Shown in pieces: positions 1-64,000 of a stretch of 64,000 nt of DNA; positions within the stretch are counted from its first letter, which is position 1; each line of letters begins with the position of its first letter. Where the stretch lies: contig CP141148.1 of the NCBI GenBank assembly GCA_035235625.1, positions 5,761,001 through 5,825,000 on the forward strand. The letters are read 5' to 3'. Below the pieces are notes generated by a model. The model saw only the letters and a list, made by a program, of their open reading frames with translations, searched no databases and had not been told where the DNA came from. The DNA is from Saururus chinensis (lineage: Eukaryota > Streptophyta > Magnoliopsida > Piperales > Saururaceae). The translations under genes and the position numbers were made by a program.

Positions 1-498
1 GTTTTCTCACGAAATATGGAATGCAAGATGCCACTATTGTCTTTGTCAAGCCTGTGTACCTATCACATCAAACAATTTCCATGACATACATTCAAAATTT
101 TGAAATTGTCTCTTGCTGCATAGCTTTTATGTATTAGCAATACCTATGGTTTAAGTACACTAGGAAACTTTAAATTTGAAAATTAGAAATATAATTAGCC
201 TTCCAATGGGTTGCGATCATTCAGGTCTATTTTTCCAGGAAAGCCACCAACAGGCAGCAGGCTTTTATTATATCATAAAACAAAAGTAAACATAACTTTA
301 ATTAGCCTTACCTCATCCAATATTTGTAATATGAATAAACAAAGGTTGAAAGAAAAACTAATAGCCTCCTTTGCAACATATGTTGAGGAATGATCTATTA
401 ATGGCTCCATAATAGATACATGATGAATTTCACAAATAAATGAACTAATTGACAAAGATACGTAAGTAACTTATTTGGAACAATTAGGTCTGACTCAC

Positions 499-907
499 TA
501 GCCTTGGAGGTTCTGCATATTCATATCTTAAAGCTGTTGCAGCTAATACATCCAAACTTCTTCTAATTCCAATGCCGCCCTGATCATGCAAAAGAAATGG
601 GAATGATATTGTTATGAGTTTTCCAGAAAAAGAAAAATGCACTGAATCACAATCAGAGTTTTTAATTCACCTGAACAAGTAAACCAGCAGGCTTGTTTTC
701 TATAATTATAGTAGGATCCTGCTTATGAAAGCATCAAATAGAATATTCATATTAAAAGAATATCTACACTTGATTAAAAAAAAGATAGGAGAGATATGGA
801 CCTGAAACTCAAAGAACCAGACCTTGTGTAATTCTAGACTTTGAAGGAACTTTATTTCATCTTCAGTGCAGGGATCATGCTTCGATTTAGGAGGCAACTC
901 TTGCACA
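499..907 (-). pseudogene. RNA pseudouridine synthase gene fragment, three exons (copy A)
   Basis: Three minus-strand exons with canonical splice sites are visible. Exon 907-823 ends in SLELHK. Exon 718-671 reads DPTIIIENKPAGLLVQ. Exon 579-499 reads GGIGIRRSLDVLAATALRYE then YAEPPRL and stops at a GTGAGT donor. The ENKPAGLLVQ and EPPRL stretches match the region just before the catalytic HRLDRD motif of RluA-type RNA pseudouridine synthases, organellar plant forms in particular. The exon carrying HRLDRD itself is not found, so no active enzyme can be made. Introns are retained, so the fragment was captured as genomic DNA. It lies near the left end of the MULE, a typical place for captured host sequence. 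The family assignment rests on motif recognition. Confidence 0.72.
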
Positions 908-2247
908 CTGATTGGAAGAGAAATTCAATCTCCCAAATTCAAGGTATCTTTTGCTGTCACCTTACAAAATTAGAAAATTAGAATGACAGTCATTGAGAAT
1001 AAAATAATTTTTGAAGTACTCCCTCTATCCCATTTCTCTTACTTAAAAAACATTTGTCCCACATTAAGGTTCCTATTTCCCATACTTCTACCAAGTAGAT
1101 AGTGTCTAATATGCTTCTTACCATAGCAGGAGGAGCATGAGAATCTAAGTTAGAGTTATGAGAATCTAAGTTACTTAACTGAGTTAAGAGTATTGTCTTT
1201 CTTGTGGTACAGAAGTGCTCAAAGATGAGCTAGATTGAAAATTTAAGCTTCTGGATGGCAATAGTTTATTTACCCTTCTTAGTTGCCTTTGTTGAGCTTA
1301 CTGTTTAAGGAATGAAGTAGAAGTGGTGCCTGCTGATTCTCTTGTAACATGTCGTAAATAAGGGTATATGTCTTCACATTTAGAAAAATCAACATGAAAA
1401 AGTAATAGTTATATTGTTTCGTCAACATTTGATGCTCCTCCACAGAGGGATGTAAAGCTTAACCTCTACTTCACTAGTATAAGTTTTTTTTTATATACAA
1501 CACTGGTATAGGTCTTGGGAATTCCAAAGAATGGACAAAAGAACTCCTGAGTATTCATGAGCCATTACCCATCCCGATAAATCTCGTCAAATATTTTTCT
1601 ATACAATCAACCAAGCCACTGCTACTTATTTTTCTATACAGAAGTCGTCAACTGGGAAGAACTTGCTCACATTGTGATTATATATTAATATAAACTAAAA
1701 CCAAGACATAAACATCATATATGCATTGGTGCCATCAATTAGACAAAACTAGTACTTCTAGTTATTCCAGTACTTCTAGTTATTCTGTTTTGTTAAATGC
1801 AAAGAATATTACTAAATAGCTCTAGTCCGTCATGCCTCACCTAAGACATTGGGTAGACACATATTCAACTCTAGAAAATGACCTAAAAAGAGCCAAATTA
1901 GTGAGGGTATCAAGTGTCATTTTAGAAACCTTCATGAAGAAACAAAAAAAAAATTAATATGGATAGAAAAATTAAAATGCATAGACATAAAGGCACGTCA
2001 ACCAACTTCTACAACAATTATCAACATCTTCTTAATTATACTGTCAGGCAAATAACACACTAACTTTTTAATTTGTCACTTATTTATGTTACAAATAGAA
2101 GTCCCAGAAACAAAGTACTAAGTAGCTCAAAACTTATGCAAGTGTATGATTATTAATTGATGCACTTTCTTTACCGAGGAAGCTGAAAGTCTTACTCCAC
2201 TTTTTTTATATTATGCGAGGTTTAACAATTCTTTTGTGCATTTTCAG
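908..2247. other. No gene seen; MULE interior (copy A)
   Basis: AT-rich sequence with no supported coding region. At 1017 there is a Stowaway-like start (TACTCCCTCTATCCC), but I cannot find its partner end. The part from about 2160 on leads into the first transposase exon through a polypyrimidine tract and AG at 2246-2247. Confidence 0.5.
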
Positions 2248-4999
2248 ATTGCAATTGGTATTGAAGGAATGGATCCTTTTGTTGGAGAATCGTCGTCATT
2301 TGCATAATTGATGGCCTCTATTATACAAAGTAGTGGTATTCTAGAATCAAATGATGAGATAGAAGAGAAGGTTGAATGTTCATTAAAAGAAATAGAAAAA
2401 GATGAATCATGCAATGATGAAGCAAATACGGAACCTAAAAATGTATATTTTACATTGTACAAATAAAATAGTTTCAAGTTATATACTTGTATAAAGTGGT
2501 TGGAAAATGTGAGCAGTGTAAATGATTGTGGATCTTTACAACATGCATATTCTTAACAGGATAACAGAGGAAGCTAAATTCATGGGGACATTCTTAATAC
2601 CAATATTTCTTTTGCACTTAATGAAGATAAGGTAAAATTTAATTAATTATTAGTTATTGTTATGGTTGGGAATAAATGACAAGAAATATGTATTGTGCTT
2701 ATGTTATAGGTATTCCAAACACGAGAAGATTTGGAAAAGTGGGCGAGAGAAACTTGTCCGTGTTATGGCACTGTGCTCATAATACTAAACCAGTTTCGCA
2801 AAAGAAGTTGCGTGTTATTTGTGGTAAACACAGTCACCCCCCAGGTCAATTTGGAGAAGGGCGCAGATATGTAGGTCGACTAAAGGATAGAGAGAAAGAA
2901 GTTTTGAAAAATCTGTCAAGGATAGGGTTGAAACCTTGTTAGATATTGCTATCATTAAAGGAGGCAGACCCTTCAAACTGCACAACTATGAAGCAATCTA
3001 CAATGTTCGTAGTCGATTGAATTTGGCTCAACAGGAGGGTAGAACTGTGTTGCAAGAGCTCATGAAGCGAATTAATGAATCGGGGTATGTATGCTATCAT
3101 AAGAAAGATGAGGACACAAAGATAGTAGCATCTTTATGTTTTTCTCTACCAATGTCAGTGCAACTATCCAATTTGTTTCCCCATGTGTTTATGATGGATT
3201 GCACATATAAAACTAATAGATATGGTCTTCCAGTTTTATCGATCATTGGAATAACATCTACATATAAATCTTTCTTCACTTGTTTATAATTTATCTCATC
3301 ACTTTTGGAATAACATCTACCAAAAGTATTTATGACGGATAGAGAACAAGCATTAATGATTGCAATTGAAGTGGTCTTTCCTAGCTCGAAGAACATGCTT
3401 TGCTTTTGGCATATTTCTATGGGGGTAATGAAGAATTGTCGTAAAACCTCTGATACAGAGACAACTTGGGTTGATTTTTTGCATAGTTGGAATGCAATTG
3501 TATATTCAGCAACTGAGTGTGAATATGAAGAAACAATTAATAGGTTGGACATGGAGTTCAAACACTACCCGAATATCTTGAAGTATCTTCAGTCCACTTG
3601 GTTAGAGCCATACAAAAGATAATTTGTCGAAGTTTGGACGAACAACTACATGCATTTTGGCAATAAGACTACCAATAGAGTTGAGAGTATGCATGCTAAA
3701 ATCAAGATGGGATTGCAATCTTCAATGGTTAACATACTACATGCTTGGAGTAATATTGATGAAGTCATCTCTCTTCAACATATTGAGTGAGAAAATCTTT
3801 TGAGGAAAGTAGATTTAAGAGATGCCATTGCTTTCGAGATCCGTTTTATAAAGATGTAGTTGGATTAGTCTCACGAGCCGCATTAAATTTGATAGATGAA
3901 GAAAAGAAGAAAGTGGAGAACTATCCTATTATGGAGGAGCATTGCCAACATGAATTGAGAAATACATATGGTCTACCATGTAAACATCAACTGTCTAATT
4001 GGATTCTAGAAGGAAGCCTTGTTCCACTGTGTGAAATACACAACCACTGGAAACAATTGTATGTTGTAACACCAAAATCTTCTTTGATGGGGCATGAACT
4101 AATAGAAAACTTTGATAGCATTATACGCCGGTTTGAGATGGCTAATGATATTGTTAAATCTCATATATTAGTTCAATGCAAGCATATTGCAGATCTGAAA
4201 GCAACATGGACGGAGATGCCTACAATGACCTCCAGATCATGCGATATGCCAAAATAGAGTAAAAATAAGCATGAGAATTCTACAAAAAGAGATCCTTCTA
4301 GTTTTGAATATGTCATTGCCAATATTAAAGCAAAACATAGTGCTGGTATGAAGAAATTTAAGATCACAAAGAAGTCCCAAAAGAATGTCAAGGAAAAATA
4401 TTTGCCCTACATTCCTAATATTATTACCCCATATGTAAAGAATATTGTTGATGTCCCTGCAGATGGCCATTGTGGCTTCCACATAATCTCATTTCTTTTA
4501 GGAATGGATGAGGGTGGATGGAGGAAGGTACATGCTGATTTGATATATGAACTATCACTTAATAAGGCCGATTATAAAAATATTTTTCGTGGGTTGAAAG
4601 GGTTGACGAACTCTTAAGCAATTTGGCTTGCTTCCTAATGTGGGTCCAAGTAATAAATGGATGAGGATACTGGATATGGGATATGCAATTGCATCGTGCT
4701 ACAATGTTCCATTATTGATATTTTCTAAGATATTGTGCATGACTATATTCCCTTTGAGGACAACTGCTACTACAAACCACAAGATAATATGCATGGCACA
4801 TGTTGATGAATGTCATTTTGTAGCAATCTATCTAAAGATAGATGCACATGTGCCTCCTATTTCAACTATTTGGAGGAGATATCACTTATCGAATGTTGAT
4901 ACATGGGAGAAGTTATATAAAGATAGAGTGATTGATATGAGTCCATGTAGTAGTTTGTATTCTCGGTCAGCAATTTCAATTGTAGACATTGCAAAGTAG
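2248..4999 (+). pseudogene. MULE transposase with SWIM and OTU-like regions, dead (copy A)
   Basis: Mutator-like transposase remnant. An N-terminal acidic exon (2248 on) and a short exon lead to the FAR1/MULE-type DNA-binding part (VFQTREDLEKWARETC). The DDE domain follows, with FMMDCTYKTNRYGLPVL (first Asp), FMTDREQAL (second Asp), CFWHIS, and TTNRVESMHAKIK (Glu). A SWIM zinc-finger-like CQHELRNTYGLPCKHQL lies at about 3950. Then comes an OTU cysteine-protease-like region with DVPADGHCGFH (about 4450, catalytic Cys box) and ECHFVAIYL (about 4810, His box). Stops at 3287, 3620, 3788 and 4254, plus frameshifts, break it. A 63-bp segment of the DDE domain is replaced by 15 bp of filler at about 3301-3316. 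It would have encoded the element's own transposase in the nucleus; the OTU part would be a deubiquitinase-like domain. Confidence 0.88.
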
Positions 5000-5092
5000 T
5001 TGATGACCATTTTTGCAAAGGGATACATTATTTGAAACCTCATTGTTTTTATTAGACCAAATTAAGAGTTTATATTGTGGATATATTTTATA

Positions 5093-5291
5093 GGAGCCCC
5101 GGTCTTGTTTCTGGAATTGCTCTCATGGTGGGTGCCCCCTAATAGATTACATAGATTCATACGGTGGGTACCCACCAAGAGAGCAATTGCTTTTGATTGG
5201 AGCCCCGGTCTTGTTTCTGGAATTGCTCTCATGGTGGGTGCCCCCCGATAGATTACATAGATTCATACAGTGGGTGCCCACCGAGAGAGCA
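5093..5291. repeat. 106-bp minisatellite, left part (copy A)
   Basis: Two units start GGAGCCCCGGTCTTG at 5093 and 5199, exactly 106 bp apart. Each unit contains the near-palindrome GGTGGGTGCCCACC. The second unit is cut at GAGAGAGCA by the solo LTR that starts at 5292. The array resumes at 8665. Confidence 0.93.
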
Positions 5292-8200
5292 TGTCACGCC
5301 TCGGCACTGCCTGACCCAAGCCAAACCCAGTCCAAGGGCCGAACCAATGCACGGGGGCGATAGATTGAAAACAATTGAGGAAAATAGCGGAAGACTTGTG
5401 CCCCAACTATAGGCAATCTAAATTACGGAGTCTACGCACTACTTTGAGCAAGAGTAAATAGGTAGAATCAAAATAGTTAAACTCTGAATTAAACCACAAT
5501 CTAAAACCCACATACTAATAATTCATAGCCACACACTTGGCTCCAAAACAAGTCTCAAAGAAACTAAAGACATAGTATATTACAAATCTAAAACAAGGAT
5601 CTTCCGCAAGGTTCAAACATCTAAACAAGATGAATGAAGAGACATGCAAAACTAGGAGCCTCCACAACTACTCCCAAGCTCTCTCCGACCTTTCCTCATA
5701 TAGAGGATCCTGTCCATCTGCGTATCACACCACGGAACCCCAAAACAAAACAAGAAAGTGGGGTGATTATAAAAACTCAATAATGGTTTTGAATATAGCT
5801 ATAATCACCAGAAAATACAACGACATGACAATAAAGCAAATCAAATCTAAGATTAACATGCTATACCACGTTGTGATCTTACATTCGTATCACATAAACC
5901 TGCATAATATTGTCTTAATCACACCATTCCTGATCATACATTCATATTACATAAACTTGCATAATAGTGTCTCAATCACACCATTTCTGATTATGCATTT
6001 ATATTACATAAACCTGCATAATAGTGTCTCAATTACACCATTTCTGATTATGCATTTGTATCACATGAACCTGTATAATAGTGTCTCAATCACACTATTT
6101 CTGATTATGCATTCATATCACATAAACCTCATTCACCCTACATGACAAATGTGTCAAACACATGATTCACAATCATGCATAACATTTATCATTAACATGC
6201 ATCAATACAAATGGTGAATGCCTCCATCAAGGAGTAAACACAAGCATTGCCACACAGGCAGGACATGGTTAAGGCCATAAAGGCAAGACATGGTCAAATT
6301 TCCACACAGGAAATGAAAAAGAGTCGGGGTTGTCAATCCCTAAAGCTGCTCGCCCTGGACAATCTTTGCCAAGGATGTCCCATTCTCACATAGAGAATCT
6401 AGAGCAGGGGTGTTCACCTAGGGACATCTCTTGCGGAGAGGAGAGCCCAAATTCTCACACAGAGAACCTTAGAACACGTGGTAGTGGGTGCACATGGCAT
6501 ACCACTTTGGATTCTCAGGGTCCAAATGACACTCATATTAATAATCTCAAATCCGCAAGACAAGTACACAACTCGTCCCCTCATAATTCCATTTCTCTAG
6601 ACTCAACCCGGGGAGTATACATGTTCCACACAGGAACTTAAATCGAAAATATGTCCCCTCAAACCAACCAAGTTTCAATTAATTCACCGAGCGATTAATC
6701 TGGCCCACAATCTCAAGCATTACATACAATCGATTAAATTCCGGTTAAACATCAATAAAACTTTGTCCATGAACACCGATCCATGATGCATGATAACATG
6801 ATACATCTGTGAGCAAGACCTACGTGGGTTCCAACACATGGAACGTGCTCCCAATCAGTCCCCTCATATATCATAATTAAGGCATAATTAACTACAATGT
6901 CATAGTAAATTCCCCATATGTGTGTGTTCATGCATATCTAAGCACATGCCAATGCTTGACATAAACTCATGACAATTTACATATGCTTGAACACATTCAA
7001 AACAACGATTCCTAACTGAAATCAAAACAAAATCCACCATAAGGATTAAATCCATCTATGTGAAATCGAACATTCACTCCCACAATCATGATTCTTCCAT
7101 TCATTAAGCCACAACATGATCACATCTATTACCCATAATCCATCCTTATTATGAAAGAACACATCTCACCATTTTTGTACATAATATCCCTGCTAAAAAC
7201 ATATTCTATTCATAAGAATACCAACATTCACAAATTTAAGGTACTTTAATATCAACATGTATAATTATCAACATAATATGATGTTACAAGACAACACGTA
7301 AACATAATCCATACACTTTCAACATTAATTCTACACCTCTAGTAGTCTAATTTCATCATAATACACCTCCCATAACCATTAGAAATATTAAATGGAACAA
7401 AGCATTGAAATGTGCATAAGTTTCAAAAATAGCAAAAACTGTCGTGTAGCCGTTTGATCGCCCTGCAAGGCCATTTGATCGGCTATATTGGAAATATGTA
7501 AAAAATGTAGCGTTGGCGATCGAACGGCCTACCGATCGATCGCCCTGGTAAGCCGATCGATCGCTAACAAAGTAGTTTTGACCTTCTGCATTTTGAATTT
7601 CAAAACCGAAACACCATGAAAACACCTTCAAATCTTCATTTATGTTACCAAATATTATCAAAAACTCATGAAACCTTCCAGAATACTAATCTATACCATT
7701 CTAAAACAAAACCCTAAGAAATCGGAACAAGAAATTAATATTTACTAATCCCACCATTAAAGCACTAAATCAAACAAATCCATTCCAAATAAAACATAAA
7801 AATCGAGATTTTACCATAAGAAAACTAAGATTTGAAGACCCATTACCTTGTCACTTGTTTAGGTTTGGATTTGACCTTCACCCTTCTTAGAAACCTTCCA
7901 AAAACATAGTATCTAAGTTAAACTCCATTAAAAATTGATTTAACATTGAAAACTTTGAAGAAATCTTAGATCTAGGGTTTGTTAAGCATAAAAAATGAAT
8001 TTTGATAAGTAGGGTTTAAAGTAAGGGAGTAAATAAGTGACTTTGATGCTTAAAATCGAACCAAATTAAAGGGGAAATGATAGATTAAGAATGGATTAGG
8101 AGAAAATCTAGGGTTTAAGCTTAATTAAAGAAGAACATACCTTAATCCTTTCTAATCTGGGCCTAATTGGAGAAATAGGCCTTAATCAACTCCTCTCAGC

Positions 8201-8664
8201 CTATTCCCAAAATGGAAATGGCTCAGCCTTTTTCCTTTTATAGTAGGGCTTGGGGTACACTTAATGAACTAATGGGGTGTAAATTGAATTTTGCACTAAA
8301 AATAGGTAGTTTGAAGATTTGAGCACTAATTAAATCCGATAAAATTTTAAAATTTTTTGTACGAGCTTAAGTTGATGTCTGGGGTATTTTAGTTAAAAAA
8401 TCTTAATTTTGTCGGTGGGGCCCACAAGGGGGTCCCGCGAAACTCTAATTTTTAGAAAATTAGTAAAAAATAAAAAAAATCCCAAAAATTCAGAATTGAC
8501 TAGAAACTACTTAAAACTCATAAATGTATAGTTAGTTTTACTTAAAACCTTTTGAAATCCTATTTTTTAGAAAACCACATAATTTAGATCAGAAAACGTG
8601 TAAACCACACATTAACCGATAAATAACCTTAAAATAAACTGGTTCAAAAATGAGAGTACTTACA
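5292..8664 (-). mobile_element. Solo LTR, Gypsy (Tekay/Del-like), 3.37 kb (copy A)
   Basis: Begins TGTCACGCC and ends ACTTACA on the plus strand, giving TG...CA termini. It is flanked by GAGCA (5287-5291) and GAGTA (8665-8669), a 5-bp target duplication with one change. It splits the 106-bp minisatellite. There is no gag, protease, RT or integrase sequence, so it is a solo LTR. The sense strand is minus: CTATAAAAGG (minus strand, about 8243-8234) is a good TATA box, and the last bases on that strand, GAGGCGTGACA, match the usual end of Tekay-type LTRs. It holds a 57-bp tandem array (5888-6128) and a GATCGATC-rich stretch (7440-7565). The lineage name is inferred from end motifs. Confidence 0.82.
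5888..6128 (+). repeat. 57-bp tandem array in the solo LTR (copy A)
   Basis: About four and a quarter units of a 57-bp repeat (TATCACATAAACCTGCATAA and following). Because 57 is a multiple of three, it gives a spurious repeating frame (YHINLHN...ITPFLI). Counterpart at 47955-48200. Confidence 0.88.
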
Positions 8665-9480
8665 GAGTAGTTTCTTTTGATTGGAGCCCCGGTCTTGTTT
8701 CTGGAATTGCTCTCATGGTGGGTGCCCCCCTACACGTTACATATATTCATACGGTGGGTGCCCACCAAGAGAGTGGTTATTTTTTATAGGAGCCTCGGTC
8801 TTGTTTTTGGAATTGCTCTTACGGTGGGTGCCCCCCGACTGATTACATAGATTCATATGGTAGGTGTCCACCAAGAGAGCAGTTGTCTTTTATTGGTGCC
8901 CCGATCTTATTTCTAGAATTGCTCTCACAGTGGGTGCCCCCCCCCCCCCCCCCCCCCCCCGATAGATTGCATATATTCATACTGTGGGTGACCACTGAGA
9001 GAGCAGTTGCTTTTGATTGGAGCCCCGGTCTTATTTCTGGAATTGCTCTCACAGTGGGTGCCCCCTGACAGATTACATATATTTATACAGTGGGTGGCCA
9101 CCGAGAGAGCGATTATTTTTTATAGGAGCCCCAGTCTTGTTTTTGGAATTGCTCTCACGGTGCCCCTTGAAAGATTATATAGATTCATACGGTGGGTGAC
9201 CACCGCGAGAGCAGTTGTTTTTAATTGGAGCCCCGGTCTTGTTTTTGGAATTGCTCTCATGGTGGGTGCCCACCGAGAGAACAGTTGCTTTTGATTGGAG
9301 CCCCGGTCTTGTTTCTAGAATTGTTCTTATGGTGGGTGCCCCCCGATATATTATATGGCAACATACAGTGGGTGCCCACCGAGAGAGCAGTTGCTTTTGA
9401 TTGGGGCCTTAGTCTTGTTTCTAGAATTGCTCTCACGGTAGGCACCACCGAGAGAGTAGTTTTGTTCATAGGTGCCCCTA
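8665..9480. repeat. 106-bp minisatellite, right part (copy A)
   Basis: About eight units of 70-126 bp begin GGAGCCCCGG or a variant near 8683, 8789, 8895, 9019, 9125, 9226, 9297 and 9402. Short open frames here are translations of the repeat. A run of 24 C at 8937-8960 lengthens the third unit. Confidence 0.92.
8937..8960 (+). repeat. Poly-C tract of 24
   Basis: Uninterrupted run of 24 C inside one 106-bp unit. The copy B counterpart (about 50585) reads GGGTGCCCGCTCG and has no such run, so this is a copy-A-specific expansion or an assembly or base-calling artefact. Confidence 0.9.
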
Positions 9481-10402
9481 TCTTCTTTAACGAGATGTGC
9501 TACAAATTGAATGGGGTTGGCATGAGGGAGGGTCTGAACGAAGAAACGAAAAAACCACTAGCAAGCATATGAACTTGTGAACTTCCTCAACTCTTCATTT
9601 TAACAAGAAAATCAAGAATAGGCACATCCTTCGTCTAAGTAATTGACATAGGACGTAAATAAAAGATATAGAAAGCAAAAGTCAAACTCAGACAAAGAAA
9701 AAATTAAAGAAAGAACTTTAACGCCGATGTCATGCAAATTCAACTGCCATGAAAATATGCAAACCTGGAACATTAATTGTAGAAATGTCTGACTTCGAAG
9801 AAAAACTAAAAAAGCATCAAAATAAAGTAGACCAGAAACCCATTATCAGGAAATGATAAGACACAAGTAAGAAGTTATGCGCAAAAGAGAGACATGGCAG
9901 AGCACTCTGCCTGTGAAGTAAGAAGTTGTAGAATTCAGACTTGAGGACCCACCAGAAAGCATCTGGCTAAAGTTCTACTAGAAACTCTTACAAACTAACT
10001 TTATATTAACTCACCTTGCTAGAACAAATCAACATAATTGTTCAAACACTAAACCCATTAAATTTTAAGGACATCAAAGAAAAATTCGGCCAGTATTCGA
10101 CTTTAACCAAGTGGCCAGTATTCGACTTTAACCAAGTGGATAGAGACATGGTGGTAGCTTGGCTCAATCCTAATTAACCTGATCAAGCATGATATGAGAT
10201 CACCACCATTAGTTATGTTCAAGAATTTACAAGGATCCACATCGTTCAAGAATAATCATAACGAAAATGAAATATAATGAACCAAATAACGAATTGCATA
10301 ATTGACAAGTGAACATTGGTAAGGGACAGTTAGGAAGTACATTGACATGGCTACATTTCAACATCATTACAAAATTTCACTACAATGACTAAGAAGCCTT
10401 TC
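9481..10402. other. No gene seen; MULE interior (copy A)
   Basis: No supported coding region. It contains a tandem doubling of about 32 bp (GGCCAGTATTCGACTTTAAC, at about 10089 and 10121) that copy B lacks. It also holds about 160-185 bp near 9570-9735 that are missing from copy B. Confidence 0.5.
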
Positions 10403-10594
10403 TCAAGATAACCATTGGTTAGGGACAGTTAGGAAGTACGATGACATGACATGATGAAATAAATGATGCCCAAAACAAGTCTCCAAATGCTTGTCCCATA
10501 TATACTGCCTCATGAAATCACTGATGCCCAAAACAAGCTCCTGCCGTTCTTCATCCACACCAACGAGTAGAGAATAGTCCATAACATCAATTGA
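10403..10594 (-). pseudogene. FAB1/PIP5K-type lipid kinase C-terminal fragment (copy A)
   Basis: Minus-strand exon starting after TTGCAG at 10595-10600. It encodes SIDVMDYSLLVGVDEERQEL, then VLGISDFMRQYIWDKHLET, then an aberrant CFGHHLFHH stretch, then SSYFLTVPNQWLS and a stop. The MDYSLLVG, DFMRQY.WDKHLE and YFLTVP.QW motifs are the last part of the kinase domain of FAB1-type 1-phosphatidylinositol-3-phosphate 5-kinases. The middle (family: WVKASG...RKAM) is replaced by a short sequence resembling a partial repeat of the upstream GTTTTGGGCATCAT. Only this final exon is present, so it is a captured scrap inside the MULE, not a kinase gene. Confidence 0.85.
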
Positions 10595-10977
10595 CTGCAA
10601 CATACAAACAATAAAAGTGTGCATCAAATAGGCCAGACATAGAAAAACTATTAAAATAATCTAAGTTCATTTCTTTATAGATGTGTTATGGGTTTGTAGA
10701 ACATAAATTAACTGAAGATCTAAGAGAACATTAAAAATTAAAATAGGCCAGACTATAAAAGCTAAAACATTCAATCCAGTATGAGGAGAGTAATAAAAAA
10801 TCATAGAGGACCGACATCTTTTACTAAAGGCTGGCTAATCATCTAAGCTACACTTACTACTGAATTCCCCAATGTTCCTTTCTATATCAATCTCATTCTT
10901 ACCCCATCTTACTTTGGAGCTTCCTTTTCCTTTCCTTTTCTCCTCACTGGTTGCTTTCTTTTCCTCTTCCCTATACC

Positions 10978-12319
10978 CTAGCTTGCAGAATTGGCTTGAT
11001 CATACAAAAGCTCATCCAATGCAGATTGAGTAGTCTCCTTAATGCTTTCTAAATCTCCATCCTTATCAAGTATAGTCAATGTCCTCTGCAAAAAATTTAT
11101 TGCCTTTTGTTTGTGGACAACCTACAATAAAAAATAATACTTAGTTCAACTCACAATATAAATTTATCATAATACTATTGCAAGTCAATTGACAAAATTA
11201 TTACCTAGTCATCTTCAGCCATAAGTTCCCCACATTGTTTGGAAGCTAATTGATGGCGATGGCTATTCTTCCAAATGTTCACATTTCCATCATACAAGAT
11301 TTTATAACCTTTTGCAGTGTCACCCCTAGTAGATTGTTTAGCAATTGGTTGAGGAGGTAATGGACGTATTGTTCGAACATAACCAAACTACCTAAGAACT
11401 CGGGCAAGGGTATAAGCTTCCCTAATTTGACAACAAAAGAGGACACCAGTGTACAAACCATTATCCGGTAGATTGTTATCGCATCTTTCCTCGTGATAAG
11501 GATCCCAATGGACCTATTAATAAAAAAAAAGGTGTAAACATAATATAGACATAAAGCCCACATATATATTGGTTTTGTAATTACCTTTCGATAATCCATA
11601 TGATCCAATGCCTCCCTAAAATCTATTAGTTTGGATAATGAATATTGTGGATGCTCCCCTTTCCAACGGAAACATCACATTAGGACGCGGTCTCTCTATT
11701 TTGAAATGCTCATATGACCAAGCCTACATGAAAGTAAATAATTACTTAATGTTTCTACATATATGCCAAGAAAGATAAATAGAATTATAAATAAATTATT
11801 CCTTGTACCTCTAATAATGTAAGATAACTACTGATTTGTTGTGCGTCATATCTTGATGTAACTCCCAATTGATGATACAAATATGCAAGTGCAGTCGCTC
11901 CCTATGCATATTTAGAGATGCCTTCCAAATCCATCAGCAAATTTAAGTATTTTGCATGTACAATGTTTCCAAACTTATCACATAATATGGTGCAACCTAA
12001 CAAAAATAAAATATATGCCCTCGTTGTACACTCTATATCCTCCTAAAAATTCAAGTGGACCTCCTAAAAATGAGGGACCTTCTTCATCTTCTTAAGAAAT
12101 ATCATGTTCTTGCCCTTCATCTTCAACATTTGGTTCGTCACCACTATGCCCTTCGTCACGGGTTGCATCTCCATGAATCCCTCCTTCAATACAGTCATAT
12201 TGACCTTCATTTTCAATCGGGCCTTCATTTTCACCTTGTATTGAATTCCACAATTGTGTTCCAACTAATTTAGTAGTCCGTCTTGCCCCATTAGAAGTGG
12301 TAGGATGATCTCTTGGCAT
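10978..12319 (-). pseudogene. Plant mobile domain (MAIN-like) gene, heavily deleted (copy A)
   Basis: Remnant of the gene at 52529-54559. It keeps the MPRDHPTTSNGARRTTKL start (12319), an acidic stretch, pieces with HMDYRKVI and VLR*FGYV, the NVNIWKNS.RHQLASKQCGE segment and the C-terminal exon (HKQKAINFLQRTLTILDKDG). About 530 bp of the domain core near 12050, 120 bp near 11219 and about 23 bp near 11667 are gone compared with copy B. The stop in VLR*FGYV is shared with copy B and so predates the duplication. Confidence 0.75.
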
Positions 12320-13554
12320 TTTTGAAATAGATTTCTTTAAAACACCTGCATAATAGTTCATAAAGTTAATTAAAACCAATTGAAGACATATATTTATTAT
12401 GGAATATATTGTAAAGACACTCCAAATACAAGGGTGTGTGTGCAAGTCCATTACAAATAAAGGAATACCCATTGTTGATACACTATTACATTTCCATAAA
12501 ACTTTGACAATTTCAATGAATATATGCTTGATGATTCTGAACAAAGACAAGACACTTGCTATTGCTATTTCTTTGACCAATTATCCTCACGAGTTGTTGA
12601 ACATAAAATCTTGGTGATTGTTATTTTCAATGTAGTAAGCCAAAGTAAATTTCTAAAGAATTTATTATGATCTCAAATTTTTGGGGTGAAACTACTTGGT
12701 TAATGCCATGATTATGGATATGGTAAAACTTAACCTATTTTTGCATTTCAGAGATTTGGGATGTGTTATTAAAATCTTTTAAGATTGTTTAATTGAAGAC
12801 TTCCTACATGTACTAAGTATGAGCTACCTAAAGCCAACCAATTTGATAAGAGAGAGTTGAAGCATGATGACAATTATATAGAAACATCAACATCGTGTCG
12901 AATATGCCCCAAAAAGAGCATAAATTAGACAAACTTGAGCGGAGCAAACTACTAGGAATGAATTACCTGAGATGGATTGCCGACAAACAAGAGGTCTGAA
13001 TTGACCCTAAACAAAGATTGCAGCTTTATCAATCCCAATGATCCTCTGTCCCTTACAAGATGAGGCTGAAAACCAAATAGAATGAGTAACAGGAACTGAA
13101 AAGAAAACTCACGAATACTGGGCCAAAAATCAACATGTTTGTAGCAAAAACGACTGAAGCTGGGAGGTTGCGGATTCCGTTATTGCTGTCCAAAATCTTA
13201 ATTAGAATTCTGCTAAAATTGGTGTGCCAAAGTCGCTCGCCATTAACGCATCTGGGCAGCTAGGTAGGGATAGATGATCATTCGGATTGATCTGCTCCTC
13301 CACAAGAAACCTGCTGGCAATGGAGAAATATTAACTGTTGGTGGGGGGAAAAGAGAAGGTGAAATGGGTCTCCCCAAAAGAGGCTGCAGCTACCTGCAAT
13401 CGGGAAGAACTGCTGGTTTGGAGGGGATCGGGGTACACAATGAGCAAGTAAAAGGGGTAGTAAAGAAAAAATAAATTAAAATTTAAGTTAGGGGTATAAT
13501 TGAGAAAATTTTATACATTGGTGTGGGGTACAGTAGATATTGGGTACTGGAGGT
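12320..13554. other. No gene seen; MULE right end region (copy A)
   Basis: AT-rich, with no supported coding region. About 590 bp present in copy B (roughly 54770-55355) are absent here after 12526. The last 300 bp before the TIR are less AT-rich and may be a terminal regulatory region of the element. Confidence 0.45.
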
Positions 13555-13580
13555 TTTTTAGGGGTGTAGATAGCTGCGTT
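13555..13580 (-). repeat. Right terminal inverted repeat of the MULE (copy A)
   Basis: TTTTTAGGGGTGTAGATAGC then TGCGTT. Same sequence as the copy B right end apart from one base. Confidence 0.68.
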
Positions 13581-15117
13581 TTTTTTTATTATGCTCCATA
13601 TTTTTATGCCAGGTCATGAAATTTAATCATTTTAATGATTCATCGCTTTGGATTCCTGTCAAATGTTGTAGCCCCAAAGTAATTTATACTAGTAGATACA
13701 TTAGTTCGGTTCCGATGGTTCCTGTAGGAACCGAACCAAACCAAATTCAAGAATCATAATACAGGAACCGAACTGAACCGAAATATAAAAACCGAACCGA
13801 ACCGACATAGGAATTGAAATTGAACCAAAACCGAATAAAAACCGAATATTTTAATTAAATTACTTTAATAAATCAAAATCAGGTAGTTGTAATACAAAAT
13901 TACACATTTTTATATAAAATTTTGTTTTTTTCCATAAAACCGAACCGAACCGAAATAACTTTAATTAAACTGATTCAGTTTCGGTTCAGGTTTTTTTCCT
14001 TAAAACCGAACCAAACTGAAATTCATTTGGTGTTTTTTATGAGAACCGAACCGAAACCGAATCAAGAACCGAACCGAACCGAACCAAACCAAACCAAACC
14101 AAACCACTAAATTTTGGTTCGGTTTTACCCGGTTCGGTTCGGTTCCGGTTTTCTAGTATAACCCTAATTTATATTGTAATTTTTTTTTGCATGCTTTTCT
14201 TTTAAGGCAAGATCTGTAATCCTTTTTATGCAACATGCCTTTGAATTCCAGTCAATTGTTGTGTTACATAATTTTCTACTAAGACATGAACTGTAATCTT
14301 TTTTGTGCTGCATGTCTTTGGGTTTCCAATCATTTGTTGTCACCCTAAAGTAATTTACATTGATTTTTATTATTATATGACATGAGTTTATACTAAGTCT
14401 AAAATCTAATGCTTTCTATGCTTCCTTGCCGCGGATTCGAGTCAACTGTTGTCGCCCAAAAGTAATTTATACTTTGTATTTTGTTTTCATTATGCTGCAT
14501 GATTTTCTGCTAGGTCATAAAACCTAATCCTTTTAATGATTCATAGATTTGGATTCTAGTCAATACTATCCCCCCCAACATAATTAATACCGTGATTTTG
14601 TGGCACACTTTTCTGATAGGTCATGAACAACAATCATTTTTATGGTTCATGCATTTGGATTCTAGTCAATTATTGTCGCCCCAAAGTTATTTACTATAAA
14701 TATTTTTTTCTACCCAATGCATGATTTTCTAGTATGTCATGAACTCTAATTTTTTTTATGCTACATGTCTTTGGATTTCAATCAATTATTTTCACCCCAA
14801 AGTAATGTACTTTGAATTTGCTCTTTTATAGTTGCATGTTTTTTAACTAGGTCATGAATTGTAATTTTTTTATGGTGCATGCCTTTGTATTTCAGTCAAT
14901 TGTAGTCGCCCCAAAGGTAATTTACTGTAAAATGTTTTATTTCTTTGCTACATTATTTGCTGCTAGGTAATGAAGTGTAATACATTTTATGCAATATACC
15001 GTTCCTTTTTGCTAGGTCATGAATTGTAATCCCTTTTATGCTGCATGTCATTCTTTTTTGCTAGGTCATGAACTGTTATCCTATTTCTGCTAGGTCATGC
15101 CTTTCCTTTTTTGCTAG
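13581..15117. repeat. Minisatellite of about 110-bp units (copy A)
   Basis: About ten degenerate units with the same phrases as 40915-41357. Interrupted by an hAT MITE at 13690-14166 and ended by a Copia-type solo LTR at 15123. Units become shorter and more irregular toward 15000-15117. Confidence 0.88.
13690..14166. mobile_element. hAT-type MITE with ACCGAACC repeats (copy A)
   Basis: 477-bp element filled with CGGTTCGGTT and AACCGAACCG blocks in both orientations, so it could fold on itself. Flanks ATTTATAC (13682-13689) and ATTTATAT (14167-14174) give an 8-bp target duplication with one change. Copy B (56520-56958) has a perfect duplication and clearer TAGG.TTGCA ends. The frame at 13922-14110 (EPNRTEPNQTKPN) is a repeat translation. 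Confidence 0.85.
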
Positions 15118-15122
15118 GTAGC

Positions 15123-15692
15123 TGATGCAGCGATTCAAATTGAAGCAAATCAAAGATCTCTTTGATATTTCTTCTTATTGAAAATGAAATCAATTACAAA
15201 GTAAGAAACAAACTGAAGTTCATCATCTCGAAGAACTCTCAGTTTCAGCTCAGAAACAGAGCAGAGGGGAAACCATCATTTGGACAAACCCAAATACAGA
15301 CAGAAATCATCAATTAACCAACTACTTACATCTCCAAGTTCTATTTATACTAAATAGATAATCTTTGAAACTCTTGACAGAATTCTACATTTGAATTTGA
15401 CGACGTTATCAGCTCTTGCGGTCAACTGTTAACAAATTACTGTTCCGATGCTCAGAGGAAGATGATGGTTAATAGAATTAACGGCTAGTTGTTTATATCT
15501 AAATGACATAAAGGCCCCTCAGTATGTGTGAGAAATTACTCGAGTTACCAACGTACAACTTTCAACCCCATTAGTAGTTACCACAATTGCCCTTCAGCCA
15601 ATTAACACTTGATATAAGTGTTTGACAAAATGACTGAATCAAAATACCATTCCAACTATTATAATACTTCAATCCAATATGCTCTTGCATAA
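15123..15692 (-). mobile_element. Solo LTR, Copia-like (copy A)
   Basis: 570 bp starting TGATGCAGCG and ending TGCATAA (TGCATCA in copy B), flanked by GTAGC (15118-15122) and GTATC (15693-15697). The sense strand is probably minus: AGTATAAATAGAAC forms a TATA box, followed downstream by TTTCAATAAGAAG, a polyadenylation-like signal. No internal retroelement genes. Copia-like by size and layout only. Confidence 0.8.
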
Positions 15693-15697
15693 GTATC

Positions 15698-17319
15698 ATA
15701 GATGGTTCTGTTGTCTAATAATGAGCTTTGCTGGAGCCTTATTTCTCAATATTAATGATGTTTTTTCGTCTACCCTCTGCCTTTTTGCTAGGTTGAAGTT
15801 ACGGTTGTTTTGCTATTCTATGCCCCAACCACATGTGTATGTTTTTTCCCCTCCACATCATATTCCTCGTCTACACTTTTCAAATATCATATGTTTTTGG
15901 ATTTGTTAATCTTTTGTCAATTTATTGAAAAAAAAAGCTTTTGCCATAATTTTCTTGTGTGTATTTTGTCATTGTAATTCTACAAAATAAAATATCATAA
16001 CCATTTTATATGGACATTGTAAAGCCCATCCTAAACATATTATCATTGGCTTCTGTTATCTAAGCATTTTCAGCCACATTTTTTGTAACAATTTTCATAA
16101 CTTTAAACAATTTGCATGCATTTTTTGCCATAGTTTTGGACTTTTATTGTATATTTGCTTATGATTTGGAAAATGTCACGGTCAATTGGCCCAAAGTACT
16201 AGCTCTGAAGACTTGCAACATAATATTAATTCTTTCCATATTAATACAATATATTTGAAGTATTAATTTTTAGTACTTTGCACTTGCATTTTGAATTATA
16301 TTAACTTTTCATTGACTACATTGATTTGAGATATCCATGGGGTAAGATGCAAGTGGTTAGTATGACTTGGTTAGATGAATGGAATCTAGCTCAACTCGCA
16401 ATAGCACCGAAGAACTTTATTGTCACTGCAGATATGGCCGTATGATTCAATTGGTGTCTTGAACACCCAAGAATGTGGGCATGCATTTCTAGAAATGCCC
16501 CACAATAGAATATGTATGTATATGACCATAGTTGACTTAGTTCATTGCCATTAATGATTAAGTGTTATGCCTTTGTCCTCCTTTTTTAATTAGTTGTAAA
16601 ATTTCTTTATTTTATACATTGCAAGGCGGTTCTTGATGTGGAAACTTTTATTGGTGTAATGAACTTGTATAGCTACGCTCAAACAATAGTCAGTGAAATA
16701 TGCAGTCACCCACAATTAAGAAGTCCCCCTAGTTGCAGGATATACCTTGGCGATTTAGTGATATTTTATTAGGCCAAACCTGTGACTGTGTGTATTACTA
16801 TTTTAAAGTTTGTCTTACAATATCTTATTCTTAAGGATTAATATGCTTGGGTTAGTGGTTTTTTAAGTTTGTATCTTGTACTTAATATTTGATATATATG
16901 TTTATCAGCCCATCATGGACGCAAGGGTTTTGGTTATAATGATATGTGTGGCCTGGGTTTTGGATAAAATGATATGCTAGTTTTTTTTTATCCTCTAGCG
17001 CTCTTGAAGGGAATCGAACTATCTCATTTATAAACAAAATTTGAGCTTCACTAGGTGCCATGCAGTACAATAGCTCAAACACTAAACAAACCTTTTAGTT
17101 TGGTACTATGCCATCCCCAAGTTGCAAGCTTAGGAATGAGTTTGGTACTATACCACAACAACTTTACGATATGTGGCTAATTAGTGGAATAAGATATGGA
17201 TCGCTTAATTAAAACATATCACCTATGATGACCCATTTTTAAGTTCTGGTATGAGGAAAATTAACCACATGAGGACGGTAGAGGCGGGCGGGGTATTGGT
17301 CTAATACACTCCACTCACA
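15698..17319. other. No identified gene (copy A)
   Basis: AT-rich. Short patches look exonic, for example LRSPPSCRIYLGDL around 16715-16760, but I do not recognise them. Could be further Harbinger element sequence or 3' flank. Counterpart 58510-60163. Confidence 0.4.
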
Positions 17320-18878
17320 TTAGTATTTCTCATCATTTGAAACCAACAGTAAATAACATCTTCTAATAACATTAGGTGCATCTTCGTCCTGCTCTTCTTC
17401 GTCTTGTTCTTCATCTGAATTAAAATCACTTTGATAAGAAGAATTTGAGAGGTCCTCCTCACCAGTCTGCTCCACAGCCACTTTTATCTCTTCTTTCTGC
17501 TTCTCTTTAAGGTCAATTTCCAAATCTTCCATGGCTTCTTCCAGACATCCAGACATATTTGGGCCTCTACAAACTCTTGCTCTTGTTCTATCATCTTCTG
17601 TAACGCCCGCCCATTTTAGGATAATATAATATTAATGATCCTGTCCGACGTGCGAAATTAGTACACACGAACCGGACTGACGGGCGTTAATCGTGAAACG
17701 ATCGTATGCTCAATGTAGAATACGTCGGAGTAATTGCACAGCCAAGAAAATAAAAACATATTGACAAAAAGTTTATAACATAAGTTTAATATACATATCA
17801 AAATTTACTGTACATGGAGCCAGTAGTTATAAAAACATGATTATCCTGACACATCATGTCTTTACACATTGGTCACATATATAATTACATTATGTAGAAA
17901 ACACACAACTACTTGAAAAACTTTTCTTCTTTCCCTTCCTCCATCGTCGCAACATCTGCAAGGGCTGGGGGTGCATGAGTATATTTATACTCAGTAGGTT
18001 TGTTTAAAAATCTAAAATAAATGCTAAGCAAAAACATCTTTTAAAATCAAATCAAACAAATTCACAAAATCAATCAAATCCACAAGCCGCGATACCCAAC
18101 GGCCTACCTCCGCGCTCATGGGACAACGGAGGCCACTAAGGGAAGGAGTTTTCCCATGATGCTCCACCCTGTGCGCGCCACTAGCCGATCATTTTTCTCG
18201 GCGGGCATCAAAACAGTGTACGAAACCACAACACTATGTAGTACGTACAAAATCAATCAATATACGTAGCAAAATTGTCACATAATTCAAGAGAAAATCC
18301 ATTCATCAGTTAAAACAAGTATCATACTTATACTTAAATCAAATACTTCAAGAAAGATGGACTCAAATCAGCAAAGCAGTTATTTAGAGTTTAAAACACC
18401 CTACCTTAGCCTTGAATATAAAATTCGTCAATATAAAGACTCCAGAAGGTGAAAATAACCCCACCACAGTGTTCAGCACGTTCGCTTTAGCAGAGAATGC
18501 CTTTTGAACGGGTAGAATAGGGCTTGAAATGACTAAGAAACAGCAAAAAGAAGAAAAGGGGAAGATTAAGGAAGAGGCACGTTTTCGAGGTCTTAGAGGC
18601 GTCGCCTTGAGAAAATAACACTTCCGGTGCGTAGAGCACCCTTGAATTAGTAGGAAACGGGTCTTGGAACGTGAAAATCGGACTTAAAATGGGTCAGAAA
18701 TGAAGAAAGCAGTGAGAGGGGAAATCTGCAGAAAATAATGGCCGGAATGGGTTTAAATAGGGGAGGAGGAGGAGTTTTCCGGCGGGCACCGCCGCCGGAA
18801 CCGGTGGGCGCCCGCCGGCGCCGCCACAAAAACGGGCGGCGCCCACTGGCGCCGCCGCGCGCGTTGTGGGCGCGCGGC

Positions 18879-18962
18879 GTGACGAACGCGCGTTCGTCAC
18901 GCGCGCGGTGACGAACGCGCGTTCGTCACGCGCGCGCGCGGTGACGAACGCGCGTTCGTCAC
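18879..18962. repeat. CpG-rich palindrome array inside the solo LTR
   Basis: Three copies of a perfect 22-bp palindrome (GTGACGAACGC joined to its reverse complement) at 18879-18900, 18908-18929 and 18941-18962, spaced 29 and 33 bp. They sit in a very GC-rich block (about 18770-19075) unlike the AT-rich surroundings. The Arg/Ala-rich frames here are not genes. Confidence 0.93.
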
Positions 18963-19075
18963 CGCGAACGCGCGCCCATCTCGCGTTCGTCGCGCGCGAT
19001 GCGCGCGTTCGGCGCGCGCCGCGCGGCATACGCGGCGCGCTGCGCTGCGCCGCGCCGCGCTGAGCCGCGCCGCCG

Positions 19076-19102
19076 AATATATATATATATATATATATAT
19101 AT
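19076..19102. repeat. (AT)n microsatellite
   Basis: Uninterrupted AT dinucleotide run of about 26 bases at the edge of the GC-rich block in the solo LTR. Confidence 0.93.
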
Positions 19103-19570
19103 TTCTTTATTATTTATTTTAATTTCTAAAAATTCCAAAAATCGTAACTTCCTATCCCGAACTCCGATTTGCGCGTTCTTGGTACCGTTGAGTTCGTATT
19201 CACGAGCCCTACGATTCAAGACCACTAAAGAACCATTTTACCTAAATTTCAAAAGTGGGTCCTGCCGGTTGAACACGTTTCCCGAGGTCATAACTTTTGT
19301 TCCCGACCTCCGATTTACGCGTTTTACGACTCGTTACGCTCGTCTCCACAAGCTCTACCATACTCTTCTAAAATATTAACTCGTAAAAATCTCTAAAATA
19401 TTAAAAAATCCAAAATCATTTTTACTGAAGACATAAAATTTTACCGAGAATTTAGAGTCGTTACATCTTCAGTTTCATTTCACTGTTCTTCCTTTGCTCA
19501 TTAATCTAGTTTTTCAGCTTTTCAAATATTGGACTCAACACATGGCCCACTGTTGTAACTAGTTTCTATC

Positions 19571-20203
19571 AGCCGTTTCAATCAAGAAAGTTGAGCACTT
19601 GTGACATATTACATAAACCCACAACCTGAAGTTCTCGGAGGAGATACCTGCATGATGATCCCAATAGTGCTGAGCTTGGTAATTTCCCTGACACTTGAAA
19701 TGAACCCATATGGATATATCCCTCTAATTTTCTTGGGTCAGGGATATTTGGAACTCAAACAGCTCCTGATATCTTTGGGCTGGCAAATTCATCGAACATG
19801 AAAGTGCTGCTCTTCTCATTTTAGGTGGTAGGATCTAAAGGACTCGATTTTGCTTGATATACATAGTACAAATCAACACACAAAATTCACACCGTCCAAC
19901 ACATAATTCCCATGCTTTTCAACACACATAATTAACACATAATTCACATATTCATCACACGTATTTGCATAACAAATATAATTCCCATGTCATCACTCAT
20001 ACATATCTTTGGCATTCAACGTAGAATATGTTGTTTACTCATTTCAATGCTATTCATTCAACATACACATGTATAACAATATTATGAAACTATATGAAAC
20101 AACATGAACTAGGTCAACCTCATGATAATATTGATTGATTCTACTAAGTGTTTAGAATGTATAGTATTCATACACACATAAATATATATACATGAGTCAT
20201 AGC
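19571..20203. other. No identified gene (copy A)
   Basis: Between the coiled-coil remnant and the Harbinger transposase. A minus-strand patch (about 19800-19610, TFMFDEFASPKISGAV then GYIHMGSFQVSGKLPS) may be coding remains of the same element. The rest is AT-rich with several AACACATAATTC phrases. Confidence 0.4.
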
Positions 20204-22122
20204 TTAAGGTGGTATTAGAAAGTGATCAACAATATCATCCCGAATCCTATCCCGGACATGAGCCATATATCGATCATCCTTCACCTCTAGAGGCCCGGCA
20301 TTCATATCTTCTTGGGGTATGTTGCCCATGTCCTTGTTCTCCCATCTCCTAAACAATGCATCAACAAGATCATGATCATTACTAGCCCCTTTTTGCTCTT
20401 TAATGGACATTTCTTTTTACTATTGTGAATGAGACGAATGAAGATGATTAAACTTCTCCTTCCTCCCCCTTGGCCCTCGTTGCCGGTATTCTGGAACATG
20501 ATACTTGTGTGCTTTTATAAAGCCCAAGAAAGCCTTTCATGTTAAGGTACCCTGCATCAACCACATAATTATTGCCCTAGGGAAATTTAGGAAAGTCAGC
20601 TTCTATGTTGTTGATAGCATAATTGAACACCTTTGAGTCGTGGACCAAACCCTTCCATCTAGCTTCGACAAAGGTGAACCTCAAGCTAAAGTTGCACATT
20701 GCCATGATAGTTTGGCTCACCTTCCTTGTTTACCCCTTGTATGCTTATTGTTGCTCTGCAATTATCACTACCTCCACATGTGTGACATGTATCAATTGCT
20801 TCAACGCAATTCTTTAACCATGAGTAGTACTTCTGTTTGGTCCTACTGTGTAGGGCTATCAATGGGTAACTATTCACCTGTCTCACTCACTCACCTGATC
20901 CAAAATTTGTGGGCGGGTAATTGATAAATGAGTAACAGGTAAAATAAGTGGGTAATTTTACCTGCCCATTTATTACGTGGGTAGGGTATGGGTACCTTCT
21001 TATCCATACCCGTTACCCCTTACCCGAATCGTATAGAAAGACATAGTTGCATATGTTGCCCAAGGAGAATCTCTTGCATATGAAACATTTTGTATTTTCA
21101 TTGTCATACATTAGATAACTTTTTAAGAAATATATATAAACTTATCATGCAAACTTATGATAGAGAACACGGTCAATCTTCTACGTCTTCTCACATTTTG
21201 CTTGTTGCATAAAGTGTGTATCTTGAAGAGTAAATATAATTTTTACCCTCGATGAATCGGACTAGGAGAGTGAATGATGATAAAGGGGATTTGAGTTAAG
21301 TAAGCAATGGGAATCTTATTTTTTGGTTTTTGGTGTCATGTTCTTTGGTTTTGATAAGTACCCAATTTTTAATTTGTTATAATTATATCAGAAGAGTAAG
21401 GTTTGTATATGTAATGAGATTAGTTATGTATCTTGAAGTAATTTGGTATGATGAGCAAGTGACTTTAGAGGTAATGAAATTACTTTCAAGTCTTGATCTT
21501 TTTTTATATAAGTTTATATAAGCTGTTAGATCCTTATTATGTTATTTTTTGTTTGTACGAACTATGAGGTTTGTGTATGCATTATTGCTCATGTCCTTAT
21601 TGGATTGAACTTATGATACATTAGATAGGCTTTTAAAAAATATAAATTATTTACAATAATTGATTTTATATTGTTTGTTATTATTTTTTGTTTATTGATT
21701 AGTTAGTTGTTTACTTGTTACCCACCCATTTACCCAATAGGCAATGGGTAGGGTATGGAAATTTTTTTTGGAAGTGGTATTGATGTGAGTAAAACCTTAC
21801 CCGACCCATACCCTACCCATCGACACCCTTACTAATGTGTGAACAAGTTTGCTCTAGTGGGACTATGTGTTTGATCATGTTTTTTGCAATCCAAGAGAGC
21901 CTGTAACATTTTATTAAAGTGTTAGTTCACAGTTTTAGTTGAGTGTGACATCAAGTGACCTATCAACCTTTCTCCATTTCTGTGGCCTAAGATTTGAAGG
22001 AAACTACCCATATGCTCTTCAACAGTCACATGTCTTGTGTCTTTAAAAGCCCTCACCTTGTAGCATAGTTGCATAAAGGTGGCCTTGTTCATTCGGCAGC
22101 ATGTGTTCGGTCCACGCAACAT
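20204..22122 (-). pseudogene. PIF/Harbinger transposase, dead, interrupted by hAT (copy A)
   Basis: The N-terminal part (22122 down to about 21845) reads MNKATFMQLCYKVRAFKDTR, then VTVEEHMGSFLQILGHR and HFNKMLQALLDCKK, typical of the helical region of ALP1/HARBI1-like nucleases. The C-terminal part (20842 down to 20204) keeps YYSWLKNCVEAIDT, PEYRQRGPRGRKEKF-like sequence and a tail ending in RDRIRDDIVDHFLIPP. The hAT insert at 20851-21831 separates the two. A scrambled 60-bp stretch near 20400-20445, frameshifts and a stop (TVN*HFNK) make it non-functional. Confidence 0.83.
20851..21831. mobile_element. Non-autonomous hAT element inside Harbinger gene (copy A)
   Basis: 981 bp. Ends TAGGGCTATCAATGGGTAA and CCCATCGACACCCTTA form imperfect inverted repeats. 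Flanks CTACTGTG (20843-20850) and CTAATGTG (21832-21839) are an 8-bp duplication with one change. Subterminal GGGTATGGG/ACCCATACCC blocks are typical of plant hAT ends. The interior is AT-rich with no transposase. Confidence 0.9.
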
Positions 22123-22950
22123 GTCATATACAATTTAAGATATGTCTTGTGAATTGAATATTTTTAACAAGGAATTGTTAAAATTCCACCTTTCAATTTC
22201 CAATTTTTTTATTACGTGAAATATAAGAGCATTTTCTTTGCAAAAGACAATTAGATATTTCACTCTCTTCATAGAGCAAAGGAGAAACAGTAAACAAAAA
22301 GATAAGAAAGAAAAAGATAGTGGAGTGCTAGTCTAGAAGGAACAGCGGCATGGCAAGTGGTCGCAGACAGCATATGAATTAGGAGAAGAGAGAGTGAGAG
22401 AGAGGAAAAGAGAGAAAAAAAACACAAAGAAACAAATTTTCATTAATCTCATAACTAAAAAACAAGACTTATCTGCTTCTACGCTACAACCCAATCATAT
22501 ATACAAATATAACCTGATTTTTAGGGACTCCTAACTTTTAAAGACTCCTAGCTGAAGAAAATTCCGGTTATAAGACACATTTATCGACCCCACGAGCTAC
22601 ACACAACTGCAAACCTCTCTCTCACTCACTCTCTCTCTCTCTCTCTACCTCCTTCCCTCCCTCCCTCTCGCACACACACCCCACCTCCCCCCTCTAACAA
22701 CCAACTTCCCCAATCCCTTAGTTAGTGGAGAGTTATTTTGAAGTGCAAACTCTCTAACGACCAGCCTCCCTGCTTTTTCCCCTAAACTTCTCTCAAATTT
22801 CACCCAAATCTCTTCCATTTTATCTAAATTTTCCCACATCTCTTACCATTTGTCATTATTTCTCTCCTTTAGTCTAATTCTCACCTACTTTCCTGAGCAA
22901 CTCACAGTGTAAACCCACTGATTCATACCAATTTCACAGAATTAAGACTC
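22123..22950. other. No gene seen; purine/pyrimidine-rich (copy A)
   Basis: Contains a GA-rich stretch (22390-22420) and a (TC)n microsatellite at 22615-22646. The pyrimidine-rich sequence after it could be the leader of a gene, but none is recognised. Confidence 0.4.
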
Positions 22951-25101
22951 TTAGTGAAGAAAAACTCCTGACCTATAATTCCAACCAGTCTCCTATCTTG
23001 TATTACTTTCTTCAGATCCACATAAACTTAACATGTCTTCAACCTCCCTAACTAAAACAACATTCCTCTGACAGAAATGTAAGAAAAATTAGCTCATATT
23101 CGGATTATAATATTGCCACTAAATGGAAAATAAGAAGAATGTCCTTGGGCGCTCAAGAACTGTGCTACATCGAGAAGGCTTGATTCACGGCTGCATGTTT
23201 GGTAGAAACAGAATCCAATGACCAAAAATTGTCATCTCCACCAGCAATGTAGAGCTTGTAATAAACAAATGATGTTCTTGCACACACGTTACTTTCACCT
23301 TCCCATCATTCTCTTTGGAACTAAGGGTTAGGCGGCTAGCAAGTGACTAGTCTATCTACAAGTATACCATGATCCCGTGAACTTGCCTTGTTTTTTCTTT
23401 CTTTTGCCTCTTTTTTTTCTTGAAATTTGTTTGCTAGATAGCCTATATATGAACTTTTGCAACAATTAATTGCGTACATGAACTTCGAGGACTTGAACAC
23501 AGCTATGAACTTTTGCAACAATTAATTGCATACATGAACTTCGAGGACTTGAACACATTTAACTGCATTGACTAGTTATGCCTATGCATTGGCTGGTCTC
23601 CCTTAGTTTGTGTGCATGAAAAACAAATGAAAGCCGAGTTTATGGATCAATTGTACCAAGCTCTTTACAACAACAAAAAATATTTACAGTCACCTATATA
23701 TGGGGAAGTGTAGCTGGCGATAATATTTACTAAGTGGCTGGTGACATGATGTCAACTACTTTGGGGCTCGCTACATAGTAAGCAACAAAAAATAACATCT
23801 TATGCAAAACTTCAAACAAACTCTAACGTTTGCAAGTAATACAGGTTTTAGTAACTTATCCCTTTCGGCTCTCTAGGCAAATGATGAAGAATTGTCAAAT
23901 CGGGCCATGAATGGCCATAATAGATTTTTGGAGCTTCACAGCTCGGAATTTTAAATTTTGTTTTTTTAAATTCATCAAAGTGTAAAGAAGCATATAAATA
24001 ATTTTAATAATGCAAGCATACAATAAAGTACCATTAAACTATTACTCAGGCTAACAATCGTATTTTTTGGCACATACGATCATTAAACTATATAATATAA
24101 GTTACATGATGCACAAATATCTTACCAACCGAGGTCAACTGCACAAGCCAATTGTCACAACATAGGTATACAAATATTCTAAAGTAAATGACATTTCATA
24201 TATCTTTGGTAAAGAAAATATTATGTATTGACAAATTCTATACAAAATTATTCATACAAATATCTAATGAATCCATCTGGTATCTTATATTAGTCAGAGT
24301 ACGTTTAAGATCTCAAAAAGAACTTATAAAGCTTTTGAAGACTGAAGTTATTGAAAATTCAAAGAAGTTCTTGATTAAAAGTCAAGCTAGAAGTTCATCC
24401 AATGGCAAATGTAATCCGTGACATTAAAAATTAAAGGTTAATTATATCTGCTTACAGTCACATTAGAAGGGCTGCAAGTTATGAGGTTCGACCAGCCAGC
24501 CAAGCTTGCACATTATTTGCTAACTTGAGGGTCGAGCTTGATATTTGAAGGCCCGTATCTAATAGGACGGGGCCCATGCATGGGAAAAAATATATGAAAC
24601 CCGGTGCAACCTGTCGTCCCGCTATCCAGGACCCATAAACCACAAATCCCTAAGCCCAAGCCCAAGCCCAATCCTACCCAATTCCTCAAGTACAATTAAT
24701 CAATTCGACTCTAATTCTGGATCTAGTTCTGGATCCCCTCTCCAATCTCCACTTCTCCACTGCTCAGCCCTCCACCAGCGATCTCCAGATTCCATAAATT
24801 TGTCTTTCCATTCCATTCAACCTCTCCCTAAACCCTAATCTCCCCTCTTCAATCCCTACTTTTCCACTACTTAGTGCTCATTGCTGCGGTCTCCAAACTC
24901 GAGACAACCCACTAACCGCTAACGTTAGTAATTGCCAGACTCCAACAATCCACTAACCCAATTGTGTACTCCTAATTTGCCACTATCAATGACTAGTTTT
25001 CACTTTTAGAGGAAGAAATAGTAGGAGGTTTTCACTCCAGTTCTCCAATCTCACTTCCCCAATTCTCTTGCAATAAAATTAGGTTTTCCCTTATTCCTTC
25101 A
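22951..25101. other. No gene identified; includes 56-bp tandem repeat
   Basis: First unique sequence after copy A. Mostly AT-rich. From about 24690 to 25101 it turns pyrimidine-rich (CTCCACTTCTCCACTGCTC, AACCCTAATCTCCCC), like a plant 5' leader. It joins across the LTR at 25102-26594 to the region upstream of the hAT BED-finger remnant, so it may be that gene's leader. Confidence 0.4.
23448..23559. repeat. 56-bp tandem duplication
   Basis: Two adjacent copies (23448-23503, 23504-23559) starting TATGAACTTTTGCAACAATT, differing at very few positions, so recent. Confidence 0.93.
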
Positions 25102-26594
25102 TGTATTGACCCTAAATTTCTAGTCAGATTTTATATCTAAGTTTTAGTAATCTTGAATTGTTGTTTTTTTTAGAAATTTGTCTCTAGTTCATATTAGAGC
25201 TTCGAAAAATGAATGCTACGGTACTTGAATTGCATAAATCGGAAAATGGGGTTTAAAGTTATGACATCGAGAAATGTATTATATAGGTGAGACCTGTTTC
25301 AAATATGCAAGATAACTTGCTCGTGTAGGATCTAGTTTTGTAGGGTTTGTCAAAACAAACTTAATGGTACTGGGAACACACAAATCAGAAGTTGGTAAAA
25401 AAATATATAGAGTTTTAAAATTTTAGATTTATTTGAAAAAATAATAATAAAATTGAGGCGGAGCATGACGGAGGGCATGAATGTGCATGGGACGCGTATC
25501 CGCATCAAGGCACCATCTCTGCCACGTGGAGCATTGTTGCGATGCATTACGGCGTGTACAACGCGCCAACAGGCGCACGACACGTATATGTTGATGTATC
25601 ATGCACCAAGCTTATAAATAGGCTAGCACACTAATTTTTCTTCTACACACCTTAGAAATTTCTTTTTCTTCTTTCTCTCTCAGTCTAATTCAAATGATTC
25701 AAGAGACGTTTCTAACTATATCGAGCGTGTTGAACATATTGGTAGGGTTATTTTCTTTGTTTAAATCATGTGAAGTTGTGAAAATCACCTTCAAAGGTCA
25801 AGGTAAGGAGTTTTAATTTCTAAATTGATGTTCTATTAAGAGTTTCTTATTATTTAAAAATCTCGTATTAGTATAAGCCTTATGGCATGATGTTTTTGAC
25901 AAAAATACTATTGGTGAATTGATTTAATGTTGTCCACTTTGTTTTGGGTACTTAAACCCTTTGTATAGTTTCATGAGGAATTATAATTTATATATCTGCC
26001 GTATAAAGGCTCTGGAGTGCACAAATGAGGAGTATCATAGGAAAACTTTGATCCTTCTAGCTTTCGTGACCCTATAAGTACAGAAGTAGGGCATTAGGTA
26101 TCATGACTCAAATATCTGATTTTAGTCTATTTTAGTCTGTTATGAGATGATTTGTTTTTCGTTAAATGATTTATTGCAAGAAAAATTTTATGCTATGATT
26201 ATGAGTGTTTTTCAAATATTTTGGAATAATATGTTTATAGAATTTAGCACAACTTACTGAACATAAATATATTCAACCACCCCCAGATTTTGCAGGGACT
26301 ACAGCCAATGTAGTGGTGAAGGAAGAGAGAAGAGTTTTTGAATGAAATTATATATTATCTATTGCAATGAACTTTTGTTAATATTTTGACTATGTTTGAA
26401 GGTAGGTAATGCCTAGACAATGATTTGCATAAATTATCAACTCTATGCACAGTCATCTTGGGGGCTTGTTATAATAAATATATGATGTAGTGAACTTTTG
26501 TTATATGTATGAATGAGTTTTATGAGCTTTGTTCGAATATTATGACTTGAATATTAAATAGTTAAAAGAATTATGACGCATGAGGGGCATCACA
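25102..26594 (+). mobile_element. Solo LTR, Gypsy (Tekay/Del-like)
   Basis: 1493 bp from TGTATTGACCC to GGGGCATCACA, flanked by perfect CTTCA duplications (25097-25101 and 26595-26599). Sense is plus: CTTATAAATAGG at 25611-25622 is a strong TATA box about 0.5 kb in, followed by a CT-rich leader. Internal phrases match the copy A solo LTR in inverted orientation (for example CCAACTTCTGATTTG against CCGAACTCCGATTTG), so the two are related LTRs. No retroelement genes. Confidence 0.9.
25611..25622 (+). promoter_or_regulatory. TATA box of the solo LTR
   Basis: CTTATAAATAGG, well placed within the sense strand of the 25102-26594 LTR. It could drive transcription into the downstream hAT remnant, which is on the same strand. 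Confidence 0.5.
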
Positions 26595-26599
26595 CTTCA

Positions 26600-27190
26600 T
26601 CCTCCTTTTTTGTACTTATTAATTTTAGTTAATTTGCTATTCATTTTCTATTATCTTTTTTTATTTGTTATTTATTTTCCTCTACTGTACCTTATTAATT
26701 TTGGTTATTTATTATTTATTTTCTTTTATCTTTCTTTGATTTGTTATTTATTTTTCTCTATTATACTTATTAATTTTGTTTCTTAGATATGAACCTTATT
26801 GTGATCTATATTTGTCTATTATTAATACGTAATATTTGGAAAGTTTTAATCAATATTATTCTTCTCTATAAATATTTCTTGTCTCTGTTATGTTATTTAA
26901 TTTGTTCTTGTTTATATTTTGTTATTTAATGTGTCGAGGTCTCTATTATGTTATTTAATTTGTTCTTATCTCTAGTCTTTTATTTAATTTGTTCTTGTCT
27001 TCTTTCTATTACTTGATTTGTTCTTGTCTTCTTCTATTATAATATTTAATCTATTCTTGTCCTTGCTCTATTATTTATTTTTTCTTGTCTCTATTATGTT
27101 ATTTAATTTGTTCATGTCTTAGTTCTTTTATTTAATTTGTTCATGTCTATGTATTATTAGTTAATTGATTCTAGTCATTGTTCGACTACT
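26600..27190. repeat. AT-rich degenerate tandem repeats
   Basis: Irregular units built on TTATTTAATTTGTTCTTGTCTCTATTATG, about 30-50 bp each, covering roughly 26880-27190, with TTATTTATTTTCTTTTATC-type units before that. T-rich, like a decayed intron. No coding signal. Confidence 0.6.
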
Positions 27191-27235
27191 TGATTTGTTC
27201 TTGTCTACTAAGTACTAATTTCTTATCTACTAGAG

Positions 27236-28310
27236 ATGACCAGTTCTTCTATCCTAACCAGTTCTTCACTCCAGCCAATTCTTCCACCTTGGCCAACTTT
27301 TCTATCCCTGTCAGTTCTTCCACATTAGTCAATTCTTCCACTCTCATCCTTACACTTGTTGTTCCCCCTACCACTACACCTCCCCCTCTCCCTCCTTTCC
27401 CAGATTTAGTAGCAACTAGTAGCAAAGGTAGGAAAAAACTTGATTTGAGGTTTGCCACACGTGTCACAACATTTTGAGAAAGTTTTTGATGTGTATGGTG
27501 TAAAAGAAGTAATATGCAATTGTTGCAAAACAAAGTTTGTTGGACTTGGTAGATATGGTACGACTCATTGATGTGAAGTTGTGAACTAGCTAGCTTTGAG
27601 CAACATTGAACAATGTAATTGGAAGAGGAAAATGTACAATTTTCTATTGTGCGATTGATCAGGCATTATAGGCGATCAATCGCATGCTACTAATTTCCAC
27701 TTGTTTAAACTGAGCCACCAAACAATTGATTGGGGTTATCGGTTGATGATTGGTATGGTAATTGATCTAGTGTAAATTTATGTCGAGAAGTGAATTTATG
27801 TCGAGAACTGAATGAACGATGGGGTTATTGGGTGATCAATCAACCCATTGACCAGATAACTCCAATTCAATTTTGGATCAAGATTTTGATTTAGGATTGG
27901 TTTCATCTTGAGTCTTTTACTTTCCTAGGAGTCTTTAGCCCATGTTATCTTAATTATTTAGGGATTTTCTAGCTCATTTTCCTTAATTTTAATTGGTTAG
28001 TCTTAAAGTAGTGAAAAATTGGACACTTTTATTTACCATTATATCAATAAGTATTGAATAAAAACTTGGCTCTTTCATGGAAGCCATTAGCACTCTAAGT
28101 TTCTAAAATATAGAAGAAGAAGAAGAAGAAGAGAGAGAGAGAGAACTTCTTTCTCTATTGTCTTCCCTATGTTTTTGTGAATTTACTATTAAAATTTGCA
28201 AGAGATAAAAGTTGTGTATGCATCACTTAATCCTATCAATCCTAGCCCTGCATCACTCATATAGCAAGATACATTAATAATAGTTCTTATAAGAATGGAC
28301 CACATAGAGA
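27236..28310 (+). pseudogene. hAT transposase N-terminus with BED zinc finger, split by solo LTR
   Basis: A Ser/Thr/Pro-rich N-terminus (frame from about 27236, ending in ATSSKGRKKLDLRFATR) is followed after a frameshift by HVSQHFEKVFDVYGVKEVIC, then NCCKTKFVGLGRYGTTH. This is a BED-type zinc finger (H.S..F.K.......C..C....G..GTTH) as in hAT transposases. Coding stops at 27568, where a solo LTR inserted. Skipping 27569-28260 rejoins GTTH to IARYINNSSYKN, restoring the expected histidine region of the finger (second His changed to Tyr). The catalytic domain is absent. It would have been the DNA-binding end of an hAT transposase. Confidence 0.75.
27569..28255 (+). mobile_element. Solo LTR, Copia-like
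   Basis: 687 bp from TGATGTGAAG to CCTGCATCA, flanked by perfect CTCAT duplications (27564-27568 and 28256-28260). Sense is probably plus, with GAATAAAAACTTGG as a poly(A)-type signal (about 28057) and a GAA/GA microsatellite (28110-28143) near the 3' end. It lies exactly inside the BED finger codons of the hAT remnant. No internal genes. Confidence 0.87.
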
Positions 28311-29378
28311 TCCTAAATAGCCACTCTTAAGTACTATATATTTTTGGTAATGTATCTATTTTTAAATTTGATCAATAAGTTTGTAGGGAAGCTCTTGTAT
28401 GAGCATTAATAGCACAAAAAAAAGTTTATTAGGTAGCTTAAATGTAGGGAAGCTCTTGTAAGAGTATTAATACACTTATTAATTCTTTTCTTTTTGTTTT
28501 TTATGTTTATTAACAAAAAAAAAGTTTTAAACTCCTTTGTTTCCAATCCCAAGCCCCAATGAGAAAGGAGGGAAAACATAAAAATTAAATAATTATTAAT
28601 GCATAAATATAATTAGATAGCTTAGTTTATTTTCAATGATCTTTCTTGCTAATAATGACTTGCATTAATGTGACTTTATGTTAGAAAAATGAATAGATAA
28701 AATTTGGTCAATAATCATTTATTAGGTAGCTTAAATATCATTATATAATGACTAATTCCAATAATGACAAATTGACTAGTGTGAGGATATGTATGTTCAA
28801 TCTGATATGAGGGTGGAATGATGAATATATATTAGCATAGTCAGCTTGAAGCGTGATCAAATACTTCTTGTTACCTCAAGTGTAATGTTTCTTGTTGGTG
28901 CCTACTTGTGATTGATCTGTTTATTAATGTAGAGTACTTTGTAGTTATATAATAAGAATTAAAACTTGAGCCACTTATTGGAGACAAGAAAGGAGGGATT
29001 CATGTTCTTTGACTTTGAAGACCCTAGAGAAATTATTTGGTAACCTTATAATTTGGACATTTAGGTGCTTTCCTTTCAATTAAATTTCACTTCATATATT
29101 CAAGTATTATTATTTCTCAATGTTTCTTATGGTCACTATAATGTAATGTTAACGAAATATGGAGGTTACTCAAGTGATTTAAAAAAGGGACGATGACTGA
29201 TAAGGATAGTAAAATGTACATAATCTCCCATCAATCACGACAAATAATTAAGACACTGGTTATTCCATACATTAATACCCTTAACTACCAAATGGCCAAA
29301 AAGACAAAATATCCACCATTACCCAAAAATGTAGAAGACCTTATTCATTTGCAGTATATCTACTAGAGTCAAGCTACT

Positions 29379-29520
29379 TCGTCTTGGCGATTTCTCATCT
29401 GTCCTCCAATAGATTTCTCCTCCATCCTTTGGTGATTTTTTATATGTCCTTTGGCAATTTTTCCTTTGTCCTCTGGCGATTTCTCTTCCGTCCTTTGGCA
29501 ATTTCTCCTCCTTCCTTTGA
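29379..29520. repeat. 24-bp minisatellite
   Basis: About six degenerate units of TCCTTTGGCGATTTCTCCTC. The antisense frame (KSPKDGGEI-type) is a by-product. Confidence 0.82.
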
Positions 29521-29984
29521 TTACATAGAGATTTTGACATCTTTGGTTGAGGATACTTCACAACCATCTCTAACTGCTCTTCTATTAAAATCCCTCTCGA
29601 TCTTCATGTATTCCATTTTAGGAAGTCTATTTATCCCCTTTTGCATCGTCGCCCTATGTTATCATTTATAGTATTGTTCATTAAAAAAATTTGCACTACA
29701 AGCGTCGCCCTATGCTCTCATTTACAATATTATTCAATGGAAGCATAATTTTTAAGTTTAATATTTTGAGTTGTTTTCTTGTTTAGCTAATGGATATCAA
29801 ACTTTGTTCTTTTCTATATGTCATTCATTGCTTCATTTTTACACAAAAGTATAAAGTTTTGTTTTGCCCATTCTAGAGGGTACTTTTGCAGCATTGCCCT
29901 ATGTTCTCCTTTTGAAACATTGCCCTATGTACTAAAGCTAATGTTCATGCCTTCATGGTGGCCTTTTATTTATTCTTGATTATC

Positions 29985-30245
29985 ACATGATAGTATAATC
30001 ATGTTGTCTTGCAAATTAATGTTCATAATACAACTAATTATCACATGGCAACACGATCATGTTGTCTTAAACATTAATGTTCATAATATGAAGATTATCA
30101 CAAGGCATCATGATCATGTTGTCTTGCAATTTGTTCTTCATAATACAACAGTTTATCATAGGGCAACATGATCATGTTGTCCTGCAATTTCTTATTTGTA
30201 ATATGATAAATTATCAATGGGCAACATGATCATGTTGTCTCGCAG
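29985..30245. repeat. 57-59 bp array carrying a palindromic core
   Basis: Five units; the phrase ATCATGTTGTC recurs at about 29999, 30058, 30114, 30171 and 30229. In the last two units the core is the perfect 16-bp palindrome CAACATGATCATGTTG (30164-30179, 30222-30237). Earlier units keep decayed versions. Confidence 0.9.
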
Positions 30246-32027
30246 TTTCATGTTCAAAAATGGTTTTCTCAAGACATCATGATTTGTATTGTTCCTCTTA
30301 TTATTTTTAATTTTTCTAAGTACATTATTCAAATTCAGTTGGTTTGGGGGCCAAAGCTGAAAGTGTAATTGTTATTGATTTTAACTTCTTTTAAAAGAGT
30401 ATTTGTGTTTGTCCTTGTTTGAAGATCAACTTGATTAATTTTAGTGATCAATGTTTTTGTTTTATATCTAAGACAAACTATAAATTAGTCTAGAATTGTT
30501 TTTCCATTAGGGTTTAGTTGCATTTTTATGGATTGAGTTGTAATTTTTTTAGGTTTAAGAAAGTATTTTTTTATAACTTTACTTATTACTCAATGATTTT
30601 ATAATATGTCTCTATAAATATGATAAAATAAAATATCAAATCTTTGTACACTCACACACATATATTCCAATCATATTTTATTGTCTCAAACCTTGAGTAT
30701 AATTATTCTTTACAAATATTAATGCTAATAAATCACAAATACTGAGCAAGATATAGCTACAATTCAAGGTGAACTTTGAAAGGAAAGTGCAACTTCATGT
30801 CAGGATTATGATTTGATGTTTTTTTTATTTTAGGTTTTCTACTTACATATTTCAATGATAAAAACGTATGCAGAGTATAATTTCAATGTACATTTGGGTG
30901 ATTTGATTTACTTAATTCAATGATGAGTAATTTATGATTTACTTCTTACAATAGTAAAAGTATTTAAAGACTACAATTTTGTTTTAAGGTTGTATAGTTT
31001 GATTCTTTACTCAATTTTGCAATTTGGTTTTCATATTAGATGTATCAGGAAATTCATGAGTCTTACTCTATGTAGTTGTAAATGTTTTATGTTTTTTTAC
31101 TAAGTAGGGATTAAGTATACTTTTCTTGTTACTTCGTTTCTTCTCACCATGTCTTATTTTTTTAAAAGTATAATGTTACTATTGTTATAGAATATTATTG
31201 TACTCTGTAACATTTAAAAAGTATAATTTTTAATTTTATACAAATTTGTGATTTTAATGTTTTACTTTTGTTTTGCATAGTATGATTTTACTTTAGATTT
31301 ATAATTTAATTTTTTACTTTAGGTTGGTGGTTTACTTATTTTAATTGTATAAATATTTGTAGAGTATAATTTTACTCTATAAGCCAAAAATTCTTACCTA
31401 CATGTACGACATACAAATGAAGCATGCCTTTTTCCCTTGGGTAATAATCAATTATTTCTCGCTCTAATGTGTACTTTTTAATGAGTGCATGATAATTCTC
31501 AATTTGAATGCATGTATGGGAATACATCTAGACCATGGTGTGAACTTGCTTGAAAGACGGAAGAAGTTTTTAGAGACGCTCAAGGAAACTTGGATAAACT
31601 ACTTGATCAATACAACTACTACCAAAAAGAACTTTTCAAAGAATAGGTCAGCTCATTCACCCCTATTAGCACAAAATTGTCCAACGATTTGTTGATAGAA
31701 ACTATCCAAAGACATTTATTCAAATGTTCATCACCCTGGAAGCTAACAATGCAAGTGCAAGGACTTCACCACTTATATCAAGTCTAGATGAAGCTAGCGG
31801 CCGAACTGAGAAGTAATGAGCTGAGCCTTCCCTCCATTCCCAATCCCAAGTCTCATACAATACATTTTGGTCATAATTGCACAAGTTTGATATTGTTCAT
31901 TTTGGTCCCAAGTCATATAGTACATTTTGCATTAATAATATTGAATTTTTTTGAGATTGATAGGAGCATATGCAAAGAAGATAATTAAAAAGAAGGCAAG
32001 GTTAGAGATAGCAGCACCTGTAATCTA

Positions 32028-32097
32028 AAAGTTGTTTGCAACCATTGTGGGAAGGCATCTATAAAGTTGTTTGCAGCCATTGTGGGAAGGCATAAAT
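32028..32097. repeat. 35-bp tandem duplication
   Basis: Two adjacent copies of AAAGTTGTTTGCARCCATTG followed by TGGGAAGGCAT, differing at one or two positions. Confidence 0.92.
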
Positions 32098-33140
32098 GCA
32101 AATGAATTCTTGTGAGTACAATTCCAATCTAATTTCCCTACTACAAGACACCCACTTATTTTCAAATCGGGATCAGCGACCCCTTCTCCCTTGCAAGTGT
32201 GCTTGCTCACTAAACAACTACCACCTCATGTTTTATTCCTCTTCCCCTGTTATTGTGCTTAACATAAATCTTGGCTTAACTAGTAGAAAACAAGTCCTTT
32301 AACTTTATATTTAACATAGTATTATTAGCATCGACTACAAACTTGAGCTCCCATAATATGCAACCTTATCGAATCTTTTGGTTTTTGTTCTTCAATATCT
32401 TTATGTATTTGATTTTAAAAATTTCTTGGGGTAATATGTGCACAGAAGGCAAGCTTTTTTACATAAGTAAATAAACAAGTCATATTTTAAGTCATCTACA
32501 CGATCAATCTTGCAAGGGTCCAATCTTTTGAAATTACAATAAAATAGAAAACTACATCGCTATATGAAATACTGAATTACAGAAGCTAACCCCATCTTCC
32601 CCATAAGAACAAAAAAAAAAAAAGATAATAAGTACATCAGATTGGGGAAATTGACCCCACTTGAGGAACTATACTAAATGCTAATTTCTTAGGTGACTAG
32701 GTTCCTTGGCTGCTTTCTTGAGAATAAGAACTGAGTTTAAGTTGGAGAGAACGCCCCCATGGGTAATGGTCACACCACACAAAAGCCCCTAATCTCCTCA
32801 TCATTCTGAATTGTCTAAAGCACATGGCTAGGGATGATTTGATTCTTCTTCTGGTCCTGGGCACCATTTTGAGCCAACTTGAGCATGTGAACAACACAAA
32901 AATTGACTCGTACCTGTACACCCGATCGCCCCTATCACCCTTGGACCCAATGGTTCACCCGATCACGATAATGTTAGACTGAAACGGGCCGATGCTATAC
33001 CCTGGTCCAACAATCTTAATTAGGAATGTTTCCTAACTTTTAACTTTCCTAAGAGTACAGCTCGGAGTTGTAAGTGATTAAGTGATTTGGACTTAATACA
33101 GGACAAAAATTCTAGTAACAAAAGGAATCCATATCGATAA

Positions 33141-33150
33141 CTATATAAGC
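33141..33150 (+). promoter_or_regulatory. TATA box of the double-NAC gene
   Basis: CTATATAAGC lies 57 bp upstream of the ATG at 33198. That would place transcription start near 33175 and give a short leader. A second TATAAA-like site (CATATAAAGC, about 33156) lies slightly closer. Confidence 0.55.
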
Positions 33151-33197
33151 ATTCCATATAAAGCAACATAAGTCACTGGAGAGGAAGTAAGGAGAAG

Positions 33198-36055
33198 ATG
33201 GCATACCATGCAGGGTTCCGATTTGATCCATCAGACGCCATGCTCGTCCGGGAGCTGCTCAAAGTTTGTCAAGTTAAAGGCGCGATTCCCTGCTATCCAA
33301 TCGTCTCCGACAACGTTTACGCTGGAGAACCATGGCTTCTGACTGGTAATATATCACTCATGCCAGCTACGTAATGCATGTCTTCTTTTTCCCTGGCCTC
33401 ATGTTCTTAACTTCTTTTCTGATTAAGGTGCCGGAAGGGACAAGTGTTCAAGAATTGGGGGTGCTCGGTACTATTTCAGCACCAGAAATAAGGGGTATGG
33501 AAGAAGACCAGACCGGCGGGCGGGGAAGGGCCACTGGAGTGCAACCCAAAAGCCGAAGAGCATCTCCGACGGCGATGGTCAAGCCGAGAAGAGAGCTTTT
33601 GTTTATTTCACCGACGGTGAGGGCGATGGTTCCAGCAAGAAGAAGGGCAACAGAACCCACTGGATCATGGATGAATATACGCTAATTACAAGGAAAGACG
33701 ATCCAAAGGTAACCTATATTTGTTAGTCGTATACATTGATGTGCTACCCTTTGTATTAACTTGGTTTGTTCGTCTTTCAATTCAAGACTTCATCTTTTCT
33801 CTACGTATTTTTGCTTCTGTATGTTTTTGCCAGGCCTCTGCTCTCAAAATATATATATGTTCTCTTCTAACCCCAGCTTGCGTTGCTTATGCCATAGTTT
33901 ATTAGTGCCTTAATCATTCATTAATCTGTTTGCCTATATATATGTATTTATATATAACCTCTTCTTATAAAGTTGCATTGCCTAATTTTATTTTCTTGAT
34001 ATGAGAAGTAGCAGTAATTAATTATGATAATGAAAAGATAATAATAGTTATTAGCTGAGATAACTACATAGTTATGATTAGGAAGGTTTCTTTCCCTTTC
34101 TATTACAGAAGAATCACAATTTCATACATGGGTCACGTGCCAAGTTTACACTATAGTTTTATGAAAGTTTCTTTCCCTATTAATATTAGGAAAGTTTCTT
34201 TTCCTTTCTATTCAAGAAGAATCATACGTGGGTCACGTGCCGAGTTAGGTTTAGTGCTAAATAATATGTTCATACGTGGGTCACGTGCCAAGTTAGGTTT
34301 AGTGCTAAATAATATGTTCACCTTTGAATAATTTTGTTTCGCTTCTTTCAACTTGATTGCAATAGAAATAACATTGCAATCAACAATTGAATTTTGTTTA
34401 ATCTTCAAGTACGTAACAAAAGATGTTTGACGGATTCTTGGGCCGAAACCCTTGTGCAGTTTCAGACATATGCCATATGCAAAATCAAGTGCAGACCAGG
34501 GAAAGATGAGGACGAGGATGATGATCTGATAATACTTCCTGATGACGATGGTGAGCAAAACCTGCTTCCCTCGCACTATGCATATCTGCCGCTGGGGTAT
34601 AGGTTTAAGCCCACCCCATATGAACTCCTTCGATGTTATCTCCAAAGAAAGGTTGATGATCTTCCACTCCCATCTGATGCTGTTGAAGATAAAAGAGTTT
34701 ACGACATGGAGCCATGGGCCCTCACTGGTAGCTATTTCATTCATCTTCTTGAAACATCTGCTATTAGATTAAGCAATCAGTCTTCATTGGGTGTTTTATT
34801 CTTTACCAAATGTGTATGATAATTGACTGTTGCATTGTTCTCTAATTAGGGGCTGATGGTCCTAATGGGAGGATGGACGAACGGTATTATTTCTCTAGCA
34901 GAATTCAGATGGCAAGGGAAGGCAATGGCAAAAATGCAAGCAGAAAAGCTGGCAATGGGTTCTATAAGATCACAGGGAAAAAGCAGGTGCATGACAGAGA
35001 TGGTAGATTAATTGGCGAGATAGGGGCATTCAAATACCACCGAAACGTTGATGGACGTGTTCAAAAGACTAATTGGATCATGCAGGAATTCACTCTCTCA
35101 TCTCGTGATAATAATGTGAGTTCATACGAAAATTTATATATGAAGAGTTTAACTAACCTATACTTGGTTGAATCAATAGGTCTTGTGGCCGTATTTGTAA
35201 ATCTCTTTCAGCTAACTTATTCTAAACTTTTGATTCCTGTAGGTGGGAAAATTTGAGGAAGTAGTTCTGTGTAAGATAAGACATCGGCAGGTAGGCCCCG
35301 ATGCAAGAGAAGTAGGATTTGAAGAAGCCCTTGCCATGGTTGAAGAGTTGCCCTATGAACGAGGAGAACTAGGCATGTTGGAAAACCATGCAACTGTCAA
35401 TGGCGATCAATTAGGGCCCGATGTAAGAGAAATAGGATTTGAAGAAGCCCTTGCCATGGTTGAAGAGTTGACCAATGAACGAGGAGAACTAGACATGTTG
35501 GAAAACCCTTCAATTGCCCATGGAGATCACTTCCCTGCATTGGAAGAAGCTTCTCACACCATCTCTATGGACTTGACGGCCATCACAGAACAAGGGGAAC
35601 TAAGCATGTTGGAAAATCCTACTGCAAATGGAGATCAATTAGGGCCCGATGTAAGAGAAATAGGATTTGAAGAAGCCCTTGCCATGGTTGAAGAGTTGAC
35701 CAATGAACGAGGAGAACTAGCCATGTTGGAAAACCTTGCAACTGCCCATGGAGATCATTTACCTGCATTGGAAGAAGCATCTCACACTACCATTGCTGAA
35801 GACTTACAGACCATCACTAAACAAGCGGAACTGGACATTATGGAAATTCCTGCAATTGACTATGGAGATCAATTACCTGAAACTGAAGAAGCTTATTTAG
35901 AGAAGTTGTTTGAATACGTAGAAAATAATGACATACTCTCAATTATGGTAGTAGATATTGAAGAAGACACTGCGATTGTCCATGGAGATCAAGTCTCAGA
36001 AGATGATGACATATCCTCGTCAATAAAAATGTTGCCTGACATGCCAGTAGTGTGA
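33198..36055 (+). CDS. Tandem double-NAC-domain protein, five exons, 591 residues
   Basis: Exons 33198-33345, 33428-33708, 34460-34727, 34850-35115 and 35243-36055, all with GT-AG introns and one open frame of 1776 bases. NAC domain 1 (residues 1 to about 155): GFRFDPSDAMLV, YAGEPWLLTG, RYYFSTRNKGYGRRP, THWIMDEYTL, TYAICKIK. An acidic linker (DEDEDDDLIILPDDD) follows. NAC domain 2 (about 186-334): LGYRFKPTPYELLRCYL, DMEPWALTG, ERYYFSSR, FYKITGKKQ, TNWIMQEFTL, VVLCKIR. The C-terminus (339-591) holds acidic repeats starting GPD.RE.GFEEALAMVEEL at 339, 379 and 455, probably the regulatory part. NAC proteins are plant nuclear transcription factors that bind CACG-type sites as dimers. Both domains diverge from consensus: DPSD for HPTDEE, and HWSAT or FYKIT for WKAT. 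Splice sites are predicted; the acceptor at 34460 could instead lie 6 bases downstream. Confidence 0.87.
34079..34322 (+). repeat. Intronic direct repeats with three CACGTG sites
   Basis: Inside intron 2 of the double-NAC gene. A unit of about 49 bp (CATACGTGGGTCACGTGCC, then AGTTAGGTTTAGTGCTAAAT) occurs twice in tandem (about 34224-34321). A related partial copy lies at 34122-34145, and GGAAAGTTTCTTTTCCTTTC-type sequence occurs three times. CACGTG lies at 34134, 34234 and 34282. G-boxes bind bZIP and bHLH factors, and the CACG core also suits NAC proteins. Confidence 0.8.
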
Positions 36056-37070
36056 GAGTTTGTATTTGACTAGTAGTGATGTAAATATTTTCTTAGTTTT
36101 GGTTCAAGACATGTCTTTTTTTCTGGGGTAAGGCTTTAACATCCCCCCCAGACACCTTTTTATATATCCCTCATATAAATGAACTAGTAGGGGTCCAAGC
36201 AAACCCCCCCACCTTATAAGATGTTTTTTTTTTCTAAAAAAAAAAGGCACAACACTGCCTATTTCATGATCAATTGGTTTCCAACTACATGCTATTATGT
36301 TTTGGTCTAAAGTAAATACATATATAAAAGCTTCATTAATCTTTTTTGTGACTAATTGATGAACACTAACATGTTATTAATGACCATCTTATCATTAAGT
36401 AACAATAGATATGTGATTTTTGTTCTTCTTAGTTTTTTATTGTTGTCAATTAATATTATTACCTTTATAGTTATTATAATTTCATTACTGTTATTTACAG
36501 TTAGTGTTATCTTTAATTACAACAACTACCACTGCTAAAAGTTGCTCTAATTATTATTAGACGACTTTTAAAGTGAAACTTTAGTGATGACTTATAGATA
36601 AGTAGTTTAAACATTATCAGTATCAGTCCATACTGCCAATCCCAATTGATTGAAATGTGATAATTATATATGAAGCCAGTGATGATAATTAATATCCATA
36701 AAATTATAATTTAACGCTTGATATTTAAGAACTAAACAAGGGTTAAATACATTTAAAGACATACTAGAACAAAATCGCACATAACTCTAGCCCTATTATA
36801 TTAATCACATAAATATAAATACTTTAAGAAAAATATATTACTTAATTTGGTGTAGACCGACCAACTTGATTCTGATTTTATGAATTGTTAATCTTTTCTG
36901 AAGTACACAATATATAGAGAAAATCTAAACTAATGTTAATAGAACCAGAAGACAGTTTTTAATCTAATTCTAACTAAATAAGGAATATAACTATTAGGAA
37001 TTTGAAAGGGAATCAAATCTAACCTAAAATAGGATTCTAATATATTCTATTATAATTTAGGGGCACAACA
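36056..37070. other. 3' flank of the double-NAC gene
   Basis: AT-rich; no gene. It probably contains the 3' UTR, but no strong AATAAA signal is seen just after the stop. Repeated at 37957-38914. Confidence 0.5.
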
Positions 37071-37265
37071 TAGTCCTTGACATGCCCCATATTATTAACT
37101 CCAATTGGAAGAATATTAATTTTTATTGAATGGTGAAAGAAATGAAAATAAGCTTATGATACTCTTTTTTAAGTACCATATCACTTAAATTGAACAAAAT
37201 GAAGTTATTAATATGAAACTAACTTTTTCGCCAAATGAAGCTATTAATTTAGGACGAAGAGAGCA
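37071..37265 (-). mobile_element. Stowaway-type MITE in first tandem copy
   Basis: About 195 bp between TAGTCCTTGACATGCCCCAT and GGACGAAGAGAGCA. The inner ends ATTATTAACTCCAATTGG and CCAAATGAAGCTATTAATTT are inverted matches. Same family as 38915-39122 and 39336-39539. Confidence 0.75.
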
Positions 37266-37326
37266 CAAGGTTAGGGAAGAAGTACTTTTCTGGCACGAAT
37301 TTTATATTTTTAGATAAAAATACCCT

Positions 37327-37956
37327 ATGGAAGAAGCTTCTCACACCATCTCTATAGACTTGCCGGCCATCACAGAATAAGGGAAACTAAGCATGTTGGA
37401 AAACCCTACTGCAAATGGAGATCAATTAGGGCCCGATGTAAGAGGAATAGGATTTGAAGAAGCCCTTGCCATGGTTGAAGAGTTGACCAATGAACGAGGA
37501 GAACTAGCCATGTTGGAAAACCCTGCAATTGCCCATGGAGATCATTTACCTGCATTGGAAGAAGCATCTCACACTACCATCTGGACAGACTTGCCGACCA
37601 TCAGCAAACAAGGGGAAGTAGGCATGTTGGAAAACCCTGCATCTGCAAATGGAGATCAATTCCCTGCATCGGGAGGAGCATCTCACACTACGATTGCTGA
37701 AGACTTACAGACTATCACTAAACAAGCGGAACTAGACATTATGGAAATTCCTGCAATTGACTGTGGAGATCAATTGCTTGAAACTGAAGAAGCTTATTTA
37801 GAGAAGTTGTTTGAATACGTAGAAAATAATGACATACTCTCAATAATGGCAATAGAAATTGAAGAAGACACTGCGATTTCCCATGGAGATCAAGTCTCAG
37901 AAGATGATGGCATATCCTCATCAATAAAAGTGTTGCCTGACGTGCCAGTAATGTGA
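37327..37956 (+). pseudogene. Orphan 3'-exon fragment of the double-NAC gene
   Basis: Duplicated C-terminal repeat region only, with no NAC domain. In frame from 37327 it reads MEEASHTISIDLPAITE and then a stop at 37378 (CAA to TAA against the parent gene). A frame of 187 codons reopens at 37393 and ends at 37956 in the same place as the parent. It holds one repeat unit that the parent lacks (WTDLPTISKQGEVGMLENPA and following), so the parent lost it or this copy gained it. It has no promoter of its own. It could only be expressed as an alternative last exon by read-through splicing, for which no acceptor is evident. Confidence 0.85.
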
Positions 37957-39184
37957 GAATTTGTATTTGACTAGTAGTGATGTAAATATTTTCTTAGTTT
38001 TGGTTCATGACGTGTCTTCTTTTCTGAAGTAAGGCTTTATCGTCCCCCCATATACCTTTTTATATATCCCTTATATTAATGAGCTAGTAAAAACCCCACC
38101 TTATAAGATGTATTTTTTCTAAAAAAAAAGGCACAATACTGCCTATTTCATGATCAATTGGTTTCCAACTACATGCTATTATGTTTTGGTCTAAAGTAAA
38201 TACATATATATAAGCTTCATTAATCTTTTTTGTGACTAATTGATGAACGCCAACATGTAATCAATGACTATATTATCATTAAGTAACAATAAATACGTGA
38301 TTTTTGTTATTCTTAGTTTTTTGTTATTGTCAATTAATATGATTACCTTCATAGTTATTATAATTTCGTTACTGTTATTTACAACTAGTGTTATCTTTAA
38401 TTACAGCAACTACCACAGCTAGAAGTTGCTCCAATTATTATTAGACAACTTTTAAAGTGAAACTGTAGTGATGACATATAGATAAGTAATCCAAACATTA
38501 TCAGTCCATACCGCCAATCCCAATATATGAAATTAATATCTATAAAATTATAATTTAACACTTGATATTTAATAACTAAACAAGGGTTAAATACATTTAA
38601 AGACACACTAGAACAAAATCGCACATAACTCTTGCCCTATTTTATTAATTACATAAATATAAATACTTTAGGAAAAATATATTACTTAATTTGGTGTAGA
38701 CAGACCAAGATGGTTTTGATTTTCTAAAATGTTAATCTCCTCTGAAGTACACAATATATAGATAAAATCTAAACTAATGTTAATAGAATTAGGAGATAGT
38801 CTTTAATCTAATTCTAACTAAATAAGGAATATAATTATTATGAATTGGAAAGGGAATCAAATCTAGCCTAAAATAAGTATCTAATCTAATCTATTCTAAT
38901 TTAGGGGCACAACATACTCCCTAATATGTTCCATATTATTAACTCCAATTGGAAGAATAGTAATTTTCATTGAATGACAAAACACACATCTAAAAGAAAT
39001 GAAAATAGGCTTATGATACTCTTTTTTAAGTACCCTATCACTTAAATTGAACAAAATGAAGCTAGTAATATAGAACTAACTTTTTCGCTGAATAAAGCTA
39101 TTAATTTAGGACGAAGAGAGTACAAGGATAGGGAAGAAGTACTTTTCTGGCACAAATTCTAGATTTTTATATAAAAATACCCTA
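37328..39184 (+). repeat. Tandem duplication, second copy
   Basis: Direct repeat of 35541-37327. The junction at 37320-37330 reads AAATACCCTATGGAAGAAGC, and the far end reads AAATACCCTAGGG, so ACCCTA is shared at the breakpoints. It carries an extra 41-codon repeat unit and a premature stop. Confidence 0.95.
38915..39122 (-). mobile_element. Stowaway-type MITE in second tandem copy
   Basis: 208 bp including TA on both sides: TACTCCCTAATATG at the left and GACGAAGAGAGTA at the right. A CTCCCT-type end and TA target duplication indicate Stowaway (Tc1/mariner). It moved here by the tandem duplication, not by transposition. Confidence 0.8.
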
Positions 39185-39335
39185 GGGTTCATCTTTCACT
39201 TCTAAGCTTAGTTTTAGGGTTAAAAAGCTCTTCTTGTCATCCCCATCATCAGGTCGACGACACTGGCCATGCGCGGCCTAGCCACAACTCAATTGTCTCA
39301 AATGGTTGCCACTTTATTTCTTTCAATAAAAACAA

Positions 39336-39539
39336 TACTCCCTCCATCTTAAATTATTAACTTCATTTGGAAAAAAACTTTGTTCTATATTAATATATTT
39401 ATTTTGTTTAATTTAAGTAGTTAAGTACTTGAAAAAGAGTATCATAAGTATATTTTCCCTTCTCTTAGATGTGTCTTTTACTATTTAATAAAAATTACTA
39501 TTTTTCAAATGTAGCTACTAATATAGGGCAGATGAAGTA
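39336..39539 (+). mobile_element. Stowaway-type MITE
   Basis: 204 bp with TACTCCCTCCATCTTAAAT at the left and GGGCAGATGAAGTA at the right, with TA duplications. In the orientation opposite to the other two, its interior matches them (AAGAGTATCATAAG). Confidence 0.8.
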
Positions 39540-40073
39540 TTTTAATTTATCAGGGCCAGAGAGTGCACCCGAGAATTTTTTGCTCGAAAAGTGGGGCCAT
39601 ATTTGTCAATTTGTATTGCATGAAGAGGGGAAATCTAAGGTACAAGTAGAGGTCATAAAGGGCCGGGTAGGTCCACAACTAGGTTGACTCATTTATAACT
39701 AGGCCTGGCCCCTAGGTCATATCGGTCCCTAGATTGACCCATGGGCCTAAGAGGGCCCGCTTAAGGGTCGTTGGGCCAACCCTCGGGCATGCAAGGCCCA
39801 AACTGATCTCCATAAGCCCTAATGGGCCTGACATGGCTATTGGGGGCATGTATGTGGCCCGATCGATTGGCCTTCTGCGAAGATTGAATGGACTTATGCA
39901 CGTAATCTTTTTTTTACAAAATAATAGTTTTTGGCTAGGCCCACAATCTAAGCTGACTTTGACCTATGGCCCAACACATTAGGCATGTAGTGGTGCTGAG
40001 CCTCCACTTTGGAAGTGTGGGCTGGCTAGCCCAGCCCGACCCCTACATGGGCCCGGCCGCAACGTTACTACAT

Positions 40074-40128
<55 letters not shown>

Positions 40129-40914
40129 AGGCTTCGCAATTGTCAGCAAAAAAATGCCAAATCCTGATAGAAGAAAGGAATAATTTTTAATTACAAATGA
40201 GTCCGTAAACATTTTACCAATCCTTTAGCACTCCCTCCTTCCAAAATGTATGTTTTAGGTAACAATTGTTGGGAAATCAAAATCATGATTTTATGGAAAG
40301 CGATTGTTGGGAAAGAAAAATCACATTTGATTGCAACCTGGGGAAAGCAAAATTTGGACATGAATTGTCATGAATCATGTTTGGGTGGAGCATATGGGAA
40401 ATCTGATTTTTGTAAGTTATATTACTCATATACCCTTTAAGCAAAGCAATCGTAACCATCTGCTGAAATAAACGGCTAGGATTACAAATTGACATATAAG
40501 AGAAAACCCAAATGACCCATTGTCATTCTATAAGCTTTGCCCTAATCGCTGCCCTACTCACCGCCATTCTCGCTATCCATCCACCAAACATTTGCACCTT
40601 TCCCCCACAAGAATTAAAAGAACAAACCCCATTTGTCCTCCCCAAATTTTTCCCCTTCCACCCTTCATAAGATCTCCAACAGGCCCACAAAATGCAACAT
40701 CAGATGGTTTGTGTAGGTCATGGAGGGTGTTGACAACATATCAATTTGAGCTGTCACTCTTCGGCAACTCCACTGTTAGAATCTCGCACTTGGCTTTGCT
40801 TACACTGTGCATGGTCTTATTTGTATAACATATGATTATAAATTTGGTCATATATTTTAAATTTTTATGTGTATAAATATTTGCTACAATGGTTAATTTA
40901 TTGTCAGTTTTTAT
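39540..40914. other. No gene identified; GGCC-rich stretch and microsatellite
   Basis: At 39660-39870 and 40010-40065 there are many GGGCC/GGCCC phrases in both orientations, as in the ends of some non-autonomous hAT elements, but no clean target duplication is seen. The rest is AT-rich. Confidence 0.4.
40072..40129. repeat. (TA)n(CA)n microsatellite
   Basis: About 38 bases of TA/AT dinucleotides followed directly by about nine CA units. Confidence 0.95.
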
Positions 40915-41357
40915 TTCATGCTACATGCTTTTTTGTTAGGTCAGGAACTGTAATGTTTTTTATATTCCATGTCTTTCCTTTTCTAGTCAATTGTTGTCAT
41001 ACTGAGATTTTTTTCTTATTTGCATCATGATTTTTTGGTAGGTCTGAATTATAATTAATTTTATGATGTGAATTTCTGCTAGGTCATGAATCATAATCAA
41101 TTGTATGTTGCTCACCTAATTACTAGGATTTTCTTTGCATCATGAATTTTTGCTATCATGCATCAGGAATGTCTGCATGGCTTTGAATTCCAACCAATTG
41201 TTGTCGCCCCAAAGTAATTTACAATACCTTTTTTTTGAAATTATGTTGCATGAGTTTATGCTAGGTGATGAAATCTAATCCTTTTTATGCTTCATTGCTT
41301 TGGATTCAAGTGAACTATTGTCTCCCTAAAGTACTTTAAACTGTAATTTATTTTATG
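40915..41357. repeat. Minisatellite of about 110-bp units, part left of the MULE
   Basis: Degenerate tandem units with the phrases CTAGGTCATGAA, TGTAATCCTTTTTATG, TTTGGATTCCAGTCAATTG and CGCCCCAAAGTAATTTAC. About four units. The same family continues at 56411, so the MULE at 41358-56410 splits it. Confidence 0.88.
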
Positions 41358-41383
41358 AACGTAGCTATTTGCACCCCTAAAAA
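41358..41383 (+). repeat. Left terminal inverted repeat of the MULE
   Basis: AACGTAGCTATTTGCACCCC followed by TAAAAA. Its inverted counterpart is at 56385-56410 and, for copy A, at 13555-13580. Weaker similarity continues inward, including a shared GTACCCCAT block in both ends. Confidence 0.7.
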
Positions 41384-42531
41384 CTCCTCAATACCCCTCT
41401 ATGGAGAAAAAATTGCCTAATTTTTTATTTCTCTTGTACCCCATCTACCCTAAAAACATTTCCATGTCTTTACCCCTTAATTTATAGAAAATACCATGAT
41501 GTATTGTTTCCCATGCATATCTTACGCCGACAGCCATCCTCCCTGAGTTCATACCGGCGACCTTCTAGGAAAGCAAAGAATGCGTGTAACATCATCGCTT
41601 CGCCCTGTATGGTTTTTGGTTTGATTGGTATTGACATTCAAGTGGGCGTCGGGGATTTGTTTCAAGCGTTGTACTTCAGTGGGCGAACATAGATGCAGAG
41701 TGATTACGAAAGATTTGATCTACTGGGGAAGAAGAAAGACTTAGCACAATAAGCAGGGGATGACCAACCAATTTTCAAGGGACAAATAGGTTTTAATCTA
41801 CTGTTTTTCATTTTCATTTTTGTCTATCTTTGCATGTATGCTGGTGGTTTCTCAATGCTGTATCTCTAATTTACTGTCTGAAAGTTCTTTGCCTCCGCCC
41901 ATAATATTCTTAATGTTTTTTCCCCTCTTCTGCTTGCTTGTTTAGTTAATCGAAACCATACTATGAGATACCCTATTAATAGTGGATAAAATTTTCCAAC
42001 TACAATCTCCTTACATTATCAGATGCTCTGAAAGTTTTCTCACAAAATATGGAATGCAAGATGCCACTACTGTCTTTGTCAAGCCTATGTACCTATCACA
42101 TCAAACAATTTCCATGATATACATACAAAATTTTGAAATTGTCTCTTGCTGCATAGCTTCTATGTATTAGCAATACCTATGGTTTAAGTAAACTAAGAAA
42201 TTTTAAATTTGAAAATTAGAAATATAATTAGCCTTCCAATGGGTTGCGATCATTCTGGTCTTTTTTTCTAGGAAAGCCACCAACAGGCAGTAGGCTTTTA
42301 TCGTATCATAAAACAAAAGTAAACATAACTTTAATTAGCCTTACCTCATCCAATATCTGCAATATGAATAAACAAAGGTTGAAAGAAAAACAAATAGCCT
42401 CCTTTGCAACATATGTTGAGGAATGATCTATTAATGGCTCTATAATAGATACATGATGAATTTCACAAATGAATGAACTAATTGACAAATATACATAAGT
42501 AACTTATTTCGAACAATTAGGTCTGACTCAC
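41384..42531. other. No gene seen; MULE left end region (copy B)
   Basis: Continues the left TIR with decreasing similarity to the right end. A moderately GC-rich stretch (41520-41700) resembles a leader region, but I see no recognisable protein. A plus-strand frame around 41982-42170 (FLTKYGMQDATTVFVKPMYL) is matched in copy A at 1-140, but I cannot identify it; it could be another captured scrap. Confidence 0.4.
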
Positions 42532-42929
42532 TAGCCTTGGAGGTTCTGCATATTCATATCTTAATGCTATTGCAGCTAATACATCCAAACTTCTTCTAAT
42601 TTCAACGCCGCCCTGATCATGCAAAAGAAATGGGAATGATATTATTATGAGTTTTCTAGAAAAAGAAAAATGCACTGAATCACAATCAGTTTTTAATTCA
42701 CCTGAACAACATGCTTGTTTTCTATAATTATAGTAGGATCCTGCTTATGAAAGCATCAAATAGAATATTCATATTAAAAAAATATCTACACTTGATTAAA
42801 AAAAAGATAGGAGAGATATGGACCTGAAAGTCAAAGAACCAGACCTTGTATAATTCTAGACTTTCAAGGAACTTTATTTCATCTTCAATGCAGGGATCAT
42901 GCTTTGATTTAGGAGGCAACTCTTGCACA
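42532..42929 (-). pseudogene. RNA pseudouridine synthase gene fragment (copy B)
   Basis: Same three exons as copy A, at 42929-42845, 42740-42702 and 42612-42532 on the minus strand. The middle exon has lost 9 bases in frame, turning ENKPAGLLVQ into ENKHVVQ and removing the conserved PAGLL residues. The third exon has changes but keeps its 81-base length and its GTGAGT donor. No catalytic HRLDRD exon follows. This copy is the more damaged of the two, so a functional role for the captured fragment is unlikely here. Confidence 0.7.
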
Positions 42930-44279
42930 CTGATTGGAAGAGAAATTCAATCTCCCAAATTCAAGGTATCTTTTGCTGTCACCTTACAAAATTAGAAAAT
43001 TAGAATGACAGTCATTGAGAATAAAATAATTTTTGAAGTACTCTCTCTATCCCATATTCTCTTACTTAAAAAACATTTGTCCCACATTAAGGTTCCTATT
43101 TCCCATACTTCTACCAAGTAAAAAGTGTCTAATATGCTTCTTACCATAGCAGGAGGAGCATGAGAATCTAACTTAGAGTTATGAGAATCTAAGTTACTTA
43201 ACTGAGTTCAGAGTATTGTCTTTCTTGTGGTAAGAAGTGCTCAAAGATTAGCTAGATTGAAAATTTAAGCTTCTGGATGGCAATAGTTTATTTACCCTTC
43301 TTAGTCGCCTTTGTTGAGCTTACTGTTCAAGGAATGAAGGAGAAGTGGTGCCTGCTGATTCTCTTGTAACATGTCATAATTAAGGGTATATGTCTTCACA
43401 TTTAGAAAAATCAGCATGAAAAAGTAATAGTTATATTGTTTCGTCAACATTTGATGCTCCTCCATAGAGGGATGTAAAGCTTAACCTCTACTTCACTGGT
43501 ATAAGTTGTTTTTAATATACAGCACTGGTATAGGTCTTGAGAATTCCTAAGAATGGACAAAAGAACTATTGAGTATTCACGAGCCATTACCCATCCAGAT
43601 AAATCTCGTCAAATATTTTTCTATACAATCAACCAAGCCATTGGTACTTATTTTTCTATACAGAAGTCGTCAACTGGGAAGAACTTTCTCACATTGTGAT
43701 TATATATTAATATAAACTAAAACCAAGACATAAACATCATATATGCATTGGGGCCATCAATTAGACAAAACCAGTACTTCAAGTTATTCCAGTACTTCTA
43801 GTTATTCCATTTTGTTAAATGCAAAGAATATTACTAAATAGCTCTAGTCCGTCATGCCTCACCTAAGACATTGGGTAGACACATATTCAACTCTAGAAAA
43901 TGACCTAAAAAGAGCCAAATTAGTGAGGGTATCAAGCGTCATTTCAGAAACCTTCATGAAGAAACAAAAAAAAAATTAATATGGATAGAAAAATTAAAAT
44001 GCATAGACATAAAGGCACCTGAACCAACTTCTGCAATAATGATCAACATCTTCTTAATTATACTGTCAGGCAAATAACACACGAACTTTTTAATTTGTCA
44101 CTTATTTATGTTACAAATAGAACTCCCAGAAACAAAGTACTAAGTAGCTCAAAACTCATGCAAGTGTATGATTTTTAATTGATGCACTTTCTTTACCAAG
44201 GAAGCTGATAGTCTTACTTCACTTTTTTTATATTATGCGAGGTTTAACAATTATTTTGTGCATTTTCAGATTGCAATTG
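42930..44279. other. No gene seen; MULE interior (copy B)
   Basis: Counterpart of 908-2247, AT-rich, no supported coding region. Confidence 0.5.
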
Positions 44280-47068
44280 GTATTGAAGGAATAGACCCTT
44301 TTGTCAGAGAATCGTCATCATTTACATAATTGATGGCCTCTATTATACAAAGTAGTGGTATTTCAGAATCAAATGATAAGATAGAAGAGAAGGTTGAATG
44401 TTCATTAAAGAAATGGAAAAAGATGAATCATGCAATGATGAAGCAAATATGGAACATGAAAATGTATATTTTTACATTGTACAAATAAAATAGTTGCAAG
44501 TTATATACTTGTATAAAGTGGTTCGAAAATGTGAGCTGTGTAAATGATTGTGGATCTTTACAACATGCATATTCTTAACAGGATAACATAGGAAGCTAAA
44601 TTCATGGGGACATTCTTAATACCGATATTTCTCTTGCACTTAATGAAGATAAGGTAAAATTTAATTAATTATTAGTTATTGTTATGGTTTGGAATAAATG
44701 ACAAGAAATATGTATTGTGCTTATGTTATAGGTATTTCAAACACAAGATGATTTGGAAAAGTGGGCGAGAGAAACTTGTTTGCGTTATGGCACTATGCTC
44801 ATAATACTAATCCAGATTCTCAAAAGAAGTTGCGTGTTATTTGTGGTAAACACAATCACCCCCCAGGTCAATTTGGAGAAGGGCACACATATGTAGGTCG
44901 ACTAAAGGATAGAGAGAAAGAAGTTTTAAAAAATCTGTCAAGGATAGGGTTGAAACCTTGTCAGATATTGCTATCATTGAAGGAGGTAGACCCTTCAAAC
45001 TGTACAACTATGAAGCAATCTACAATGTTCGTAGTGAATTGAATTTGGCTCAACAGGAGGGTAGAACTATGTTGCAAGAGCTCATGAAGCGAATTAATGA
45101 ATCGGGGTATGTATGCTATCATAAGAAAGATGAGGACACAAAGATAGTAGCATTTTTATGTTTTTCTCTTCCAATGTCAGTGCAACTAGCCAATTTGTTT
45201 CCCCATGTGTTTATGATGGATTGCACATATAAAACTAATAGATATGGTCTTCCAGTTTTATCAATCGTTGGAATAACATCTACATATAAATCTTTCTTCA
45301 CTTGTTTATAATTTATCTCATCAGAAAATGAGAGTGAATATATTTGGGCATTAGAAAGATTTAAGTCTTTGTTGGATGGATGTGACCTACCAAAAGTATT
45401 TATGACAGATAGAGAACAAGCATTAATGAATGCAATTGAAGTGGTCTTTCCTAGCTCGAAGAACATGCTTTGCTTTTGGCATATTTCTATGGGGGTAATG
45501 AAGAATTGTCGTAAAACCTCTGATACAGAGACAACTTGGGTTGATTTTTAGCATAGTTGGAATGCAATTGTATATTCAGCAACTGAGTGTGAATATGAAG
45601 AAGCAATCAATAGGTTGGACATGGAGTTCAAACACTACCCGAATATCTTGAAGTATCTTCATTCCACTTGGTTAGAGCCATACTAAAAACAATTTGTCGA
45701 AGTTTGGACGAACAACTACATGCATTTTGGGAATAAGACTACCAATAGAGCTGAGAGTATGCATGCTAAAATCAAGATGGGATTGCAATCTTCAATGGTT
45801 AACATTCTACATGCTTAGAGTAATATTAATGAAGTCATCGCTCTTCAACATATTGAAGTGAGAAAATCTTTTGAGGAAAGTAGATTTAAGAGATGTCATC
45901 GCTTTCAAGATCCATTTTATAAAGATGTAGTTGGATTAGTCTCACGAGCTGCATTAAATTTAATAGATGAAGAAAAGAAGAAAGTGGAGAACTATCCTAT
46001 TATGGAGCATTGCCAACATGAATTGAGAAATACATATGGTCTACCATGTAAACATCAACTGTCCAATTTGATTCTAAAAGGAAGCCTTGTTCCACTGTGT
46101 GAAATACACAACTACTGGAAATAATTGTATGTTGTAACACCAAAATCTTCTTTGATGGGGCATGAACTAATAGAAAACTTTGATAGCATCATTCGCTGAT
46201 TTGAGATGGCTAATGATATTGTTAAATCTCATATATTAGTTCAATGCAAGCATATTGCAGATCCAGAAGCAACATGGACAGAGATGCCTACAATGACCTC
46301 CAGATCACGCGATATGCCAAAATAGGGTAAAAATAAGCATGAGAATTCTACAAAAAGAGATCCTTCTAGTTTTGAATATGTCATTGCCAATATTAAAGCA
46401 AAACATAGTGGTAGTATGAAGAAATTGAAGATCACAAAGAACTCCCAAAAGAATGTCAAGGAAAAATACTTGCCCTACATTCCTAATATTATTACCCCAT
46501 ATGTGAAGAATATTGTTGATGTCCCTGCAGATAGCCATTGTGGCTTCCACATAATCTCATTGCTTTTAGGAATTGATGAGGGTGGATGGAGGAAGGTACA
46601 AGCTGATTTGATATATGAACTATCACTTAATAAGGCTGATTATGAAAATATTTTTTGTGGGATTGAAAGGGTTGATGAACTCTTAAGCAACTTGGCTTGC
46701 TTCGTAATGTGGGTCCAAGTAATAAATGGATGAGGATACCGGATATGGGATATGCAATTGCATCGTGCTACAATGTTCCATTGTTGATATTTTCTAAACT
46801 ATTGTGCATGACTATATTCCCTTTGAGGACAACTGCTACTACAAACCACAAGATAATATGCATGGCACATGTTGATGAATGTCATTTTGTCGCAATTTAT
46901 CTAAAGAAAGATGCACATGTGCCTCCTATTTCAACTATTTGGAGGAGATATCACTTATCGAATGTCGATACATGAGATAAGTTATATAAAGATAGAGTGA
47001 TTGATATGAGTCCATGTAGTAGTTTGCATTCTCGGTCGGCAATTTCAATTGTAGACATTGCAAAGTAG
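44280..47068 (+). pseudogene. MULE transposase with SWIM and OTU-like regions, dead (copy B)
   Basis: Same gene as at 2248-4999. The DDE core is longer here: it keeps ENESEYIWALERFKSLLDGC at about 45323-45385, which copy A lost. The three acidic positions are visible (FMMDCTYKT, FMTDREQAL, TTNRAESMHAK). SWIM-like CQHELRNTYGLPCKHQL is at about 46012. The OTU Cys box reads DVPADSHCGFH (Gly to Ser against copy A), and the His box ECHFVAIYL is kept. More stops than in copy A: about 45309, 45548, 45683, 45818, 46122, 46198 and 46323. The stop at 45309 corresponds to the one at 3287, so the gene was already dead before the duplication. Confidence 0.88.
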
Positions 47069-47160
47069 TTGATGATCATTTTTGCAAAGGGATACATTAT
47101 TTGAAACCTCATTATTTTTATTAGACCAAATTAAGAGTTTATATTGTGGATATATTTTAA

Positions 47161-47360
47161 AGGAGCCCCGGTCTTGTTTCTGGAATTGTTCTCACGGTGG
47201 GTGCCCCTTAATAGATTACATAGATTCATATGGTAGGTGCCCACCAAGAGAGCAATTGCTTTTGATTGGAGCCCCGGTATTGTTTCTGGAATTGCTCTCA
47301 TGGTGGGTGCCCCCTGACAGATTACATAGATTCTTACAGTAGGTGCCCACCGAGAGAGCA
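47161..47360. repeat. 106-bp minisatellite, left part (copy B)
   Basis: Two units starting GGAGCCCCGGTCTTG and GGAGCCCCGGTATTG at 47162 and 47268, cut by the solo LTR at 47361. Confidence 0.92.
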
Positions 47361-50313
47361 TGTCATGCCCTGGCACTGCCTAACCCAAGCCGAACCCGGT
47401 CCAAGGGCCGAACTAATGCATGGGGGCGACGACTTGAAAATGATTGAGGAAAATAGCGGAAGACTTGTGCCCCAACTACGGACAATCTAAAATACGGAGT
47501 CTACGCACTACTTTGAGCAAGAGTAAATAAGTAGAATCAAAATAGTTAAACTCTAAATTAAACCATAATCTTAAACCGACATACTGATAATTCATAGCCA
47601 CACACTTGGCTCCAAAACAAGTTTCAAAGAAACTAAAGACATAGTATATCACAAATCTAAAACGAGGATCATCCACAAGGTTCTAACAGCTGAACAAGAT
47701 GAATGAAGAAACATGCAAAACTAGGAGGCTCCACAACTACTCCCAAGCTCTCTCCGACCTTTCCTCATATAGAGGATCCTGTCCATCTGCATGTCACGCC
47801 ACGCAACCCTAAAACAAAACAAGAAAGTGCGGTGAGTATAAAAACACAATAAAGGTTTTGAATATAACTATAATCACCAGAAAACACAATGGCATGACAA
47901 TGAAGCAAATCAAATATAAGATTAACATGCTATACCACGTTCTAATCTTATATTCATATCACATAAATTTGCATAATATTGTCTTAATCACACCATTCCT
48001 GATCATACATTCATATCACATAAACCTGCATAATAGTGTCTCAATCACACCATTTCTGATTATGCATTTGTATCGCATAAACCTGCATAATAGTGTCTCA
48101 ATTACACCATTTCTGATTATACATTTATATCACATGAACCTGCATAATAGTGTCTCAATCACACCATTTCTGATTATGCATTCATATCACATAAACCTCA
48201 TTCACCCAGCACGACAAATGTGTCAAACACATGATACAGAATCATGCATAACATTCATCATCAACATGCATTAATATAAATGGTGAATGCCTCTATCAAG
48301 GAGTAAACACAAGCATTGCCATACAGGCAGGACATGATCAAGGCCACGAAGGCAAGACACGGTCAAATTTCCACACAGGAAATGAAAAAGAGTTGGGGTT
48401 GTCAATCCCTAAAGCTGCTCGCCCTAGACGATCCTGGCCAAGGATGTCCCATTCTCACATAGAGAATCTAGAGCAGGGGTGTTCACCCAGGGACATCTCC
48501 TGCGGAGGGGAGAGCCCAAATTCCCACACAGGGAACCCTAGAACACGTGGTAGTGGGTGCACACGGCATACCACTCTAGATTCTCAAAGTCCAAATGACA
48601 CTCATATTAATAATCTCAAATCCGCAAGACCAAGTACACAACTCATCCCCTCACAATTTAATTTCTCTAGACTTAACTCGGGGAGTATACACGTTCCACA
48701 CAAGAACTTAAATTGAAAACATGTCCCTTTGGACCAACCAAGATTTGATTAATTCACCGAGTGGTTAATCCGGCACACAATCTCAAGCATTTCATACAAT
48801 CGATTAAATTCCGGTTAAACAACGGTAAAACTTCGTCAATGAACACTGATCTATGATGCATGATAACATGATACATCTGTGAGCAAGACCTATGTGGGTT
48901 CCAACACATGGAACATGCTCCCAATCAGTCCCCTCATGCATCATAATTAAGGCATAATTAACTACAATGTCATAGTAAATTCCCCATACGTGTGTGTTCA
49001 TGCATATCTAAGCACATACCCAATGCTTGACATAAACTTATAAGACAATTTACATATGCTTGAACACATTCAAAACAACGATTCCTAGCTGAAATCAAAA
49101 CAAAATCCACCATAAGGATTCAATCCATCCATGTGAAATCGAACATTCACTCCCACAATCATGATTTTACCATTCATAAAGCCATAACATGATCACATCC
49201 ATTACCCATAAGCCATCCTCATTATGAGAGAACACATCTCACCATTTTTCCACATAATATCCCTGCTGGAAACATATTCTATTCATAAGAATACCAACAC
49301 TCTCAAATTTAAGGTACTTCAATATCAACATGTATAATTCTCAACATAATATGATGTCACAAGATAACACATAAACATAATCAATACACTTTCATCATCA
49401 ATTCTACACCTCCAGTAGTCTAATTTCATCATAATACACCTCCCATAACCATTAGAAACATTAAATGGAGCAAAATATTGAAATGTGCATAAGTTTCAAA
49501 AATAGCAAAAACTGTCGTGAAGCCGTTCGATTGCCCTGCAAGGCCGTTTGATCGGCTATACTGGAAATATGTCAAAAATGTAGTGTTGCCGATTGATCGC
49601 CTTAGTAAGCTGTTCGATCGCCAACAAAGCAGTTTTGACCTTCTTCATTTCGAAATTCAAAACCGAAACACCATGAGAACACCTTCAAATCTTCATCCAT
49701 GGTACCAAACATTATCAAAAATTCATAAAACCTTCCAGAACACTAATCTATACCATTCTAAAACAAAACCCTAAGAAATTGGAACAAGAAATTAACATTT
49801 ATTAATCCCACCATTAAAGCACTAAATCAAACAAATCCATTCCAAATAAAACATTAAAATCGAGATTTTACTATAAGAAAACTGAGATTTGAAGACCCAT
49901 TACCTTGTCACTTAGTTAATGGGGTATAAATTGAATTTTGGGCTAAAAAAAGGTATTTTAAACATTTGAGCACTAATTAAATCCGATAAAATTCTAAATT
50001 TTTTTGTATGAGCTTAAGTTGATGTCTGGGGTATTTTGGTTAAAAAATCTTAATTTTGTTGAAGGGACCCATAGGGGGGTCCCGCCAAACCTTAATTTTT
50101 GGAAAATTAGTAAAAAATCAAAAAAATCCCAAAAATTCAGAATTGACTAAAAACTACTTAAAACTCATAAATGTATAGTTAGTTTTGCTTAAAACCTTTA
50201 GAAATCCTATTTATTTTAGAAAACCACTGAATTTAGATCAGAAAATGCGTAAACCACACATTAACCGATAAATAACCTTAAAATAAAGCGGTTAAAAAAT
50301 GAGAGTCCTTATA
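47361..50313 (-). mobile_element. Solo LTR, Gypsy (Tekay/Del-like), internally deleted (copy B)
   Basis: Counterpart of 5292-8664. It starts TGTCATGCC and ends CCTTATA (terminal C to T). The target duplication is perfect here: GAGCA at 47356-47360 and 50314-50318. A 410-bp deletion near 49912 removes the predicted LTR TATA region (copy A about 7857-8270). Confidence 0.82.
47955..48200 (+). repeat. 57-bp tandem array in the solo LTR (copy B)
   Basis: Same array as 5888-6128 with scattered substitutions and the same number of units. Confidence 0.87.
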
Positions 50314-51150
50314 GAGCAGTTGCTTTTGATTGGAGCCCCGGTCTTCTTTCTGGAATTGCTCTCACAGTGGGTGCCCCCCGACAGGTTACATATATTAATA
50401 CAGTGGGTGCCCACCAAGAGAGTGGTTATTTTTTATAGGAGCCCCGGTCTTGTTTTTGGAATTGCTCTTACGGTGGGTGCCCCCCGACCGATTACATAGA
50501 TTCATAAGGTAGGTGTCCACCAAGAGAACAATTGTCTTTTATTGGAGCCCCGATCTTGTTTCTAGAATTGCTCTCACGGTGGGTGCCCGCTCGATAGATT
50601 GCATATATTCATACGGTTGGTGACCACCGAGAGAGTAGTTGCTTTTGATTGGAGCCCCGGTCTTGTTTCTGGAATAGCTCTCATGGTGGGTGCCCCCCGA
50701 CAGATTACATATATTTATACGGTGGGTGGCCACCGAGAGAGTGGTTGTTTTTTATAGGAGCCCCAGTCTTGTTTTTGGAATTGTTCTCACGGTGGGTGCC
50801 CCCCGAAAGATTATATAGACTCATACGGTGGGTGACCACCGAGAGAGCAGTTGCTTTTAATTGGAGCCCCTGTCTTGTTTTTGGAATTGCTCTCGTAGTG
50901 GGTGCCCCCTGACAAATTACATAGATTCATACGGTGGGTGCCCACCGAGAGAGCAGTCGCTTTTAATTGGAGCCCCGGTCTTGTTTCTAGAATTGTTCTT
51001 ATGGTGGGTGCCCCCCGATATATTACATGGCAACATACATTGGGTACCCACCGAGAGAGCAGTTGCTTTTGATTGGGGCCCCAGTCTTGTTTCTAGAATT
51101 GCTCTCACGGTGGGCGCCACCGAGAGAGTAGTTTTGTTTATAGGAGCCCC
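50314..51150. repeat. 106-bp minisatellite, right part (copy B)
   Basis: About eight units following the solo LTR, starting near 50332, 50438, 50544, 50658, 50756, 50861, 50967 and 51078. The unit matching the poly-C unit of copy A has normal length. Confidence 0.92.
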
Positions 51151-51964
51151 TATCATCTTTAACAAGATGTGCTGCAAATTGAATGGGGTTGGCAGGAGAG
51201 AGTGTCTGAACGAAGAAAAGAAAAAACCACTAGCAAGCATATGATGCAAACTCAACTGCCGTGAAAATACGCAAACCTGGAACATTAATTGCAGAAATGT
51301 CTGACTTCGAAGAAAAACTAAAAAAGCGTCAAAATAAAGTAGACCAGAAACCCATCAGCAGGAAATGATAAGACACAAGTAAGAAGTTATGCACAAAAGA
51401 GAGACATAGCAGAGCACTCTGCCTGTGAAGTATGAAGTTGTAGAATTCAGACTTGAGGACCCACCAGAAAGCATCTGGCTAAAGTTCTACCAAAAACTCA
51501 TGTAAACTAACTTTATATTAACTCACCTTGCGGGAACAGATCAACATACGCATACCTACTTGTGCCAGCTAATTGGGATGAGAAAAAAAATAAAGACACC
51601 TATAATATGTTATATATGAAAAAAATGATCAAACACTAAACCCATTAAATTTTAAGGACATCAAAGAAAAATTCGGCCAGTATTCAACTTTAACCAAGTG
51701 GATAGAGACATGGTGGTAGCTCAGCTCAATCCTAATTAACCTGATCAAGCATGATATGAGATCACCACCATTAGTTATGTTCAAGAATTTACAAGGATCC
51801 ACATCGTTCAAGAATAATCATAACGAAAATGAAATATAATGAACCAAATAACGAATTGCATAATTGACAAATGAACATTGGTAAGGGACAGTTAGGAAGT
51901 ACGTTGACAAGACTACATTTCAACATCATTACAAAATTTTACTACAATGACTAGGAAGCCTTTC
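51151..51964. other. No gene seen; MULE interior (copy B)
   Basis: Counterpart of 9481-10402. About 55 bp at 51546-51630 are present only in this copy. No coding region supported. Confidence 0.45.
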
Positions 51965-52156
51965 TCAAGATAACCATTGGTCAGGGACAGTTAGGAAGTA
52001 CGTTGACATGACATGATGAAATAAATGATGCCCAAAACAAGTCTCCAAATGTTTGTCCTATATATACTACCTCGTGAAATCAATGATGCCCAAAACAAGC
52101 TCTTGTCGTTCTTCATCCACACCAACGAGTAGAGAATACTCCATAACATCAATTGA
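51965..52156 (-). pseudogene. FAB1/PIP5K-type lipid kinase C-terminal fragment (copy B)
   Basis: Counterpart of 10403-10594, encoding SIDVMEYSLLVGVDEERQEL and VLGIIDF. Two in-frame stops lie in the TR*YI*DKHLET stretch, followed by the same aberrant middle and STYFLTVPDQWLS. Residues kept here but not in copy A (GIIDF, VPDQW) are closer to the family consensus. Neither copy is coding. Confidence 0.83.
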
Positions 52157-52528
52157 CTGCAACACACAAGCAATAAAAGTGTGCATCAAATAGGCCAGAC
52201 ATAGAAAAACTATAAAAATAATCTAAGTTCATTTCTTTATAGATGTGTTATGGGTGTGTAGAACATAAATTAACTGAAGATCTAAGAGAACATTAAAAAT
52301 TGAAATAGGCCAAACTATAAAAACTAAAATATTCAATCCAGTATGAGGAGAGTAATAAAAAATCATAGAGGACCGACATCTTTTACTAAAGGCTAATCAT
52401 CTAAGCTACACTTACTATTGAATTCCCCGATGTTCCTTTCCATATCAATTTCATTCTTACCCCATCTTACTTTCAAGCTACCTTTTCCTTTCCTTTTCTC
52501 CTAACTGGTTGCTTTCCTTTCCTCTTCC

Positions 52529-54559
52529 CTATAGCTTGGCTTGCAGAATTGGCTTGATCATACAAAAGCTCATCCAATGCAGATTGAGTAGTCTCCTTAA
52601 TGCTTTCTAAATCTCCATACTTATCAAGTATAGTCAATGTCCTTTGCAAAAAAATTGTTGCGTTTTGTTTGTGGACAGCCTACAATAAAAAATAATACAT
52701 AGTTCAACTCACAATATAAATTTATCATAATACTATTGCAAGTCAATTGACAAAATTATTACCCAATCATCTTCAGCGTGCTCATCTTTTGGATCATCCA
52801 CTACACCAATCCGCCTATTTGGATTCTGAACATGGTTGTGGGATATTGTTTGATACCACTCCATGTAATTATCTGCACAATCCCATGGTTTGGCCATAAG
52901 TTCCCCACATTGTTTGGAAGCTAACTGATGGTGATGGCTATTCTTCCAAATGTTCACGTTTCCATCATACGAGATTTTATAACCTTTTGCATTGGCACTC
53001 CTAGTAGATTGTTTAGCAATTGGTTGAAGAGGTAATGGAGGTATTGTTTGGACATAACCAAACTACCTAAGAACTCGGGCAAGGTTATAAGCTTCCCTAA
53101 TTTGACAACAAAAGAGGACACCACTGTACAAACCATTATCCGGTAGATTGTTATCGCATCTTTCCTTGTGATAAGGATCCCAATGGACCTATTAATAAAA
53201 AAAAAGGTGTAAACATAATATAGATATAAAGCCCACATATATTTTGGGTTTGTAATTACCTTTCGATAATCCATATGATCCAATGCCTCCCTAAAATCTA
53301 TTAGTTTGGATAATGAATATTGTGGATGCTCCCCTTTCCAACGGAATGCATGAGGTTTTCCTTCCTTAAACATCACATTAGGATGTGGTCTCTCTATTTT
53401 GAAATGCTCATATGACCAAGCCTGCATGAAAGTAAATAATTACTTAATGTTTCTACATATATGCCAAGAAAGATAAATAGAATTATAAATAAATGATTCC
53501 TTGTACCTCTAATAATGTAAGATAATTGCTGATTTGCTGCACGTCATATCTTGATGTAACTCCCAATTGACGATACAAATATGCAAGTGTAGTCGCACCC
53601 TATGCATACTTAGAGATGCCTTCCAAATCCATCAGCAAATTTAAGTATTTTGCAAGTACAATGTTTCTGGTGCAACCTAACAAAAATAAATTATATGCCC
53701 TCCTTGTACACTCTATATCCTCCTTTGTTGCTTCCTCGGGCAAATTCTTAAATTTGGAGCACAACCAATTCAAGCGAAAGCCTCTCCCACCACACTTGTT
53801 CAACTCTTGTTCTATTATGGTTTGTTCGATCCCTAGGGCATTAACACATAGTTCAACCAAATCATCACCTTTAACCTCGGGGGTTATCACTACATTCCCT
53901 TTTACTGGAATCCCAATTAATTGGTGAACATCTTCAAGTGTGATTGTCATCTCTCCGTATGGCATGTCAAAGGTATTTGTCTAAGGATGCCACCTTTCTA
54001 CCAAAGCAGATATCCACATTCTATTTGATGTCTTATATGAAATATAAGACAAGGGATATAGACCACAATTCTTTACCAAGGATAAAATAATATTACCCTC
54101 TATATCCCATTTATCGAGGACTTGACATTGTTGCAGACATCTCAAAGGGAGGCGATACTGTTAAAAAAATAATAATAAGTACAATATTTATTACCTATAT
54201 GGAATCTAAAAAATTAAGTAACATTCATTTACCTCATCATGCCAGACTTTGTGTGCTATGTGTGTTCTATAGGTACTTAGTACACTCATTTCAAGTGGAC
54301 CTCCTAAAAATGAGGGACCTTCTTCATCTTCTTCATAAATATCATGTTCTTGCCCTTCACCTTCAACATTTGGTTCATCATCACTATCCCCTTCGTCACG
54401 GGATGCATCTTCATGAATACCTCCTTCAATACAATCATATTGACCTTCATTTTCAATCGGGCCTTCATTTTCACCTTGTATTGAATTCCACAATTGTGTT
54501 CCAACTAATTTAGTAGTCCATCTTGCCCCATTAGAAGCGGTAGGATGATCTCTTGGCAT
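52529..54559 (-). pseudogene. Plant mobile domain (MAIN-like) gene, near-complete but with stops (copy B)
   Basis: Minus-strand exons: 54559-54233 (acidic N-terminus ending THIAHKVWHDE), 54157-53507 (PMD core: RMWISALVERWHP, MPYGEMTITLEDVHQLIGIP, RRAYNLFLLGC), about 53422-53260 (AWSYEHFKIERPHPN, FRWKGEHPQYS), then RVLR*FGYVQTIPPLP and NIWKNSHHHQLASKQCGE with DNYMEWYQTI, and a last exon ending at 52529. GEMTITLEDV..L.GIP and VLR.FGYVQ.IP are hallmarks of the plant mobile domain (PF10536), found in MAIN/MAIL proteins and in many transposons. Three stops (WHP*TN, KYA*GA, VLR*FG) make it a pseudogene. Its place inside the MULE fits a transposon-borne PMD gene. Confidence 0.83.
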
Positions 54560-56384
54560 TTTCGAAATAGCTTTCTTAAAAACAACTACATAATAAGTTC
54601 ATAAAGCTAATTAAAACCAATTGAAGGCATATATTCATTATGGAATATATTGTAAAGACACTCCAAATACAAGGGTGTGTGTGCAAGTCCATTACAAATA
54701 AAGGAATACCCATTGTTAATACACTATTACATTTCCATAAAACTTTGACAATTTCAATGAATATATGCAAACAGCATAAAGCATAAAGCATAAAGCATAA
54801 TGCATAATGCACCAAAAAAGGTCATACAAACATTGATTCCAACCCATCTGGAAAATATGCAACATAGAAGCCGAACTAGCTTCATTGTCATTTTTAGTAA
54901 AACACTATAATAGGAATCAAATACAAAAAAAACTATTGCTAAATACCATGAAATTTTCAGTGACCAACGACTACATAGCCTTAATTTCCATAGCATGAAA
55001 ATTTCAGTAAAAAACTAATTGAATTTGGGAGAGACAGAGTATATTGCACAACTTATAACCATTTTTACTAAAAGAATAAAACATATTTTTTTGTTGTAAC
55101 AGTTGTTCTCAACCAGAATCCTCTTTTGATTGCAATAATCCTCTTTTGATTGCAATAAAATTTGTTGTGCATGTCATTTTCAGCGTAGAGTGTAGTCTAC
55201 ATAATTTTTGGGTTTAATAAATAATTTTTTGAGGGCTTGGTTACCTCCTGTTGTTGGGTTTAATAAATAATTTTTTGTAGTCTTAGTAAAATTCTAAAAT
55301 GAGGGACATAAATATAAAATAAGCTTTGGTCAAGCAGGGCAGGAGGTTGTTGAAAATGATTTCAATGTGCTTGACGATTCTGAACAAAGACAAGACACTT
55401 GCTACTGCTATTTCTTTGACCAATTATCCTCACGAGTTGTTGAACATAAAATCTTGGTGATTGTTATTTTCAATGTAGTAAGCCAAAGTAAATTTCTAAA
55501 GAATTCATTATGATCTCAAATTTTTGGGGTGAAACTATTTGGTTAATTCCATGATTATGGATATGGTAAAACTTAACCTATTTCTGCATTTCAGAGATTT
55601 GGGAAGTGCTATTAAAATCTTTTCAGATTGTTTAATCAACGACTTCCTGCATGTACTAAGTATGAGCTACCTAAAACCAACCAATTTGATAAGAGAGAGT
55701 TGAAGCATGATGACAATTATATAGAAACATCAACATCACGTCGAATATGCCCCCAAAAGAGCATAAATTAGACAAACTCGAGCAGAGCAAACTACTAGGA
55801 ATGAATTACATGAGTTGGATTGTCAGCAAACAAGAGGTCTGAATTGATGCTAAACAAAGATTGCAGCTTTATAAATCCCAACGATCCTCTGTCCCTTACA
55901 AGATGAGGCTGAAAACCAAATCGAATGAATAACAGGAATTGAAAAGAAAACTCACGAATACTAGGCCAAAAATCGACATGTTCGTTGCAGAAACGACTGA
56001 AGCTAGGAGGTTGCAGATTTCGTTATTGCTGTCTGATATCTTAATCGGAATTCTGCTAAAATCGTTGTGCCAAAGTTGCTTGCCATTAACGCGTCTGGGC
56101 AGCTAGGTTGGGATAGATGAATTGCTCCTCCACAAGAAACCTGCCGGCAATGGAGAAATATTAACTGTTGGTGGTGGGGAAAGAGAAGATGAAATGGGTC
56201 TCCCCAAAAGAGGTTGCAGTTGCCAGCGATCGGGAAGAACTACTGGTTTGGAGGGGATCGGGGTACACAGTGAGCAAGTAAAAGGGGTAGTAAAGAAAAA
56301 ATAAATTAAAATTTAAGTTAGGGATATAATTGAGAAAATTTTATACATTGGTATGGGGTACAGTAGATACTGGGTACTGGAGGT
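54560..56384. other. No gene seen; MULE right end region (copy B)
   Basis: Includes four or five tandem GCATAAA units at about 54775-54810 and two adjacent copies of CCTCTTTTGATTGCAATAA at about 55120-55158. Both lie in the 590-bp stretch missing from copy A. No coding region supported. Confidence 0.45.
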
Positions 56385-56410
56385 TTTTTAGGGGTGCAGA
56401 TAGCTGCGTT
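56385..56410 (-). repeat. Right terminal inverted repeat of the MULE (copy B)
   Basis: TTTTTAGGGGTGCAGATAGC then TGCGTT, the inverted match of the left end at 41358. Minisatellite sequence resumes immediately after it. Confidence 0.7.
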
Positions 56411-57951
56411 CTTTTTTTATTATCTGCATATTTTTATGCTTGGTCATGAAATTAAATCATTTCAATGATTCATGGCTTTGGATTCCCGTCAAATGTTGTA
56501 GCCCCAAAGTAATTTATACTAGGTTGCATCTCAGTTTGGTTCCGGTGGTTCCCGTAGGAACCGAACCAAATTTAAGAACCAAAATACAAAAACCGAACCG
56601 AATCGACATAGAAACTGAAATCGAACCAAAACTGAATAAAAACTGAATATTTTAAGTAAATTACTTTAATAAATCATAATCAGGTAGTTGTAATACAAAA
56701 TTACACATTTATATATAAAATTTTGATTTTTTTCTATAAAACCGAATTGAACTGAAATAATTAAATTGATACAATTTCAGTTCAGTTTGGTTCCGGTTTT
56801 TTTTCCTTAAAACCGAACCAAACCAAAATTCATTTGGTTTTTTTTATGAGAACCGAACAGAAACCGAATCATGAACCGAACCGAACCGAACCAAACCGCT
56901 AAATTTCGGTTCGGTTTCACCCGGTTCGGTTCAGTTCCGGTTTTCTAGTGCAACCCTAATTTATACTGTAATTTTTTTTGCATGCTTTTCTTTTAGGGCA
57001 AGATCTGTAATCCTTTTTATGCAGCATGCCTTTGAATTCCAGTCAATTGTTGTTGCCTCAACGTAATTTACGGTGAATATTTTCTTGTTGTGTTACATAA
57101 TTTTCTACTAAGACATGAACTGTAATTTTTTTTATGCTGCATGTCTTTGGGTTTCCAATCAATTGTTGTCACCCTAAAGTAATTTACATTGATTTTTATT
57201 ATTATAGGACATGAGTTTATACTATGTCTAAAATCTAATGCTTTCTATGCTTCATTGCCGTGGATTCGAGTCAACTGTTGTCGCCCAAAAGTAATTTATA
57301 CTTTGTATTTTGTTTTTATTATGCGGCATGATTTTCTGCTAGGTCATAAAACCTAATCCTTTTAATGATTCATAGATTTGGATTCTAGTCAACACTTTCC
57401 CCCCCAACATAATTAATACTGTGATTTTATGGCACACTTTTTTGATAGGTCATGAACAACAATCATTTTTATGGTTCATGCATTTGGATTCTAGTCAATT
57501 GTTGTCGCCCCAAAGTTATTTACTATAAATATTTTTTTCTCCCCAATGCATGATTTTCTAGTATGTCATGAACTCTAATTTTTTTTATGCTACATGTCTT
57601 TGGATTCCAATCAATTATTTTCACCCCAAAGTAACGTACTTCGAATTTGCTCTTTTATTGTTGCATGCTTTTTAACTAGGTCATGAATTGTAATTTTTTT
57701 ATGGTGCATGCCTTTGTATTTCAGTCAATTGTTGTCGCCCCAAAGTTAATTTACTATGAAAAGTTTTATTTCTTTGCTACATTATTTGCTGCTAGGTCAT
57801 GAAGTGTAATACATTTTATGCAACATGCCATTCCTTTTTGCTAGGTCATGAACTATAATCCCTTTTATGCTGCATGTCATTCTTTTCTGCTAGGTTATGA
57901 ACTGTAATCCTATTTCTGCTATGTCATGCCTTTCCTTTTTTGCTAGGTTGC
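56411..57951. repeat. Minisatellite of about 110-bp units (copy B)
   Basis: Counterpart of 13581-15117. It keeps about 38 bp at 57052-57090 that copy A lost. Confidence 0.88.
56520..56958. mobile_element. hAT-type MITE with ACCGAACC repeats (copy B)
   Basis: 439-bp element with ends TAGGTTGCA and TGCAACCCTA, flanked by perfect 8-bp duplications ATTTATAC (56512-56519 and 56959-56966). The 8-bp duplication and the TAGGG-type terminal repeat indicate the hAT superfamily. No coding capacity. Confidence 0.88.
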
Positions 57952-58504
57952 TGATGCAGCGATTCAGATTGAAACAAATCAAAGATCTCTTTGATATTTC
58001 TTCTTATTGAAAATGAAATCAATTACAAAGTAAAAAACAAACTGAAGTTCATCATCTTGAAGAACTCTCAGTTTCAACTCAGAAAAAGAGCAGAGGGGAA
58101 ACCCTCATTTGGACAAACCCAAATACGGACAAAAATCATCAATTAACCAACTACTTACATCTCCAAGTTCTATTTATACTAAACAGATAATCCTTGAAAC
58201 TCTTGACAGAATTCTGCATTTGAATTTGATGATGTTATCAGCTCTTGAGGTCAACTGTTAACAAATTATTGTTCCGACGCTCAGAGGAAGATGATGGTTT
58301 ATAGAATTAATGGCTAGTTGTTTATATCTAAATGACATAAAGGCCCCTCAGTATGTGTGAGAAATTACTCGAGTTACCAACATACAATTTTCAAACCATT
58401 AGTAGTTACCACAATTGCCCTTCAGCCAATTAACACTTGAGATAAGTGTTTGATGAAATGACTGAATCAAAATACCATTCCAACTATTATATGCTCTTGC
58501 ATCA
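57952..58504 (-). mobile_element. Solo LTR, Copia-like (copy B)
   Basis: 553-bp counterpart with intact TGATGCA...TGCATCA ends and flanks GTTGC (57947-57951) and GTAGC (58505-58509). Combining the two copies gives GTAGC as the original 5-bp target. Confidence 0.8.
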
Positions 58505-58509
58505 GTAGC

Positions 58510-60163
58510 ATAGATGGTTACGTTGTCTAATAATGAGCTTTGCTGGAGCCTTATTTCTCAATATTAATGATGTTTTTTCATCTACCCTCCGCCTTTTTGC
58601 TAGGTTGAAGATATGGTTGTTTTGCTATTCTATGCCCCAACCACATGTGTATGTTTTTTCCCCTCCACATCATATTCCTCGTCTACACTTTTCAAATATC
58701 ATATATTTTTGGATTTGTTAATCTTTTGTCAAACTATTGAAAAAAAAGCTTTTGCCATAATTTTATTGTGTGTATTTTGTCATTGTAATTCTATAAAATA
58801 AAATATCATAACCATTTTATATGGACATTGTAAAGCCTATCCTAAACATATTATCATTGGCTTCTGTTATCTAAGCATTTTCAGCCACATTTTTTGTAAC
58901 AATTTTCATAACTTTAAACAATTTGTATGCATTTTTTGCCATAGTTTTGGACTTTTATTGTATATTTGCTTATGATTTGGAAAATATCACGGTCAATTGG
59001 CCCAACGTACTAGCTCCGAAGACTTGCAACATAATATTAATTCTTTCCATATTAATACAATATATTTGAAGTATTAATTTTTAGTACTTTGCACTTGCAT
59101 TTTGAATTATATTAACTTTTCATTGACTACATTGATTTGAGATATCCATGGGGTAAGATGCTATAATAGTGGTTAGTATGACTTGGTTAGACGAATGGAA
59201 TCTAGCTCAACTCACAATACCACCGAAGAACTTTATTGTCACTGCAGATATGGCCGTATGATTCAATTGGTGTCTCGAACACCCAAGAATGTGGGCATGC
59301 ATTTCTAGAAATGCCCCATAATAGAATATGTATGTATATGACCATAGTTGTCTATATAGTTCATTGCCATTAATGATTAAGTGATATGCCTTTGTCCTCC
59401 TTTTTTTATTAGTTGTAAAATTTCTTTATTTTATACATTGCTAGGCAATTCTTGATGTGGAAACTTTTATTGGTGTAATGAACTTGTATAGCCACGCTCA
59501 TACAATAGTCGGTGAAATATGCAGTCACCCACAATTAAGAAGTCCCCCTAGTTGCAGGATATACCTTGGCAATTTAGTAATATTTTATTAGGCCAAACCT
59601 GTGACTGTGTGTATTACTATTTTAAAGTTTGTCTTACAGCATCTTATTCTTAAGGATTAATATGCTCGGGTTAGTAGTTTTTTAAGTTTGTATCTTGTAC
59701 TTAATGTTTGATATATATGTTTATCAGCCCGTCATGGACTCAAGGGTTTTGGTTATAATGATATGTGTGGCCTGGGTTATAATGATATGTGTGGCCCGGG
59801 TTCTGGTTAAAATGATATGCTAGTTTTTTTTTTATCCTCTAGCACCCTTGAAGGGAATCTGACTATCTCATTTATAAACAAAATTTGAGCTTCACTAGGT
59901 TCCATGCAGTATAATAGCTCAAACACTAAACAAACCTTTTAGTTTGGTACTATGCCATCCCCAAGTTGCAAGCTTAGGAACGAGTTTGGTACTATACCAC
60001 AACAACTTTAGGATATGTGGCTAATCAGTGGAATAAGATGTGGATCGCTTAATTAAAACATATCACCTATGATGACCTGTTTTTAAGTTCTGGTATGAGG
60101 AAAATTAACCACAGGAGGACGGTAGAGGCGGGCGGGGTATTGGTCTAATACACTCCACTCACA
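58510..60163. other. No identified gene (copy B)
   Basis: Counterpart of 15698-17319. A short tandem doubling of GGTTATAATGATATGTGTGG at about 59752-59800 is present here and not in copy A. Confidence 0.4.
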
Positions 60164-60525
60164 TTAGTATTTCTCATCATTTGAAACCAACAGTAAATAA
60201 CATCTTCTAATAACATTAGGTGCATCTTCGTCCTGCTCTTCTTCGTCTTGTTCTTCATCTGAATTAAAATCACTTTGATAAGAAGAATTTGAGAGGTCCT
60301 CCTCACCAGTCTGCTCCACAGCCACTTTTATCTCTTCTTTCTGCTTCTCTTTAAGGTCAATTTCCAAATCTTCCATGGCTTCTTCCAGACATCCAAACAT
60401 ATTTGGGCCTCAACAAACTCCTGCTCTTGTTCTATCATCTTCAGTTTCATTTCACTGTTTTTCCTTTGCTCCTCAATCCAGTTTTTCAGCTTTTCAAATA
60501 TTGGACTCAACACATGGCCCACTGC
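60164..60525 (-). pseudogene. Acidic coiled-coil ORF, uninterrupted by LTR (copy B)
   Basis: Uninterrupted version of the copy A remnant. The upstream frame reads MGHVLSPIFEKLKNWIEEQR then KNSEMKLKMIEQEQEFVEAQ. It then needs one frameshift to enter LEEAMEDLEIDLKEKQKEE and the acidic tail ending near 60164. The pattern suggests a helical, coiled-coil C-terminal region. Function not recognised; possible accessory (Myb-like) protein of the neighbouring Harbinger element. The LTR target site TCTTC is present once, at about 60437. Confidence 0.5.
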
Positions 60526-61200
60526 TGTAACTAGTTTCTATCAGCCGTTTCAATCAAGAAAGTTGAGCACTAGTGACATATTACATAAACCCATACACGC
60601 AAGAAAATCCAGCGGAGCCAACCTGAAGTTCTCGGAGGAGGTACCTACATGATGATCCCAATAGTGCGGAGCTTGGTAATTTCCCTGATACTTGAAATGA
60701 ACCCATATGGATATATCCCTCTAATTTTCATGGGTCAGGGATATTTGGAATTCAAACAGCTCCTGATATCATTGGGCTTGCAAATTCTTCGAACATGAAA
60801 GTGCTGCTCTTCTCATTTTAGGTGGTAGGATCTAAAGGACTCGATTTTGCTTGATATACATGGTACAAATCAACACACAAAATTTACACCGTCCAACACA
60901 TAATTCAAACATAATTCCCATGCTTTTCAACACACATAATTCACATATTCATCACACGTATTTGTATAACAAATATAATTCCCATGTTGTCACTCATACA
61001 TATCTTTGGCATTCAACGTAGAATATGTAGTTTACTCATTTCAATGCCATTCATTCAACATACACATGTATAACAATATTATGAAACTATATGAAACGAC
61101 ATGAACTAGGTCAACCTCATGATAATATTGATTGATTCTATTAAGTGTTTAGAATGTATAGTATTCATACACACATAAATATATATACATGAGTCATAAC
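60526..61200. other. No identified gene (copy B)
   Basis: Counterpart of 19571-20203, with 25 extra bases near 60595-60620 relative to copy A. Confidence 0.4.
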
Positions 61201-63166
61201 TTAAGGTGGTATAAGAAAGTGATCAACAATATCATCCCGAATCCTATCCCGGACATGAGCCATATATCGATCATCCTTCACCTCTAGAGGCCCGACATTC
61301 ATATCTTCTTGTGTTATGTTGCCCATGTCCTTGTTCTCCCATCTCCTAAACAATGCATCAACAAGATCACGATCATTACTAGCCCCTTTTTGCTCTTTAA
61401 GGAAATTGTGAATGGGCAATGAGACAATCACTATAGGACATTTCTTTTCAATGTCACTCTTTATTATATTCCTAAGAGACAAATGAAGATAATTGAACTT
61501 CTCCTTCCTCCCCCTTGGCCCTCGTTGCCTGTATCCTAGAACATGATACTTGGTGCCTTTATAAGGCCCAAGAAAGCCTTTCATGTTAAGGTACCCTGCA
61601 TCAACCACATAATTCTTGCCCTCGGGAAATTTAGGAAAGTCAGCTTCTATGTTGTTGATAGCATAATTGAACACCTTTGAGTCGTGGGCCAAACCCTTCC
61701 ATCTAGCTTCGACAAAGGTGAACCTCAAGCTAAAGGTGCACACTGCCATGATAGTTTGGCTCACCTTCCTTGTTTTCCCCCTGTATGCTTGTTGTTGCAC
61801 TGCAGTTATCACTGCCTCCATGTGTGTGCCATGTATCAATTGCTTCAATGCAATTCTTTAACCATGAGTAGTACTTATGTTTGGTCCTAATGTGTAGGAC
61901 TATCATTGGGTAACTATTGACCTGTCTCACTCACTCACCTGATCCGAAATTTGTAGGCGGGTAATTGATAAATGGGTAATAGGTAAAATAAGTGGGTAAT
62001 TTTACCTGCCCATTTATTACGTGGGTAGGGTATGGGTACCTTCTTATCCATACCCGCTACCCCTTACCCGAATCGTATAGAAAGACATAGTTGCATATGT
62101 TGCCCAAGGAGAATCTCTTGCATATGAAACATTTTGTATTTTCATTGTCATACATTAGATATCCTTTTAAGAAATATATATAAACTTATAATGCAAACTT
62201 ATGATAGAGAACACGGTCAATCTTCTATGTCTTCTCACATTATGCTTGTTGCATAAAGTGTGTATCTTGAAGAGTAAATATAATTTTTACCCTCGATGAA
62301 TCAGACTAGGAGAGTGAATGATGATCAAGGGCATTTGAGTTAAGTAAGCAATAGGAATCTTATTTTTTGGTTTTTGGTGTCATGTTCTTTGGTTTTGATA
62401 AGTACCCAAATTTTAATTTGTTATAGTTATACCGGAAGAGTAAGGTTTGTATATGTAATGAGATTCGTCATGTATCTTGAAGTAATTTGGTATGATGAGC
62501 AAGTGACTTTAGAGGTAATGAAATTACTTTCAAGTCTTGATCTTTTTTTATATAAGTTTATATAAGCTGTTAGATCCTTATTATGTTATTTTTTGTTTGT
62601 ACGAACTATGAGGTTTGCGTATGCATTATTGCCCATGTCCTTTTTGGATTGAACTTATGATACATTAGATAGGCTTTTAAAAAATATAAATTATTTACAA
62701 TAATTGATTTTGTATTGTTTGTTATTATTTTTTGTTTATTGATCAGTTGGTTGTTTACTTGTTACCCACCCATTTACCCAATGGGCAATGGGCAATGGGT
62801 AGGGTAGGGAAATCTTTTCTGGAAGTAGTATTGATGTGGGTAAAACCTTACCCGACCCATACCCTACCCATCGACACCCTTACTAATGTGTGAACAAGTT
62901 TGCTCTAGTGGGACTACGTGTTTGATCATGTTCTTTGCAATCCAAGAGAGCATGTAACATTTTATTAAAGTGTTAGTTCACAGTTTCAGTTGAGTGTGAC
63001 ATCAAGTGACCTATCTACCTTTCTCCATTTCTGTGGCCTAAGATTTGAAGGAAACTACCCATTTGCTCTTCAACAGTCACATGTCTTGTGTCTTTAAAAG
63101 CAAACGAGCCCTCACCTTATAGCATAGTTACATAAAGGTGGCCTTGTTCATTCGGCACATATCATA
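61201..63166 (-). pseudogene. PIF/Harbinger transposase, dead, interrupted by hAT (copy B)
   Basis: Better preserved than copy A. A 215-codon frame (61848-61201) contains GTHMEAVITA (part of the first Asp region, AID|GTHM, after a one-base shift), RWKGLAHDSKVFNYAI, VVDAGYLNMKGFLGPY (second Asp), YRQRGPRGRKEKFNYLHLSL and a 3' end in HFLIPP. These are diagnostic of DDE_Tnp_4 (HARBI1/ALP1) nucleases of PIF/Harbinger elements. The RNIIKSDIEKKCPIV stretch, where the family has RN.IER.FG..K.R, is altered, so the third catalytic residue is doubtful. The N-terminal part lies at about 63166-62900 beyond the hAT element. Confidence 0.87.
61895..62882. mobile_element. Non-autonomous hAT element inside Harbinger gene (copy B)
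   Basis: 988-bp counterpart with a perfect 8-bp duplication CTAATGTG (61887-61894 and 62883-62890). Removing it and one duplication rejoins the Harbinger reading region. No coding capacity. Confidence 0.92.
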
Positions 63167-64000
63167 ACAGCATGTGTTCGGTCCACTCAAGATGTCATAT
63201 ACAATTTAAGATGTCTTGTGAATCAAAGATTTTAAACAAGGAATGTTACAATTCCACCTTTCAATTTCCAATTTTTTTATTACGTGAAATATAAGAGCAT
63301 TGTCTATGCAAAAGACAATTAGATATTTCACTCTCTTCATAGAGCAAAGGAGAAACAGTAAACAAAAAGATAAGAAAGAAAAAGATTGTGGAGAGCTAGT
63401 CTAGAAGGAACAGCGGCATGGCAAGTGGTCGCAGACAGCATATGAATTAGGAGAAGAGAGAGTGAGAGAGAGGAAAAGTGAAAAAAAAACACAAAGAAAC
63501 ATATTTTCATTAATCTCATAACTAAAAAACAAAACTTATCTGCTTCTAGGCTACAACCCAATCAAATATACAAATATAACCTGATTTTTAGGGGCTCCTA
63601 ACTTTTAAAGACTCCTAGCTGAAGAAAATTCTGGTTATAAAACACATTTATCGACCCCACGAGCTACACACAACTGCAAACCTCTCTCTCTCTTTCTACC
63701 TCCTTCCCTCCCTCCCTCTCACACACACACCCACCTCCCCCCTCAAACAACCAACTACCCGAATCCCTTAGTTAGCGGAGAGTTATTTTGAAGTGCATAC
63801 TCTCTAATGACTAGCCTCCCTGCTTCCTCCCCTAAACTTCTTTCAAATTTCACCCAAATCTCTTTCATTTTATCTAATTTTTCCCACATCTCTTACCATT
63901 TGTCATTATTTCTCTCCTTTAGTCTAATTCCCACCTACTTTCCTGAGCAACTCACAGTGTAAACCCACTGATTCATACCAATTTCACATAATTAAGACTC
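63167..64000. other. No gene seen; purine/pyrimidine-rich (copy B)
   Basis: Counterpart of 22123-22950 with a shorter TC run. Runs to the window edge while still matching copy A. Confidence 0.4.

Follow-up and report, generated by a model that had tools for sequence, protein, structure and literature searches.

A tandem two-NAC-domain gene in Saururus chinensis with uneven divergence of its two domains

The NAC locus described here is best read as one protein-coding gene, whose product is a NAC transcription factor carrying two NAC domains with an acidic linker and an acidic repeat tail; on this reading the gene arose by one duplication or fusion, and its two domains have uneven roles (probability about 0.7). 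The locus is the only one of its kind found by tblastn in the window, a stretch of 64,000 nucleotides (C9:5761001-5825000) from a genome of 11 contigs and 516,460,831 bases, and it lies at 33198-36055 on the + strand. The observed parts of this reading are the gene structure, the family membership, the sister relationship of the two domains and, in one pair of array copies, constraint on the NAC part when it is considered as a unit. The strongest new point is a lineage-wide asymmetry between domains 1 and 2.

The five exons (Table 1) join into one frame of 591 codons followed by a stop. All four introns have GT and AG ends, and their phases are 1, 0, 1 and 0. Together with the two PF02365 stretches described below, this bears out the intact two-NAC gene that had been proposed in a sequence-only reading of the window. 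The GT donor of exon 1 is also found in the array copies L027, L028, L030 and L031. For exon 3 there are two possible acceptors, at 34460 (591 aa) and 34466 (589 aa); the former is favoured because the relatives on contigs C10 and C11 read EFQT and LQK at this site. An additional TATA-box-like match lies at 33157. A spliced, intron-less copy was not found in the genome with a query made of joined exons 1-3 and the start of exon 4, which covers three of the four junctions. In intron 2, a 48-bp unit is present approximately twice at 34222-34320, with CACGTG in each unit. This motif presumably resembles cores bound by NAC and bZIP factors, and the units are possible candidates for self-regulation of the gene.

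Table 1. Features of the two-NAC gene and its tail duplicate (window coordinates)
Feature	Coordinates	Strand	Description
TATA-box-like sequence, putative promoter	33142..33148	+	starts 56 bp 5' of the ATG; sequence match alone
Exon 1	33198..33345	+	ATG, domain 1 subdomains A-B, to EPWLLT|G, phase 1
Exon 2	33428..33708	+	domain 1 subdomains C-D; GHWSATQK replaces WKATG; ends RKDDPK, phase 0
Exon 3 (fused)	34460..34727	+	domain 1 subdomain E, 30-aa acidic linker, domain 2 subdomains A-B, to EPWALT|G, phase 1
Exon 4	34850..35115	+	domain 2 subdomains C-D; GFYKITGKK; ends SSRDNN, phase 0
Exon 5	35243..36055	+	domain 2 subdomain E, then 255-aa acidic C-terminal tail with repeats, stop
Tail duplicate	37328..39184	+	tandem copy of later exon 5 and 3' flank, without NAC domain

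In a Pfam search, the only family matched by the protein (589-aa reading) is PF02365, at 7e-47 overall and in two stretches, as the sequence-only reading had expected of a profile search. When the domains are given singly, domain 1 scores 78.8 bits and domain 2 scores 87.8 bits. Both are above the gathering cut-off of 27, which places them in the NAC (NAM/ATAF/CUC) family. The gene carries two NAC domains in one open frame, which defines a two-NAC protein. Both domains align over their full length with ANAC019 and have the NAC layout of subdomains A-E with a variable C-terminal tail. Aligned to each other by BLASTP, they are alike at 55 of 162 positions (34%). Domain 1 takes in exons 1 and 2 and reaches 36 bases into exon 3; domain 2 starts after the linker in exon 3, continues through exon 4 and ends 45 bases into exon 5. 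Exon 3 begins with subdomain E of domain 1 (FQTYAICKIKCR, aa 144-155), and exon 5 with that of domain 2 (VGKFEEVVLCKIRHR, aa 322-336), both as placed by eye. The earlier assignment of exons 1-2 to one domain and exons 3-4 to the other is thus right in the number of domains and wrong in placing the domain borders at exon borders, since exon 3 is fused. The linker has 30 residues, 11 of which are D or E. The tail has 255 residues (64 D/E, 9 K/R) and contains three copies of FEEALAMVEEL.

The gene belongs to a multi-copy family, which is not visible from the window by itself: related loci are present elsewhere in the same genome. Their counts are lower bounds, taken from the best candidates of protein and DNA genome searches and excluding pieces that consist of exon 5 only. 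An array on C9, at approximately 5.684-5.892 Mb, contains at least eight loci with NAC-coding exons, including the window gene. The window gene is one of three intact loci; the others are L028 (591 aa), which matches it exactly over codons 1-337, and L031 (629 aa). The other five of the eight listed loci are truncated or contain a stop. L027, which is on the opposite strand and nearly identical to the window gene, is interrupted by a stop at codon 55. Exon 2 is missing from L030, exon 1 and the greater part of exon 2 from L025, and L026 and L029 keep the last part alone. The array loses copies easily, given the stop in L027 and the missing exons in these four.

On C10, L037 is intact (447 aa), with exons laid out as in the window gene and with PF02365 matched in two stretches. 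The frame of L035 is cut by a stop at codon 330, within subdomain E, exon 1 of L040 is not found in its 6-kb locus, and L036, L038, L039 and L041 are pieces or are damaged. On C11, L042 (G000:C11:8659500-8669000) has a complete domain 1 and the fused exon 3 but an interrupted exon 4. Approximately 3 kb of other sequence splits this exon, and the matching later part resumes near L042:7140. Damaged fragments occur on C5 (L032 and L033), on C3 (L034) and elsewhere on C9 (L043). As far as each is complete, the window gene, L035, L037 and L042 agree in the fused exon 3 and in their exon borders. The family lineages covered are three (C9, C10 and C11), all from one genome. Searches of viral and of prokaryote contigs found no relatives, which is unsurprising for a plant gene.

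In three phylogenies, drawn from a sample of 33 NAC loci of this genome and two PDB chains, the first domains of the three lineages group together, the second domains group together, and the two groups are most closely related to one another. In tree 1, which has 21 other NAC rows (19 from this genome and the two PDB chains), bootstrap/SH-aLRT support is 97/91 for the first domains, 96/91 for the second domains and 99/98 for both together. The corresponding values are 99/93, 98/92 and 98/97 in tree 2, which has 35 other rows and includes the divergent ones. They are 99/94, 100/96 and 100/97 in tree 3, which uses a simpler model with 29 other rows and leaves out the partial C11 domain 2 and six divergent rows. 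Long branches meet in tree 1, and the two further samplings agree with it. As to the nearest single-domain NAC, a tree constrained to place can_L060 with the two-NAC group is not rejected (p-AU 0.455, tree 1 rows); with can_L060 and can_L067 both placed there, p-AU is 0.0755 (tree 3 rows). Within the sampled rows, domains 1 and 2 are sisters by these trees, the point that the phylogeny proposed alongside the sequence-only reading was meant to check. Sister groups that span C9, C10 and C11 indicate a single doubling, older than the split of the three lineages. An origin from one ancestral NAC gene by duplication or fusion, first claimed from the repeated intron phases, is upheld mainly by the trees and by the fused exon 3 in three lineages; the phases do not serve as its proof. 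Repeated phases alone would not prove duplication because the single-domain NAC genes of this genome that were read also seem to break after the PWxLPG stretch, judged by appearance and not from derived splice sites or phases.

NAC domains of the ANAC019/SNAC1 type dimerise between chains. We take R19 and E26 to form an inter-chain salt bridge, and K79, R85, R88, K96, K123 and K126 presumably sit at the DNA. Residues are numbered by ANAC019, in which L14, T23, E26 and Y31 fall on those letters; these four are named as dimer sites in the available parts of two papers (PMC11121595, PMC8106581). E26 is lost in all three first domains (replaced by M, V and A) and is present in all three second domains and in 30 of 32 other NAC rows. 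R19 is kept in all three first domains and in two of the three second domains; the other rows have R in 26 of 32 cases and K in five. The C11 copy lacks R19 in domain 2 and has it in domain 1. K96 and G99 of the WKATG motif are replaced by S and Q in every first domain, and the second domains of C9 and C10 keep both. Among the other rows, K96 is found in 30 of 35 (five lack it) and G99 in 33 of 35; WKATG is typical of the family, not required. The window gene has WSATQ in domain 1 and YKITG in domain 2, and C10 has WKMTG in domain 2. The C11 domain 2 is cut by the exon 4 insertion, and its residues from the WKATG stretch onward are not relied upon. R88 is kept in all six domains, and R85 is replaced by N in the second domains of C9 and C10. 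Domain 1 of the window gene also has T23 replaced by S and Y31 by L, and domain 2 keeps R19, T23, E26 and Y31. Both domains had been said to carry diverged DNA-contact motifs; this is correct, with the divergence unevenly spread between them.

The first domains are 50-54% identical to each other and nevertheless keep WSA(T/S)Q constant, which suggests that domain 1 is specialised rather than decaying. As predicted from these residues, the two domains would suit a pair of domain 1 with domain 2, and domain 2 of the window gene could equally form dimers with a second domain of another chain. The uneven divergence fits a division of labour and would permit, without requiring it, the built-in dimer suggested in the sequence-only reading, here as an asymmetric one.

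Constraint on the NAC part is seen between the window gene and L031. Over codons 1-337 there are six silent and no replacing changes, with approximately 219 silent and 792 replacing sites available, and a neutral draw would give none of six replacing with P of about 1e-4 (by arithmetic). One of the six silent changes is in domain 1 (P 0.22) and five are in the linker and domain 2 (P 0.0004), so the constraint is seen for the NAC part as a whole and not for domain 1 by itself. Substitution counts thus show the NAC part of this pair, as a whole, to be under constraint. In the linker and domain 2, two truncated copies exceed the neutral expectation in silent change, with six silent and five replacing changes (L030, P 0.016) and four silent and three replacing changes (L025, P 0.041); the stop-bearing L027 has two silent and three replacing (P 0.29). 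L026 and L029 are left out of this argument; by reading, their exon 4 parts have five replacing and two silent changes and five of each, respectively. The tail of L028 has 15 replacing and eight silent changes (P 0.10), which is compatible with neutrality.

In the C10 lineage, dN/dS between L035 and L037 is 0.215 over 335 codons. The values that involve L040 are 0.42 (with L035) and 0.78 (with L037), which would fit a decaying L040. Between the window gene and the C10 gene L037, silent sites are saturated (pS 0.76) and dN is 0.445. Against C11, dN/dS is 0.445 for the window gene and 0.21 for C10. In the young copies L027 (0.52% and 0.55%) and L031 (0.52% and 0.65%), exons and introns have diverged to a similar extent, and this comparison is uninformative on selection for young L027, L028 and L031. 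Older pieces lean towards conserved exons, with exon and intron divergences of 1.6% and 2.5% (L030), 3.7% and 5.7% (L029) and 3.2% and 5.2% (L032). The divergence of L025 exon 2 and L026 exon 3 was not used, as these extend beyond the homology ends.

The surroundings of the gene are themselves duplicated. Positions 1-22950 and 42034-64000 form a tandem segmental duplication, in which long pieces are 89-96% identical with insertions between them, and the NAC gene lies in the intervening stretch. The array copies L028 and L030 are approximately 52.5 and 52.7 kb to either side of it. The window's own duplication was considered as the source of two NAC genes and is ruled out, since NAC-coding sequence occurs nowhere else in the window by tblastn. 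The only other strong tblastn match, at 37.3-38.0 kb, is the tail duplicate, in which 35706-37327 is 87.7% identical to 37607-39184 and 35541-35879 is 91.2% identical to 37328-37666. This tail duplication leaves a NAC-less open fragment of the tail downstream of the gene (37381-37953), which has no Pfam match. A minisatellite with a unit of approximately 106 bp, of the GGAGCCCCGGTCTTG... type, is found at 5086-5291, 8664-9455, 47162-47360 and 50313-51118, and its copy number differs between the duplicated segments. Pieces of MULE transposase, plant mobile domain (PMD) and DDE_Tnp_4 lie at 3314-3619, 53603-53980 and 61204-61857, above the Pfam cut-off (10 ORFs tested), and weaker pieces lie at 2891-3286 and 52957-53439. 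An ARAGORN call of tRNA-Ser (cga) at 18855-18942, within a G+C-rich CG-repeat stretch, is probably spurious.

Under the favoured reading, a three-exon NAC gene would have been duplicated once, or two neighbouring copies fused, to give the hybrid exon 3, before the C9, C10 and C11 lineages parted. Domain 2, which retains E26 and also, in the C9 and C10 lineages, the WKxTG lysine, would be the main DNA-reading and dimer-forming unit. Domain 1, which kept R19, lost E26 and changed WKATG to WSATQ, may be a specialised partner that either docks on domain 2 of the same chain or contacts a different DNA half-site. The acidic tail would be a regulatory region.

Two of the alternatives deny that there is one working gene. 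A wrong join of two adjacent single-domain NAC genes would account for the exon pattern of each half, which is like that of single-domain NAC genes, but it is highly improbable in view of exon 3. The frame of this exon is open from 34391 and free of stops up to the exon end, and its first in-frame ATG (in VYDMEPW) is reached only past subdomain A of domain 2. A separate gene that started in that frame would therefore lack a complete domain 2. The fused exon is moreover kept in the C10 and C11 relatives, and chance is excluded because relatives with domains 50-56% identical to those of the window gene have their exons laid out in the same way. It is also improbable, to a lesser degree, that the array is dead or silent and that its open frames are leftovers of very recent duplication with no present function. 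The damage in five of the eight listed loci points in this direction, as do the similar exon and intron divergences of L027 and L031, a tail that is free to change, and the match of three of 10 neighbouring ORFs tested to transposase or plant mobile domain models above the cut-off. Against it stand the absence of replacing changes beside six silent ones between the window gene and L031, and frames that are intact in two lineages saturated at silent sites against each other.

The remaining alternatives concern how the domains pair and how they were joined. The protein may be an obligate asymmetric single-chain NAC dimer, in which the domains would fit each other better than themselves and the WSA(T/S)Q edge would read a different half-site, giving a non-palindromic NAC target. 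The better mutual fit would follow from domain 1 having lost E26 and kept R19 and domain 2 having kept E26 (and, in C11, lost R19); on these residues we regard the proposal as tentative and rather unlikely. A stronger candidate, if still somewhat short of even odds, is that the domains do not pair within the chain, that two proteins would pair by their second domains, and that domain 1 would be a free second DNA- or protein-binding unit. R19, T23, E26 and Y31, all kept in domain 2 of the window gene, make a symmetric dimer look intact, whereas in C11 the distribution of R19 would leave the R19-E26 contact to a pair of domain 1 with domain 2 alone, in a copy that is broken in exon 4. As to origin, the chances are evenly balanced between duplication of exons within one gene and fusion of two adjacent tandem NAC genes in which a stop and an intergenic stretch were lost. 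In exon 3, the presumed third exon of one unit runs on into the presumed first exon of the following unit, as such a fusion would produce, but the sister domains and the intron pattern come out alike under internal duplication.

Two-NAC proteins are a known kind. According to the portions of the surveys available, no fewer than 77 of 160 species have them; the two domains lie in the N-terminal part, and a few proteins have as many as four (PMC7147800). Reported cases include eight TaNAC sequences in wheat (PMC6402696), two SiNAC in foxtail millet (PMC3654982), BdNAC040 and BdNAC097 in Brachypodium (PMC4376915) and PmNAC098 in Prunus mume (PMC6209978), and two tandem NAC domains are mentioned in excerpts of three reviews or introductions (PMC10651149, PMC5054944, PMC12175250). 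The TaNAC, SiNAC, BdNAC040, BdNAC097 and PmNAC098 proteins are like the window gene in having two NAC domains, a likeness drawn from partial published descriptions and not from sequence. In the accessible parts of these five survey papers (PMC7147800, PMC6402696, PMC4376915, PMC3654982, PMC6209978), we found no discussion of a recurring intron phase pattern, of domains that are sisters or of contact residues lost unevenly. A literature search for the NAC domain as an intramolecular dimer found no paper. Two further reports were rejected as two-domain cases on the sections available: that on Ottawa 3 apple (PMC13082862) appears to mean two proteins and not two domains, and that on Gillenia (PMC8558331) concerns a gene array.

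The NAC domains of ANAC019 and SNAC1 (PDB 1ut4, 3swm and 3ulx) are sequence relatives of both window domains, at 36-40% identity each. Matches to 1ut4 and 3ulx are 1.1e-12 and 3.4e-11 for domain 1 and 6.8e-18 and 1.7e-15 for domain 2. Unlike the window gene, ANAC019 and SNAC1 have a single domain and keep WKATG, E26 and R19, and NAC proteins of this type are described, in the available text, as dimers between chains (PMC11121595, PMC8106581). WRKY plant transcription factors often carry their DNA-binding domain twice, according to part of one of these papers (PMC11121595). Two-WRKY proteins belong to a different, zinc-binding family and parallel the window gene in design alone.

What is new here is the uneven divergence of two copies that has been kept, in a kind of protein already known. 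In the parts of the survey literature available, two-NAC proteins have been counted rather than studied. This one genome contains three old two-NAC lineages with sister domains and an uneven loss of contact residues. These lineages therefore provide a concrete test of whether a family of dimeric transcription factors has evolved covalently linked asymmetric dimers. Such NAC dimers, if real, would be a natural counterpart of engineered single-chain dimers.
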